Positions 1 to 64,000 of a DNA stretch of 64,000 nucleotides are shown here, piece by piece. The notes beneath the pieces were generated by a model. It searched no databases. It was given only the letters and a program-made list of their open reading frames with translations, and was not told where the DNA came from. The position numbers were made by a program, and so were the translations under genes. Numbering within the stretch: the first letter of the stretch is position 1; each line of letters begins with the position of its first letter. This DNA is from Veillonella montpellierensis DSM 17217 (lineage in GTDB: Bacteria; Bacillota; Negativicutes; Veillonellales; Veillonellaceae): the NCBI RefSeq assembly GCF_000426745.1, contig NZ_AUFY01000008.1, positions 1 through 64,000 of the forward strand, in the 5' to 3' direction.

Positions 1-188
1 ATTGTAATACCGCGTTCACGTTCTTCTGGAGCTTTATCGATCATGCTGTAGTCTTGGAAATCAGCTTGACCTTTTTCAGCCAATACTTTAGTAATAGCTG
101 CTGTTAATGTTGTTTTACCATGGTCAACGTGACCGATAGTACCAATGTTAACATGCGGTTTTGTACGTTCAAATTTTTCTTTTGCCAT
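1..188 (-). CDS. tuf: Elongation factor Tu, N-terminal part (cut by window edge)
   Basis: EF-Tu delivers aminoacyl-tRNA to the ribosome as a GTP complex in the cytoplasm. Only the first 62 or so codons are present, running off the left edge. The translation begins [19 protein letters not shown], followed by the P-loop GHVDHGKT (residues 19-26) and the switch I segment ending ERERGITI, all diagnostic of EF-Tu. The ATG at 186-188 is preceded by GGGAGGA. It is the last visible gene of the str operon, 50 bp after fusA. Nothing unusual is visible. Confidence 0.97.
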
Positions 189-238
189 TTTAAATTGTCC
201 TCCCGGATAATTAAAGTAAACTTTGTAACCCTAATCGA

Positions 239-2314
239 TTACCCATTTTTCTTTGCTTGAATTTCTTCAGCAATTTTCTTAGGAACTTCTTCATAATGAT
301 CGAATGTCATGGAGTAGTTACCACGGCCTTGTGTTTTAGAACGAAGGTCGGTGGCATACCCAAACATTTCACTCAATGGAACATAGGCTTTAATATGTTG
401 GCTACCATTACGTGCTTCCATACCTTCCATACGACCACGGCGAGAGTTCAAGTCACCGATAACATCGCCCATGTATTCTTCTGGCACATCCACTTCCACA
501 GCCATGTATGGTTCCAATAAGCAAGGATCTGCTTTGCGAGCACCTTCCTTGAAGCCCATAGAACCAGCAATTTTAAACGCCATTTCAGAGGAGTCAACAT
601 CATGATAAGAACCATCATAAACGATAACTTTAATATCAACCATTGGATATCCAGCAATAACACCAGATTCCATAGCTTCTTTTACACCAGCTTCAACTGG
701 TCCGATATATTCACGAGGAATAGCACCGCCTACAACTTTATTTTCAAATTCAAAGCCTGCGCCTGGTTCTTGTGGAATCAATTCCAACCAGCAATGGCCA
801 TATTGACCTTTACCACCAGATTGGCGAACAAACTTACCTTCTGATTTAAGTTGTTTGCGAATTGTTTCACGATATGCAACTTGTGGTTTACCCACATTAC
901 ATTCAACTTTAAATTCGCGATTCATACGATCCACGATGATGTCCAAATGTAATTCGCCCATACCGGAAATGATTGTTTGACCAGTTTCTTCATCGGTACG
1001 AACTTTGAAAGTTGGATCTTCTTCCGCCAAACGAGCTAAGGCCATACCCATTTTTTCTTGGTCAGCTTTAGTTTTTGGTTCTACCGCTACAGAAATAACT
1101 GGTTCAGGGAATTCCATCGATTCAAGAATAATTGGTGCTTTTTCATCACATAGTGTGTCACCAGTTGTAGTATCTTTCAAGCCTACAGCTGCCGCAATAT
1201 CACCAGCATATACTATGTCGATTTCATTACGTGTATTCGCATGCATTTGAAGAATACGACCAATACGTTCTTTCTTGCCCTTAGTAGAGTTGAATACATA
1301 AGAGCCAGATTGTAATGTACCGGAATATACACGGAAGAAAGCAAGTTTACCCACGAATGGGTCAGCCATAATTTTAAATGCTAAGGCTGCAAATGGACCT
1401 TCATCGGAAGATTCACGTACTTCTTCTTCTTCTGTATCAGGGTTAACACCTTTAATAGCTGGTACATCTAATGGAGATGGCATGTAGTCAACAACTGCAT
1501 CCATCATCATTTGAACGCCTTTATTTTTGTAGGAAGATCCGCAAAGAACTGGGAAAATCAAGTTTTGACAAACAGCTTTACGAAGAGCTGCTTTCAATTC
1601 ATCGACTGTTAATTCTTCACCTTCAAGGTATTTTTCCATGATGGTATCATCTGTTTCAGCGATAGCATCAACCATCATTTCACGACGTTCATTAGCTACG
1701 TCAACGTATTCTTCTGGAATATCAGTGATTTCATATTCTTTACCATCTTCAGATGTATAAATTTCTGCTTTCATAGTCATCAAATCAATGATACCAGAGA
1801 AAGTATCTTCCGCGCCAATTGGCACTTGGATAGCAACGCTATTCGCACCTAAACGAGTTTTCATCATGTCTACAACATTGAAGAAATCCGCTCCTACAGT
1901 ATCCATCTTATTGACATACGCAATACGTGGAACACCATATGTCGATGCTTGGCGCCATACAGTTTCGGATTGAGGTTCAACGCCACCTTTAGCAGAGAAT
2001 ACTGCTACAGATCCATCCAAAACACGAAGAGAACGTTCTACTTCTACAGTAAAGTCAACGTGACCAGGAGTGTCGATGATGTTAATGCGATGTTCTTTCC
2101 AATGGCAAGTAGTAGCCGCGGATGTAATAGTAATACCACGTTCTTGTTCTTGTGCCATCCAGTCCATCGTAGCAGCACCCTCATGCACTTCACCGATTTT
2201 GTGAACTCGACCTGTATAGTAAAGGATACGTTCTGTAGTAGTTGTTTTACCTGCATCGATGTGAGCCATGATACCGATATTACGAGTTTTCGCTAAGGAA
2301 AATTCTCTTGCCAC
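239..2314 (-). CDS. fusA: Elongation factor G
   Basis: EF-G is the GTPase that drives ribosomal translocation. The protein is about 691 residues, normal for the family. It has the P-loop [11 protein letters not shown] near residue 20, switch region [21 protein letters not shown] and NKMD, followed by domains II-V. The open frame could begin at a GTG at 2321-2323, but that codon overlaps the AAGGAG ribosome site. The GTG at 2312-2314 lies 8 nt after AAGGAG and gives [15 protein letters not shown], the usual EF-G start, so I chose it. It lies between rpsG and tuf in a standard str operon. Confidence 0.97.
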
Positions 2315-2333
2315 TATAGTCACTCCTTATTAA

Positions 2334-2831
<498 letters not shown>

Positions 2832-2852
2832 TTACTTTGTTGTTAGCTAAGA

Positions 2853-3227
2853 TTATTTTTTAGCTTTTTTAGCGCCATATTTGGAGCGACTTTGCATACG
2901 ATTTTGTACGCCAGCAGTATCCAATGCACCACGAACAATGTGATAACGCACACCTGGAAGGTCTTTAACACGACCACCTCTAATAAGTACTACACTGTGT
3001 TCTTGTAAATTGTGTCCAATGCCTGGAATGTAAGCAGTTACTTCAATAGCATTTGTCAAACGAACACGGGCAACTTTACGAAGCGCGGAGTTCGGTTTTT
3101 TTGGAGTAGCTGTGTATACACGAGTACATACACCACGTTTTTGTGGAGAGTTTTGAAGTGCTGGAGCTGTAGATTTTTTACTCAAGCTTTCGCGACCTTT
3201 ACGTACTAACTGATTGATTGTTGGCAT
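2853..3227 (-). CDS. rpsL: 30S ribosomal protein S12
   Basis: S12 shapes the decoding centre. It has 124 residues and contains the hallmark [15 protein letters not shown] and [14 protein letters not shown] segments. The lysines corresponding to the classic streptomycin-resistance sites (K43 in KKPNS and K88 in GRVKD, E. coli numbering) are unchanged, so no rpsL streptomycin resistance is predicted. An AAAGGAGGT ribosome site precedes the ATG. It follows the L7Ae-like gene in the str operon. Confidence 0.97.
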
Positions 3228-3302
3228 TTGGGCACCTCCTTTCTAAATGTGAGATTTATAATTGATCTATCATGGTGAAATACCACAACAGATATTACCA
3301 AA

Positions 3303-3548
3303 TTAATCCAGAATCCCTACGGCTGAGGCTTTCACCTTAATGTGGCACGCCTTACCAAGTTCTTCCATCGTATGCTTTTCTTCCACCGGCACATTATATT
3401 CTTTGCAAAGTTCAAGAATAGGCGCCGTAATAGGTTCGTCGCCATCTACTGCCACTAGGACCAACTTAACCTCGCCACGTTTGATGGCTTTAGAAGTTTG
3501 TTTAGCTCCAATGGTTTTATGTAGCGATTGCAACGTATCGATTTCCAT
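3303..3548 (-). CDS. L7Ae/L30e/Gadd45-family ribosomal protein (YbxF-like)
   Basis: A small 81-residue protein of the L7Ae family, whose members bind kink-turn RNA. It contains the family pattern in KQTSKAIKRGEVKLVLVAVDGDEP, then a Cys-rich-free C-terminal half ending KASAVGILD. In Bacillus and relatives a YbxF-type protein sits in the same place, between rpoC and rpsL. Here it is the first gene after a near-consensus promoter at 3606-3634, so it probably leads the str operon transcript. AAGGAG lies upstream of its ATG. The exact RNA target cannot be read from sequence. Confidence 0.85.
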   Translation of the reverse strand: MEIDTLQSLHKTIGAKQTSKAIKRGEVKLVLVAVDGDEPITAPILELCKEYNVPVEEKHTMEELGKACHIKVKASAVGILD

Positions 3549-3605
3549 AGGTTCACTCCTTACGGTTTCACTCAGTTAATCCTCACCCTACTTAAGCACT
3601 ATACA

Positions 3606-3634
3606 AGTATATCAATACATGTTCATCATGTCAA
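3606..3634 (-). promoter_or_regulatory. Sigma-A type promoter of the str operon
   Basis: On the minus strand TTGACA (3629-3634) and TATACT (3606-3611) are separated by exactly 17 bp. This is close to the vegetative consensus and lies about 60 bp upstream of the L7Ae-like start codon, so it is the likely promoter of L7Ae-rpsL-rpsG-fusA-tuf. Confidence 0.75.
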
Positions 3635-4070
3635 CAAAAAATCACCTACAAATTCAATAAATATCAATGTTCTTTATACACACGTATCGGCGTGGTTCAT
3701 TTCTTAAAAAAATAATGAATATTTTGCATAAAATTACTAATTTCTAATCTTTTTATTATATTTATAACATTTATATGTATTTAATTTGCAATCATACATC
3801 TTCATTATGCCAATTTGATATAGCTTTTGTATTTTTTTCTATATATAACATGGCTAACCTGTGTAGACTCATAACCATTGCTATACCCCTTCTCCCTTAT
3901 CATATACGCTAGCAACGCTTCACATATACGATATTTCTACACGTACCGATAATGAACGCTCTGGCGTTTACGTCTCTATTCTCTATAGTTAGACCAGTAA
4001 CCGTAAGGGTTTTCAGCTTTTTTGCGACACATTTTCTCCACCTTTTAACGTTCACAAAAAAGATAAAATA

Positions 4071-4103
4071 CCGATAGAACGAGGTATTTCCTAGTTCTAT
4101 CGG
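4071..4103 (-). terminator. Hairpin, possible second terminator after rpoC
   Basis: Perfect 10-bp arms CCGATAGAAC (4071-4080) and GTTCTATCGG (4094-4103) with a 13-nt loop. On the minus strand it is followed by a T-rich but interrupted stretch, so termination is plausible but weaker than at 4213-4250. Confidence 0.45.
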
Positions 4104-4212
4104 CATTCAAAACAACATGTTTTGTCCTATAACTCTACTTTTTTCACATTCTATAGTTAGTAATCTATTATGTTCGCACTTAAAAGGTTGCAACACTATA
4201 ACAAGCATATTA

Positions 4213-4250
4213 AAAGCCACGTGAACAGTATTACCTGTTCACGTGGCTTT
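4213..4250 (-). terminator. Rho-independent terminator downstream of rpoC
   Basis: Perfect 16-bp stem between 4213-4228 and 4235-4250 with a 6-nt loop, followed on the minus strand by TTTTAATA. It separates the rpoBC transcript from the str operon promoter. Confidence 0.75.
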
Positions 4251-4569
4251 ATAGTACCGTTCTATAGGAATTCTATCTGTAGGTATAGTTAATCTATATA
4301 TAGGACAATATAGACTTATCCACCATAACTAGCTATGTCTGTAGTCAATGGATATATAAACTATTATAAACGTATGAACTACAATACACTACCTCCTACA
4401 TCCATAACATATTACTATCTATGGATCATACAGATTGAGCGATAGGTACCGCAAGTCTATACATGTGTAGCCATAGTATTGATAGGAACACTATAGCTAC
4501 ACTATATAAATAGTCATAGTCTATCCACAAGCATTCTCGTGTAGATATACCATAAAATCTATAGAAGTT

Positions 4570-7500
4570 TTATTTTTCTTCTTCATCAGTAGATTCTACA
4601 TCAATGATGTGAGGTTCTTTTTTGACCACTTCAATTTTACGATAACGGCTCATACCTGTACCAGCAGGAATCAACTTACCAATAATGACATTTTCTTTTA
4701 AGCCCAATAATGGATCAATTTTACCTTTTATGGCTGCATCAGTAAGAACACGCGTTGTTTCTTGGAAAGAAGCTGCTGATAAGAAGCTATCAGTTGCCAA
4801 TGCCGCTTTCGTAATACCTAATAAGGTGCGTTTACCAGTCGCTGTTGTTTTACCATTTAGTGTTAAGCGACGATTTTCATCATTAAATGTATTTACATCA
4901 ATCATATCGCCTGGCAACATATCTGCATCGCCTGCTGTTTCAATTTTAATTTTATGTAACATTTGGCGCACGATAACTTCGATATGTTTATCATTAATTT
5001 CAACACCTTGTGATTTATATACTTTTTGTACTTCATATACCAAGTAACGTTGTGTTGCTTCTGTTCCTAATACGCGCATAATATCATGAGGATTTACAGA
5101 ACCTTCAGTCAAACGACCACCAACTTCTACCATATCCCCATCTTTTACGATAATCCGAGAACCATATGGAATTAAATAATCTTCTTCTACGCCATCGTTA
5201 CTAGTAATAAAGATTGTATTCGTGCCTTTTTTATTATCATTTGGCACTACACGGACAACGCCTGCTATTTCACTAATAATCGCATTGCGTTTAGGTTTAC
5301 GGGCTTCAAACAACTCTTCAACACGAGGCAAACCTTGTGTAATATCATCACCAGCAACACCGCCTGTATGGAATGTACGCATCGTTAACTGTGTACCTGG
5401 TTCGCCGATAGATTGCGCAGCAATGATACCAACAGCTTCACCCACTTGTACTTGACCGCCTGTACCTAAATCACGACCATAACACTTCATGCACACACCA
5501 TATGGAGATTTACAAGTTAATACAGAACGAATTTTAACAGTATCGTAGTATTTTACCACTTCGTCTGCTAGTTCTTCTGTAATTTCAGCGTTCAACGGAA
5601 CGATGACTTCGCCAGTTTCTTTATTAACTAATTCTTCTGCTGCAGTACGACCTACAATGCGATCTTTAAGTGGTTCAATAATACCGCTACCTTCTACGAT
5701 AGCTTCTACTTCGATACCATGAATTTCATTGTTGCGAACTTGTACTTCTTTTACATCGGATGCCAAAATAGCTTCGATGCCTTCTTCGGTTAATTTAGTA
5801 GCTGCTGGGAATATTTCATTACCTTCGCTATCAATAACGGCTGCTACCGTATCTTTTCCAAGCATATTTTGAATCATAGTCGTGCGAAGTGTTTCACGAA
5901 TACTATCATCTGTTTCACCTAATATCACTTTTTGTACCATATTAGTGTGATTAATTTCTGTATCACTACCTAAATGTACACCGCGTAATGCGATGGCTGG
6001 CACTTTATGGTTAGCGATTTCTTCTAACATCTCAGCTGTTAATATAGATTCTGCTGGAATAATAACTTCATTAGTATCTACATCAACGACTTCTTTATCA
6101 AGTACTCGTCCAATTAGTTTATCTTTCAATAACTGTACGGCTTGACGAGAGGATGTAGCCAATCGTGCTCGTTCACGAACTAAGTCAATGCCGACTACGT
6201 CACAGTCTTCTTCACGGACGATAACATCTTGCGATACGTCTACTAAGCGACGTGTTAAGTAACCAGAATCGGCTGTACGAAGTGCAGTATCCGCCAAACC
6301 TTTACGGGCACCATGAGACGATGTAAAGTAATCCAACACAGTCAAACCTTCTTTAAAGTTTGCCTTGATTGGCAAGTCAATGATTCGACCAGATGGATCG
6401 GCCATCAACCCACGCATCCCCGCTAACTGACGAATCTGTTGCTTATTACCACGGGCACCAGAAATAGCCATCATATATACAGGATTAAAGCCACGTTGGT
6501 CCGCTGCCATATTATCCATCATCGCATCAGTTACTTCTTCAGTCGCATCATTCCACAATTCAATGGTTTTACGATAGCGTTCTTCTTCTGTAATCAAACC
6601 ACGACGATACAAGCGGGATACTTTGTTAACTTCTGCGTCCGCTTCATTGAGAATATTAAATTTATTTTCTGGTACTTTAATATCTGCAATGGCAATCGTC
6701 ATGCCTGCACGACGAGCAAAGGAGTAGCCAAGCGATTTTACGCGGTCTAGTAATTCAGCGGTTTCTTCGTTACCAAATTTTTGGAAACATTCATCCACTA
6801 ATTTACCTACTGCTTTTTTATCCATAACTTTACCCAATGTATAGTGGCCATCGTCTTGTTTTATAAACTGACGAATTTCAGGATACAAAGCGTTGTTAAA
6901 GATTAAGCGACCTGCTGTTGTTTCTACACGGCCATATCCTTCAAGGCGAATGTATAGAATATCTTGTAAGCCGATCACACCTTGGTCATAGGCTAGCATA
7001 ACTTCATCATAGTTACTGAAATATCTTGCTTTTTCTTTCGTTTCTGGACGAATAACTGTTAAGTAGTATGTCCCTAGAATCATATCTTGTGATGGTACTG
7101 CTACTGGTTTACCATCTTTCGCTGCCAATATGTTATGGGATGATAACATCAATGTCCGCGCTTCCGCTTGTGCTTCCACCGATAATGGTAAGTGACATGC
7201 CATTTGGTCGCCATCAAAGTCCGCATTGAATGCTGTACATACTAATGGATGTAATTTAATAGCGCGTCCTTCCCAAAGAATTGGTTCAAATGCTTGAATC
7301 CCCAAACGGTGCAATGTAGGGGCACGGTTCAATAATACAGGATGTTCTTTAATAACTTCTTCCAATACTTCCCATACGCCAGAATTTACTCGTTCAATTT
7401 GACGTTTAGCCGCTTTAATATTGCTAGCTTGTCCACGTTCTACCAATCGTTTCATAACAAATGGTTTGAACAATTCTAAGGCCATTTCTTTTGGTAAGCC

Positions 7501-8772
7501 ACATTGATGCATTTTCAATTCTGGACCAACTACGATAACGGAACGACCAGAATAGTCAACACGTTTACCCAACAAGTTTTGACGGAAACGACCTTGTTTA
7601 CCTTTTAACATGTCGGACAAGGATTTTAATGGACGATTGCCTGGGCCAGTCACAGGACGGCCACGACGGCCATTGTCAATCAATGCGTCCACTGCTTCTT
7701 GGAGCATCCGTTTTTCATTACGCACGATAATATCTGGCGCACCAAGTTCTAACAAACGTTTTAACCGATTGTTACGATTAATCACGCGACGATATAAATC
7801 ATTCAAATCAGAAGTGGCAAAACGACCACCATCAAGTTGTACCATTGGGCGTAAATCTGGTGGAATGACAGGAATTACATCCATAACCATCCATTCAGGA
7901 CGATTACCAGATTGACGGAATGCTTCCACCACTTCTAAGCGACGAACTGCACGGATTTTACGCTGTCCCGAAGAAGATTCTAATTCTTCACGAAGCTCTG
8001 CATTCAATGTTTCTAAATCCAATTCGCTCAATAATGCCTTAATCGCTTCTGCACCCATATCGATACATACAAACACCACATGATCGGTCGCATCCAATGC
8101 AAATTGTTCTTCTTGAGTTACTTCTTCATAGACTTTATCGTCTTCATCAATGAAAGTATCTTCTTGCATAGCTGCATTCGATTCGATTTTGCGTTTTGCT
8201 TCTTTCACTAGTGCCAATCGATCACTTCGCTGGGAAACCGTTTCGATAACGACTTCTTTGCCGCCGATGGTATAGTTAGAATCTGAAAATTGGGCTTCAT
8301 ATTCTCTATATTCTTGTTCCGATAATAACTGACGTTTCATCAACGGGGTTCCCGCTGGATCCACCACTACATAGGAAGCAAAGTATAGAATTCGCTCCAA
8401 AGAGCGTGGGGAAATGTCGAGAATAAGGCCCATACGAGATGGAATCCCCTTAAAATACCAAATATGGGATACTGGTGTAGCCAATTCAATATGTCCCATA
8501 CGTTCACGACGCACTTTTGCTTTTGTTACTTCTACACCACATTTATCACACACTACGCCTTTATGGCGAATGCGTTTATATTTACCACAATGACATTCCC
8601 AGTCCTTTGTAGGTCCAAAAATACGTTCACAGAATAATCCATCACGTTCTGGCTTGAGCGTACGATAGTTAATCGTTTCCGGTTTTTTAACTTCCCCATG
8701 AGACCATTCTCTAATTTGTTCTGGAGATGCCAACCCAATACGCATGGAGTCAAATTCATTAACGTCTAGCAC
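4570..8772 (-). CDS. rpoC: RNA polymerase beta' subunit
   Basis: Largest RNA polymerase subunit, 1400 residues. It carries the N-terminal zinc site (two Cys pairs, CHC and CDKC, near residues 60-80), the catalytic magnesium loop NADFDGDQM at about residue 515, and the second zinc cluster ([11 protein letters not shown]) further on. The start is GTG at 8770-8772, 9 nt after AAGGGAG. The gene lies 20 bp downstream of rpoB and shares its transcript. The C-terminal end carries a short acidic tail (STDEEEK). Confidence 0.97.
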
Positions 8773-8792
8773 GAATATCGCTCCCTTCCTTA

Positions 8793-11700
8793 TTAGTCTT
8801 CATCATCTTGAGAGGATTCAACAGAAGTGAAAGAACTAATTCCTAATTGGCTGATAACATCATCATCTTCGCCAGCGGTGACAGGTTCTTCTTGTTCGAT
8901 AATAGCAGTCGTTTCATCTACTGTTTCAGATGGTTGACTTACTTCTTCGCCCATTACTTCTTTGATTGTATCTTCATTTTCACTTACATTATCATCGTCA
9001 TCAAGTTCTTTAATCACTACTTCTTCTTGGTCTTCATTTAATATTTTTACATCAAGGCCAATACTTTGTAGTTCTTTTAATAGCACTTTAAAGGATTCAG
9101 GAACGCCTGGTTCAGGAATATTTTCACCTTTAACGATTTTTTCAAATGCTTTCGCACGGCCTACTACGTCGTCTGATTTAACAGTTAATAATTCTTGTAA
9201 TGTATAGGCAGCGCCATAGGCTTCTAACGCCCACACTTCCATTTCACCGAAACGTTGGCCACCAAATTGCGCCTTACCACCTAATGGTTGTTGTGTAACT
9301 AAGGAGTATGGTCCTGTGGAACGAGCATGAATTTTATCATCAACCAAGTGATGAAGTTTTAACATGTATACGTATCCTACGGTAACGCGGTTATCCATTG
9401 GTTCCCCTGTACGACCATCATATAAAACGGTTTTACCGTCTTCACTCTTGCCGGCCAATTGTAATGCTTCAAACACATCCACTTCACTGGCACCATCAAA
9501 TACAGGAGTCGCAATATGAATGCCTGCTACATCAGGTTTTGGCATGCCATATTGTTCATAGTCATAGCCAATTGCTTCTAAGGACTTACGAATTTCAGAG
9601 CGTTTTTCACGCGCTTCATCGATAGTTTCCAATATGCGCACTGTCGATTGTAATCTACCTAGTTCTTTTTCTAGTTCAGGATCCATATCTGGTACCGATT
9701 CATCCGTATCGAAGCATTCGATTTGCTTAGCCATATGGGAGCGTTCGATGTCTTTCAGTTCACGGTAACGAGTATATCCACCTAGAGCCGATAGTTGACG
9801 TTCTGTTTCCACTTTCACTAAATCCATAATGTCATTAGTTAATTGTGTAATTTCTTCGTCCACATCTAAATGAGCAACTGTCACATCTTGAGCAATTTGA
9901 GCTTTCAATTCGTCTAGACGTGCATATAAGCCCTTTAATTCTTCAATGTTATCCCAATAGGACGCATCTGTTTTAGCTCGTTCAAGGACTTGTTTAATTT
10001 GCATATCCGTATCTTTAATTTTCATGCCAAGGCCTTGGACAGCAAAGCCCAAATGTGTTTCCAATACCTGACCAATGTTCATACGAGATGGTACGCCCAA
10101 TGGGTTCAACACGATTTGTACTGGTGTGCCATCTGGCAAGAACGGCATGTCTTCACGGCGCATAACGCGGGATACAACACCCTTGTTACCATGACGACCC
10201 GCCATTTTATCGCCTTCATGAATTTTACGTTTTTGTGCAATATATACGCGAACTAATTTATTAACCCCTGGTTGCAATTCATCGCCATTTTCACGAGTAA
10301 ACACTTTAACGTCAACGATTTTACCAGATTCACCATGTGGCACGCGCAAGGATGTATCGCGCACTTCGCGTTCTTTATCACCAAAGATAGCACGCAATAG
10401 GCGTTCTTCTGGTGTTAATTCAGTTTCTCCTTTTGGTGTTGCTTTACCTACGAGAATATCGCCTGGTTTAACTTCTGCGCCAATGCAGATAATGCCATCT
10501 GCATCTAAGTTTTTCAAAGAGTCATCGCCTGTATTAGGCAATTCACGGGTGATTTCTTCGGCACCTAGTTTGGTATCACGCGCATCACATTCATACTCTT
10601 CAATATGAATGGATGTGTAAATATCTTCTTTACAAAGATCTTCGGATAATAAAATCGCATCTTCGTAGTTATAACCTTCCCATGGCATGAACGCAACAAG
10701 AATGTTAAATCCTAGTGCTAATTCGCCGCCATCGGTAGCTGGTCCATCCGCTAATACTTGTCCCGCCACCACGTGATCACCACGATGTACTATTGGTTTT
10801 TGGTTAAAGCAAGTAGATTGGTTAGAGCGCAAGAATTTATTCATCTTGTACACATCGACACGACCATTGTCGTCACGCATTACGTGAATTTGGTCGCCCC
10901 AACAGCGAACAACGGTACCTGCTGCTTTTGCCAAAATACATACGCCCGAGTCGGTAGCGGCTGTATATTCCATACCAGTACCAACTAATGGTGCTTGTGC
11001 TCGTAGCAATGGCACCGCTTGCCGTTGCATGTTGGCGCCCATTAATGCACGGTTCGCATCATCATTTTCCAAGAATGGAATCATCGCTGTACCGATGGAT
11101 ACCACTTCTTTTGGACTTACGTCCATATAGTCTACTTTATCAGGAGTTACTTCCAATACGTCATGGCCAGAGCGGCAAGCAATATGATCACTGACAAAGC
11201 ATCCTTCTTCATCTAACACAGAGTTAGCCTGTGCAATAACCATGCCTTCTTCTTCGTCGGCTGTCATATATGCGACTGTATCGGTAACACGCACTTTAAC
11301 AATTTTATCTGCTTCATCACCAGTACCATAAATTTTTTCAACTTTACGATATGGAGCTTCAATAAAGCCAAATTCATTCACTTTCGCATAGTTGGATAAA
11401 GAGTTAATCAAGCCGATATTTGGACCTTCTGGTGTTTCAATTGGACACATGCGACCATAATGGGAATGGTGAACGTCACGAACTTCAAAGCCTGCGCGCT
11501 CACGAGATAAACCGCCTGGTCCCAATGCAGACAGACGACGTTTATGTGTTAATTCACCTAATGGATTGGTTTGATCCATAAATTGTGATAATTGTGAAGA
11601 CCCAAAGAATTCTTTTACCGCTGCTACTACAGGACGGATATTAATCAATGCCTGCGGTGTAATCATATCGCTTTCTTGTACGGTCATACGTTCCCGCACA

Positions 11701-12965
11701 ACACGTTCCATACGAGTTAAGCCAATACGGAATTGGTTTTGCAACAATTCTCCTACGCAGCGAAGGCGACGATTCCCTAAATGGTCAATATCATCCGTAT
11801 GTCCTACGCCATCCATCAAATTAAGTAGATAGCTAATATTAGCAATCATATCTTCACGAGTAACGGTGCGGAATTCATATGGCAAGTTACAGTTATTACA
11901 GATAACTTTGGCATGAACACCATCGATATCGATGTAGAATTCGGCAAAGCCTTCGCCTGCAAATACGCCTGATTTTTCTACGATTTCAATTTCTTCTTCT
12001 CCAATATGAGTGCCTGCATCTAAGATGACTTCCCCAGTTTCTGGGTTGAAAATAGGTTGTGCCAATAGTTGACCAAACATACGTTGTTTCCAGCCTAATT
12101 TCTTATTCACTTTATAACGACCTACGCGGGCAAAATCATAGCGGCGAGGATCAAAGAATAAGTTGTCAAATAAATTTCTTGCACTTTCTACTGTTGGTGG
12201 TTCACCAGGGCGTAATTTTTTATAAATCTCTACTAACGCTTCTTCAGACGATTCTGTCGTATCTTTTTCTAATGTACGAAGTAAGCGTTCATCGTAGATT
12301 GGATTGCCATCTTCATCAACTTGACCATTCCAGAATAATTCAAGGATAGATTCATTCGTATCCCATCCAAGAGCGCGCACCAAAATAGTTGCTGGTATTT
12401 TACGATTACGATCGATACGAACCGACACAACTTCATTCGCATCAGTTTCTAACTCAATCCACGCGCCACGATTTGGGATAACTGTAGAGGCATATAAACG
12501 ATTCCCCATAGTATCGATTTCTTTATCATAATATACACCAGGAGAACGAACCAATTGAGATACGATAACACGTTCTGCCCCATTAATGATAAATGTCCCT
12601 GTATCGGTCATTAATGGAAAATCACCCATAAATACTTCTTGTTCTTTAATATCCATATTTTCTGGGTCATTATTAACTAGTTGAATGTTAACACGCAATG
12701 GCGCCGCATACGTAGCATCACGATTCTTACACTCATTAATATCATACTTAGGTTCTCCTAAGCTGAATCCTTTAAAAGAAAGTACTAAATTACCTGAATT
12801 GTCTTTAATAGGAGAAATATCGTCAAAAATATTTTGTAAACCACTCTCCAAAAACCATTCGTACGATTTTCGTTGTACATCTAACAAATGCGGCATTTTA
12901 ATAACTTCGTTAATTTTTGCGTACGTATAACGAGTTCGTTTGCCTACCTGCTCAGGTTTGAACAT
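8793..12965 (-). CDS. rpoB: RNA polymerase beta subunit
   Basis: RNA polymerase beta subunit of 1390 residues. I start it at the ATG 12963-12965 ([13 protein letters not shown]), which has AGAGGTG 9 nt upstream. A GTG four codons earlier overlaps that ribosome site. The rifampicin region (about residues 452-483, [13 protein letters not shown] then [13 protein letters not shown]) has wild-type residues at the classic D516, H526 and S531 positions. The protein is longer than the Bacillus form (about 1190) because of insertions and a strongly acidic, probably disordered C-terminal tail of roughly 75 residues. The upstream neighbour is dnaB, not rplJL. Confidence 0.97.
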
Positions 12966-13187
12966 ACTAGCTTTCACCTCTCATCTAATTTGGGTCTACC
13001 ATATTCTATAACGTTAATGAATAAAGACATCCATCAGGTCTCAGTTTTCCTGCTAAATAAGACGACAAATAAGCAAGACTCCTCTCATAAATTTTGGGGC
13101 CTTGCTTGACGTTGCTAGCACAACCTTGAAAGATTAACCTCTTCACAAACAGAGTTATAGGCTAAAAATACACTTTTGCAATTAATA
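12966..13187 (-). promoter_or_regulatory. Long structured 5' leader of rpoB
   Basis: The predicted rpoB promoter lies about 215 nt upstream of the start codon, leaving a long untranslated leader. Within it the arms 13071-13077 (AAGCAAG) and 13101-13107 (CTTGCTT) can pair around a 23-nt loop. A regulatory role (autogenous control or attenuation) is inference only; I do not recognise a named leader family. Confidence 0.4.
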
Positions 13188-13216
13188 ATTATAGCAATAA
13201 AATCATTCGTTGTAAA
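13188..13216 (-). promoter_or_regulatory. Sigma-A type promoter of rpoBC
   Basis: On the minus strand TTTACA (13211-13216) and a perfect TATAAT (13188-13193) are separated by 17 bp. It is the best promoter between dnaB and rpoB, and lies downstream of the dnaB terminator. Confidence 0.75.
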
Positions 13217-13393
13217 GGAATATTTCTCATAGATAGCAATACATGTTCGGTAGTAGTCAAACATGTGTAACACAGACTCGTGACTATATATGCAAACACA
13301 CGCCTTTACAAGTTGCTTGTCCCACTGTTCTTTGACTACTTCTTATCAATCCAAAATCCCTATCGCGACGACATATCTTGTCAAAGCAACTAT

Positions 13394-13432
13394 AAAAAGG
13401 GCGCTTTCTCTATTAGCTAGAAAAGCACCCTT
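13394..13432 (-). terminator. Rho-independent terminator downstream of dnaB
   Basis: On the minus strand an imperfect 13-bp stem (AAGGGTGCTTTTCT pairing with AGAAAGCGCCCTT) with a short loop is followed by a run of five T. It lies about 120 bp after the dnaB stop. Confidence 0.7.
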
Positions 13433-13553
13433 GTATATGTACAACTTTTAAGGCCATCAATAAACTAGATACACTAAGTTGATTGGTATCTGTATGCTTG
13501 AACAACATGTGACATCTATGTCTTGTAATGCACGATTGGCTGACGATGCTAAA

Positions 13554-14897
13554 TTATTCTTGACGATACGCGATATCGCGGAATCGTGTAAGTTCGCCTT
13601 GGAATAACAGTTCCACCGTTTTCAATGCGCCATTACGATGCTTACGAATGATAATTTCTGTAATATCTCCTTTTTCTGAATTTTCATCATAGTATTTATC
13701 ACGATACAAAAATGCTACAATGTCCGCATCTTGTTCGAGTGATCCAGATTCACGCAAGTCGCTTAGAATCGGTCGCTTATCGGTACGAGATTCTACAGAA
13801 CGACTGAGCTGAGATAAAGCGATAACTGGCACGTTGAGTTCACGGGCAATCAATTTTAAATTACGGGAAATTTCAGATATTTCTTGCTGCCGATTGTCAT
13901 TGCCCCCATGTGAGCGACCTTGCATCAATTGAATGTAATCTACGATGACAAGATCAAGTCCATGGTCTACTTTTAAACGGCGCAGTTTAGAACGCATATC
14001 TTGTGGTGTCAACCCCGGTGTATCATCGATGTAAAGAGGAGCTTTACTCATAATGTCTGCCGCCTTAATCACCCGTTCCCATTCAGCTGGTTCTAGGTTG
14101 GCATTGCGTAATTTTTCCGCACTCACTTCCGATACGGATGACAAGACGCGGCCTACCAATTGTTCCTTTGACATTTCCAAGGAAAAAAATGCCACTGTGC
14201 GGTTACTTTTAATAGCGATATTTTGTGCAATATTCAAGGTAAATGCCGTTTTCCCCATAGATGGACGAGCGGCTACCAAAATCAAGTCTGATTTTTGCAG
14301 ACCGTTAGTGCATTCATCTAAATCGCGAAAGCCAGTAGAAACACCGGTAAGAATACCTTCCATCTGCTGAATTTCATTCAATCGTTCCATGGCACTCAAT
14401 ACGACTTCTCCCATAGGGGCAAACGACGTTTCACTACGAGATTGACCACTCACACTCAACACTAACTGTTCCGCTTCATTTAAAATTTCTATTGGTTCTT
14501 CCTTGCCTGCATACGTCATGCCTACAATTTTATTGCCTGCATCAATCAAACGTCGCATTTGTGCTTTTTCACTGACAATCCGTGCATGTTGTTCCACGTT
14601 ATAAGTTAATGCCGTATCGTTAGCCAGCGATGTAATGTAAGCAATACCGCCCACTTGTTCTAGCTTATGACGACGATTTAATTCCTCCGTCAACAGAACA
14701 AGATCAGCCCGTTTATAACTATGAATCACTGCCATCAACGCTTCATAAATAACGCGATGTGTATCGCGATAAAAATCTTCCGTTTTCACGATGTTCATAA
14801 CACTATCACTAGCATCTTCACTCGTCAACATGGCACATAGTACAGCTTTCTCTGCCTCGAGATTGTGCGGTGGAATTCTAGCATCTATACTACTCAT
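13554..14897 (-). CDS. dnaB: Replicative DNA helicase
   Basis: Hexameric 5'-3' replicative helicase of the replisome (DnaC in Bacillus naming), 447 residues, normal length. An N-terminal domain starting RIPPHNLEAEKAVL, the Walker A motif RPSMGKTAF near residue 210, the Walker B segment DLVIVDYIQLM, and the LSQLSRSVE segment are all visible. No intein interrupts the RecA-like domain. The ATG is preceded by AAGAGGG. It follows rplI, as in many Firmicutes, although an rplI terminator lies between the two genes. Confidence 0.96.
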   Translation of the reverse strand: MSSIDARIPPHNLEAEKAVLCAMLTSEDASDSVMNIVKTEDFYRDTHRVIYEALMAVIHSYKRADLVLLTEELNRRHKLEQVGGIAYITSLANDTALTYNVEQHARIVSEKAQMRRLIDAGNKIVGMTYAGKEEPIEILNEAEQLVLSVSGQSRSETSFAPMGEVVLSAMERLNEIQQMEGILTGVSTGFRDLDECTNGLQKSDLILVAARPSMGKTAFTLNIAQNIAIKSNRTVAFFSLEMSKEQLVGRVLSSVSEVSAEKLRNANLEPAEWERVIKAADIMSKAPLYIDDTPGLTPQDMRSKLRRLKVDHGLDLVIVDYIQLMQGRSHGGNDNRQQEISEISRNLKLIARELNVPVIALSQLSRSVESRTDKRPILSDLRESGSLEQDADIVAFLYRDKYYDENSEKGDITEIIIRKHRNGALKTVELLFQGELTRFRDIAYRQE

Positions 14898-15084
14898 TTT
14901 ATAACCCTCTTTATATAATCAATGACCCACGATGTGTCTACTCTATCACGTAGCTAAACTATTTTCCATAGTGTGAAACTACACACTGCTCATAATTCTA
15001 TCATACCAATTGTATCCCATCTAGGCAATGGTTATCATACGCCTACTGAGGATGGTAAGTCTAAATAAATAAGAGAAATTTCTA

Positions 15085-15129
15085 TAAAAAATGTGGTGCC
15101 GACTTCCATAGAGAAATCTAACACCACAT
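15085..15129 (-). terminator. Rho-independent terminator downstream of rplI
   Basis: On the minus strand ATGTGGTG (from 15129) pairs with CACCACAT (to 15091) across a 23-nt loop that may fold further, and is followed by TTTTTTATA. It lies 28 bp after the rplI stop. Confidence 0.7.
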
Positions 15130-15156
15130 AGCATGTCACTTATAAAAAGTACTTTC

Positions 15157-15606
15157 TTATTGTTCTGCCACTACTGTAACCGTAATGGTTGTTGTAATTT
15201 CAGGATGTACGCGAATGACAACATCGTGAACACCCAATGTTTTTAACGGTTCTTTTAATTCGATTTTCTTTTTATCTAAATCTACATCATAGGCTGCTTT
15301 CACGGCTTGTGAAATATCTTTTGCTGTAACAGATCCAAATACACGTCCTGCATCACCCATTTTCACAGGAATCGTAACAGCCACTTTTTTAAGTTGTGCT
15401 GCTAAAATATGTGCTTCATCATTGGCTACTTGTTTTTTATGAGCCACCGACTCTTGTTTTTGTTTTGCATTATTTAGATTGGTCGCTGTGCCTTCAAGAC
15501 CTAATCCTTTTTTTATAATCACATTGCGTGCATAGGCTTCACTTAATTCAACAATTTCGCCTTTTTTACCAACTTTTTTCACATCTTCTAGTAATACAAC
15601 TTTCAT
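15157..15606 (-). CDS. rplI: 50S ribosomal protein L9
   Basis: L9 is an extended large-subunit protein with two RNA-binding domains joined by a long helix. It has 149 residues, the usual length. The N-terminal MKVVLLEDVKKVGKKGEIVE and the following SEAYARNVIIKKGL are typical, followed by a helical linker and the C-terminal domain with GRVFGSVTAKDI. GAAGGAGGAA precedes the ATG. The stop of gdpP lies only 2 bp upstream of its start, so the two are surely co-transcribed. Confidence 0.97.
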   Translation of the reverse strand: MKVVLLEDVKKVGKKGEIVELSEAYARNVIIKKGLGLEGTATNLNNAKQKQESVAHKKQVANDEAHILAAQLKKVAVTIPVKMGDAGRVFGSVTAKDISQAVKAAYDVDLDKKKIELKEPLKTLGVHDVVIRVHPEITTTITVTVVAEQ

Positions 15607-15608
15607 TG

Positions 15609-17618
15609 CTATTCCTCCTTCAATGACTGTAATGCTTCTAATGCTACTTTACGCACTAATTCTTTTGCATCACTGACGTTCATATTTGCCAATTGTGCCC
15701 CCGCCACTGTACGATGGCCTCCACCACCTACAGCTTCCATAATCAATTGTACATTTAATTTTCCTTGCGATCTAGCACTGACGCCAATCACGTGATCCGG
15801 CAATTGATAGAACACAAATCCGGCTTCGATGCCTTCTACCGTAATCAACATATCGGCAGTCTGCGCGGACACAACTGTCGGGTTATTTACATATTCTGGA
15901 CATACTGTAAACGCTAGTCCATTAATACTTTCCGCGTTACTTAACATTTTAGCACGAACTTGCATCGCATCAAAGGTATCTGTAAACAATCCTCTAACAA
16001 TATCTACGTTAGCACCCGATCTACGTAAGAACGATGCTGCATCAAAGGTTCTCGCTCCCGTTTGAATGGAAAAGTTCTTCGTATCTAAAATGATGCCTGC
16101 ATAGATAGCGCTGGCCTCATTAATCGACAATTCAATATGTTCACCAAAATATTGAATTAATTCTGTCACTAATTCACTAGTAGATGATACGGATGGTTCT
16201 AAGTATGTCAAAAGTGGTTGTGCAATAAAATCAGAGGCCCGTCGGTGATGATCGATAACTACACATTTCTTAGTTTTATCCAATAGTTTCGGTGCCGCTA
16301 CCATATCAGGTCGATGCACATCGGTAACCACAACAAGCGTACTATCTGTCACAAGTTTTTCCGCTTGTTCTGCCGTAATAAACATGGTGTCTCGATAGCC
16401 ATCTTCTTCCTTAAATAAATCCACCATTCTCTGAATGGACTTTGGATAGGCACTCAACGCGATGGATACGGGTTTACCTAAGGACTGTGCCAACACGTAC
16501 ACACCTACTGCACCACCTAAGGCATCATAATCTTCTCGTTGATGGCCCATGACAATGATACGATCCGCATCGTTCATCAATTCTTTAATGGCCTGTGAAA
16601 CAACGCGCGCTTTTACACGCGTATTCTTTTCTGACCCTTGCGTACGACCACCGAAAAATTTAACATTTTCATTTTCATACACGCATACTTGATCACCGCC
16701 ACGACCGAGGGCCAATTCTAACGCAAATCGTGCCCGTTCTGCTTGCTCCTTAAATGATGGTTCATCATAGGCCATCCCCACGCTAATAGTAGCTGGAATG
16801 CGACGTGCGGTCGGAATGTTTCTAATTTTCCCCACTAAAGGAAAATTTTCTTCCTTCATTGCTAAAAAAGCTGTTTTCGATACGGTAAAAATATAGGAAT
16901 CTTCTTGATAGTTACGAACAAATCCATTTCGCTTATTAATTTCATCTACAATACTATTGTTAATTTCAGCCCATAGATTGGTGTATTCCATATCGCCAAG
17001 TCCCTTGGTTACTTCTTCGATATTGTCCATTTGAATAATACCCATAACAGGCATGGCATCTACCGCTTGTTGCCGTGCTCGTTCCACATCGGTAATATCA
17101 TCAAAATACAAGGCCATAAATGAATTGTCTTTCATATCAGCCGATACAGTTTCCATCTGATTGCTATCGATGTATTTATAAATGACACGGAAATAGCGAT
17201 CGCCAATGAGGTCCTGAAAGAAACCGGACTTGCCCCATAATTTATCCAACCGAAGAGATGGAATTAACCCATTGAGCCGTTGTGTCTTATCCATGTCACA
17301 CGATAGCCAATCACGAAAGACACTATTACTCCAACAAATTCTAGCTTTACTATCAATGACCACCATGGCTGTTGGCAAATTTTGCAACGCAAAGTTACTC
17401 CCCTGTGTAACGCCTTTAACGACACTATCAAGATATTGAATGAGTAATCGCCGACGGCGATGAATCATTTTATAGTTATATAAATATCCTGCTATAACTA
17501 CAATACAGGCTAATAATGCTAATGGCCAATTTATATACGCTATAATCCCTACTAATACGGCGATAACAACAAAAATCGTCACTTCCAATGCCGTCCATCT
17601 GGATGTTATTGTTTTCAT
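15609..17618 (-). CDS. gdpP: Membrane c-di-AMP phosphodiesterase, GdpP family
   Basis: GdpP (YybT) proteins hydrolyse cyclic di-AMP at the membrane. The 669 residues show two transmembrane helices (about 10-50), a PAS-like region (about 60-160), a degenerate GGDEF domain ending ALGRGGDQ (about 300), and a DHH-DHHA1 phosphoesterase with HQREDYDALGG (about 355), DHHRR (about 454) and GGGGHRTVAGA (about 630). The neighbours yybS-like and rplI match the Bacillus yybS-yybT-rplI order. The signature metal ligands look intact, so activity is expected; the substrate is inferred from the family. Confidence 0.92.
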   Translation of the reverse strand: MKTITSRWTALEVTIFVVIAVLVGIIAYINWPLALLACIVVIAGYLYNYKMIHRRRRLLIQYLDSVVKGVTQGSNFALQNLPTAMVVIDSKARICWSNSVFRDWLSCDMDKTQRLNGLIPSLRLDKLWGKSGFFQDLIGDRYFRVIYKYIDSNQMETVSADMKDNSFMALYFDDITDVERARQQAVDAMPVMGIIQMDNIEEVTKGLGDMEYTNLWAEINNSIVDEINKRNGFVRNYQEDSYIFTVSKTAFLAMKEENFPLVGKIRNIPTARRIPATISVGMAYDEPSFKEQAERARFALELALGRGGDQVCVYENENVKFFGGRTQGSEKNTRVKARVVSQAIKELMNDADRIIVMGHQREDYDALGGAVGVYVLAQSLGKPVSIALSAYPKSIQRMVDLFKEEDGYRDTMFITAEQAEKLVTDSTLVVVTDVHRPDMVAAPKLLDKTKKCVVIDHHRRASDFIAQPLLTYLEPSVSSTSELVTELIQYFGEHIELSINEASAIYAGIILDTKNFSIQTGARTFDAASFLRRSGANVDIVRGLFTDTFDAMQVRAKMLSNAESINGLAFTVCPEYVNNPTVVSAQTADMLITVEGIEAGFVFYQLPDHVIGVSARSQGKLNVQLIMEAVGGGGHRTVAGAQLANMNVSDAKELVRKVALEALQSLKEE

Positions 17619-17651
17619 AGTTTGCCTACCCTATTATCTAACTTGTTACCC

Positions 17652-18608
17652 CTATCGACGCCTTCGATTGTCAATACGTGTACGCAAGTCAAAGAACAAA
17701 TCAAATATTCCTAAGAAAATTAAATATGTAGAAAGAAAGAGAAAAGCAAGAATACTAATCGAAGCTCGTGCTTTTACCCCCATACCATATGATTGTAAGA
17801 TGCTCCATATACAGGAAAACCCTTGCAATGCACATAAGGTGGCCCCTAATAAATATAAATTAGGGCCTAACCAAAATAAAATCTCCATAGGTCGTACCGT
17901 AGACCAAGCTTGTATGATAATGCCTAATAGCAACACATAGATAGAGCTTTTAGGCATACGCCATTCTCGACAAGGTCGAAATGCCGGTACCACATATCCA
18001 ATTCTCCCTAAAATCAATGTAGCAATTTTAGAGGCACAAAAGGTGATACACACACCTACCATACATAGCATTAATACCATGGTGCGCCACAATATATTCA
18101 TCATATTGCTGACGAGTTGCTCTGTGGTCGCCACTTGTTCTGCCGTGTATATGCCTTTGTCTGCCATCGCCTGTATCATAGATTGTGCGGACTCATAGCC
18201 ATTGATAAATCCTTGTGCCATATTTATATTAAACAGATAACTGCCGATGACAAGTAATACCACTATACTCCCTACAAAATAGAGCGAGGGAAGTAATAAT
18301 AATTTTGCAGTGCCCCATGACTTTTCATATCCATAGCCCAATACGACACCTACGCCAGAAAAGGTAAGTGCTTCCATAGTGCCTACCATAGGCCCTACCA
18401 CCATGGATAAAATAAATAACTCTACCACGATAGCGGCCAGGCTATAGAATAAACCCCAACGAATTCCTATAATCGTAATCGTAGCTGGCACAAGAATGGT
18501 AGCGAACATGCCCAACATAGGCACGTTCGTTCCAATCAAAGCAAACATAATAATGATGGCTGTTAAAAAAGCCGTTTCTACTAACGCTCTTGTACTGGTC
18601 TGTTTCAT
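17652..18608 (-). CDS. DUF2232 (YybS-like) membrane protein
   Basis: An integral membrane protein of 318 residues with about eight hydrophobic segments. The N-terminal half resembles ECF-transporter S-component-like DUF2232 proteins. Its place directly upstream of gdpP and rplI is the conserved position of yybS in Firmicutes, which is the main reason for the family call. No function is established. GGGAGA precedes the ATG. It is 33 bp upstream of gdpP and 20 bp downstream of rnjA, all on one strand. Confidence 0.8.
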   Translation of the reverse strand: MKQTSTRALVETAFLTAIIIMFALIGTNVPMLGMFATILVPATITIIGIRWGLFYSLAAIVVELFILSMVVGPMVGTMEALTFSGVGVVLGYGYEKSWGTAKLLLLPSLYFVGSIVVLLVIGSYLFNINMAQGFINGYESAQSMIQAMADKGIYTAEQVATTEQLVSNMMNILWRTMVLMLCMVGVCITFCASKIATLILGRIGYVVPAFRPCREWRMPKSSIYVLLLGIIIQAWSTVRPMEILFWLGPNLYLLGATLCALQGFSCIWSILQSYGMGVKARASISILAFLFLSTYLIFLGIFDLFFDLRTRIDNRRRR

Positions 18609-18628
18609 AGGTTCTCCCTGATAATAGG

Positions 18629-20776
18629 CTATACGTCTTGAATAATCGGAAGGATCATAGGACGACGACGTGTTTTTTCATAGAAGAATTTTCCTAACGC
18701 GTCTTTCACCGTATTTTTAATGGTCAACCAATCCTTAATATGTTCTGCCGCACAACGATCCACAGCGTTTTCTGCACGTTCCTGTGCTTGTGCCATCAAT
18801 TCTTCTGCATTTCGTACATACACGAATCCACGCGATACGATATCAGGACCAGATACAATGGTGCCAGTAGCTCGTTCCATAGCCATAACAACGATAACCA
18901 TACCTTCTTTGGCTAACAGTTGACGATCGCGAATAACAATATGACCTACATCGCCGACACCCAAACCATCAACAAATACGTTACCTGATGGAATCCGTCC
19001 GCCTAATTTGCCACCTTGTTTAGAAAACTCAAAAATTTGTCCATTATCGCCAACTAAAATGTTCTTAGGGTCAACCCCCATCGATACAGCTAGTTCACCA
19101 TGTTTACGCAACATACGATATTCCCCATGAACAGGAATAAAATATTTAGGTCGCACTAGATTTTGCATTAATTTTAAATCTTCTTGACTCGCATGACCCG
19201 ATACATGAATACCATATTCTTTGCCATATACCACATTGGCTCCCAACCGCAATAGATTATCAATCGTCCGTCCTACGGCCGCTTCATTGCCTGGTATTGG
19301 TGTTGCTGAAATAATGACCGTGTCATTCGGTACAATTTCTACCGTTCTATGGTTGCTCGTCGACATTCTTGATAAGCCCGCCATTGGCTCGCCTTGTGAA
19401 CCAGTGGTAAGCACCATGATTTCATCTGCCCGATAGCGATTCATTTCATCGTCACCGATAATCGTACCTTCTGGTACATTCAAATAGCCTCGTTCTTGGG
19501 CGATTTCTGTAACATTCACCATACTGCGGCCTAAAATGACTACTTTTCGTTTATACGCAACAGCTGCGTCAATAGCTTGTTGAATACGAGATACATTAGA
19601 AGCAAATGTAGCTAATACGACGCGACCTTTTGCTTCTCCTACGGCGCGCTTAAGTGCTGGTCCTACGGAACTTTCAGAGCCCGTATAACCAGGTTTTTCC
19701 ACATTTGTAGAATCCGCCATCAATGCTAATACACCACGATTACCTAGTTCAGCAAATTTATGAACGTCCATCATGCGACCATCTACTGGCGTTTGGTCTA
19801 CTTTAAAGTCCCCTGTATGAACCACAATTCCCAATGGCGTATCAAAATAGATCGCGCAAGAATCAGGAATGGAGTGGGTAGTTTGAATAAATCCTACTTT
19901 AAATACGCCCGCCTTAATTTCTTCACCGGCCTTAACCACGTTCAAATATTTCGTGCCAAGGCGGCTTTCTTTAAATTTACCTTCAATTAAACCGCACACT
20001 AAATCAGTTGCATAAATTGGGGTATCTGTGCCGATTTCTTTAATTAAATACGATAGAGATCCAATATGATCTTCGTGACCGTGCGTAATAACGACAGCAC
20101 GTACTTTTTTACGGTTCTCGATTAGATAGCTCATGTCAGGAATGACAATATCTACGCCAGGCATATCTTCTGTAGGGAAGGCAAGGCCTGCATCCAATAC
20201 GACGATGTCATCGCCATATTGAAAGATAGTCATGTTTTTACCAATTTCTCCTAACCCGCCTAATGGCATGATGAGTAATTTATCCTTACTATCTGGATGT
20301 AACGTAGTTTGCAAATCCTGCGTTTCAGTTACCTCTTTTACATTCATCCGTGGGGCACGACGAGATGATGCTGTATGTTCTTTACTTTGCCCCGCCTGTT
20401 CTGTATGACGTGCAATAGTTCCTACACGACTACGCGTTGTAGTTCGTGTTGTACGAGTTGTCGTTTCTTCACTTGTGGCACGAGTTTTAGGGCGCCCCAC
20501 ACGGCGTGATGTATGCGTATTGCCTGTATCCGCCGTTGTTTTACTACGAGCACTTCGCGTTTTGGTACCAGTCGTACTAGTTTTCTTATGACCTGTATCG
20601 GTATTGCTATGGCTAGTACGGCGACGAGTACGTGTAGCTGTTTCTGTTCCTTCGGTAGTCAAATGAGATGTAGTATCTCCCTTAGTCGTATTATGACGAG
20701 TACGTGTATTACGAACTTTCGATGTTGTTGTCTTGGCAGCTTTTATAGCTGTCGCTTGTTCATGTATATTATCCAA
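18629..20776 (-). CDS. rnjA: Ribonuclease J with long Thr/Arg-rich N-terminal extension
   Basis: RNase J is a metallo-beta-lactamase/beta-CASP ribonuclease with 5' exonuclease and endonuclease activity in mRNA decay and rRNA maturation. The catalytic core starts near residue 166 (KLLIMPLGGLGEIGKNM) and has the metal motif HGHEDH at 232-237; the end is of normal RNase J type. The first 165 residues are extra: low complexity, very rich in Thr, Arg and Ser, basic, with RRVGRPKTR at 91-99 resembling an AT-hook. The start is TTG at 20774-20776, 5 nt after AGGAGG; the first in-frame ATG (residue 144) has no ribosome site, so the extension is probably translated. Confidence 0.92.
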   Translation of the reverse strand: MDNIHEQATAIKAAKTTTSKVRNTRTRHNTTKGDTTSHLTTEGTETATRTRRRTSHSNTDTGHKKTSTTGTKTRSARSKTTADTGNTHTSRRVGRPKTRATSEETTTRTTRTTTRSRVGTIARHTEQAGQSKEHTASSRRAPRMNVKEVTETQDLQTTLHPDSKDKLLIMPLGGLGEIGKNMTIFQYGDDIVVLDAGLAFPTEDMPGVDIVIPDMSYLIENRKKVRAVVITHGHEDHIGSLSYLIKEIGTDTPIYATDLVCGLIEGKFKESRLGTKYLNVVKAGEEIKAGVFKVGFIQTTHSIPDSCAIYFDTPLGIVVHTGDFKVDQTPVDGRMMDVHKFAELGNRGVLALMADSTNVEKPGYTGSESSVGPALKRAVGEAKGRVVLATFASNVSRIQQAIDAAVAYKRKVVILGRSMVNVTEIAQERGYLNVPEGTIIGDDEMNRYRADEIMVLTTGSQGEPMAGLSRMSTSNHRTVEIVPNDTVIISATPIPGNEAAVGRTIDNLLRLGANVVYGKEYGIHVSGHASQEDLKLMQNLVRPKYFIPVHGEYRMLRKHGELAVSMGVDPKNILVGDNGQIFEFSKQGGKLGGRIPSGNVFVDGLGVGDVGHIVIRDRQLLAKEGMVIVVMAMERATGTIVSGPDIVSRGFVYVRNAEELMAQAQERAENAVDRCAAEHIKDWLTIKNTVKDALGKFFYEKTRRRPMILPIIQDV

Positions 20777-21153
20777 TGTTTCCTCCTATACTTATTAGAT
20801 ATACCTATACTGTTACTATTACCGATCTTATGACATTTGTCCTTCTTAGCAAATGATAGCACTCACAACACTGTGCATGGTGTAGCAAGATTCTAAAGCC
20901 GTCCTCACTGATGCAGATTTGTTGCTATGTAGTATGTATTTGTACATTTGCCGTTCCATGTGACAAATGATATATAAGCACAAAAAAACGTACCCTTATC
21001 ATCAATGTACGTCTTATCTTGACTGTGCAATTATAATCCGATCATGTTAATTTATATTTATTATACCATAGATAGTAAAAGCCAACAATACGGGGCTATC
21101 AAATTGCTTGTTAGGACCAACTCTAACAGCGATCAAACTGCTAAACGTTCTAT
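20777..21153. other. Region between rnjA and the CRISPR array
   Basis: About 375 bp without a gene. It holds the rnjA ribosome site (AGGAGG near 20782) and the hairpin terminator at 20982-21012 that ends transcription from the array. The rest is unremarkable AT-rich sequence. Confidence 0.6.
20982..21012 (-). terminator. Terminator downstream of the CRISPR array
   Basis: On the minus strand ACGTAC, a 12-nt loop and GGTACGT are followed by a run of seven T. It lies about 140 bp beyond the trailer end of the array and upstream of rnjA, so it would end the pre-crRNA transcript. Confidence 0.7.
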
Positions 21154-21721
21154 TTTCTAAGCTACCTATGCGGTAGTTAACAGGATCGCAGCTGTCAAAC
21201 AGGCATTACAAAATTTCTAAGCTACCTATGCGGTAGTTAACGTAGTAGTATTGAAGAGCTTCTGCCCACAACTTTTCTAAGCTACCTATGCGGTAGTTAA
21301 CAAAGAAGAAGTAGCGAGAAACAATTTTCGAATTTTCTAAGCTACCTATGCGGTAGTTAACGGTGATATGCTTATTTTGTTCTCTAATTTTGCTTTCTAA
21401 GCTACCTATGCGGCAGTTAACGTCTTTCTTGAAATAAAACCTTTGATTTGTGATTTCTAATCTGCCTATGCGGTAGTTAACATAATAAAAAGCGTACGAT
21501 GATAAGCGAAAGATTTCTAAGCTACCTATGCGGTAGTTAACTTAAGATATGCGTCATATCAAACACAATAATTTTTCTAAGCTACCTATACGGTAGTTAA
21601 CTTCAAGGCATCATCGTAAGCGAAAAACAAAGTTTTCTAAGCTACCTATACGGTAGTTAACGAAATATACATGCAGAAATTGAAGAATAAAACTTTCTAA
21701 GCTACCTATACGGTAGTTAAC
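21154..21721 (-). CRISPR. Type I-F CRISPR array, 10 repeats and 9 spacers
   Basis: Ten 28-bp repeats start at 21154 and recur every 60 bp (last 21694-21721), with nine 32-bp spacers. Read on the minus strand the repeat begins GTTAACTACC and ends GCTTAGAAA, with a CTACC/GGTAG hairpin that Csy4 would bind, like other I-F repeats. The orientation matches csy4, so transcription runs leftwards from a leader at 21722-21850. The three leader-proximal repeats carry TATA in the hairpin loop, where the older ones have CATA. Repeats at 21394 and 21454 carry stem substitutions. Confidence 0.98.
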
Positions 21722-21850
21722 AAGAACAGTATACCTTAAAATATGGAGTATTACTAGCATCATTTGACTATCTAATATTTTACCCTTTTTTCATCTCTTA
21801 CAAAAGACTCCCATATATTCTGATGTTTTCATACTCCTATAAAATTTGGG
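21722..21850 (-). promoter_or_regulatory. CRISPR leader
   Basis: AT-rich 129-bp stretch between the csy4 stop and the first repeat. Its position next to the least diverged repeats makes it the leader, where transcription of the array and insertion of new spacers should start. No clear -35/-10 pair or IHF site could be assigned by eye. Confidence 0.6.
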
Positions 21851-22468
21851 TTAAAATTCTGGCACTGTACCATCAACACTTAGACCATATGCATTAAAAC
21901 GCCCCTGTTTAGGCATGTCTGTTAGCGTTTTCTTAATAAATAGACTGAAAGATTGTTTACTAGTCAAGCTCCTCATTTTTATATAGGGCATATTGCTAAT
22001 GCCTCGTTTCTGTTTCATAAAGCTAAGTGCTTCTTCATAGGTTACCCCTTCATGGCGTTTAGAAAAACGCTTCGCTTTTTGATGGACCGAGCCATCCAGT
22101 TGATAACGTGAATATGTCGCATAGCCTTTCACTCTTTTTTCTGGCACTGGACGAATCCCTTTTATGTGCAAATATTCCTCAAAGGCTTGCAATCTCCACA
22201 CCTGTTGTAATGTTTGCAAATCTTCTTCCTTATCGGCAAAAATTCTAATCACATTCGTAAATGGACTGCCATCTTCTTCATTTTCGTCCTTATCCTCTGC
22301 AAATAACAAATCATAATAAGGGAAAGAAATGGCAAACTCGATGCCATTATCTATCCGCTTTGCTTCAACAAAGGCAATGTGAAGCTGCATAAACAGTTTT
22401 CCCCACAAAAAAGACATGCTTATATCTGGTGTATGGAACAATGTAATTTCTTGGTAGAATTTCATCAT
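21851..22468 (-). CDS. csy4: CRISPR RNA endonuclease Csy4 (Cas6f)
   Basis: Csy4 cuts the pre-crRNA at the base of the repeat hairpin and stays bound to the 3' end. I start it at the ATG 22466-22468 (MMKFYQEITLFH), preceded by AAGGTGGGAAG, giving 205 residues; the longer frame would overlap csy3. It has the family segments SFLWGKLF near residue 20, His30 in QLHIAFV (the likely counterpart of catalytic His29 of the Pseudomonas enzyme), and a C-terminal FNAYGLSVDGTVPEF typical of Csy4. The csy3 stop is 1 nt upstream. Confidence 0.93.
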   Translation of the reverse strand: MMKFYQEITLFHTPDISMSFLWGKLFMQLHIAFVEAKRIDNGIEFAISFPYYDLLFAEDKDENEEDGSPFTNVIRIFADKEEDLQTLQQVWRLQAFEEYLHIKGIRPVPEKRVKGYATYSRYQLDGSVHQKAKRFSKRHEGVTYEEALSFMKQKRGISNMPYIKMRSLTSKQSFSLFIKKTLTDMPKQGRFNAYGLSVDGTVPEF

Positions 22469-22469
22469 A

Positions 22470-23525
22470 TTACTTCCCACCTTCACCAAAAACGCCACCA
22501 CGAATTAATACGGCCATAACATAGTGTTCGTCTTCTTCGCAAGATAAAGGTTCATTTTGGGAATATTTTTTAAATAAATCATAAAAGTTTATATTTTTTT
22601 CTTCTCTATATGTATAACTTAATGGTGTAACCGCCCCAAATGGTTCAATAGCAATTGGATATTCGCTAGTGCCTTCTACATATGCAGGATACCACGTGTC
22701 AATGGTTCGAATCGCATTATTAAGCTTTTGCGAGTGCATCGCCGCAATCTGATTGACTTGATATAAAACTTTACTTTTAGGATTATTTTTACCAGAAGAT
22801 CGTTCCTTATTTAATATCATTTCTTCACTAGGGTATACTTCTTGTCCCATCCCTACTAGGGCATGAGCCGTCACTTGTAACAATAAATACTTTTGATCCT
22901 TGCATACACTGGTTTCTCCTAAGAAGACTTCCGCTATATAGTGTGCCAATTCTTCTACCTGTTTATCCGTTCTATCAAAATCTTTGATGTTATACTCATA
23001 CGCATTGAATGTCCAAGTTTTATCTCCTTCTGGCAATTTTGCAGTAACTATCACTTCAATCTTTTCTGCTCCCACTCGATTACGCCATAAAAATCGTCCA
23101 TTCGCAATATTAAGAGCATATCGTTTAGCTAATTCAGTATAGCCATATTTTTCTGCATACGCATCGCCCATGGCTAATATTTTTTCATAGCGATCTAACA
23201 AACTACATGCTGTTGGTTTATGAACACCCGATAAGAATTTAAGGGAAAATTCTACAGTTAATGTATCTTGCTGTAACAGTAGTGATGCAAAATCAACTGC
23301 TTGTAAGTTAGCTGTTCCTAAATCTTCTTGCGATTTTGATGAATTCTTACTTTCACTTAGTGATACATAATGAGATTTAGTACCTCTCACAGATTTTTCT
23401 ACGACAGGAATCGGCTCACGCTGTGTATGCCGTTCATCCCACGTGGTACCATACATATACCCATCTGATGCTACAATCTTCTTTGCAAATGCTAATACTG
23501 CTAATTTCTCCGCCTTGTTTGCCAT
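22470..23525 (-). CDS. csy3: Type I-F Cascade backbone protein Csy3 (Cas7f)
   Basis: Csy3 forms the six-subunit backbone that coats the crRNA spacer in the I-F surveillance complex. It has 351 residues, close to the family norm of about 340. Typical pieces are the N-terminal LAFAKKIVASDGYMYGTTW, NIANGRFLWRNRVGAEKIEV and the later VGMGQEVYPSEE. The ATG is preceded by GGAG. It starts 2 bp after csy2 and is followed immediately by csy4. Confidence 0.93.
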   Translation of the reverse strand: MANKAEKLAVLAFAKKIVASDGYMYGTTWDERHTQREPIPVVEKSVRGTKSHYVSLSESKNSSKSQEDLGTANLQAVDFASLLLQQDTLTVEFSLKFLSGVHKPTACSLLDRYEKILAMGDAYAEKYGYTELAKRYALNIANGRFLWRNRVGAEKIEVIVTAKLPEGDKTWTFNAYEYNIKDFDRTDKQVEELAHYIAEVFLGETSVCKDQKYLLLQVTAHALVGMGQEVYPSEEMILNKERSSGKNNPKSKVLYQVNQIAAMHSQKLNNAIRTIDTWYPAYVEGTSEYPIAIEPFGAVTPLSYTYREEKNINFYDLFKKYSQNEPLSCEEDEHYVMAVLIRGGVFGEGGK

Positions 23526-23527
23526 AA

Positions 23528-24478
23528 TTATTCTCCTTCTACTCTACTAGTATTTCGACATACATAAAAACTATTACTATCATCATACGCATAGTGCCAA
23601 AAAATAGCGTCCATATCATAAATATGATGTAACATCTTGAATTCAGCTAAGGTGATAGCGGGTTCAACAAATCGATGTAATGTGGTAGGATCTCGTTGAT
23701 TTTTTACATGTTCTAATGACGTTACTCCTTTAAAACCTACCATGATAGGAATAAGCCAGCCCGGTAAGGCCTTTTTTTTATTCCACCGTTGTACATGCCC
23801 CTTGTCATCTTTCTCCGCTTCAACTGTAACCGCTAAACACGCCAATAACGTATCCAATGAAGATGCGTCATCAGGCATATCGGTAGCCATGTTATCCTTA
23901 CATGCATCCATTAATACATCATGACGATCCAATATTACATACCCCGGCATAAGTAATCGTTTAATCTGCTGCCACACATCCTCTTTCCCATATAATAATA
24001 AAGACTGTATCCGCCTTCTTTCTCCACCGCCGTGCCTGTGTAATTCGAGACCAAATCGAATAATATTACCACCGGCTAATGTAATCGTCGGCATCATATA
24101 CGCAACGGCCTCTTCAAGTTCTTCTTTACTATCGTTCGTAACCCCTGACACTTCAACAACTAATGATACATCTAAATGAATGCGTCCTTCTTCAATAAAT
24201 GACGGTCTACCTCCATCTTTTCTCAAAGGATTCGATGTGCTTATAATTGTAGAATATAACGAATGATTCTTATACGTATGTAATCGATGATGATGACAAA
24301 TAACTGCCGTTTGCACAAACTCTATTTGTGAAAGTCCTTGTCGTTCATTAATACGTCGCTGCAAGGCATGCACGCCACCTAGCCAACTTGTCATACTAGG
24401 AAATCCAATCGTATATAAACTATTCATAGCATTGGCATTTTCAATGTGTATATGGGGAATAATAAGATACCAACTCAT
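23528..24478 (-). CDS. csy2: Type I-F Cascade protein Csy2 (Cas5f)
   Basis: Csy2 caps the 5' handle of the crRNA together with Csy1. The 316 residues contain the family opening LIIPHIHIENANAMNS, then GFPSMTSWLGGVHALQR and a later GWLIPIMVGFKGVTSLE, as seen in other Csy2 proteins. Length agrees with the family (about 320). GGAGGTGA lies upstream of the ATG. It sits between csy1 (15 bp upstream) and csy3. Confidence 0.93.
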   Translation of the reverse strand: MSWYLIIPHIHIENANAMNSLYTIGFPSMTSWLGGVHALQRRINERQGLSQIEFVQTAVICHHHRLHTYKNHSLYSTIISTSNPLRKDGGRPSFIEEGRIHLDVSLVVEVSGVTNDSKEELEEAVAYMMPTITLAGGNIIRFGLELHRHGGGERRRIQSLLLYGKEDVWQQIKRLLMPGYVILDRHDVLMDACKDNMATDMPDDASSLDTLLACLAVTVEAEKDDKGHVQRWNKKKALPGWLIPIMVGFKGVTSLEHVKNQRDPTTLHRFVEPAITLAEFKMLHHIYDMDAIFWHYAYDDSNSFYVCRNTSRVEGE

Positions 24479-24493
24479 GTGTTATGTCACCTC

Positions 24494-25660
24494 CTATCGA
24501 AATATGTTTCTCGCAATCTTTTTAATATAATTAGATTCCACGTCAGCCCATGCGTCACTACCCTCAAGTTTCATTGTTTGGTACCTTCGTTTAAACCATG
24601 AGGCGATATCGTCTACAAGTAACTCAATATCTTCATTCGTCAATTCATCCATATGGTTCGCATCAAGCCATCTTTTTTGATGTATTGGCAACTTGTTATA
24701 TATTTCCTGATCGCTCCAGCCACCTTCTTCATTTCGTATGGCATAGACATACGTAAAGAGGCTATCAATAATGACTTCTATATGATAAGTAATACCTCTA
24801 CGTATGGAGGCATTATTATACCTTGTACCTACTAACTTACCCAACTTTTCAAAGGACTTCTCTTCATGATAATAGGGCAGTACGTCTTTAAAAAAGTCAC
24901 CTTTGAGCAATTGAATATCAGACCGTTCTGATAAATTTGGGGGCGGAACGGCCGGTAATAAATAGGCTTCACCATATTCACGACTATTAACTGCACTTAT
25001 ATTCTGAGGGTTAGCTCCCCCAAATTTAACAATTGTTGTATTAAGTATGTCTCGATAAGTCTCGCCATACCTATCTGCCTTATTATCAGTTGCTTCTTTT
25101 TTTATAGCTTCCCATTCTTTTAATACCTGTTTGATCGCAAACATTTGTCCCGATGGAGGTAGGACTGTTAACAAATGGTATTCTCCCGTCGAAACAGGAA
25201 AATAAACTTGTCGAAATCGTTCATCCGTGCTATCCAACTTCTTAGCATTTTCACTACGCAGCTTCAGCGCTTGCACCTTGGTTAACACATCATCAAATGA
25301 TACACCTACAGAATTGATATCTCGCACTACGCTTTCTTCTTTATCTAAAATATTTTCTAATACTGTTTTACCATTTTCTAATACGATGTACAAAAGCTTA
25401 GAACTACCACTATAAGTAGCACTATTAGGTGCTAGATCTATTGTCCTCTTGCTACGCCGTGTCGTAACATACCCGTCAACCCCCACCACATCAGACGGAA
25501 CTAGAAAATTAATTTTAGGAATACCTGGATGAGTAAATTTTCCTACATGAGTGGCTAATATGCATTCATCAATATTAGCCACCCTCTCCTCCAACCATTC
25601 CTTATCACTTTCCCCCTTCTTACCTGTACCTTCACGAATATGATCTAATAAGATACTCAC
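24494..25660 (-). CDS. csy1: Type I-F Cascade large subunit Csy1 (Cas8f)
   Basis: Csy1 is the large subunit of the I-F complex and takes part in PAM recognition. The protein is 388 residues, somewhat shorter than the Pseudomonas form (about 430). It has the N-terminal helical region and VANIDECILATHVGKFTHPG, followed by the conserved FGGANPQNISAVNS and YLLPAVPPPNL blocks of the family. The start codon is GTG at 25658-25660, after GAGGAGGT. It lies 12 bp after the displaced cas2-3 tail, so it should be on the same transcript. Confidence 0.9.
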   Translation of the reverse strand: MSILLDHIREGTGKKGESDKEWLEERVANIDECILATHVGKFTHPGIPKINFLVPSDVVGVDGYVTTRRSKRTIDLAPNSATYSGSSKLLYIVLENGKTVLENILDKEESVVRDINSVGVSFDDVLTKVQALKLRSENAKKLDSTDERFRQVYFPVSTGEYHLLTVLPPSGQMFAIKQVLKEWEAIKKEATDNKADRYGETYRDILNTTIVKFGGANPQNISAVNSREYGEAYLLPAVPPPNLSERSDIQLLKGDFFKDVLPYYHEEKSFEKLGKLVGTRYNNASIRRGITYHIEVIIDSLFTYVYAIRNEEGGWSDQEIYNKLPIHQKRWLDANHMDELTNEDIELLVDDIASWFKRRYQTMKLEGSDAWADVESNYIKKIARNIFR

Positions 25661-25672
25661 AGTTATACCTCC

Positions 25673-26381
25673 TCACGTAGTAGATTTAAATAACCCTAAT
25701 TCATCAGAATACTGCCAAGATTGATCCTCTCCATGTTGGATCGTGATTCTGCCATACACTTTTGAAAGTTCTTGTAAATTATCTTCAGTATACTCTAATT
25801 TCTTACTTCTTAGTAGCCATAGTAAACTACTTTCATAGTCCCTAGGTAACCAAATTTTATCAGTATAGGCCTCAGGCATCGTCCATCGATGAATATGCTG
25901 ACTTTCTTCACATTTTTTATAACCTTCACCATCAAAGATGGAAAATGACACGCCGTCATGGCTATACACGGCAAACAGCTCAAGTTCTTCAACCTTCGTA
26001 TTCTTTCTAAACGTATGGATGCGTTGAGGTATCGCCGTAAGCCACCAATACTCTTCCATCCACTTATCTACGGAATTTTTATGGCGCGCCGTTGTTTCTA
26101 TACTCTTACCATTAAACTCTTCCATCACACAATGTTCTAAGTCGATGAAACGCTCCTGTGGGTGTAATACGCTAGGCTTTACAATTCTTGGTATCGCATC
26201 TATCCGCGTAGCAACAGTAGTCCCCTCTAGCAATGTTTTCATATCATGTGCATTAAGAGAATGTTCTCTACTTTCATAGCCAGGATAATTAAATACAATT
26301 GTCTTATTTCTAGTAAGACGTTCACCATGATGTCTACAATATTCAACATATCCTTTTACGTTATAGTCCAGTATATATATT
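25673..26381 (-). pseudogene. Displaced C-terminal part of Cas2-3 (out of frame)
   Basis: This stretch encodes the missing C-terminal domain of Cas2-3 in another frame. Reading from about 26380, it gives ILDYNVKGYVEYCRHHGERL, then FNYPGYESREHSLNAHDM and about 190 further residues with WWLTAIPQRIHTFRK near the middle, all expected after the helicase. The first in-frame ATG (26240-26242) has no ribosome site, so independent translation is unlikely. The join to the upstream frame lies in the AT run 26372-26381; one more AT unit would restore a single reading frame. Confidence 0.85.
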
Positions 26382-29078
26382 AGGTTTTGTAATCTCCATT
26401 TCTACATGGCGATGTCGTAACACACGTCCCGCTAACTGAATAATCGACCTGAACGTAGACGGTTCTATGATGGTCCAGTCAAAATCATGATCTCGCCCCA
26501 CCTCTTCTACAGGGGTCGCCACTAACACAAATATCACATCATTGCAACCACTATGATCTAAATGGTTTCGAAGCGTCGAATCCGTTATATCAACAGGGTC
26601 GTTTAACGCACCTTTTCGTTTTAATACGGCATCTAAATGTTTTTCTTGCATATGTCGCAACAATAATAATTGGCGACTATGGTAGGTCATAATTTTAACC
26701 GCTACCTGCGTGTATTCATAATCATATAAAGCTAGACTCAAGTCAACACAAGTACTAATATTAGCCACTCTAATCACACCAAACGAAATACGTTTTCCCG
26801 TTTTCTTGTCGATACAGTGGTGTGCCTCATGCAGTATCGGTATTTGTTTAGCAATTGTTTGGTAGTATCTCTCTCTAATCGTTTTTGTATCATCTGTTGT
26901 TTCTAAAGCGGGTATCTCTAGAATAGAACCTTTTCGAAGGGGTATTTCTTGCTGTAATTTATTAACACGGTGATCGATAAATTTAGTATGTTGTCGATGA
27001 TAACTTGTCCTTTCATCGTCTTTCACCGTGTCAATAGACGTAGAAAACTCATCGCATAAAAGCTTAGCACAGTCCTTCTTATTGCTAAAAAAGCGATTAT
27101 GCACTGCCAGCCCTGCATAGTAGGTCCTAAACATACCTTCTGCCAAGTCGGGTGGTATGGTCGCCGATGATAATAATACATTTCTTCCCAGCATACCGGC
27201 CGTATGTACTAATCGTGAAATGGCCACTAAATCATCTTGATTAAAATCATCGATTTCATCTAGCACTAAATCTGATGACAGTAAGCGCAAAAACGGTAAT
27301 ATATACCGTCCCCCTTTTTTCGTTTCCGTAGCGCCCATAATATGATCTATGGTGGTTACCAATACTGGTTTTAATAGGAATGCTTGGTTTTTACGGTTAC
27401 TATTGATTGCCTTACTTTTAAAAAATAAGTCTAAAAATTGGCTCTGCTCATCTGACATATCATATTCATACAATATGTCTTCATCCATCAATTCTTGTGG
27501 TTGCCCTTGTAAACTAGCTACATCATCATTAGCTAATAACGCCTGATGGCTATCCAATCTAGTCCCCGCTTTCACAGTATGTTGTAATTCATGTAACTCT
27601 TGTACCGCACTCGAGCCAATAAGAACTGCTAAGTCATTCACATTTAAATGAATGCGCTCTCGGTATTCATCCCCCGTCTGTAAGGTCAACGTACGCAGCC
27701 CTAAGGCTAAAATAAATCGCAATGAATCATCATTTGAAATGGCCTGCATAATTTTAGCATTTGCAAATGTTTTTCCTCGACCAGTACTCGCCATATTAAC
27801 GCCGAAAAAGCATGTCCTATCAGAAGCCTGATTTTTATACTCTTTAATCTTATCAATCACTTTATCTTGCCATCTAAATTTATTAGGCGTATCTCGTTGT
27901 TCTTTCAGTGCTTTATTGTCATAAACACGGCTCATCCCCTCAGTAAATCGTGGCAATTGATGTGCAATTTGTAAAGCTTGTTTAGAAACTCTCAATAAAT
28001 GTTCTTCTAAATATTGCTTACATGTGCCTCGCTTTCCACACGTATTAGCCCACAATGTACTGTATTGCCATCTATGTTTTGAATGTCCATCCTTGTCTAA
28101 AGATGATACGTAGTGATCGCCTAGCATTAAACATAGCCTTGTATAATATAGTAGCAATCGTATCGAAGGGGTCCCTAATTGTGACATCCACGTATGTTGA
28201 CTAATTTCATTAATAGTGCGAGCCGCCCACTTTCTAACTTGTCGTAACCACGGTCCATCCTCTAATAATATGCCTTGAGAAAAAGTAAAACATGCCTCGC
28301 CTTTATCTATCATATGTTCATCATGCGTATATCCCCAATTCGCATTAATGATGGAAATCATCGTTTCAAAGGATTCACGTATGTCATATTCAACTTCTTG
28401 TATATTTTGTATTGCTGGCAATCGATGGTGTGAAAGAATCAACCAACTTAGCATGGTCGCTACAGGCGGTAATTTAGACAGTGTTCCTCTATGAGTCCTG
28501 TTCTTTTGTAAATAATCTAATATCGCATCTTCTGTAATCGTACCTGATACCAGTTGTTCTAGCCACGGCATATCATGTTTTGTATCACCAGTACTTGCGA
28601 CAAGTGCTTCAATTAATTTGCAAGATACCCATTCATGACGATAGGGGTCACCTTGTACACTTAATTCTCGCAACTTGGTTTGAAATAAATCAGACGCCTT
28701 TCCCCAATCATGGAGTAGGCCAGCTAATGCCGATAAGCATTTAACAATCGGTAAAAATTGCCAGTCATTTTCCCATTCGGCATGGGCAATATTCTTACCA
28801 GTACTCGCTATAGATACAATACCTGATGTATTAAAGCGTTGGCGATTACCTACAATCCACAATAACTCGCTATGATTTCTCGAGCGTATCCAATGACAGG
28901 CTACCGCCGTATTTTTCGTAGCGCTCCTACGTAATAAACGTTGTACACATTCTAATCCCGCTTCAGTAATAACGGTCTTCCACGTATTATCACCAATGCG
29001 GTCAGCAAAATGATCCAATATGTTTCTAACTGTATATAGCGCCTTCTTTTCGCTTACGCTGGAAAATATGACCATCAT
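26361..29078 (-). CDS. cas3: Cas2-Cas3 fusion nuclease-helicase, truncated by frameshift
   Basis: Type I-F Cas3 carries an N-terminal Cas2 domain and acts in both adaptation and target degradation. Visible in order: Cas2 domain (1-95, TAVACHWIRSRNHSELLWIVG), HD nuclease (His123-Asp124 in LLHDWGK, LSHH at 216-218, DH at 321-322), Walker A STGRGKT (431-437), DEID (607-610), SAT (638-640) and motif VI QLAGRVLRHR (881-890). It ends at residue 905 just after motif VI; family members run to about 1050-1130. All catalytic motifs are kept, the C-terminal domain is lost. It overlaps cas1 by an ATGA. Confidence 0.92.
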   Translation of the reverse strand: MMVIFSSVSEKKALYTVRNILDHFADRIGDNTWKTVITEAGLECVQRLLRRSATKNTAVACHWIRSRNHSELLWIVGNRQRFNTSGIVSIASTGKNIAHAEWENDWQFLPIVKCLSALAGLLHDWGKASDLFQTKLRELSVQGDPYRHEWVSCKLIEALVASTGDTKHDMPWLEQLVSGTITEDAILDYLQKNRTHRGTLSKLPPVATMLSWLILSHHRLPAIQNIQEVEYDIRESFETMISIINANWGYTHDEHMIDKGEACFTFSQGILLEDGPWLRQVRKWAARTINEISQHTWMSQLGTPSIRLLLYYTRLCLMLGDHYVSSLDKDGHSKHRWQYSTLWANTCGKRGTCKQYLEEHLLRVSKQALQIAHQLPRFTEGMSRVYDNKALKEQRDTPNKFRWQDKVIDKIKEYKNQASDRTCFFGVNMASTGRGKTFANAKIMQAISNDDSLRFILALGLRTLTLQTGDEYRERIHLNVNDLAVLIGSSAVQELHELQHTVKAGTRLDSHQALLANDDVASLQGQPQELMDEDILYEYDMSDEQSQFLDLFFKSKAINSNRKNQAFLLKPVLVTTIDHIMGATETKKGGRYILPFLRLLSSDLVLDEIDDFNQDDLVAISRLVHTAGMLGRNVLLSSATIPPDLAEGMFRTYYAGLAVHNRFFSNKKDCAKLLCDEFSTSIDTVKDDERTSYHRQHTKFIDHRVNKLQQEIPLRKGSILEIPALETTDDTKTIRERYYQTIAKQIPILHEAHHCIDKKTGKRISFGVIRVANISTCVDLSLALYDYEYTQVAVKIMTYHSRQLLLLRHMQEKHLDAVLKRKGALNDPVDITDSTLRNHLDHSGCNDVIFVLVATPVEEVGRDHDFDWTIIEPSTFRSIIQLAGRVLRHRHVEMEITKPNIYTGL

Positions 29079-30028
29079 AATGTATCACCTGATTTTCCAT
29101 ACGATAAGCTACATTCCTTCACGGTAGAAAACATAAAATCTAACACATGATGTTCTGTAAATTTCTGTAAGCAATTATCTCGAAAGTCCTGTTCTCTGCG
29201 ACCTTCTCCGGCAAATATAAATGCATATGGCAATACTACGGCATCTTTAATTAAATCGGCCACATCAAACACCAAGGCTCCACGTCTTGTTTTTCCATGC
29301 ATAACAGCAAAACCATGCGGTATCCCCAATGTCCAGAGCGTACAAGCCGCTAAGCCATACGCTAAATAATTGCCATGATTTAAATAGCTATTAGTTACAT
29401 CATTGCCGTCTTGATCCCTAGAAAATCCATCTAATCCCATAGTGTTAGCCGCATATTTATATACATTTTTCGTAAATCTAGCTTCTGCCGTTAGTAAGTC
29501 AGGTATAGACGTAACAGAGGCAATATCTCTTCTAAATATCCGTAGTGCTTTACTAATATCTAAACTGTCTACATCAAAATAATCTGTGATAGTCCTATCT
29601 GCACTCCAAATTTTTTCAAAAAAATTACATCGCTGTTCCTGAAATAACTTTGCCACAGTCAATCGCTTCTCATCATTAAACCAAAACGATAGCCACCCTT
29701 GTACATACTCTGTAGGCCGATATTCATTTTGTGGTAGCAACCATTCTATATCAGTGCCTGCTAATAATGGAGTGCCTCCACCGCCACAGAATCCTACGAT
29801 AACACCCGCTTGGCACAATAATCTCATAGCCGCCTGTGTAATCGATGTTCCCGTTCCTAATAATATGGTAGTCGTATTAGCAATTGGTATATTCCAGTAT
29901 AAATTTTCCTTATGACTTTCCGTTAAATACACCACGCGCCCATCTTTTTGCATAACTCTACATTTTTCTAAATAATAAATATTTGCTCTCTTCGAATGTA
30001 ATATTGTTTTTAAATCTGATGGATTCAT
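29075..30028 (-). CDS. cas1: CRISPR integrase Cas1, type I-F
   Basis: Cas1 integrates new spacers at the leader end of the array, in I-F together with Cas2-3. The 317 residues have the I-F Cas1 opening SDLKTILHSKRANIYYLEKC, LLGTGTSITQAAMR and the metal-binding residues Glu182 (LTAEARFTK), His244 (AVMHGKTRRG) and Asp255/258 (FDVADLIKD). It is the first gene of the cas operon. The ribosome site before its ATG is weak (GGTTAG). All active-site residues appear present. Confidence 0.95.
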   Translation of the reverse strand: MNPSDLKTILHSKRANIYYLEKCRVMQKDGRVVYLTESHKENLYWNIPIANTTTILLGTGTSITQAAMRLLCQAGVIVGFCGGGGTPLLAGTDIEWLLPQNEYRPTEYVQGWLSFWFNDEKRLTVAKLFQEQRCNFFEKIWSADRTITDYFDVDSLDISKALRIFRRDIASVTSIPDLLTAEARFTKNVYKYAANTMGLDGFSRDQDGNDVTNSYLNHGNYLAYGLAACTLWTLGIPHGFAVMHGKTRRGALVFDVADLIKDAVVLPYAFIFAGEGRREQDFRDNCLQKFTEHHVLDFMFSTVKECSLSYGKSGDTL

Positions 30029-30530
30029 ATCGTCTAACCCTTATTGCCTCATCACAGTATCTCTAATTTTATAATTTCATATAGTTTCTTTTATATATTC
30101 TATACTGCACCATTAAATTCCTTCCTACAACAAGGTAAAATCATATCCCCTCATAGATACTTTCCTATTCTATAAAATGTTTCTCTTATCCTACTCTATA
30201 CCGATTGAATAGATACGTACTACCCTACAAATAGGATTCATCCATGGGTACTATATTTTGTTTTCTCCATTCTTTCACGCCAATAATAAAACTTATTCCG
30301 ATGCTCTCACAAGCCAATTATTCATAAGAACACTACGTTTCTAAAAAAAGTTACTATTTCATTCTATTCACATCTACTACATTTCATCTATCCAATAGTA
30401 TAGAAAAATTCCCGTACCTATCTGTAAAGTACCTATATAACATCTATTTAATGATGTCCCTACAATATAGATGACTATTTTTCACATTTCCTATGTGTAA
30501 CCCCGATTTACATCAGTCGTATCCGCCCCT
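30029..30530. other. Upstream region of the cas operon
   Basis: About 500 bp of AT-rich sequence between the metal permease gene and cas1. It must contain the cas promoter, since the flanking gene upstream ends at 30531, but I could not assign a convincing -35/-10 pair. No ORF or hairpin stands out. Confidence 0.5.
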
Positions 30531-31376
30531 CTAGTCTTTACGTACCACCAATCGATAAAAGGCCACTACCAAAAAGCAGAAAAACAAGCTAGCCCCCATT
30601 GTGCCCGCTAGAGATAGGTGATAGATAATCGCCACAGGCATGGCAATGGCAATGGCTATGACGATACAAAGCAAGCTAACGGCGATGCGAGCTTTCATAG
30701 TACGCGTCACAAAGCTAGCCGTCACAGCTGGTATGATTAAGAAGGCAATGAGCAACATAGCTCCAATGACTTGAAAGGAGGTAACTGCCGTAAATGATGT
30801 AATGGTCATAATACCATAGTGGACAATGGCAGGAGAAATATGAATGGATTGCGAAAATTCAGCATCAAAGCTAGCTAGGCACAGTTCTTTATAAAATACG
30901 TAAACCACCACGCTCACCACCAAGCAACTAATGGCACTCATGTAGAGTGCCTTCGCCCCTAAATCGATATCGCCCCAATAAAATCGATTGAAAGGAGCAA
31001 AAGCCAAATCTCCAAATAGCACTTTATTCGTATCAATCCCCATATGCGACGCATAGTTGGTAATTAGAATGATGGCGATACTAAATAGACAAGGAAAGAT
31101 GACTGCCGTCGCTGCATCACTAGCCATTAGCCTGGTCTGTATAAGCCATTCAATCATATATACGGTAGCTACACCCATAAGTGTAGCCGCCACGACTACA
31201 TAGGGTGAATTGAGATCGTGCCAAATCAATACGCCTATAACAATGCCTAATAAGGCACTATGACTAATGGCATCAGACACTAAGGCTAATCCTCTTACCA
31301 CTAGAAAGTTCCCAATAATAGCACAGGCCCATCCCGTAAAGAGGGCAATACAAATAATATCTACATATTCCATCAT
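30531..31376 (-). CDS. Metal (Mn/Zn-type) ABC transporter permease
   Basis: A 281-residue membrane protein of the ABC-3 permease family, with about eight transmembrane helices and the family segment LALVSDAISHSALLGIVIG near residue 30-50. It should form the membrane pore of the importer encoded by the neighbouring genes, probably as a heterodimer with the next permease. The ATGATG start overlaps the TGA of that gene. It is the last gene of the operon. The metal cannot be assigned from the permease alone. Confidence 0.88.
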   Translation of the reverse strand: MMEYVDIICIALFTGWACAIIGNFLVVRGLALVSDAISHSALLGIVIGVLIWHDLNSPYVVVAATLMGVATVYMIEWLIQTRLMASDAATAVIFPCLFSIAIILITNYASHMGIDTNKVLFGDLAFAPFNRFYWGDIDLGAKALYMSAISCLVVSVVVYVFYKELCLASFDAEFSQSIHISPAIVHYGIMTITSFTAVTSFQVIGAMLLIAFLIIPAVTASFVTRTMKARIAVSLLCIVIAIAIAMPVAIIYHLSLAGTMGASLFFCFLVVAFYRLVVRKD

Positions 31377-32266
31377 CTAATAGCCCTCCACAAAATTCCC
31401 CGTTTAGGGGCGATGAGTACGCTCACCAATACAACACAACTAATCGTCACCACGATAGCAGGTCCTGTAGGAATTGATGAATAGATGCTACTAATCCCCG
31501 TTCCTATCATAGAAGAAAAAATACCTATCATAGCACTGATGACCATCATTTGTTTGAACGTATGCGCCCATTGTCTAGCACTGATAGCGGGACCTACTAA
31601 ACAAGCACACATTAAAATAACGCCGACACTTTGTATCGCTAACAATACGCCAATCGTACTAATAAGGGCTATTGCATTTTGAATTGTCCTCACTGATAGT
31701 CCAATTGATTGAGCGTAGACCGCATCAAAAATAACAGAAACGATGTGATGCCAATACACCTTAAGCGCTATAAGTATGACCACAATGAACACACTAATCA
31801 CTACTAGGTCCGCTTTCATCAAGGCCGCTGGTTGACCAAACAATATGCGCGTTAAGCCTGATTGTTTGGCCCCCGCTTGCTGTTGCACCAACGACATTAA
31901 TACTAATCCGATACTAAAGGACCCAGATAATACGGTCGCCAGTATACTATCATAGGATACATGTGTTCTCTCCTTAATATACTGTATTAACAAAATGCCC
32001 AAGGTAGCTGTCACAAGCGCACCGATCAATTGCACCAACACAGATTTAATGGACGCTAGGTAAAAGCTGGCAACCATCCCAGGATACGCCATATGGGCAA
32101 TACCGTCGCCTAACAAACTTTCTCGCTTCGCCACTACAACACAACCGATGATGCCACATAAAAGGCCCAATAAGGATGTGCCGATCATGATCACATAGAT
32201 TGTATAATAGCGCATAACATGAGCGACAATACTACTACCGACACAAGGTATCAAAAAATTCTCCAT
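31373..32266 (-). CDS. Metal (Mn/Zn-type) ABC transporter permease
   Basis: Second ABC-3 permease, 297 residues with about eight membrane segments and the family block SLLGDGIAHMAYPGMVASFYL. I start it at the ATG 32264-32266 (MENFLIPCVG), 8 nt after GGAGA; this overlaps the end of the ATPase gene by 32 bp. The presence of two different permeases is typical of Mn/Fe/Zn importers such as Mnt, Sit and Tro systems. Confidence 0.87.
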   Translation of the reverse strand: MENFLIPCVGSSIVAHVMRYYTIYVIMIGTSLLGLLCGIIGCVVVAKRESLLGDGIAHMAYPGMVASFYLASIKSVLVQLIGALVTATLGILLIQYIKERTHVSYDSILATVLSGSFSIGLVLMSLVQQQAGAKQSGLTRILFGQPAALMKADLVVISVFIVVILIALKVYWHHIVSVIFDAVYAQSIGLSVRTIQNAIALISTIGVLLAIQSVGVILMCACLVGPAISARQWAHTFKQMMVISAMIGIFSSMIGTGISSIYSSIPTGPAIVVTISCVVLVSVLIAPKRGILWRAIR

Positions 32267-32999
32267 GCCTATCTCCTTCAACACTAAATGTGCGCTCCAC
32301 AATTTCTTTTTTGAAAGTCCTATCCACAGGACCAGCGGCCATCAACTGATGATTGATACAAACTACATATTCAAAATACATGGGCACCGTATGTAATGCA
32401 TGATGCACTACTACTATCGTTTTTCCCTCCTCACGCATCGCTTGCAACACATCCATAATGACATGCTCCGCTTGCAAATCAATGCCTTTTAGTGGTTCAT
32501 CGAGCAAATACATATCTGCATTTTGTACCAATGCCCTCGCTATAAAAGCGCGCTGTTGTTGTCCACCCGACAATTCATTAATCTGATGCTTAGCCAAATC
32601 TTGAAGTCCCACCGTTTCTAATGCACCATACACCGCTTCATAATCTTCTTGTGTTGGTCGTTTACCAATACCAATATGCTGATAGCACCCCATCAAAACG
32701 ATATCAAATATAGTGGCAGGAAAATCCCAATTAACGCTACTATGTTGCGGTACATAGGCCATACTGTAGCAATTAGGTTCTACTGGATGATGGTCTTTGT
32801 CATACACCGTAATCGTACCTCGATCAATCCGTTTCATCCCCATAATAGATTTTAATAACGTACTCTTTCCTGCTCCATTAGGTCCGATAATAGCCGTTAC
32901 CACACCTCTAGGAATTTGTAACGAATCAATATATAATACCTGTTGCCGATTATACGATACACAGACTTGTTCCAATGCAATAGCACATTCTGTTTTCAT
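32235..32999 (-). CDS. Metal ABC transporter ATP-binding protein
   Basis: ABC ATPase of 254 residues that powers the importer. It shows Walker A GPNGAGKST (about 37-45), a Q-loop in YVPQHSSVNWDFP, the signature LSGGQQQR (about 143-150) and Walker B YLLDEPLKGID. QHSSVNWDFPATIFDIVLMG is typical of the Mn/Zn family. AAGGGG precedes the ATG. It is encoded between the substrate-binding protein and the two permeases. Confidence 0.92.
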   Translation of the reverse strand: MKTECAIALEQVCVSYNRQQVLYIDSLQIPRGVVTAIIGPNGAGKSTLLKSIMGMKRIDRGTITVYDKDHHPVEPNCYSMAYVPQHSSVNWDFPATIFDIVLMGCYQHIGIGKRPTQEDYEAVYGALETVGLQDLAKHQINELSGGQQQRAFIARALVQNADMYLLDEPLKGIDLQAEHVIMDVLQAMREEGKTIVVVHHALHTVPMYFEYVVCINHQLMAAGPVDRTFKKEIVERTFSVEGDRHGEFFDTLCR

Positions 33000-33097
33000 A
33001 AAAACCCCTTATGTTCCTCTTATACACACATAGCTGCTCAATCAACCAGGGATTCTGATTGACTAGCAGCTATGATATAACTTATGTTACTATACTA

Positions 33098-34057
33098 TTA
33101 TTTTAACGCTTGTACGATGGTATCCACATCATATTGCATCATGCCAATGTAAGTACCTTGTTCTGTACCTTCATCGCCAAGAGAATCGGTAAATAATTCA
33201 CCGCCCACAGTGACTTGCCAGCCTTTAGCCGCCACTGCTTCTTGTAAAGCTTCAATCGATTTTGTAGGTACGGACGACTCTACAAAAATAGCTTTTATTT
33301 TATGGTCTGCAATAAAGTTAGCCAATGCATCTACATCTGCTGCATTCGCTGCATCTTCTGTAGTCACGCCTTGAATACCTTTGACTGCAATGCCATAATC
33401 TCTAGAGAAATAGCCTAGTGCATCATGAGCAGTAACTAATACACGCGATGTTTCTGGAATCGATGCAATTTGTTCTTTCACTTTTGCATCTAAGGCAGTT
33501 AATTTATCGGTATACGCTTTACCTTGTGCTTCATAGTACGCCTTATTAGCACTATCTTTTTCACTTAACCCCTTAACAACTGCTTGGGTCGCCATTTTCC
33601 AATTATTTACAGAGAACCAAATATGAGGGTCTTTACCCACTTCTCCGTCTTCTTCAAAATCTAGCAATGTGTTTTCTGGAATTAAGGAGCTCGCATTGAT
33701 GACAACTTTGTTCTTCTTCGCTAAATTTTCTAACGTTTCTTCTAACTTACCTTCTAATTCTACCCCATTGTACACGATTACATCCGCCTGTTCTAAGGCC
33801 TGTACATCAGCAGTAGTAGCCGAATATACATGAGGATCCACACCTGGTTTCATTAAACCTTGTACTTCTACTTTGTCGCCCCCTACTTGACGAGCTAAAT
33901 CCGCTAACATAGTCGTAGTCGCAACGACTTTAATTTTTTTATCTGCTGGTGCCGCTTGCTTTGTAGAGCCACATCCCACATATAGAAAAGAGCAGATAAG
34001 TAGGCTAATCATAGCCACTATGATGGTCATCATAGATTTTTTAGTTGATTTACACAT
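33098..34057 (-). CDS. Metal-binding lipoprotein of ABC importer (TroA/ZnuA family)
   Basis: Cluster A-I metal-binding protein, 319 residues. The start at 34055-34057 is favoured by AAAGGAGG; it gives a lipoprotein signal peptide with lipobox YVGC and Cys29. The TroA-like fold shows VVATTTMLADLARQ, the first His in GVDPHVYS, the second in DPHIWFSVNNW, then VTAHDALGYFSRDY and a Glu in FVESSVPTKS. There is no His-rich loop, which argues for Mn or Fe over Zn but does not prove it. Its promoter at 34091-34118 carries a small inverted repeat. Confidence 0.9.
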   Translation of the reverse strand: MCKSTKKSMMTIIVAMISLLICSFLYVGCGSTKQAAPADKKIKVVATTTMLADLARQVGGDKVEVQGLMKPGVDPHVYSATTADVQALEQADVIVYNGVELEGKLEETLENLAKKNKVVINASSLIPENTLLDFEEDGEVGKDPHIWFSVNNWKMATQAVVKGLSEKDSANKAYYEAQGKAYTDKLTALDAKVKEQIASIPETSRVLVTAHDALGYFSRDYGIAVKGIQGVTTEDAANAADVDALANFIADHKIKAIFVESSVPTKSIEALQEAVAAKGWQVTVGGELFTDSLGDEGTEQGTYIGMMQYDVDTIVQALK

Positions 34058-34090
34058 AGAACAACCTCCTTTATCAACAATATAGGTCAT

Positions 34091-34118
34091 ATTGTAGCAC
34101 ATTTCTGTAAAATGTAAA
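34091..34118 (-). promoter_or_regulatory. Promoter with possible operator for the metal ABC operon
   Basis: On the minus strand TTTACA (34113-34118) and TACAAT (34091-34096) are 16 bp apart. Between and over them lies the inverted repeat CATTT-CTGTA-AAATG (34100-34114), placed where a metal-responsive repressor could block transcription. I cannot name the repressor. Confidence 0.5.
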
Positions 34119-34239
34119 TAAATTTTGTACAATTTATTATATGCATATATGACTATATATTGTTATATCTAGTTTACAGTCGTTCTACTCTAGCTTTTAC
34201 AGCCCTCTAATCAATCATTGTATCGTCTAATAAGTATAT

Positions 34240-34270
34240 AAAAAACCACAACGCAAAATACGTTGTGGTT
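34240..34270 (-). terminator. Terminator downstream of tRNA-Arg
   Basis: A perfect 10-bp stem (AACCACAACG with CGTTGTGGTT) and 7-nt loop, followed on the minus strand by TTTTTTATA. It lies 13 bp after the tRNA CCA end. Confidence 0.8.
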
Positions 34271-34282
34271 ACTCATTAATTA

Positions 34283-34359
34283 TGGTGCGCCTAGCCGGAA
34301 TCGAACCAGCGACACATGGTTTAGGAAACCACCGCTCTATCCTACTGAGCTATAGACGC
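34283..34359 (-). tRNA. tRNA-Arg (anticodon CCU)
   Basis: A 77-nt cloverleaf with encoded CCA. The acceptor arms GCGTCTA and TAGGCGC pair with one G-T wobble; the D-arm AGCTCAGTAGGATAGAGC, an anticodon loop TTCCTAA with CCT, and the T-arm containing GGTTCGATTCC are all present. CCU reads AGG arginine codons. Confidence 0.95.
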
Positions 34360-34409
34360 ATATGATATATCACTATTATACAAAATACTGATTCCTACGC
34401 AATAGAAAA

Positions 34410-34706
34410 TTACAAATTCCAAGGCCGAGACCAATCCACTTGTACTTCAATCGCCGTCCACATACGGGTTAAGGCTAGTTTCAAATTATCTAAGGAGCTA
34501 ACTGGTAATACTGTAACCGTTTCATACGTATTAAGACCTACTGCATTTTTTATCGTCTGCTCCGTTGTTAAATACGCCTTAACTTTATCGGCCCATTCTT
34601 GTTCCGGAAGAACCACGGTAAGTTCTTTTGTGTCTATATTATATGCAATATACCCATTGCTAGTTATACCATAATGAATCGCCACATGGAATACAGTATC
34701 TGCCAT
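34410..34706 (-). CDS. Small protein of unknown function
   Basis: A 98-residue soluble protein that I do not recognise. It has GAGGG upstream of its ATG and ends 50 bp before tRNA-Arg on the same strand. The sequence reads like a real alpha/beta protein (VAIHYGITSNGYIAYNIDTK, then ELTVVLPEQEWADKVKAYL) without transmembrane or signal segments. The N-terminal half suggests strands, the middle a helix. No domain is assigned. Confidence 0.6.
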   Translation of the reverse strand: MADTVFHVAIHYGITSNGYIAYNIDTKELTVVLPEQEWADKVKAYLTTEQTIKNAVGLNTYETVTVLPVSSLDNLKLALTRMWTAIEVQVDWSRPWNL

Positions 34707-34915
34707 TTTCCAACCCTCATTTTCTATATCCTATACCTATTAAAATCATGCACATTCTATCGAGCCTCTAACGTTGACCGCTTCGTCATGTATACGCTTA
34801 CTACGCCAACATATGCATATACTTATATGCGCTCATAAAATGATATCACTTCATTATATCATAGTATATACGCTATACATACTATTTTATATCTTCTATG
34901 TAAAAGTTTCTCTGT

Positions 34916-36256
34916 CTACTCCTCGCACAGGCAAGAACTGCCCCCACTCTTCTTGCTAGGAACATCCGACATGACAACAGGCATAGTCGTACTGCCTGTA
35001 GGCAATATGTTAATCGTAAATGCATCACCCAATATGTCTTGTGCCATAGCCAATGCTTCTTCTACGGTGGTGGCCATCTTTGCCCCTGTTTGCTCAATAA
35101 TGGACCTATTTTTCTCTAAGGTTACAAAAATATGTGTATAGGTTTGTAAGTCTTCTACTACGTGCAAAGAAATAAATCCTGGCACCGTAAATCCTTTACG
35201 CAATGCCATTTCATGTTCCTTCGGATTATCATAGCGAAACCAATTGATAAATTCTGGTGGTTCCTGACTATCTTCTAATTCCATTAGTAAAATAATAACG
35301 CCGCCAGGGCGAACTGCTTTTGTCGCATTATCCTGTGTTTTAATACCTTGATATAAATTAATATCTTTAGGATACCCTCCAGCAGAGGCGATAACGCAAT
35401 CGGCTTTAGCCGTAATCGGCACTTTAAAGATTTCATCCACCGTATGAATTCCATCTTCCCAAGCCTGTTGCCAATGCCCCGTCACAAAACGAGCTAATTG
35501 GTTGTCTGCATTATTAATGACGTTGATCAAAAAGTCTGCATTCAGTGCCTGTGCATGTTCCAATTGATCGGCATGCATGCGATTGGTGCTAATATTGCTA
35601 CTGTAATTATCTGGATTACACCCACCGCCTACTGTATCCGATAAGCATAGTACATGATTTTTTTGAATCGCTTCATAGGACGAAATGCCTGGTAATACGG
35701 CTTTGCGACCAGCCCCATAACCAGCCATCATGTGGTATACCAAACCGCCCGTTAAAATAACACGGTCCGCATCTAAGGCTAATTCATTAATTTCAATCGG
35801 TACTCCGCGCGATGTCACCCCTTGATGGCGGTAGTGACAGTCCTCGCTAACGGCACAACTGTGTTTAATGCGTACGCGTCTACACACATCTTCACCGTAA
35901 CACATGCGATGTTCTGCCTCTGATTGTTTTCGATGGGCTCCATAGGCGACTAATAAAAATATATCCGTATCTGGAATGCCTGCATCATTTAAATAGTCCA
36001 GCAAGGTTGGTAAAAATCGTTCATAGTGAATCCAAGCTCGCGTAATATCCGATACGACGATGCAAACCGTTTCACCAGGATGAACAATCATATGTAACGG
36101 TGGCGTCCCTACTGGATGCTCTAAGGCATCTACTAAGGCCTTTTCTGTATTCATAATCGCTGGATACGGCGCTCCCGTTACTACATGCAGCACTCTCTCT
36201 TCTGGTAACGATACCGTTACCGATCCTTTTCCATATTTTAATTCATACTCTGCCAT
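34916..36256 (-). CDS. larA: Nickel-dependent lactate racemase family protein
   Basis: LarA proteins interconvert 2-hydroxy acids with a nickel-pincer nucleotide cofactor. The 446 residues show the N-terminal domain with RVLHVVTG, ITRAWIHYERFLP, LLVAYGAHRKQSEAE, and GGLVYHMMAGYGAGRKAVLPGIS, the block holding the His and cofactor-binding Lys of the family. The ATG at 36254-36256 follows GAGAGGA; a longer frame is possible. Lactate is a plausible substrate given the likely lactate-using host, but family members also act on other hydroxy acids. Maturation genes larB, larC and larE are not in the window. It ends in an odd SGGSSCLCEE tail. Confidence 0.85.
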   Translation of the reverse strand: MAEYELKYGKGSVTVSLPEERVLHVVTGAPYPAIMNTEKALVDALEHPVGTPPLHMIVHPGETVCIVVSDITRAWIHYERFLPTLLDYLNDAGIPDTDIFLLVAYGAHRKQSEAEHRMCYGEDVCRRVRIKHSCAVSEDCHYRHQGVTSRGVPIEINELALDADRVILTGGLVYHMMAGYGAGRKAVLPGISSYEAIQKNHVLCLSDTVGGGCNPDNYSSNISTNRMHADQLEHAQALNADFLINVINNADNQLARFVTGHWQQAWEDGIHTVDEIFKVPITAKADCVIASAGGYPKDINLYQGIKTQDNATKAVRPGGVIILLMELEDSQEPPEFINWFRYDNPKEHEMALRKGFTVPGFISLHVVEDLQTYTHIFVTLEKNRSIIEQTGAKMATTVEEALAMAQDILGDAFTINILPTGSTTMPVVMSDVPSKKSGGSSCLCEE

Positions 36257-36330
36257 GTATTGTCCTCTCTCTGTTGTATAGGCACGCCCAACTTCTACGC
36301 TATATACCATCTGTTATATATAATAATATC

Positions 36331-37557
36331 CTATTTGTTACGTTCTACCTCTACCGTTTTTTCAATTTCTACTTGATCGGCTTCTACTTGACGCACCGTA
36401 TGCGCCTTACGTTGCCATAAATCACCGCGCATAACGGCCTGTTCTCCAAAGCGATCTGCCAAGTCATCGAGCGTTTCTGTTAACGCCTCTTGCGCGACTT
36501 CTGTGGCAAACAAGGAGGTTTGCACGACAGGCTCACATAATTGCGATACCGATAAGCCTAATAAACGAATCGGCTTGTGACTATCTATTTTATCATATAA
36601 ACGCCGTGCCACTTCGTATAAAACATACTCACTATCCGTAGCGGTATGCAATGTTTTTTGTCGTGTAAGTGTTACAAAATCGTGATACCGAACTTTTATC
36701 GACACCGTCTGTCCCATCATATGTTGTTTGCGCAACCTACGTGCTACACGATGAGAAAAATAACGCCATTCGCAATCGATCAATTCTGGATCCGACAAAT
36801 CCATTTCATAGGTTTCTTCATTGCCCACCGATTGCACACGCCGTTCATACTCGACGGGACGATCATCTATGCCGCGACTCATATCATAAAATCGTTTTGC
36901 CATCGTGCCACAATAAGGGATCAGTGGTCGTTCATCTGACAAGCGTTGTATATCGCCTAATTTGTAAAAGCCCCCTTCGTGCAAGCGCTTTTCCGTATGT
37001 TTACCTACGCCCCACAAACGTGATATGGGTAAGTCTTTTAAAAAATCGATTTCCTTACCATAGGGAACGATAACAAGGCCGTTTGGCTTATCAATATCAG
37101 AAGCTATTTTGGCTAACAATTTATTCGGCGCAATGCCAGCGGAAATAACTAGGCCCGTTTCCCGTAACACGCGCGCTTTAATATCCTTGCCTAATTCATA
37201 GGGTCCCTTAAACATATGGCCCATGCCAGACACTTCCAAAAAAGCTTCATCTAACGATAAGGGTTCAATGTACGGAGTATACTGTGCCATAATTTCATGA
37301 ATCTGTTGTGATACTTGATGATACCGTTCCATCCGTGGTGGGACAAAGATGCCTTCTGGACAAAGTTGATGAGCCTTCATCGCCCCCATCGCCGACGTAA
37401 CACCAAAGACACGGGCCTCATAGGAAGCAGTAGCCACGACGCCACGTGCAGAAAGACCGCCCACAATAACAGGGCGGCCTCTATATTCTGGATGATCCAG
37501 TTGCTCCACAGACGCATAAAATGCATCCATATCCACATGCATAATCCAGCATCTCAT
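36331..37557 (-). CDS. dinB: DNA polymerase IV (Y family)
   Basis: Error-prone translesion polymerase, 408 residues. Visible are the catalytic DMDAFYASVEQ at the N-terminus, YEARVFGV, SLDEAFLEV and the helix-hairpin-helix GVGKHTEKRLHE. A beta-clamp-binding motif, QTSLF, lies near residue 345. The start lies 3 bp after the arsR stop and GGAG is within arsR, so the two are translationally close. larA follows at 75 bp, suggesting an arsR-dinB-larA transcript. Confidence 0.94.
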   Translation of the reverse strand: MRCWIMHVDMDAFYASVEQLDHPEYRGRPVIVGGLSARGVVATASYEARVFGVTSAMGAMKAHQLCPEGIFVPPRMERYHQVSQQIHEIMAQYTPYIEPLSLDEAFLEVSGMGHMFKGPYELGKDIKARVLRETGLVISAGIAPNKLLAKIASDIDKPNGLVIVPYGKEIDFLKDLPISRLWGVGKHTEKRLHEGGFYKLGDIQRLSDERPLIPYCGTMAKRFYDMSRGIDDRPVEYERRVQSVGNEETYEMDLSDPELIDCEWRYFSHRVARRLRKQHMMGQTVSIKVRYHDFVTLTRQKTLHTATDSEYVLYEVARRLYDKIDSHKPIRLLGLSVSQLCEPVVQTSLFATEVAQEALTETLDDLADRFGEQAVMRGDLWQRKAHTVRQVEADQVEIEKTVEVERNK

Positions 37558-37560
37558 AGA

Positions 37561-37896
37561 TTACTCCGGCTTGTCTTCCAAACGACAATATTTAATCTGT
37601 GCACAAATGCATTCATCCTTAGTTTTATACAATTGAGGAAGAATGTGTAGTATACTTTCAAAGGTAGATTCATTGATGGAATATCGTGTCCACAATCCAC
37701 TGCGTTTAGAATTGACCACGCCTGCATCAATTAAAATCTTCATGTGGTAACTTAATGTTGATTGAGATAAATTAAAGCTAGCTAAAATATCACAAGCACA
37801 TAGTTCATTGCAAGACAGCATATCCACAATGTGTAATCGTGTTTCATCACTGAGTGCTTTAAAAACAGCAGCTAAACGCTCATACGAAACTTCCAT
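37561..37896 (-). CDS. ArsR/SmtB-family metalloregulator
   Basis: A winged-helix repressor of 111 residues. It has the ArsR arrangement FKALSDETRLHIVDML, then ELCACDIL (Cys33, Cys35), an As(III)-type cysteine motif at the start of the recognition region, and STLSYHMKILIDAGVV as the DNA-reading helices. More Cys residues lie near the C-terminus (DECICAQIKYC). AAGGAG precedes the ATG, and the inverted repeat at 37927-37940 is a likely autoregulatory operator. No arsenic resistance genes are adjacent; the genes downstream are dinB and larA. Confidence 0.9.
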   Translation of the reverse strand: MEVSYERLAAVFKALSDETRLHIVDMLSCNELCACDILASFNLSQSTLSYHMKILIDAGVVNSKRSGLWTRYSINESTFESILHILPQLYKTKDECICAQIKYCRLEDKPE

Positions 37897-37926
37897 AAAA
37901 ATTCTCCTTATGTTGCAAACAGAAAT

Positions 37927-37940
37927 TTGATACTTATCAA
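37927..37940 (-). promoter_or_regulatory. Candidate ArsR operator
   Basis: TTGATA and TATCAA form a perfect 6-bp inverted repeat with a 2-bp centre, about 30 bp upstream of the arsR start. The position and symmetry fit an ArsR-family operator; binding is inferred. Confidence 0.55.
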
Positions 37941-38180
37941 CAATGTATCTTTATCTATTTTATATTATATACAAAATAGTTAATTAAATCTATTTTTTTA
38001 AATAATTCTATATCACATTCTATGCATAGTATACATAACTATTTCATATACAGTGTATATACATCATCATGCTTTATCACGCATATACTAAATTAACCAC
38101 ACGCATGTATGTGTGGCACATACTATACGCATGGTTAACTTAGAATGACGCTATGCTATAAATGCTAGGTAATAACTAGC

Positions 38181-39503
<1,323 letters not shown>

Positions 39504-39555
39504 CTATTTTAATACATTTACCCGTGTATTGTCCATGAGTAAAGTATCCGTTCCA

Positions 39556-40974
39556 TCACTTACCCGCAATAATCGCATACATTTCTTCTAGTCCCCATTG
39601 TAAGGCGCCTATATCTATATTCGAATAATTAATAATAAATTGATGCGTACATATATCGCGGTGTGTATTCTTTTGATAGTACTCTGAAAGTGCTTTAATA
39701 TGGATGCCTTTCTCATGACAACATGTAATAAACTCCGTATCACTCATCGTCGTATCAAGGGTTATCACATAGTGTAAGCCTGAGCTATTTTCTTGAATAC
39801 TCAAGTACGGATATAGAGAGCTTGCTTTCATCGTGTGAATGACTTGTTGTCGCTGTTTACGGTAATAGGTGCGCATGCGATTAATATGGCGCTCAAAATA
39901 TCCTTGTTCAATCAAGTCTGCCAACGTATATTGCTCAAAGTTCGACACCGTCGAACTACAATAGGTCATAGTTTCATGATAGATGTTCATGAGCGATGGT
40001 GGTAATACCATATAACTAATACGAATGGTAGAGGCCAAACTTTTAGAGAACGTATTCATATAAATAACCGATTGACTCGTATCAATGCTCGCCAAAGTAG
40101 GAATCAGCCTTCCTGTCAGTCTAAATTCACTATCGTAATCATCTTCAATTATATAGCGATCCGAGGAAGCTGCGGCCCACTGTAGTAATTCTTGGCGGCG
40201 CCCTATGGATGTCACCTTTCCTGTAGGAAAATGATGCGATGGGCTCAAATGCAAGACTTGTGGGGCCGCGTGGATAATGTCATCCATAACAACGCCCTCC
40301 TCATCTAACCGTGCATAGGTACACGTCCGTTGATGTTGTTTGTAAATATGGGAAAGTTTCGAATAACCAGGATTTTCCAAGCAGTATACATAGTCTTGCT
40401 GCAACAAATGAATGAGAATCGTATATAAATATTCTGTGCCCGCTCCTATAATGATTTGATCAGCCTCAACGGGCATATTTCTAAAAACTCGTAAATACCC
40501 TGCCACTGCCCGTCGCAGCGCATAGACCCCTGCTGGCGGTGATGTAGCCATCAACTCTTGTTGCCCATAACTCATGCGATGACGCATCAATTTTGACCAC
40601 ACGCTAAAGGGAAACGCCTGTTGTGGTGTGTCGTTGGCCGTCAAATCCAATCGATACGACGGTGGAGCGATAACCGCCGATGTATCCCTTTCATACACCA
40701 CCTCTTTGATGGTTGGCGTATCGCCTTTAACGATTTGTTCCATCACATAGTAACCGCGCCTAGGCTTGGTGTAAATATAGCCTTCCGCCATTAATTGTTC
40801 ATACGCCGTAGTAACCGTAATCACGCTAATTTGTAAATGGTTTGCCAAATGGCGTTTCGACGGCAACTTGTCATGTGCTTTCAAATGACCATTGACTATG
40901 TCCATTCGTATATACTCATATAACTGGGCGTATAAGGGAGATGTCACGTCTTCTCGCAATTCATAGGTAATCAT
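39556..40974 (-). CDS. pdxR: MocR/GntR-type regulator of vitamin B6 synthesis (PdxR-like)
   Basis: An N-terminal GntR winged helix (about 1-70, DKLPSKRHLANHLQISVITVTTAYEQL without its flanks) is fused to a fold-type I aminotransferase-like domain with NTFSKSLAS (PLP lysine near 310) and the D-x-Y pattern in IIEDDYDSEF. The 472 residues match the MocR layout. It is transcribed away from pdxS across a 107-bp intergenic region, the usual arrangement for PdxR, which activates pdxST when PLP is low. GAGGTT precedes the ATG. Confidence 0.88.
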   Translation of the reverse strand: MITYELREDVTSPLYAQLYEYIRMDIVNGHLKAHDKLPSKRHLANHLQISVITVTTAYEQLMAEGYIYTKPRRGYYVMEQIVKGDTPTIKEVVYERDTSAVIAPPSYRLDLTANDTPQQAFPFSVWSKLMRHRMSYGQQELMATSPPAGVYALRRAVAGYLRVFRNMPVEADQIIIGAGTEYLYTILIHLLQQDYVYCLENPGYSKLSHIYKQHQRTCTYARLDEEGVVMDDIIHAAPQVLHLSPSHHFPTGKVTSIGRRQELLQWAAASSDRYIIEDDYDSEFRLTGRLIPTLASIDTSQSVIYMNTFSKSLASTIRISYMVLPPSLMNIYHETMTYCSSTVSNFEQYTLADLIEQGYFERHINRMRTYYRKQRQQVIHTMKASSLYPYLSIQENSSGLHYVITLDTTMSDTEFITCCHEKGIHIKALSEYYQKNTHRDICTHQFIINYSNIDIGALQWGLEEMYAIIAGK

Positions 40975-40993
40975 ATAACCTCACATCTGGTTC

Positions 40994-41045
40994 TATCAAA
41001 AAATATCAAAATGGTTATTTTAATAATATCACATAAGTGTATACT
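40994..41045 (+). promoter_or_regulatory. pdxR-pdxS intergenic control region
   Basis: Two direct copies of TATCAAAA (40994-41001 and 41004-41011) lie between the divergent genes, followed by TATACT at 41040-41045 as a possible -10 for pdxS. MocR regulators bind paired direct repeats, so these copies are candidate PdxR sites. No good -35 was found, which fits an activated promoter. Confidence 0.4.
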
Positions 41046-41081
41046 AGACACATCACTATTGATGAACACGTAGGAGGAATT

Positions 41082-41957
41082 ATGAACAGAGAACAACATG
41101 CATTAAACAAAGAACTAGCACAAATGTTAAAAGGCGGCGTAATTATGGACGTTACCACACCAGAGCAAGCTAAGATTGCCGAAGAAGCCGGGGCCTGTGC
41201 CGTTATGGCGTTAGAGAGAATTCCAGCGGACATTCGTGCTGCTGGTGGCGTATCACGCATGAGTGATCCCGCTATGATTCAAGGGATTCAAGCCGCCGTA
41301 TCCATTCCCGTCATGGCAAAATGTCGCATTGGTCATTTTGTGGAAGCCCAAGTATTAGAGGCCATTGATATTGATTATATCGATGAAAGTGAAGTACTAT
41401 CTCCTGCAGATACCATACACCACATCAACAAACGCGACTTTCACGTACCCTTTGTATGTGGCGCTAAAGATCTAGGAGAAGCGTTACGACGTATTAACGA
41501 AGGGGCCGCTATGATTCGCACCAAAGGCGAACCAGGTACGGGCAACGTAGTACAGGCCGTAAGCCATATGCGCCTTGTGAAGAAACAAATCGCTCACATT
41601 AAAAGCTTGCGCACCGATGAATTGTATGACGTGGCCAAATCATTACAAGTTCCATATGAACTTGTCGCCACCGTTCACGCCACTGGCACATTGCCGGTAG
41701 TCAACTTTGCCGCAGGTGGCATTGCCACACCAGCTGATGCGGCACTTATGATGCAACTAGGTGCAGACGGTGTGTTTGTAGGGTCTGGCATATTTAAATC
41801 TGGCAATCCTGCCCAACGAGCTGCTGCCATCGTGCAAGCGGTCACCAATTATCAAGATGCAGCATTAATCGCACGCGTATCCAGTAATTTAGGAGAAGCC
41901 ATGGTCGGTATCAACGAAGCAGAAATCGAATTACTCATGGCAGAGCGAGGTCAGTAA
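41082..41957 (+). CDS. pdxS: Pyridoxal 5'-phosphate synthase subunit PdxS
   Basis: PdxS joins ribose 5-phosphate, glyceraldehyde 3-phosphate and ammonia into PLP in a dodecamer with PdxT. I start it at the ATG 41082-41084 after GGAGGA, giving 291 residues. The two catalytic lysines are Lys80 ([10 protein letters not shown]) and Lys148 (RTKGEPGTG). [16 protein letters not shown] and [15 protein letters not shown] are further hallmarks. pdxT follows after 1 bp. Confidence 0.97.
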
Positions 41958-41958
41958 G

Positions 41959-42522
41959 ATGAGTAAAAAAATTGCGGTTCTCGCTTTGCAAGGTGCTTTT
42001 ATCGAACACGAACGCCTGTTAGCCACGCTCGGGGTAACTACGGTGGAACTTCGTCAGTCACAAGATGTACTCCAATCGTATGACGGCTTAATTTTACCCG
42101 GCGGTGAAAGTACGGTACAGGGCAAATTATTACGAGATATGCATATGTTAGAACCTTTGCGGGAACAAATTAACCAAGGGCTCCCTACATTTGGTACCTG
42201 TGCTGGCATGATTTTACTCAGTGAAAGTACAACCAATGATCGGCGCTCCCATTTACAAACTATGCCGATTACCGTGAAACGAAACGCCTATGGCAGACAA
42301 TCTAGCAGCTTTATAACGACTGCTTCCGTCACTCATGTGGGAATGGTGCCTATGCATTTTATTCGGGCGCCTTACATTGAATCCGTCGGTAGCGATGTGG
42401 AAGTGCTCGCCACTGTGGATGATATGATTGTCGCCGCTCAATACAAAAAGCAACTAGCCGTTTCCTTTCATCCAGAAGTAACAGATCATACGGCCATGCA
42501 CGAGTATTTCTTATCCTTATAA
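41959..42522 (+). CDS. pdxT: Pyridoxal 5'-phosphate synthase glutaminase subunit PdxT
   Basis: The glutaminase that feeds ammonia to PdxS, 187 residues, class I amidotransferase fold. Visible: LALQGAFIEHE, LPGGESTV, nucleophile Cys81 in FGTCAGMI, and the His-x-Glu pair in FHPEVT near residue 170. It starts 1 bp after the pdxS stop, within the GATGAG junction. The downstream region holds an orphan CRISPR mini-array rather than a clear terminator. Confidence 0.97.
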   Translation: MSKKIAVLALQGAFIEHERLLATLGVTTVELRQSQDVLQSYDGLILPGGESTVQGKLLRDMHMLEPLREQINQGLPTFGTCAGMILLSESTTNDRRSHLQTMPITVKRNAYGRQSSSFITTASVTHVGMVPMHFIRAPYIESVGSDVEVLATVDDMIVAAQYKKQLAVSFHPEVTDHTAMHEYFLSL

Positions 42523-42615
42523 AAGGAGTCATGTACATTGAACATACAGTACATATGTGTCTATATACAAGAACGTGTACATCAAGGCACCAATCCAGTT
42601 CTCTAAGTATATGCC

Positions 42616-42752
42616 ATAAACAAGAATCCATGCAGTAGTTAACATTGACTGTTAGAGTAAACCCTACTGTTACTTTTTCTAAGCTACCTATGCGGTAGTT
42701 AACGAGCAACGCGATCCTTGACGGAGTCGCCTATATTTCTAAGCTACCTATA
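42616..42752 (-). CRISPR. Orphan type I-F mini-array (one full repeat, two partial, two spacers)
   Basis: The stretch 42676-42703 is identical to the 28-bp repeat of the main array, in the same orientation. It is flanked by exactly 32 bp on each side (42644-42675 and 42704-42735). The right one is followed by the first 17 bases of another repeat (42736-42752); the left one is preceded by a degenerate repeat whose last 13 bases match with one change (42631-42643). No cas genes are adjacent; the main locus is 12.6 kb away. Confidence 0.88.
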
Positions 42753-42920
42753 GATATATCATAAGTACGTATCTATAGATATATATCATAAGCGAGTATT
42801 CATAGGGTATACCATAAACAACTATCTATGATATGTATCAAGCAAGTACCTATAGGATATACTATAAACAAATATCTATAGGTGTATCCCATAAAGAAGT
42901 GCCTATAGAGTACACCATAA
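42753..42920. repeat. Degenerate AT-rich tandem repeats
   Basis: Six or seven imperfect copies of a unit of about 24-30 bp built on the words CATAA and CTATAG, for example near 42766, 42790, 42819, 42863, 42888 and 42914. Copies differ at many positions, so this is an old array. It begins exactly where the truncated CRISPR repeat ends. Confidence 0.6.
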
Positions 42921-42929
42921 ACTAGAAAA

Positions 42930-43018
42930 ACAGAGGAAAGTTGATGCTGAACTGCACTCCAAAAATTGTGTTCAATTTTTGGAGTGCAGTTCATACGTTT
43001 TGATCAACTTTCCTCTGT
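42930..43018. repeat. Nested perfect palindrome, possible MITE or paired IS ends
   Basis: An outer 16-bp inverted repeat (42930-42945 and 43003-43018) encloses an inner perfect 21-bp inverted repeat (42948-42968 and 42973-42993) with a 4-bp loop. The inner arm, TGAACTGCACTCCAAAAATTG less its last base, resembles terminal sequences of IS3-family elements. There is no room for a transposase. It could also act as a bidirectional transcription barrier between pdxT and purB. Confidence 0.75.
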
Positions 43019-43159
43019 CTTATGTAAGACTATTTTGTGATAGTCGCTTATATACTATATTGTTACGAATAGATGTAGTCCATATGATGATAAAAATTTC
43101 TTCATTCCATCATCACTATCTACTTTGTAGTGTTCATCCGTTTCGTTTATGCTACATTC

Positions 43160-44452
43160 TTATAGACCAAATCGTGCCATAATCGTATCCACATGTTTTA
43201 ATAGTGGTTTGTAATCGAAACAAGCGTCGATTTCTTCTGATGTTAAATACTTACCTATGTTAGTATCGGACTTTAACCCCTTAGCAAAGTCTTTGCCTTC
43301 TAACCACCGCTCCATAGCATATTTTTGTACCCAGCGATACGCTTGATCGCGAACGGCACCTTTTTCTACCAAGGAAGTGAGTACACGTTGAGAGAAAATA
43401 AGTCCCCCCGTACGTTGCATATTCGCCATCATAGTATCTGGATATACTAATAATTTATCGATTACTTTCGTCGCCAATGACAACATATAATCCAATGTAA
43501 TCGTACTGTCTGGTAAAATAATGCGCTCTACAGAACTATGTGAAATATCTCGTTCATGCCATAATGCTACATCTTCTAACGCCGCTTGTGCATTGCCACG
43601 AAGGACACGAGCCAATCCACAAATGCGTTCGCATGTAATCGGATTGCGCTTGTGAGGCATCGCAGAGGATCCTTTCTGTTTTGGTGAGAAATATTCTTCT
43701 GCTTCCCGCACTTCCGTGCGTTGTAAATGACGAATTTCCAACGCGATTTTATCTAAGGTGCTACCGATAATCGCAATCGTTGATAGTAATTCTGCATGGC
43801 GATCGCGTTGTACCACTTGGGTCGCTACTTTCACAGGTGTAAGGCCTAGTTTATCGCACACATATTGTTCTACAAAGGGATCCACTACAGAATAAGTTCC
43901 GACAGCCCCCGATAATTTACCTACCGCTACGGTTTGTTTTGCACGTTCCAACCGTTCTATGTCGCGTTCAATTTCTGCCATCCATAGGCACAATTTCAAA
44001 CCGAACGTAGTTGGTTCTCCATGAATACCGTGCGTACGTCCCACCATTGGCGTATACTTAAATTCTTTCGCTCTACGACGAAGCACATCATGGAATGTAT
44101 GCAAGTCTTTCAATAAAATGTCACAAGATTTTTTCATCATAATGCCTAAGGCTGTATCTTTCACATCTGTAGAGGTTAACCCCATGTGAATATATTTAGC
44201 TTCATCCCCTACAAATTCACCCACTGCTGTAACGAACGAAATAATGTCATGATTGGTTTCCTTTTCAATTTCATGAATGCGTTCGACTTTAAAATCCGCT
44301 TTTTCACGAATCGCTTTCGCTGCTTCCTTAGGAATATTGCCCAATTCCGCTTGTGCTTCACACGCTAAAATTTCAACTTCCAACATCGATTCAAATTCAT
44401 GACGTTCGTCCCAAATACGACCGATTTCTTCTCGTGTATATCGTTCAATCAT
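43160..44452 (-). CDS. purB: Adenylosuccinate lyase
   Basis: PurB acts twice in purine synthesis, releasing fumarate from SAICAR and from adenylosuccinate. The 430 residues carry the fumarase/aspartase signature GSSAMPHKRNP at about 260-270, the TSTDVKDTA segment near residue 95 and RTHGIHGEPTTFG near 140. GGAGCGA lies upstream of the ATG. It converges on pdxT, with the palindrome at 42930-43018 between them. Confidence 0.96.
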   Translation of the reverse strand: MIERYTREEIGRIWDERHEFESMLEVEILACEAQAELGNIPKEAAKAIREKADFKVERIHEIEKETNHDIISFVTAVGEFVGDEAKYIHMGLTSTDVKDTALGIMMKKSCDILLKDLHTFHDVLRRRAKEFKYTPMVGRTHGIHGEPTTFGLKLCLWMAEIERDIERLERAKQTVAVGKLSGAVGTYSVVDPFVEQYVCDKLGLTPVKVATQVVQRDRHAELLSTIAIIGSTLDKIALEIRHLQRTEVREAEEYFSPKQKGSSAMPHKRNPITCERICGLARVLRGNAQAALEDVALWHERDISHSSVERIILPDSTITLDYMLSLATKVIDKLLVYPDTMMANMQRTGGLIFSQRVLTSLVEKGAVRDQAYRWVQKYAMERWLEGKDFAKGLKSDTNIGKYLTSEEIDACFDYKPLLKHVDTIMARFGL

Positions 44453-44876
44453 TCATATCGCTCCTTCATTGATAGCAGGGAGGGCATCGCCGTTCCCCAT
44501 TAGATTATCTACGTAATAATCATATCATATGCCCCTAACAGGGTCAACGAGCCAACTTATAAAATTAACACTATTTATAAATTTGACTAATTAATACATA
44601 TGTATGACTTCTACCTAATTGATGTGCTAGAATGTATAGCTATACAAAAAGTGACAGTATACACTGATCACTGATAGGCCATGTACGGAATACGACTATA
44701 TGATTATGGCATTGAACTTGAACAATGCATTCTGGTAAACCATGTACGTACTATGAATACCCTCTAACAAACACATCAGAACTAACTCTATCGGAGAAAC
44801 CATGTACGTCATATGAGTATATCAATTCTCGTTTTGCACCATGCGCACTAGTTAACAAACTATGTACATCATATGA
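44453..44876. other. Non-coding region with 60-bp periodic repeats
   Basis: About 420 bp between purB and the DUF454 gene. Apart from the repeats at 44671-44900 (listed separately) I see only AT-rich sequence. The plus-strand frame at 44725-44928 is a product of the periodic repeat, which has a length divisible by three, and is not a credible gene. Confidence 0.6.
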
Positions 44877-44900
44877 CTACAAGGATTCTGGTTTGGTCTT
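44671..44900. repeat. Degenerate 60-bp tandem repeat, four copies
   Basis: The core CCATGTACG recurs at 44679, 44740 and 44800, with CTATGTACA at 44860, giving a period of 60-61 bp. About 25-29 bp around each core is conserved (TCTGGTAAACCATGTACGTC form); the intervening 31-35 bp differ. The spacing imitates a CRISPR array, but the conserved part is too degenerate and unlike the I-F repeat. Confidence 0.65.
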
Positions 44901-45296
44901 GACAATCCACACCATCGCTATTACATGAAGAACCCATACAATTCCTAAGAGACTGCGCCCCACTATACTGTCACCCATACAATAGAATCCAATGCCCATA
45001 GTAATGGTAACCGTCGTAATAATAGAAATTTTTGATTTTCTTGTGAGCGCCCTCTCTCTTTCAAAGGGTGCCACATGTTTTGTATACATACTCGTCCCTA
45101 TAAACCACTGATGTAATCGCGTTGAACCTTTGCCAAAGCAAAATAAAGTAGCCATATAAAACGGTACCGTCGGCAAAATAGGTAATACCAAACCAATCGT
45201 TCCTAATGCAAGACTTAAAAACCCTACACTTAACCAACCATACCGCATCCATCTAGAGCGTTTTGTTTCTCTATCCATTGTTGTCATCTGTTTCAT
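44877..45296 (-). CDS. DUF454 (YbaN-like) inner membrane protein
   Basis: A 139-residue membrane protein with the DUF454 pattern LALGTIGLVLPILPTVPF near the first membrane helices, a short loop FGKGSTRLHQWF, and two further helices at the C-terminus. Function is unknown. The last codons overlap the end of the 60-bp repeat region. The start may be the first ATG (45294-45296) or the ATG three codons later; the ribosome site is weak. Confidence 0.8.
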   Translation of the reverse strand: MKQMTTMDRETKRSRWMRYGWLSVGFLSLALGTIGLVLPILPTVPFYMATLFCFGKGSTRLHQWFIGTSMYTKHVAPFERERALTRKSKISIITTVTITMGIGFYCMGDSIVGRSLLGIVWVLHVIAMVWIVKTKPESL

Positions 45297-46057
45297 ATCA
45301 AGCCCTTTCTAACACACTTTCTACGTACAAATCCTACATACACGCTATATATTGCGATACATGTATACCACTACCATCAATCATAGCACATGTCGATTAT
45401 CATATAGGTATCATTCGTTGTCTATCACCATTACATGCTATCGCACTGAGTAGCTCCCAAATGGTATCAGTGCATAACACGATACACTCATGACAGAATA
45501 TCATAGATACGACCCTCGTATCTTAATTACCGCCAAACACGTAGACCTCAATGCATACCATGCTTATTTCTTAGATTCTATTCAAATTTCTTGAGTGACT
45601 AGCGCCCTAGGTCTACGCAATACGCTTACTTTTTCAATAACCACGACAAGTAGTATCCACATACCTATCCCTATAAAAGTCAGATATAGTAGAATAAGAG
45701 ATTCTCTTACCCCATGGTTAACTAATAATGTTTATCAAATTATATTATAACGAAATTTATAAATACTTGTATATAACTATTTTTCATAATCAATATGGCG
45801 ATGAATGATTAGAAATTACCCATATATAAGGTCCGCAAACCTATCTATATCTATCATCTTGGACTGTTACCGCCGATTCTAAAAAAAGATTTTTCAAAGC
45901 TATCTATCATATAGCACTTATAACAATTTGATATATGTGCAATATGAATAAAACGCAAGAAAGCTAGTGATTATGTGCTTTTAGCAATTGAAGTATCCAT
46001 AAATTGACAATCATTTTTTTCAAGCCTATAATGAACTCAAACAACTGAATATCAAAC
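45297..46057. other. Non-coding region upstream of the cobalamin riboswitch
   Basis: About 760 bp. I see no gene, RNA or strong hairpin. It should contain the promoter for the riboswitch transcript; TTGACA at 46004-46009 with TATAAT at 46027-46032 (17-bp spacing) is a near-perfect candidate just upstream of the aptamer. Confidence 0.55.
46004..46032 (+). promoter_or_regulatory. Promoter of the riboswitch transcript
   Basis: TTGACA (46004-46009) and TATAAT (46027-46032) separated by 17 bp match the vegetative consensus. Transcription would start about 20 bp before the first pairing element of the cobalamin aptamer. Confidence 0.8.
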
Positions 46058-46262
46058 CTTATAGGTGCTATACACATCATATGTCACATAGTTTCAAAGT
46101 AGAGTATCTACATTTATATGTATCATATGTAGCTTAATAGAGAAGTCGGTGTAACTCCGACACGGTCCCGCCGCTGTAATAATGAGCACACTTCACAATG
46201 TCACTGGGTAACTGGGAAGGCGAAGTCAGCGTTGAATTTAAGTCAGAAGAACTGCCTATAAG
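46058..46262 (+). ncRNA. Cobalamin (B12) riboswitch
   Basis: All landmark elements are visible: closing stem P1 from CTTATAGG (46058-46065) with CCTATAAG (46255-46262), the segment GGTGTAACTCC-GACACGGTCCCGCCGCTGTAA, the B12-box-like CACTGGGTAACTGGGAAGG, and the 3' conserved GTCAGAAGAACTGCC. These match the cobalamin aptamer family. It lies 5' of the mutA-mutB-meaB operon, whose enzyme needs adenosylcobalamin. Confidence 0.93.
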
Positions 46263-46291
46263 AAGCATTATCGTTTGAACTGCGAGAGACA

Positions 46292-46395
46292 GGTAGATAT
46301 GTAACATGTATATACTAATTATGTGGTATTGTATAGTGCCTATACTATAGTTAAGAATATCTACCGTTTTTCATCTATTGAAAGACGGTTTTTCT
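46292..46395 (+). terminator. Riboswitch expression platform: terminator with possible antiterminator
   Basis: ACCGTTTTTCA (46363-46373) pairs with TGAAAGACGGT (46379-46389), followed by TTTTTCTT, a strong intrinsic terminator. Upstream, GGTAGATAT (46292-46300) can pair perfectly with ATATCTACC (46357-46365), which overlaps the terminator's 5' arm, so it could serve as an antiterminator. The terminator is seen directly; the switching scheme is inferred. Confidence 0.75.
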
Positions 46396-46778
46396 TATAA
46401 TACATACCATCATAGAATGTATCTATACACATTCTATCAATGCAAACAGAATGATTTCCTTATCAACATTGTTTCTCCTCATCTCCCATGATATAGATGG
46501 CAATATTATAGGATATCAAACGTTAACTCATCGATACTGTAATTGTGTGACGATATATGAAGAGATGCGCCCTTACTACGAAAAGCAATGACAGATTGGG
46601 GTTTTGTCTAATGTGTACGCCATCGTTTCTGCGATGGCTTTTTTTATTAGTATGAGGTCCATTAATACCTTGCATTAGGTAGACGGTCCGTGAACCAATC
46701 AAGCTGTATAAATCGACATACATCTTCATCCAATTTTGGTATATACTGCCCCAACTCAAACAGAAAGGATACAGTTAT
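46396..46778 (+). other. Second leader segment before mutA
   Basis: About 380 bp with no credible ORF, between the riboswitch terminator and mutA. It contains a second intrinsic terminator (46619-46645). The mutA ribosome site AAGGAT is at 46765-46770. A -10-like TATACT occurs at 46742-46747 but lacks a good -35. What the 220 nt between the two terminators do is unknown. Confidence 0.5.
46619..46645 (+). terminator. Second intrinsic terminator upstream of mutA
   Basis: Perfect 7-bp stem GCCATCG/CGATGGC with a 6-nt loop followed by seven T. It lies 134 bp before the mutA start, in the direction of the operon. Confidence 0.8.
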
Positions 46779-49025
46779 ATGGAACAAGATACTAACCTCA
46801 CTATGCAACATGGCGAAGACAATCATCATGATTCCGCCGACAATTCGACTTGTTGTGCCTCTATGCAACATGGTGAAGACAATCTACAAGAAGAACTTCC
46901 AGCAGTAAGCTTTGATGAATTTGATGTGCCTACTTTTGAAGCTTGGAAAGAAGATGTTATCGGTTTATTAAAAGGTAAATCTTTTGAACGTAGTATGTTC
47001 ACCGACACCTATGAAGGAATTACATTAAATCCAATTTATCGTCTGGAAGATCAGGAAGGTCTTACCCACAATAAAACCTATCCTGGTTGTGAAAGTAATT
47101 TACGTGGTGCTAATCCAGCAGGTTATATTCATCAACCTTGGATAATTGCTCAACGTGTAGACGGGAAAACACCAAAAGAAGCGAATGAACAAATACTCTA
47201 TGAATTAAAAAAAGGTTCTACTGCCGCTTCTGTCTACCTTGACACAGCAACTCGTAAAGGTCTTGACTTTGATCAAGCAAACAAAGAAGATGTAGCCGAT
47301 TGTGGTGTATCCCTTAGCACCTTAGCCGATGTAGATACACTTTTACAAGATGTGGACTTAGCAGCTAATGAACTTGATATTCATTGTGGTGCTTCTAACA
47401 TTGCCTTATTAGCTGCCATCGCTACCGTTTGTGAACGTCGATCCATCGATTTATCGTCACTAACAGGTGCTATCACTAGTGATCCTATGGGAGAACTAGC
47501 ACGTTTGGGCTCACTAAAGCGCCCTCTCGATGAGTATTACGATGAAATGGCGCATGCCATTAGCTGGGCAGAAACCTATGCACCACAGTTACGTACTGTA
47601 ATGATTGATACCGATGTATATCACAATGGTGGTGCCAACGATATTCAAGAAGTAGCCTATGCGATGAATACGGCACTTACCTATCTTCGTGCTATGGAAG
47701 TACGTGGCATTGATGTAAACACATTCTGTAAACATGTACGCGTACACTTTAGTGTAGGTGCTAACTTCTTCATGGAAATCGCTAAATTACGTAGCGTAAA
47801 AACTATGTGGGCACAGATTATTCGCCATTGCGGTGGTGACGAAACAGCACAAAAAATTAATCTATTTGTCAGCACTTCTACATTCTGTCAAACCAAATAT
47901 GACCCATATGTAAACTTATTACGTGCAGCGACTCAATCATTCTCTGCCGTTATTGGCGGTATCGACGGTATGTTTGTAAAACCATTTGATCATTGCATTC
48001 GTCCAAGCGATGAATTTTCTCGTCGTATTGCTCGCAATATTCAAATTATGGAACAACATGAATTCAACTTTATTCAACCGATCGACCCATCTGGTGGTAG
48101 TTGGTATATTGAACCACTTTGTAAAGAATTTACGGAAAAAGCATGGGCTAAATTCCAAGAGATCGAAGGTCACGGTAGCATTCTAGCCGCATTAACATCT
48201 GGCAAAGTGCAAACAGCTATTGATGAAATTTTACAAAAACGTTTCAAAAACTTAGCGACTCGTAAAGATCGTGCCGTTGGTAACAACATGTATCCAAATA
48301 TGACAGAAGAATTATTGGAAATTCCTGCTGTCGATTTTGATGGTATTTACAAAACTAAACAGGCCGACTTAGCCGTTAACAAAAAAGTACGCGATAATGC
48401 ATTTACTGAATCACTACTTTCTGAAATTAGTAAACGTGATTTCAGTGAACCAGGCAGCTTGATGGATACAGCAGAAAAAGCCATCCGCAGCGGTGCTACA
48501 TTAGGCGAAATTGATGCCGCCTTATCTGAAAGTGCCAAAGGGGAAAGCGTAGATCCTATTGCGCCTCATCGCTGGACTGAACAATTCGAACAATTACGTA
48601 TGCGTACAGAATCGTATAAAGCTGAACATAATAGTAATGTCACTATTTTCTTAGCAAATATGGGACCAATTCCACAACATAAAGCACGTGCCGATTTTGT
48701 TACTTCCTTTATGCAAGTAGCTGCTTTTGATGTATTGACTAATAATGGATTCAAAACAATCGATGACGCTGTGGCAGCCGCTTTAGAATCAGGAGCCGAT
48801 GCGACAATCGTATGCTCTACCGATGCGACTTATCCAGAGTTAGCACCAGCTATTACAAAAGCCATCAAAGCTAAAAAACCTGCTATGAAAGTATTCTTAG
48901 CCGGTGCTCCATCCGCAGAATTAAAAGAACTTTGTGATGCTGCTGGCATGGATGATTACATCAGTGTGAAATCAAATTGTTATGAAACATTGCGTCATAT
49001 GCAACAAGAAAAGGGGATGTGCTAA
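46779..49025 (+). CDS. mutA: Methylmalonyl-CoA mutase small (beta) subunit
   Basis: Non-catalytic partner of MutB in the heterodimeric adenosylcobalamin-dependent mutase that interconverts succinyl-CoA and methylmalonyl-CoA. The 748 residues follow the mutase layout, with [17 protein letters not shown]-like opening after residue 45, and a C-terminal cobalamin-type fold lacking the DxHxxG motif, as expected for the small subunit. The first 40 residues are an extension containing the heptad MQHGEDN twice, 20 residues apart, with HH and CC between. The start is favoured by AAGGAT 8 nt upstream. mutB follows after 2 bp. Confidence 0.95.
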
Positions 49026-49027
49026 CT

Positions 49028-51214
49028 ATGTCAAAAATTCCTGATTTTACAACCATTCCTTTTGCAGAAGCCAGCCAAGACCCAAAGGCATTCACTGCAT
49101 GGGAAGAAAAATTAAAAGCCGAAACTGGCAAATCCTTTGATGATAGCTATTATCGAACTATGGAACAAATTGATGTAGCGCCATTATATGACCAATCCGC
49201 TTATAAGGATTGCAATCACTTGCACTACGTTGCTGGCATACCTCCATTCTTACGCGGACCATATTCCACCATGTATGTCACTCGTCCATGGACAGTTCGT
49301 CAATATGCTGGTTTCTCTACCGCCGAAGAATCTAACGCCTTCTATCGTCGTAACCTAGCAGCTGGTCAAAAAGGCTTATCCATCGCCTTTGACTTGGCTA
49401 CACACCGTGGCTATGATTCAGACCATCCACGCGTTGTTGGTGACGTTGGTAAAGCGGGCGTTGCAGTTGACTCCATCCTTGATATGGAAATCTTATTCTC
49501 CGGTATTCCACTTGATCAAATGTCTGTATCCATGACAATGAATGGTGCCGTACTTCCTATCATGGCGTTCTACATTCTAGCCGGTGAAGAACAAGGCGTT
49601 GATAAAGCCGTTATGGCTGGTACAATCCAGAATGATATTCTAAAAGAATTCATGGTACGTAACACATACATTTATCCACCAGCTGCTTCCATGCGTATCA
49701 TTGGTGATATCTTTGAATATACATCTAAGTATATGCCTAAATTTAACAGTATTTCTATTTCTGGCTATCATATGCAAGAAGCCGGTGCCACAGCGGATAT
49801 TGAATTAGGTTATACATTGGCAGATGGACTTGAATACTTGCGTACTGGTACAGAACATGGCTTGACCATTGACCAATTCGCACCTCGATTGTCCTTCTTC
49901 TGGGCCATGGGTAAAAACTACTTCATGGAAATTGCCAAAATGCGTGCTGGTCGTATGTTGTGGGCTAAAATTGTTAATTCCTTCCATCCTAAGAAAACTA
50001 AATCAATGGCATTGCGTACACATTCGCAAACCTCTGGTTGGAGCTTAACAGAACAAGACCCATTCAATAATATTACTCGTACTTGTATCGAAGCTATGGC
50101 GGCCGCTCTTGGTCATACACAGTCATTGCACACCAATGCGCTAGACGAAGCGATTGCCTTGCCAACTGACTTCTCCGCACGTATTGCTCGTAATACACAA
50201 TTATATATTCAAGATGAAACGAAAGTATGTAAGGTTATCGATCCTTGGGGCGGTTCCTACTATGTAGAATTCTTAACTAACCAATTGATTCGCAAGGCAT
50301 GGGCACATATTCAAGAAGTCGAAGCCTTAGGTGGTATGTCAAAAGCCATCGATACAGGCTTGCCTAAGATGCGTATTGAAGAAGCTGCAGCTCGTCGACA
50401 AGCGCACATTGATTCGGGCTCTGAAAAAATTGTAGGCGTTAACTATTTACGTCTTGATAAAGAAGATCCTCTTGATATCTTGGAAGTTGATAATACTGCC
50501 GTACGTTTATCACAAATCGAACGATTGAAAAAATTGCGTGCTAACCGTGACAACGATAAAGTTCGTAGCTGCCTAGAAGCTATTACTAAATCTATGGAAA
50601 CCGGAGAAGGAAACTTACTTGAATTAGCCGTAGAAGCAGCGCGTGCTCGTGCTTCTAAAGGTGAAATTTCCGATGCTGTAGAAAAAGTATGTGGTCGCCA
50701 TAAAGCGATTATCCGCTCGATTTCTGGCGTATACTCTAGTGAATTTAGTGACGATGATGTCATTGCTGAAGTTCGTCAAATGACCGATGAATTTGAAAAG
50801 AAACAAGGTCGTCGTCCTCGTATCTTCATTGCTAAAATGGGTCAAGATGGTCATGACCGTGGCGCTAAAGTTATCTCCACTGCCTTTGCCGACATGGGTT
50901 ATGACGTAGATATTGGACCTTTATTCCAAACACCAGCTGAAGCCGCTAAAGATGCGGTAGATAACGACGTTCATATCGTTGGTATGAGCTCCTTAGCCGC
51001 TGGTCACAAAACATTGATGCCTCAATTAATTGAAGAATTAGCCAAATTAGGCCGTGAAGATATTATGGTTGTTATTGGCGGTGTTATTCCAGCACAAGAC
51101 TATGATTATTTATATGAACATGGTGCCGCTGCCATCTTTGGACCTGGTACCATCATTCCAGTATGTGCTAAAAAAGTACTTGAATTATTAAATGAACGAT
51201 TAGAGGAGGAATAA
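49028..51214 (+). CDS. mutB: Methylmalonyl-CoA mutase large (alpha) subunit
   Basis: Catalytic, adenosylcobalamin-binding subunit, 728 residues. It has the TIM-barrel with [19 protein letters not shown]-type block (here [18 protein letters not shown]) near residue 85, [19 protein letters not shown], and the C-terminal cobalamin motif DGHDRGAK (about 606-613), in which the His ligates cobalt. The start is the ATG 49028-49030, preceded by AAAAGGGG inside mutA; an overlapping ATG at 49019 is less likely. meaB follows 21 bp downstream. Confidence 0.97.
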
Positions 51215-51235
51215 ACTCACGAGGGGGGCTAATCT

Positions 51236-52420
51236 ATGACTGAAACGTATAAACCCGATTGGGTTCCTACAGAGGATGATAAACAATTTGCTTGCCGTGT
51301 TATGCGTGGTGTTGACGGTGGGCATGATGGCATGTCAGAACACACACAAGCAGCCAAGCCTGCGCACATGCCTAAAGTGATTAAACGTAAAAAGTTAACT
51401 GTCGATGATTATGTGCAAGGGGTTCTTGCTGGCGATCGCATGATACTATCTCGTGCTATCACATTAATTGAAAGCAATGCAGCTGCCCATTTTTCTATAG
51501 CCCAAGAAGTCATTCAACGACTATTACCGTACACTGGTAATTCCCGTCGTATCGGTATTACTGGTGTTCCTGGCGCTGGTAAATCAACTTTCATAGAAGC
51601 ACTAGGCACCAAATTATGTCAAGATGGTCATAAAGTAGCCGTATTAGCCGTTGACCCATCGAGTACTGTGACTAGAGGGAGTATCCTTGGTGATAAGACT
51701 CGCATGGAACAATTATCTCGTGAACCGAATGCGTTCATTCGTCCATCTCCATCAGGTGGTACACTAGGTGGCTTAACTCGTAAAAGTCGCGAAACCCTTC
51801 TATTATGTGAGGCCGCAGGATACGATACCATTCTAGTGGAAACTGTCGGTGTAGGACAAAGTGAAACAACCGTACGGTCCATGGTGGATTTTTTCTTACT
51901 CGTCGTATTAACTGGTGCTGGTGATGAACTACAAGGGATGAAAAAAGGCGTTATGGAATTAGCCGACGCCATCGTTGTCAATAAAGCGGATGGCGATAAT
52001 CTACCTCGTGCGAAAGTGACTCGCGCTGAATATGAACGAATTCTTTATTTCATTCGAAAAGCGACAGAACAATGGACAACCCATGCCTATACATGTTCTG
52101 CCTATACGGGTGCTGGTATCATGGAACTTTGGAACAACGTAATCGAAGTATTCATGAAGCAAGGCACTGAAAATGGTGTCTTAGCCGCGCGTCGTAAACA
52201 ACAAACCCTTTCTTGGGTATATTCTATGGTCGAAGAACACCTCCACAATTTATTCTATCGATCACCGAATGTTATTGCTAGTAAGGATTCCATTGAAGAA
52301 GATATCATTTCTGGTACTATGACAGCCACCATGGCGGTCAATCGTTTTATCGAACTATTTGCACAAACTGATATATCTGAAAATAGTTATAAAGCATCAT
52401 CTCCTTTTGAAATTAGATAG
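51236..52420 (+). CDS. meaB: MeaB/ArgK GTPase, chaperone of methylmalonyl-CoA mutase
   Basis: MeaB-type GTPases load and protect the B12 cofactor of the mutase. The 394 residues hold the P-loop GVPGAGKST (about 109-117), AVDPSS, the switch-like SPSGGTLGGLTRKSRE, VETVGVGQSE and the guanine-specific NKADGDN. An extra N-terminal stretch of about 60 residues precedes the usual family start. GAGGGGGG lies before the ATG. Third gene of the mut operon. Confidence 0.94.
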   Translation: MTETYKPDWVPTEDDKQFACRVMRGVDGGHDGMSEHTQAAKPAHMPKVIKRKKLTVDDYVQGVLAGDRMILSRAITLIESNAAAHFSIAQEVIQRLLPYTGNSRRIGITGVPGAGKSTFIEALGTKLCQDGHKVAVLAVDPSSTVTRGSILGDKTRMEQLSREPNAFIRPSPSGGTLGGLTRKSRETLLLCEAAGYDTILVETVGVGQSETTVRSMVDFFLLVVLTGAGDELQGMKKGVMELADAIVVNKADGDNLPRAKVTRAEYERILYFIRKATEQWTTHAYTCSAYTGAGIMELWNNVIEVFMKQGTENGVLAARRKQQTLSWVYSMVEEHLHNLFYRSPNVIASKDSIEEDIISGTMTATMAVNRFIELFAQTDISENSYKASSPFEIR

Positions 52421-52648
52421 TCCTAGGGTAGGGATGTTGTTGATGATGAATTGATAACCATCATTACTATTTTTATGAATGCAAGTGCTAATTTTTCTAT
52501 ACAACAACCTTACAAATACTATATGCATCATAAAATTTCTTCCCTTCACAAGCCCTACCCTACGTACATCTATTTTCACCATACATATTTATATTTTATA
52601 AGTCTCCTCAACACTTATAAAAATGTACATACTAAGGAGAGATGAACT

Positions 52649-52939
52649 ATGGCATCAGATTATCCAGCGCCTAAAGCCTATATTGAACTCATTGAAAAAC
52701 GATACAATCTCAAAGTAATAGATAGCCATTACATACTAGTTGATACACAGTATGATCGCTACAATATGATGCTCGACGTGCAATTCAATGATAAAATGGC
52801 GCAGGCCTTTAAGACAAAATATGGACAAGTAAACTCAGCACATCATGTAGCTTGGGAACCATGTCCACATACAAATAGTATTCGATTTCACGCAGAAATT
52901 GGTAATAACATTTTACTTCTTTGGGATACTTTACTATAG
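52649..52939 (+). CDS. Small protein of unknown function
   Basis: A 96-residue soluble protein I do not recognise. It has a good ribosome site (AAGGAGAGATGAACT) and its own terminator at 52982-53027. The sequence reads as a mixed alpha/beta domain (YIELIEKRYNLKVIDSHYIL, then YNMMLDVQFNDKMAQAFK). It lies 229 bp after meaB, so it may be a separate unit or the last gene of the mut operon. Confidence 0.65.
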   Translation: MASDYPAPKAYIELIEKRYNLKVIDSHYILVDTQYDRYNMMLDVQFNDKMAQAFKTKYGQVNSAHHVAWEPCPHTNSIRFHAEIGNNILLLWDTLL

Positions 52940-52981
52940 ATACGTGGTATACTACTCATAAGTATCTACCACTTATACCTA

Positions 52982-53027
52982 AAAAGCACAAGCTCCACTT
53001 GTATTATCAAGTGGAGCTTGTGCTTTT
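52982..53027 (+). terminator. Strong bidirectional terminator
   Basis: A perfect 20-bp stem (52982-53001 with 53008-53027) and 6-nt loop; the stem ends in TTTT on the plus strand and in TTTTT on the minus strand. It closes the plus-strand unit and may also stop minus-strand transcripts from dps. Confidence 0.8.
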
Positions 53028-53266
53028 ATATGTTCCTATGCCTGTAGTAAGCTAACTAGTAGATACTTTCCTTTCATAAAAACATCTACCTTCTACATTA
53101 TATCCTATCGTATCAATGTTTCTACTTATATCATAGGTTTCACAAAAATCCAGCAAAAGCTCTTTATGAAAGTAATCGTTCCTCTACTACGTACTACATC
53201 ATGCTACCTATACGATTTATATTGCTATATCAGTACATACGCATAGGCCTAAACGAATTAAATATC

Positions 53267-53704
53267 CTATTTATTTAATGTAGCTCGTATAAACCATAAT
53301 TGTTTTTCATAATAAGCAATATGATCTTCCATCATATTAGCTAGCGCAAAATTATCATCTTTATCAGCGGCTTCACGAATTTGTTTTGCCAAATTACTCA
53401 TAAGCTTCATATCGCTTTCCAAAATAGTGATAGCTTCTTCAATAGAGAAATCTTTCCCATCAATTTCTTTAATCGATGCTAATTGTAAATAGTCCGCTGC
53501 TTTCACAACAGGATTAACCCCTTGAATTTTCAATAATTCTGCTACTGCATCATAGTATTCAAAGGCTTCATCGTATACGCTTTCCAAAAATTCATGTACA
53601 CTTTTAAAGGCTATGCCTTTTACATTCCAGTGTAAATTATGCAATTTAAAATTCCAAATACCTAAATTCGCTACATATTCATTGACTTGTTGTTGATAGT
53701 TCAT
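53267..53704 (-). CDS. dps: Dps-family ferritin-like protein
   Basis: Dps proteins form 12-mers that oxidise and store iron and protect DNA from peroxide. At 145 residues it is normal in length. The intersubunit ferroxidase ligands can be placed at His25 (HNLHWNVKG), His37, Glu41, Asp52 and Glu56; Glu41 stands where Asp is usual. There is no long basic N-terminal tail, so direct DNA binding is less certain. AAGGAGA precedes the ATG. It is a monocistronic unit on the minus strand. Confidence 0.93.
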   Translation of the reverse strand: MNYQQQVNEYVANLGIWNFKLHNLHWNVKGIAFKSVHEFLESVYDEAFEYYDAVAELLKIQGVNPVVKAADYLQLASIKEIDGKDFSIEEAITILESDMKLMSNLAKQIREAADKDDNFALANMMEDHIAYYEKQLWFIRATLNK

Positions 53705-54517
53705 AATAATCTCCTTATATACAATATACAGAACGCATTCCCTAAGAACTACGTAAGCAATACTGTCATTATTCCATCATACGAGTTCTACCGTGCGACC
53801 CATACGTCATACCCTCGCCTCTGAAAGTACACTCCATCAGCCTATATCGGTGCCTACTACCATCGTTCACATGCTTCTAGGACTACGGGCAAAAATCTTG
53901 TACATGAACCATCCTCGCCTACTAAACAGAAAATCGTGAAGGGCGCTCCCTCCAGTCTCTGTTGCTCTATACGAAATATATCCGCATCTTTGTAGGTTGT
54001 AAGAAATATACCTTATTCCTATCTTTAGTGGCAAAACGAGGTATTCCCAACCTTATCCGCTAACATAATAGATTTTGTAAGGTGTTCCTCAATGATCTAC
54101 CGTTCTTATCGCATGCGACATATGTTCGCATCCTAATAGGTTTATAAGAAATATACCTTATCACGCTTACATCACAAGGAGTATGTCATATCACAGTCAT
54201 TACTGCGGTCTTATAGAGAATGCCTACACAAAAAGAAAATCAATATCATTCTCTTTTTGTGTTGCTAATGATATAATACTACTAACATACTCAAAAAAAA
54301 TAGCAAAATAATAGAGATTACTAATATAATCATAGCAATCCCTTAATGAATAAACAAACATATCTACAATTTATAACTAATAATATTCTCACGTGTAAAG
54401 AATAGCCTTATCGAAAATCCTAGTCCCATACATACTGTATGTTATATATCTATGAGTACAACTGTTTATGCCCATATTACGCTATGCTTCCTATTCACCA
54501 CACAAAAGGAGTTTTCC
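53705..54517. other. Non-coding region between dps and the AraC-type regulator
   Basis: About 810 bp without a gene. It contains a diverged direct repeat (53981-54016 and 54125-54161) and a hairpin at 54236-54262 (ACACAAAAAGA with CTCTTTTTGTGT less one base). The rest is unremarkable. Confidence 0.5.
53981..54161. repeat. Diverged direct repeat, about 37 bp, two copies
   Basis: TCCGCATC...TAAGAAATATACCTTAT at 53981-54016 recurs with few changes at 54125-54161, about 145 bp apart. The last 18 bases (ATAAGAAATATACCTTAT type) are nearly identical. Confidence 0.6.
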
Positions 54518-55381
54518 ATGTATGACCTCAATGCGATCAATACCAGCACATTACCGATTGTAGCCTTAACAGAAGAGTTACAGGAACATGTCATTTGTAA
54601 AACAGTAAATCACTTTCATACAGACATAGAAATCATTCATATTCTAACCGGTTCTATGACTTACTACATCAATGGAGAAGCAATTCACGTAAAAAGCGAT
54701 GATATATTGTTCATCAATAGTTCTCAATTACACAATGCTATGTTAACAACAAGTCCCTATTGCCAGTTTAATTTTGTGTTAATCAGTCCTAGTATCATCA
54801 CGGACAATACATGGCTTTCTAAAAAATACATGGAACCCTTCTTAAATACCTCGCAGTATCACTATCAACATGTATCTGCTAGCGACTTATACCATCAGGA
54901 ATTACACTATGCCATCGATACTATGGTGGCATGCAAACAGTCAGCTGCTCCTGGCAGTGATTTGGATCTGTTAGGGCAAGCATATATGCTCATGAAATAT
55001 ATATACTTACTATATGAAAAGCATCTTCCATCCACCTCTACCATGGACAAAGATTTACCCTTGCAAAATCTAATGTTGCAGTATATTTATCAACAGTATA
55101 GGCAAAAACTGACCTTACATGACATAGCAGCTGCCGGCAATATCAGCCCTAGTTCCTGTTGTAAAATTTTCAAAAAATATATCCACCAATCTCCTATGGT
55201 CTATGTCAACCAATATCGTCTACAAATGGCATGCCACTTATTAATCACGACAGATTATCCCATTACCGATATTGCTTATCAATGTGGATTTAATCAACCT
55301 AGTTACTTTAATAAATTATTTTTTAAAACCTACCATTGCACACCTACACACTATCGTCAACGTGCTAACTATGTATATTAG
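54518..55381 (+). CDS. AraC-family transcriptional regulator
   Basis: A 287-residue regulator with an N-terminal cupin sensor (VNHFHTDIEIIHILTGSMTY near residue 35) and a C-terminal AraC domain with two helix-turn-helix motifs (LTLHDIAAAGNISPSSCCKIF and YPITDIAYQCGFNQPSYFNK without flanks). The cupin half suggests a small-molecule ligand, which is not known. AAAAGGAG precedes the ATG 54518-54520; a longer frame lacks a ribosome site. It converges on the secreted-protein gene downstream. Confidence 0.9.
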   Translation: MYDLNAINTSTLPIVALTEELQEHVICKTVNHFHTDIEIIHILTGSMTYYINGEAIHVKSDDILFINSSQLHNAMLTTSPYCQFNFVLISPSIITDNTWLSKKYMEPFLNTSQYHYQHVSASDLYHQELHYAIDTMVACKQSAAPGSDLDLLGQAYMLMKYIYLLYEKHLPSTSTMDKDLPLQNLMLQYIYQQYRQKLTLHDIAAAGNISPSSCCKIFKKYIHQSPMVYVNQYRLQMACHLLITTDYPITDIAYQCGFNQPSYFNKLFFKTYHCTPTHYRQRANYVY

Positions 55382-55476
55382 GGCTTATCGATTTGTATTC
55401 TTTGTAACTCTATTGGTTCGTAGGTTCCTCTTCTACTGACCATGAATACTACTACTTCTGAATTGGGTAATTGTGT

Positions 55477-55519
55477 ATGTATGAGTGTGTATCCAGTCAT
55501 TCTATACGCACTCATACAT
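55477..55519. terminator. Hairpin between convergent genes
   Basis: ATGTATGAGTG (55477-55487) and CACTCATACAT (55509-55519) form a perfect 11-bp stem. It lies 5 bp beyond the stop of the secreted-protein gene and 95 bp after the AraC-type gene. No clear T-run, so it is a possible terminator for either direction. Confidence 0.5.
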
Positions 55520-55524
55520 CACGA

Positions 55525-56799
55525 TTAGTCTTGCCGTAACGGTTCTATCGAGGCATAGACATGATTATTTCGGTGTTGTCCACTCGTATACAATATACTT
55601 TGAATAATATCGGTCATCATTTGTTTCGACATATGCTTAGGTAGTGTATCGTACACAAAGGTAATCCCTACCATACGATTCGTATGTTCCGGATATATCC
55701 AGTAGTACATATAGTGCTTACCATATTGTGTACCAGCAAAGAATACACCCATCGCCTCATTGGCTAATACTAATGAGGCAGAATCAATGCTAGCGCCATT
55801 ATACACAAGTGAATTAACGCCGCGCATTAATTCACGATACGGTGTGCTCGCCGTATGTGGATCTTCTATCACGGTTGATGGAGCCACATCAATAATTTGA
55901 AATTGGTTACGTTCACGATCCATATAGGTATGAACCGTTACCTCTTGATTGTTGACTACATCAGTTTGTGTGTCTACATAGTCTAAATAGGCAGGAATCT
56001 TAGCCGTAATAGTCGCATCAACAAGAGAGGTATAATTATGTACCAACTTACTATCAATCGTGGCACGGCGCATAGACGGTATTACAAAGTTTGCAAAATC
56101 ATAATTAGCTACTATGGCGTTAGGATCATGAACGTTATAATTCACACTATTAGATACATTGTAAAAAGTATGTGCATCTTGGGGAAAGTAAAAATTAGCG
56201 GTATACGTGGACAGAGCGTCGGGAATCGCTTCATTTATATTCGGATACGACCCATAATCCCACGTCGGGTATGCTGCGTTCGACTTGGTCAATAAACCGC
56301 CACCACCATATACAGCACCTGCATAATGAGAAATTGCCTCTTTCGCAATGTTCTGCGCCATAGTTTCCGTAATATGTCCATACGGTTGATTCATATAGGC
56401 ATTATGTGCCTTATAGGTGTCCATGTTCGTAGCCCCTACATAATAGGAGCCTACTTCCGTTTTAACAAATACGCCCTCTTCCCTAGGATCTACTGCATGT
56501 AAGGCTATGAAATTAGCTATCCTAGGTATATTCACACGATAATTGGCTCTCCCATTATCTTGCACGATAACGGTAGAGCCATATTTCATTAAATCTGTTA
56601 CTACTTGTTTATCTACGGTAGCAACGCCATCGGCAATGGGATGAACTTGTTCCCTCCAGGCCTGTTCCGACATAGACATATCACGACCTGGCATATCCGC
56701 TTGTACGGTTATCGCCGCACTTCCTAGAGTACTTATCATGCACCCTATAGCGATTCCTTTTATTATAGGTACTATATACTGACCTTTTACCTGTATCAA
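55525..56799 (-). CDS. Secreted protein of unknown function
   Basis: A 424-residue protein with an N-terminal signal peptide (hydrophobic stretch about 10-33 ending GSAAITVQA before DMPG), so it should be exported. I do not recognise the family. The mature part has many Tyr, Asn and Ala, with YYVGATNMDTYKAHNAYMNQ and NEAMGVFFAGTQYGKHYMYYW. The start is TTG at 56797-56799, 6 nt after GAGGAA; the first ATG would cut the signal peptide. Single gene, opposite an AraC-type regulator. A cell-surface or envelope role is possible but unproven. Confidence 0.75.
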   Translation of the reverse strand: MIQVKGQYIVPIIKGIAIGCMISTLGSAAITVQADMPGRDMSMSEQAWREQVHPIADGVATVDKQVVTDLMKYGSTVIVQDNGRANYRVNIPRIANFIALHAVDPREEGVFVKTEVGSYYVGATNMDTYKAHNAYMNQPYGHITETMAQNIAKEAISHYAGAVYGGGGLLTKSNAAYPTWDYGSYPNINEAIPDALSTYTANFYFPQDAHTFYNVSNSVNYNVHDPNAIVANYDFANFVIPSMRRATIDSKLVHNYTSLVDATITAKIPAYLDYVDTQTDVVNNQEVTVHTYMDRERNQFQIIDVAPSTVIEDPHTASTPYRELMRGVNSLVYNGASIDSASLVLANEAMGVFFAGTQYGKHYMYYWIYPEHTNRMVGITFVYDTLPKHMSKQMMTDIIQSILYTSGQHRNNHVYASIEPLRQD

Positions 56800-57373
56800 C
56801 GATATTCCTCATACTTTCTTATATTATCACGATTACTATGATTTATTATACCCCATTTCACCAACAATAGGGAATAGCTCGCGCCATTCCCTAGTAGCAA
56901 GATCTATACAATTTTTTGTGTCACATATACACTATGTCGCCTACTAAATTGCGTATCACCAGTGATACTACTTCTATACACTGCCTATAGCTCCATCTAC
57001 GCACATAGCCATGTATCATAGCCTATATAGTGCTATCACTTTTATAAAACGACTCTTTACGCTATAGATCCATAGGCAATCATCATCTATGGTAGTGCAA
57101 TCATCCTACCATAGATTTCCTTTTATAAGTAGCATAAGACGTTCATCACCTAGGCGTTATTAAATTTCTTATACCTAGTGTTGTGTAAATAGTATCGCCT
57201 ATATAACCCTGCCATGGCGTTCATAAAAGAGTCAATATCCTATCGGCTAGGCAATCATCTATCGATGAGTACAATAATCCTACCATACATCGATACTTTT
57301 ATGATTAATGTAAGACATTCACCATATAGGCGTTATTAAATTTCTTATATCCAGTGTTCTATAAATAGTATCT
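56800..57373. other. Non-coding region downstream of bioA with tail duplication
   Basis: About 570 bp. Most of the right half consists of the duplicated bioA tail (57045-57400, listed separately). The first 200 bp hold no gene or clear site. Confidence 0.5.
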
Positions 57374-57400
57374 CTATATAACCGCTGCCATGGCTTTCAC
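57045..57400. repeat. Tandem duplication (about 175 bp) of the bioA 3' tail and downstream DNA
   Basis: Two diverged copies lie head to tail with a period of 175-176 bp. Matching landmarks are TAGGCAATCAT at 57073 and 57248, TAGGCGTTATTAAATTTCTTAT at 57151 and 57327 (20 of these bases are the core), and CTATATAACC at 57199 and 57374. The right copy includes the bioA stop codon and last codons; the left copy carries their decayed duplicate. Each copy can form a hairpin, with different arm sequences. Confidence 0.8.
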
Positions 57401-58711
57401 GCAACGATCAATCGCCGTATCGATAGTTTGTTTATCGATGGTTAAGGCTGGATTAAAGTAGAGTACGTCCCCTAGAGGGCGTAACAAAAGGCCATCGGCC
57501 AAAGCTTGTTTATAAATGGCATAGCCTAACCGCTGTTGACTTGGGTATGGTCGTTTGCTCGGTCTGTCTTCTACTAATTCAATGGCATTGATAAGTCCGA
57601 TATGGCGAATTTCTCCTACATGAGGATGCTTACCCAAAGCGTCTTCTAATGCTCCATGCAAATACACTGCCATGTCATTCGCTTTTTCTAATATATGATC
57701 CTCTCGCATAATCTGTTGGACTGCCAAGGCCGCACTACATGCCACCGGATTACCTGCATAGGTATGACTATGTAAAAAGGCTTTTCCTTTGCTATAGTCA
57801 TCGTAAAAGGCATCGTAAATTTGTTGTGTTGTAACGGTAACCGACATTGGCATATAACCGCCGGTAATGCCTTTCGACAAGGTCATGATGTCGGGACTCA
57901 CCTTAGTATAGTTGAACGCAAACATTTTGCCTGTCCGACCAAATCCAGTAGCAATTTCATCGGCGATCAACAAGACCCCATAGGCATCACACAAGGCGCG
58001 AATTTTTTCTAAGTACAACGGCGGATAGATGCGCATCCCTGCACAACCTTGTACTAATGGCTCTAAAATGAACGCGGCTGTTTCATGGCCATGCGCGGCA
58101 AACATCTTTTCTGCCGCTTCAATGCATTCACATTGGCAACTAGTTCGCGTCTTTCCATACGGGCAACGATAACAATCGGGTGCTTCTACATGAAATGAGT
58201 CCATCATCATAGGCTTGTATATTTTAGAAAAGGCATCCATGCTCCCTACGGATAAGGCTCCGATGGTTTCTCCATGATACCCTTCTGTAAGGCACATGAA
58301 TTTTTGTCGTTCTGGATGCCCCGTCTGATAATGATACTGAAAGGCCATTTTCAACGCTACTTCTACTGCGCCTGACCCATTATCGTTAAAATGAAATTTA
58401 CAAAGCCCTGGGGGCAATACTTTCATAAGTTCTTGGCAAAGTGTAATTGCCGGTCTATGGCTCAAATTAGCAAAAATGACATGCTCCAATGTATCTAATT
58501 GAGTTTTGATAGCATCATTAATACGTTTATTCGTATGGCCCAATAAATTTGCCCACCAGGAGCTAATAATATCAATATATTCTTTCCCCGTATTATCGTA
58601 CAAATAGGACCCATGCCCCCTTTCAATAATAATCGGTTTTAATTCTTCGTAATCTTTCATTTGTGAACAAGGATGCCACACATATCGTAAATCTTCTGCT
58701 ACCCAATCCAT
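57374..58711 (-). CDS. bioA: Adenosylmethionine-8-amino-7-oxononanoate aminotransferase
   Basis: BioA converts KAPA to DAPA in biotin synthesis with S-adenosylmethionine as amino donor. The 445 residues have WHPCSQMKDYEE at the N-terminus, SSWWANLLGHTNKRIN, the glycine-rich FHFNDNGSGAVEVALK region, and the PLP lysine in LSKGITGGYMPMS. GAGGTGG precedes the ATG. It follows bioD by 253 bp. The last codons lie inside a tandem duplication. Confidence 0.95.
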   Translation of the reverse strand: MDWVAEDLRYVWHPCSQMKDYEELKPIIIERGHGSYLYDNTGKEYIDIISSWWANLLGHTNKRINDAIKTQLDTLEHVIFANLSHRPAITLCQELMKVLPPGLCKFHFNDNGSGAVEVALKMAFQYHYQTGHPERQKFMCLTEGYHGETIGALSVGSMDAFSKIYKPMMMDSFHVEAPDCYRCPYGKTRTSCQCECIEAAEKMFAAHGHETAAFILEPLVQGCAGMRIYPPLYLEKIRALCDAYGVLLIADEIATGFGRTGKMFAFNYTKVSPDIMTLSKGITGGYMPMSVTVTTQQIYDAFYDDYSKGKAFLHSHTYAGNPVACSAALAVQQIMREDHILEKANDMAVYLHGALEDALGKHPHVGEIRHIGLINAIELVEDRPSKRPYPSQQRLGYAIYKQALADGLLLRPLGDVLYFNPALTIDKQTIDTAIDRCVKAMAAVI

Positions 58712-58964
58712 TACTATACCACCTCATCAAACGCACCTAGCGTATATATATATACTATACACTACTACTTTATCACTCATACACTCGCTGATTATCCCCT
58801 GTGTAACCTATATCTAACTTACTACGAATACTAGCACATAGTCCTAGAGTAAAGCTATCGCCAGCCTCTGTATATCAAGTTACAAGTATCTACGCCTATA
58901 CTATGTACGACTTGTATACCACGGCAAGCTATTCTCCTATGTCACCGTACCGCTACAAGATACA

Positions 58965-59645
58965 TCATTTCGATACATCATCAAATAAGTTTGCCAATAG
59001 GGAAGGATCTATGTCTAGCTCTGTATCGCCTGCTTTTACCAATCCTAGGACGGATACACCCGTCAATTGTTCTATCATATATATATTATCTTCTTCCATA
59101 ACGCCACCTGCATAATGGTTTAAAATAATCCCTTTCACTGGAATATGACGAGAACGCATATATTCAACAGTGAGCACTACTGAGTTAATCGTACCTAGTC
59201 CCGCATCAGCCACGATAAGTGCTGGCAACTGGCACCAATGTATGATGTCCTCTAATAAATACACGTGATCTGCATCATATCGAATAGGGCAAACAATGCC
59301 ACCACTGCCTTCCATCACTACATAATCATGCGTACTAGCCACCTTATGAAAGCCATCTATCACTACCTCTTTTTCTACAGGATTGCCTTCTAATTTAGAC
59401 GCCAAATGTGGTGATACCGCATGTTCATACAAATAGGATAACAATGTTTCTTTCTCTTGTTCTAAGTTTCCTATACGATTAACAAAACCTGCATCACTGT
59501 CCTCAATCGTATCAGCTCCACTCAAAGCGGCTTTATAATATCCAAGTTTATAGCCTGCTTCTTTCATCTTTTTGGCTAATAAAGCGGTTACATAGGTCTT
59601 ACCTACATCCGTTCCCGTTCCTGTAACAAATAGTCCTCGACTCAT
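58965..59645 (-). CDS. bioD: Dethiobiotin synthetase
   Basis: BioD closes the ureido ring of dethiobiotin from DAPA, CO2 and ATP. The 226 residues include the P-loop GTGTDVGKT (residues 8-16), YYKAALSG with the substrate lysine, and VMEGSGGIVCPI. GGAGC precedes the ATG. It lies upstream of bioA on the same strand and behind a BirA-like operator. bioB and bioF are not in the window. Confidence 0.95.
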   Translation of the reverse strand: MSRGLFVTGTGTDVGKTYVTALLAKKMKEAGYKLGYYKAALSGADTIEDSDAGFVNRIGNLEQEKETLLSYLYEHAVSPHLASKLEGNPVEKEVVIDGFHKVASTHDYVVMEGSGGIVCPIRYDADHVYLLEDIIHWCQLPALIVADAGLGTINSVVLTVEYMRSRHIPVKGIILNHYAGGVMEEDNIYMIEQLTGVSVLGLVKAGDTELDIDPSLLANLFDDVSK

Positions 59646-59718
59646 GATATTAGCTCCTTTATTAATAATATACTACCTATCTTTTATGCTATTATCATTT
59701 AATCACACATAATTTACA

Positions 59719-59752
59719 TTGTCAACTTGAACAAATTATTGTCAGTTTACAT
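59719..59752 (-). promoter_or_regulatory. Candidate BirA (biotin repressor) operator upstream of bioD
   Basis: On the minus strand TGTAAACT and AGTTGACA form an inverted repeat separated by exactly 16 bp, the arrangement of known BirA sites (TTGTAAAC type with a 16-bp spacer). A -35-like TTGACA lies inside the downstream half-site, so BirA binding would block bioDA transcription. It lies about 75 bp upstream of bioD. Confidence 0.7.
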
Positions 59753-59943
59753 TGTTCTTATCGTGCAAGTAGTATCTTGTGCCTAGAAAAGAAGCATAAA
59801 GACTACTCTACACATATGATCCGTCTATCCTTACTGTGTCCTCAATTTCTTGCTACATGAAAATCTTCTATGCCTCTAACACACTAACATATGGTAGAAC
59901 AGAATCATTCTATAACTATACATGCTCTATATATGCTATATAT

Positions 59944-60226
59944 AGGCTCATACCATAGTATTCGATTACTATAGTATCTTCGTCTATTTTTATAGGCTCA
60001 AAGCCTTATCCATAGACTATACATTCCTCATAGCTACTACTATACAGATACATACTCATAGCTACTATCTCCCATACAAATACATACTCATAATTACTAC
60101 TTCATACAGACAGTATTTACGCACAAAAAACCGATGCCCTAGTCTTTACTAGTGCATCGGCATCATATCGGCTTATGGCCACGGTATTCAATTGGTGTAG
60201 TATCTTTCTCTATTTTCATAGGCTCA
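59944..60226. repeat. Diverged 57-bp direct repeat, two copies
   Basis: GGCTCATACC...ATAGGCTCA at 59944-60000 recurs at 60170-60226, 226 bp apart, with about three quarters of the bases shared by eye. The second copy lies just after the terminator hairpin at 60123-60160. Confidence 0.55.
60123..60160 (-). terminator. Rho-independent terminator downstream of cysK
   Basis: On the minus strand CCGATGC-ACTAG and the matching CTAG-GGCATCGG form a stem with a small loop, followed by six T. It lies about 420 bp after the cysK stop and is the first strong terminator there. Confidence 0.7.
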
Positions 60227-60439
60227 GACACTATCATCTAGGGCTACCTATAAACACATTCTATATTCTAACATCAACCTATGTACATAAGCTATATTCT
60301 AACATATATATTCTAGTCTAACATGACTCTATTAATATGAGCTATATTCTAATACATATAAATACCCTAACCTAATAATGGATAGGGTATAGTCTAGAAA
60401 AAATATAGAGATAATAGTAACGATGAATCTACAATTCCT

Positions 60440-60608
60440 ATACATTTCTGCAAGTTAGAAAATAACACTATCATTGAATAATCGGTTGCTAACGAAATAG
60501 AGTAAATCATCTTTTATAAGTTAGACACAAATTTGTCGACACACATCGATGGCTAACGAAATAGAATATATCATCTTTTATAGGTCAGAAAATAAATCTG
60601 TCGACAAA
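60440..60608. repeat. Tandem duplication (about 64 bp) of the cysK 3' tail
   Basis: GCTAACGAAATAGA at 60488 recurs at 60552 (period 64 bp), and each copy is followed by ATCATCTTTTATA and a TTGTCGAC or CTGTCGAC block. The right copy contains the cysK stop and last eight codons; the left is a decayed duplicate. A third, weaker copy (AGTTAGAAAATAA at 60453) lies further left. Confidence 0.8.
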
Positions 60609-61513
60609 TACCGTTCTCCCGTATCTGGCAAGATAATCGCAATCGTTTTACCTTTATTTTCCTTTCGTTTTGCCACTTCTACGGCTGCCCACAAAGCGGC
60701 ACCTGAAGAAATACCTACCAATACGCCTTCCATACGGCCTAATTGTCGAGCACTGGCCAAAGCATCTTCCGTCGACACGGCAATCACTTCATCATATATG
60801 GATGTATCCAATATGTCTGGCACAAATCCGGCGCCAATGCCTTGAATGCCATGCGGACCTGCTTGCCCTTTGGAAAGAACTGGTGAGTCCACTGGTTCAA
60901 CTGCCACAACCTCTACATGAGGATTTTTTTCTTTCAAATAGGAACCCACGCCTGTTATGGTGCCACCTGTTCCTACACCAGCCACCACTATATCTACCGT
61001 GCCATCCGTATCATCCCAAATTTCAGGGCCTGTCGTCTTATAATGAATCGCAGGATTAGCAAGGTTGTAAAATTGCCCCGCTTCGATAGCACCGGCGGTA
61101 GCCGTCACAATTTCTTTCGCCTTGGCAATCGCTCCCTTCATACCTAGCCGACCCTCAGTCAGCACCAATTTAGCCCCATAGGCGCCCATAAGTTTGCGTC
61201 GTTCAATACTCATAGTTTCTGGCATAACGATAACAACTTGATAGCCTAACGCAGCACCTATCGCAGCCAATCCAATTCCCGTATTGCCACTGGTAGCCTC
61301 TACAATCGTACCGCCTGGTTGTAATTTTCCTGATTCTACAGCCTCTTTAATAATAGCGGCTGCCACTCTATCTTTTACACTACCACCAGGATTAGTAGCT
61401 TCTAATTTTCCTAATAATATGGCTTGTACACCATTTGCTTTTTCAAATTGCCCCATCCGCAATAATGGCGTATGCCCAATCAATTCTGTCACTGACGTTG
61501 CTATATGTCCCAT
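60578..61513 (-). CDS. cysK: Cysteine synthase (O-acetylserine sulfhydrylase)
   Basis: CysK makes cysteine from O-acetylserine and sulfide with PLP. The 311 residues show the PLP lysine in NPGGSVKDR (about 47), the substrate loop TSGNTG (about 70-75) and GVGTGGTITGVG, all normal for the CysK family. GGAAGGATG precedes the ATG. It is transcribed alone. The C-terminal YLSTDLFSDL is short of the motif that binds serine acetyltransferase partners. The last codons lie in a tandem duplication. Confidence 0.95.
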   Translation of the reverse strand: MGHIATSVTELIGHTPLLRMGQFEKANGVQAILLGKLEATNPGGSVKDRVAAAIIKEAVESGKLQPGGTIVEATSGNTGIGLAAIGAALGYQVVIVMPETMSIERRKLMGAYGAKLVLTEGRLGMKGAIAKAKEIVTATAGAIEAGQFYNLANPAIHYKTTGPEIWDDTDGTVDIVVAGVGTGGTITGVGSYLKEKNPHVEVVAVEPVDSPVLSKGQAGPHGIQGIGAGFVPDILDTSIYDEVIAVSTEDALASARQLGRMEGVLVGISSGAALWAAVEVAKRKENKGKTIAIILPDTGERYLSTDLFSDL

Positions 61514-62020
61514 ACCAACACATCCTTCCTATTCTATATCCATATAATCGATACTAGTATCATCTCATACAATTCTCTTGGCAAAGAATACCATCACTCT
61601 ACATGGTAACCATCATACATATATTGTGCTACCAGTAACTGTCATGCATATACATAACTATCTATATAGGATGGCACATGCTAACATACTAGCACCGCCA
61701 AGAGATACGATACAACGAATCTACAGTAATATACCCGTCCATAGCAACCGCCCTTACTATGATTCATCTATCTGTCAAAATCAAAATGAACTATGCACCA
61801 CGGACTATATTAATCATAACATGACATTACCTATAAACAAATACTTACTATAAAAAGAACAGTTCTAATTAGAAAAATTATGAAACGCTATCCCCCTTAC
61901 CGATGAAGTAAGGTATATATGTGAGAAATCGATTACTACACATACGCTAAGAACCTAGTTTACGCCTTACCTATCGCCATAGTTACTTTATAAACATCTA
62001 CGCCTACTAGATCTATCACG

Positions 62021-62341
62021 TTAGGTTACACAGTATACACGCAAAGTAAAAGCCGCCAAAAAAGCACCCATAAGACTCATTGAATTGGGGACTTTGAAAA
62101 AATGATTCAGAGAGTCTTTAGGTGAAAAAACTCCCTGCCAACTATTTATACCAAGGAGTTGTTTTAGCACATCGACGGTATGCAAGTAGATATAATAACA
62201 TAGTGCAAAAAGTAGGGGGTATACAGCACCTAACGAATATATAGCAGAGTACTTTTTACGTACATCATCAGGAGTCTGTGTCACAAATGTTTGCCTACTA
62301 CAAATTTGGATATATAGGAACTTTATAGAGAAAATTGACAT
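62021..62341 (-). CDS. Doubtful small membrane protein or gene remnant
   Basis: A 106-codon frame with two hydrophobic stretches (AIYSLGAVYPLLFALCYYIY and SLMGAFLAAFTLRVY). It lacks a ribosome site, and a terminator ends directly before its ATG, so expression from upstream is unlikely. The KKYSAIYSLGAVYP part looks like a membrane protein segment, so it may be the remnant of a larger gene. I do not recognise a family. Confidence 0.25.
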   Translation of the reverse strand: MSIFSIKFLYIQICSRQTFVTQTPDDVRKKYSAIYSLGAVYPLLFALCYYIYLHTVDVLKQLLGINSWQGVFSPKDSLNHFFKVPNSMSLMGAFLAAFTLRVYCVT

Positions 62342-62343
62342 AT

Positions 62344-62380
62344 AAAAATCGGCACAAAGGGTAATCCCTTCACGCCGATT
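62344..62380 (-). terminator. Terminator without an obvious gene
   Basis: AATCGGC (62347-62353) and GCCGATT (62374-62380) enclose an inner AAGGG/CCCTT stem; on the minus strand it is followed by TTTTTAT. No gene on the minus strand precedes it up to 62826, which suggests a small RNA. Confidence 0.65.
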
Positions 62381-62826
62381 AAATTTTAAAAAAATAAATC
62401 CCTAATTAAGAGCTCCTTACTATCAACTTTTTTACTAAGTTTATTCTTTTTTATTGTTTTACATGCTACATTTATTAATTTATAATAAAAAATACGATTA
62501 TTTTTATATCACACTATTTTACTAGCATAAAAATGTATAGTCTATGACGAACATATTACTAGATCTTCACCTCTGAGTACATAGAATGTATCATTGCTTT
62601 ACACGCTCAAGGATGTAAGTGCTTTACAGAGTATAACCGTATCCTAAACTAATATACATCTATGTATGGGGTACAACAATATATCCTTGCCGTCTATGTT
62701 AGTACACATCCAACGATCCTAGGAAGGAACTTATACATTTCTTTCTATAACTGTATACTATGAATGTCATACGCTGCACACTGTATATGGTAACCATGAA
62801 TATGATTCACACGAGGAGGGCATACA

Positions 62827-64000
62827 ATGACGACTACAAAGGAATCCTTATGGACTCGTTCCTTTATACTAGACACGATTATTAATTTATTCGTGTTTCT
62901 AATTTTCTATATGCTGATGGTCATCATCGCCATTATTGCTAAAGATGATTTTCACGCGAGTCCTAGCCAAGCAGGACTCGCAGTCGGCATGTTTATCATC
63001 GGCACTGTAGTATCTCGCATCATGACAGGCCGTTTCATCGGCACCATCGGTTGTAAAAATATCCTGTACGGGGGACTAGGACTATATCTAGTTTCTACCA
63101 TACTATACCTATATGCCCCTAATCTACTCATCCTAGATATGGTGCGTTTTCTAAACGGTTTCGCCTATGGTGTAACCTCTACGGCAACTAGTACCATCAT
63201 CAGTACCATCGTACCTAAATCACGACGCGGTGAAGGTATTAGCTACTATGGACTTAGTACGAGTTTAGCCGCCGCTATTGGTCCTTTCCTAGGCATTTTC
63301 TTATTTCATACCCTAGGTTTCAACGTCATCATTTACCTTGCTGTAGCCTTAGTCATACCATGTCTAATAGCGGCATGTCTACTTTCCTACGAGGAAACAC
63401 CACGGACTACCACTTTAGGGACTAGCAAAAAATTTCAACTTTCAGATTACGTGGAACCACGGATTAATGCAATTACATTAATTTCTACCCTTGTCGGATT
63501 AGCCTACTCTAGTATTATCGGATTTATAGCATCCTATACTAGGGAAATTAATATGATTGAAGCAGGTACCTTATTTTTTATCGTCTACGCCGTTACCACC
63601 GCCATTACACGACCTGTTCTGGGCAAATTGTTCGATAAAAAAGGAGAAAATTTCATCCTCTATCCTTCCTTTATTCTATTCGCCATCGGTCTTGTTCTCC
63701 TGGCGTATGCCAGTTCCAGCTGGATGATTCTAGCCTCTGCTGTATTGGTCGGTTTAGGTTACGGTAGCTATATGTCGAATGGACAAGCGATTGTGGTTAA
63801 AATCGTACCCTATCATCGTATTGGTATGGCCACCTCTACCTACTTTATCGCTCTAGATGTGGGTGTCGGTATTGGTCCCTACCTACTAGGCGGTGTGAAA
63901 GAAATCGTCGGTTTTACCTACATGTTTCTAGTAACGGCCGCTATTGCCATGCTAGCGTTTCTCGCGTATCACTTTCTCTATGGTCGCTTAATTGGCACGC
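62827..64000 (+). CDS. MFS transporter (3' end beyond window)
   Basis: Major facilitator superfamily permease, about 391 codons present and still open at the right edge. At least eleven transmembrane helices are visible. The family loop between helices 2 and 3 is visible as VVSRIMTGRFIGTIGCKNILYG, with the later repeat TRPVLGKLFDKKGENF between helices 8 and 9. PKSRRGEGISYYGLSTSL resembles the drug/arabinose-efflux type. GAGGAGGG precedes the ATG. Substrate unknown. Confidence 0.9.
   Translation, partial: MTTTKESLWTRSFILDTIINLFVFLIFYMLMVIIAIIAKDDFHASPSQAGLAVGMFIIGTVVSRIMTGRFIGTIGCKNILYGGLGLYLVSTILYLYAPNLLILDMVRFLNGFAYGVTSTATSTIISTIVPKSRRGEGISYYGLSTSLAAAIGPFLGIFLFHTLGFNVIIYLAVALVIPCLIAACLLSYEETPRTTTLGTSKKFQLSDYVEPRINAITLISTLVGLAYSSIIGFIASYTREINMIEAGTLFFIVYAVTTAITRPVLGKLFDKKGENFILYPSFILFAIGLVLLAYASSSWMILASAVLVGLGYGSYMSNGQAIVVKIVPYHRIGMATSTYFIALDVGVGIGPYLLGGVKEIVGFTYMFLVTAAIAMLAFLAYHFLYGRLIGT

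Follow-up and report, generated by a model that had tools for sequence, protein, structure and literature searches.

Scattered mini-arrays in Veillonella montpellierensis point to relocation of type I-F CRISPR units through the centre of the repeat

A short intergenic CRISPR tract in Veillonella montpellierensis DSM 17217 appears to be a relocated piece of the organism's own type I-F array. We hold with moderate confidence that two 60-bp units entered, at a YYAT core, an intergenic tandem array that was already in place. The tract lies at 42616-42752 of the window, the term used here for the whole 64,000-nucleotide stretch of DNA that was analysed (contig NZ_AUFY01000008.1). It is one of six mini-arrays found outside the main array when the genome was searched for the repeat with up to 3 mismatches (24 copies). 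Judged by their sequences, these six loci, joined to their surroundings through the middle of the repeat, point to a little-known route of CRISPR unit movement.

The main array and its cas genes are located in the same window:
21154..21721, minus strand: main I-F array, 10 repeats and 9 spacers, both terminal repeats full
21851..22501, minus strand: csy4/cas6f, profile match
22470..23525, minus strand: csy3, profile match
23528..24478, minus strand: csy2, profile match
24494..25660, minus strand: csy1, 112.8 bits, under its curated cut-off of 169.4
25673..29078, minus strand: cas3f (Cas2-3), split: its two ORFs (26361-29078 and 25673-26242) differ in frame
29075..30028, minus strand: cas1f, profile match
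Csy2-4 and Cas1f exceed their NCBIfam cut-offs; Csy1 is under its own. The first ORF of cas3f, a Cas2-3 fusion, covers profile positions 1-889 of 1110 and the remainder is found in another frame. Because cas3f is divided in this way, interference may be impaired.

The mini-array is situated 12.6 kb from cas1 (29075-30028), as a sequence-only reading of this DNA had noted, and is composed as follows:
42597..42631, no strand: left remainder of a 26-bp AT-rich tandem array (unit TACCTATAGGATATACCATAAACAAG)
42630..42643, minus strand: left half repeat, on the trailer side, agreeing at 13/14 with the repeat's 3' half, + orientation
42632..42751, crRNA sense minus: the insert, exactly 120 bp long and equal to two CRISPR units whose circular permutation falls at the repeat centre
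42644..42675, minus strand: spacer 1, 32 bp, no other own-genome match at E <= 0.001
42676..42703, minus strand: full I-F repeat, identical to the main-array consensus, Rfam CRISPR-DR4
42704..42735, minus strand: spacer 2, 32 bp, 56% GC, no other own-genome match at E <= 0.001
42736..42751, minus strand: right (leader-side) half repeat, repeat positions 1-16
42752..42925, no strand: right part of the 26-bp AT-rich tandem array

The sequence-only reading had described a perfect repeat with exactly 32 bp and a partial repeat on either side, and had argued that this was not chance. These descriptive claims hold. The central repeat (42676-42703) agrees with the main-array consensus at 28/28 positions and matches CRISPR-DR4 (RF01317) on the minus strand at 41.1 bits, the gathering threshold being 35. 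The spacers at 42644-42675 and 42704-42735 have the length claimed, and the partial repeats prove to be half repeats, one per end. The left one matches the repeat at 13/14 positions of its inner half and 4/14 of its outer half; the right one matches at 14/14 and 4/14 respectively, with the match extending to repeat position 16. Chance is excluded for the window repeat, since the genome search (<=3 mismatches) returned 24 copies against 0 for a reversed control pattern. The tract is indeed an I-F mini-array and keeps the register of the main system; what the sequence-only reading made of it is partly supported, as described below.

The other five mini-arrays are distributed over four contigs and are designated here as follows:
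contig C21, 8.6 kb: C21a, 6 units
contig C21, 17.2 kb: C21b, 2 units
C8, 112.2 kb: 3 units
C16, 18.4 kb: 6 units
C1, 24.5 kb: 2 units
The six thus range from 2 to 6 units (2 in the window) and contain a total of 21 ectopic spacers, 18 of which are 32 bp long; the remaining three measure 11, 30 and 33, the 11-nt one being a cut spacer of C8. From sequence and ORF calls, the five mini-arrays other than that of the window sit between likely genes. C1 abuts the end of a folE-like gene, and the stop codon of that gene falls within the inserted half repeat (L012 6618-6625, minus strand). Gene names other than those of the cas genes and pdxT, including purB, are readings of the translations rather than outcomes of a profile test. 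The flanks of the six loci show no relationship among themselves or with the main leader (1/42 comparisons at p 0.005). No tRNAs were found in the four stretches examined, and a promoter scan found 2 sites against 4.1 expected.

Repeats are near-perfect inside the mini-arrays and halved at their ends, with C16 a partial exception. By sequence, all six loci have half repeats at both ends, each broken near the dyad centre of the repeat. Under a strict ungapped test (at least 11/14 in the inner half), five of the six left ends and five of the six right ends pass, and the two misses carry small indels. The maximum-likelihood left ends begin at repeat positions 15, 10, 12, 15 and 9 and the right ends stop after positions 16, 16, 19, 14 and 18 (5/6 loci in each case); the left end of C16 and the right end of C8, which have indels, were placed by eye. 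As controls we used 80 other I-F loci around related Cas1f genes, counting arrays of at least 3 repeats and setting aside runs of one or two. The 57 arrays so obtained had half repeats at 0/55 visible leader ends and 4/32 visible trailer ends, and one of these four trailer ends (L138) resembles sequencing adapter. Leader-side half repeats are therefore without precedent in the control set, whereas trailer-side ones have precedent.

The length of the insert and the register of the host sequence provide a second line of evidence. The sequence-only reading had an AT-rich tandem array begin at the right end of the tract; it does, but not on that side alone, as the array flanks the insert on both sides. 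Local alignment of the left remainder spans 42597-42624, the final 7 bases up to the junction match the unit at 4/7 (by eye), and none of 200 shuffles reaches the score of this left flank. Over 29 offsets tested, the tandem score of the joined flanks was best, at 75, on removal of 42632-42751 (120 bp, 2 x 60), which rejoins the 26-bp array with its register within one base. The runners-up scored 73 at -2 and 71 at +1 and far offsets 53-57, so that the peak is not sharp. C21a is flanked by copies of a 29-bp unit (a tandem pair). Taking out exactly 360 bp (6 x 60) there leaves a junction that matches the adjacent tandem copy at 22/24, and the second best of the 21 offsets reaches 13. Inserts are exact multiples of 60 bp in the window (120), C21a (360) and C21b (120). 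Those of C1 (121), C16 (about 358) and C8 (about 157) are inexact, the deviations accompanying altered spacer lengths or small indels. In the window and C21a, the empty site is represented by further copies of the host unit, and these hold the insertion core or a one-base variant of it; empty sites are thus inferred from tandem copies at two of the six loci and assumed at the other four.

Two proposals of the sequence-only reading, that the tract is a remnant of a larger second array and that its right end marks a deletion junction, fit poorly, because the flanking tandem array comes back together, within a base of its register, once 2 x 60 bp are removed. A second array whose outer repeat halves had decayed or been deleted would also have to accommodate the absence of halved leader ends among the 55 in the controls, the fact that the outer halves in the window belong to the tandem array in register, and the termination of six loci at about one place in the repeat; we consider it quite improbable. 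Elsewhere in the window, at 44671-44879, there is a second array with a 60/61-bp period, consisting of four 28-bp blocks that have diverged and are separated by dissimilar segments. It has no copy elsewhere in the genome and is perhaps a decayed array of another kind.

The host side of the junctions ends in YYAT at all six loci: CCAT in the window, CTAT in C21a, C21b, C16 and C1, and TCAT in C8. The overlap of the junctions with the repeat centre is 2, 7, 8, 5, 8 and 6 nt at the six loci, a mean of 6.0 against 0.74 under the null, and 0/200,000 resampled sets of six attain the observed total. For the null, points were picked at random from mostly intergenic sequence of the genome, 13.6 kb in all with both strands counted, and the repeat phase was fixed at its centre. 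The overlap in the window itself is 2 nt, which has a chance probability of 0.18, so the case for a shared core rests on the set of six. At the four loci with no tandem standard, it could be the insert and not the host that carries the overlap.

The main rival to insertion through the repeat centre is template switching, in which a replication fork in the host tract switches at a CCTAT-like core to the centre of a repeat, copies n units and switches back, leaving the units in the array. Such templated copying would explain both the whole units and the core-sized microhomology without a special enzyme, and the hairpin loop of the repeat could favour annealing there. The microhomology, however, could fall anywhere in the 60-bp unit, and yet the repeat centre was used at six of six loci. 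Copying would also leave its source behind, and none of the 21 ectopic spacers is found among the nine main spacers or at another locus, though age alone might account for this; the only common stretch of at least 11 nt is one of 11 nt between two C21a spacers. We regard templated copying as possible but unlikely. On these sequences, the unshared spacers suit cut and paste better than copying, although age could explain them as well.

Other features of the mini-arrays bear on the timing of their relocation. Each locus contains just one copy of the chimeric leader-side end, from which it follows that no spacer was added at that end after relocation. The repeat variant beginning ATTTTAAG occurs in C21a and C8 and is absent from the present main array, and we infer that the relocated units came from an older state of that array.

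Off-target acquisition by Cas1-Cas2 should duplicate the host target. Ectopic integration by Cas1-Cas2-3, one of the origins suggested in the sequence-only reading, does not fit in its known form: the terminal repeats are different chimeras, host plus 3' half at one end of the window tract and 5' half plus host at the other, and between them stands a perfect array repeat, with no duplicated target. At all six loci the terminal repeats are different chimeras and the internal ones are main-array repeats. Thus, although cas1f and a (split) Cas2-3 gene are present, and non-canonical integration in non-array regions has been reported under Cas1-Cas2 overexpression (PMC11788318), acquisition at a chromosomal site to give a neo-CRISPR seems improbable here.

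A transposase was also considered as the mover. As to a target-site duplication of the kind that a transposon may leave, the last three bases at the two ends differ in the window (CAT/TAT) and in C8 (CAT/TTT); at the other loci, the longer overlaps are open to either reading. IS200 elements act on hairpins and insert without target duplication, and for this reason the resident multi-copy IS200-type Y1 transposase came into question. The genome contains ten 5' and four 3' pieces of one family of this transposase; these 14 pieces (L147-L160) lie where it breaks the assembly, at contig ends. The left boundary of the element reads TTGTAC in all five readable copies (C29, C1, C10, C23 and C18, by eye), and there is no YYAT at or just before it in the four copies where this is visible; the right ends read GGTTATGATT or near (by eye). 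The left-boundary sequence, TTGTAC and not YYAT, disfavours IS200 as the mover, and peel-and-paste of the repeat hairpin by this transposase is extremely improbable.

The reading that we favour is insertion of ready-made units through the repeat centre. Seen directly in the window are a two-unit length, junctions at the repeat centre, a host tandem array in register on both sides, and no spacer in common with the main array; five further loci have a like build. We envisage that a repeat would open in its hairpin loop, at the centre of the palindrome, and that n units would be released from the array as circles or fragments, in a cut-and-paste manner. The units would then be joined at a host core resembling the repeat centre, by a RecA-independent, core-matched recombination. 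A more specific form of this reading, that the palindromic I-F repeat is a recombination site and that groups of units are excised as minicircles via the repeat centre and reintegrate at similar chromosomal cores, is tentative and decidedly doubtful. Counting against insertion are the failure to find a recombinase, the occurrence of trailer-side half repeats in ordinary arrays as well, and the absence of scattered repeats from the related Colibacter genome described below.

Searches for the origins of the spacers gave little. The window spacers produced chance-level hits against phages and plasmids, and one exact seed of each was absent from viral_contigs. Spacers of C21a, C8 and C21b searched against phages, and a single seed from each of C21a and C8 looked up in viral_contigs, yielded nothing convincing, nor did protospacer searches with the main-array spacers. 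The plasmid search used the window array alone, and the protospacer searches as a whole covered the window, C21a, C21b, C8 and the main array. One C21a spacer has a 19-mer that matches a viral contig, yet overall the agreement is just 22/32.

The sequence-only reading had raised the possibility of a regulatory crRNA source and had proposed a search of both window spacers against the host genome. That search, now run, gave no other match at E <= 0.001. A joined query of 18 further ectopic spacers found their own loci, all other hits having E 0.04 or worse; self-matching was thus assessed for 18/21 spacers in the joined query and for the two window spacers apart, the 11-nt spacer of C8 being left out. 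With thresholds of a CC PAM and at least 7 nt or 9/10 key seed bases, 20 of the 21 ectopic spacers (again without the C8 11-nt spacer) showed no CC-flanked seed match either in the cas promoter region or over about 1 kb around the loci. Two 7-nt seed matches were taken as chance: that of a main-array spacer falls in the cas promoter region, and that of a window spacer at 5041. In the window, the Csy4 hairpin is present in the central repeat only (-7.0 kcal/mol), the chimeric ends giving -1.9 and -0.4. Under the usual I-F processing, a transcript of the window tract would be cut once, to yield two incomplete crRNAs. With the hairpin kept by the central repeat only, the tract is more probably a fossil than an active source of crRNA. 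A regulatory or addiction locus, CreA-like or autoregulatory, would match the form of CreTA, in which one or two repeats lie outside the array (PMC9458426). With no seed match over these thresholds, no self match and chimeric ends that lack the hairpin, the regulatory proposal is not borne out and such a locus is very improbable.

Comparison with relatives was of limited help. The repeat is absent from 13/13 congeners at up to 3 mismatches. The sequence-only reading had recommended comparing the locus in related strains, and this succeeded in part: a 3.5-kb region aligns over purB in all 13 congeners (72-74% identity), but the site of the mini-array is unalignable. The empty site cannot be read directly in the congeners, since alignment is confined to purB and a short palindrome. 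A strong 21-bp inverted repeat occurs at 42948-42993 of the window, between pdxT and purB, and palindromes much like it are found at many sites in congeners. Of 28 genomes of the family, only the present one has a Cas1f match above the family cut-off. A 21-nt core of the repeat was not found in genome_contigs or viral_contigs, collections which may omit the organism's own or near records.

The nearest Cas1f relative is Colibacter (Cas1f 71%), which has 49 repeats, all in one array and none scattered at 3 mismatches; a looser pattern gave one further match, on the opposite strand. Among genomes with related Cas1f, 11/12 contain repeat-like matches. Among the matches listed, which represent 5 of the 12, the repeats are clustered; the exceptions are one pair standing apart, a single copy about 4 kb from an array, and a handful of isolated matches with 3 mismatches. 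Scattered repeats may also occur in other genomes. In other I-F loci, short pairs of repeats, 48-49 bp apart, were observed off the long arrays and near cas genes at L116 14352-14401 and L101 6309-6357, as was a single repeat at L130 9672 (crRNA-sense offsets); these are possibly autoregulatory mini-arrays. Three Acinetobacter phage records have a repeat pair after an integrase gene, and in the one read the repeats are degenerate, not halved. In an Acinetobacter phage, at L142 2501-2600, a one-spacer I-F-like repeat pair directly follows the integrase gene.

Like a type I-F array (Rfam CRISPR-DR4), the window tract has a 28-bp repeat with a Csy4 hairpin and regular, unique 32-bp spacers, and csy1-4, cas1 and a split cas2-3 are resident. 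Unlike one, it has no leader that we could find: its right end is halved where a full first repeat would stand, and the right flanks are unrelated to the main leader. Its terminal half repeats are fused to unrelated host DNA, and it is a piece of two units, 12.6 kb from cas1, among six that are scattered. With neo-CRISPR (Nivala et al. 2018, as cited in PMC11788318) it has in common repeat-spacer structures at non-array sites; it differs from neo-CRISPR in having no duplicated host target and in being made up of ready-made units whose repeats are those of the array. It is already known that fragments of an array can lie elsewhere in a genome, and arrays arising from fragment duplication, transfer or splitting likewise show one consensus repeat at several places (PMC12814883). 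Repeat-centre junctions are not described in the accessible text of that source, and there are no common spacers here. The resemblance to CreTA extends to one or a few repeats outside an array; as CreTA is portrayed in the available portion of PMC9458426, its repeats are degenerate throughout, whereas the repeats of the present loci are near-perfect internally and halved only at the termini, with C16 excepted in part, and no target was found.

Array deletions have been attributed to recombination between repeats, and the loss and rearrangement of array units is treated as still open in a review that asks for direct data (PMC8047081, in its accessible part). The type I-F Cas1-2/3 complex has been described as distorting the repeat at conserved steps inside the inverted repeats (PMC12259127, likewise). 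This leaves room for an involvement of Cas1-2/3 in relocation but does not count as evidence of it. We did not recognise relocation through the repeat centre in any description that the literature search brought up; as most subscription papers lay outside the search, this silence is weak evidence of absence.

Six relocated blocks, all broken near the repeat centre, provide fixed junctions for testing and make relocation separable from acquisition. Relocation through the repeat centre also suggests a route by which orphan arrays without cas genes could originate. If the minicircle reading were true, CRISPR memory would behave like gene cassettes and could be archived or moved outside the array.
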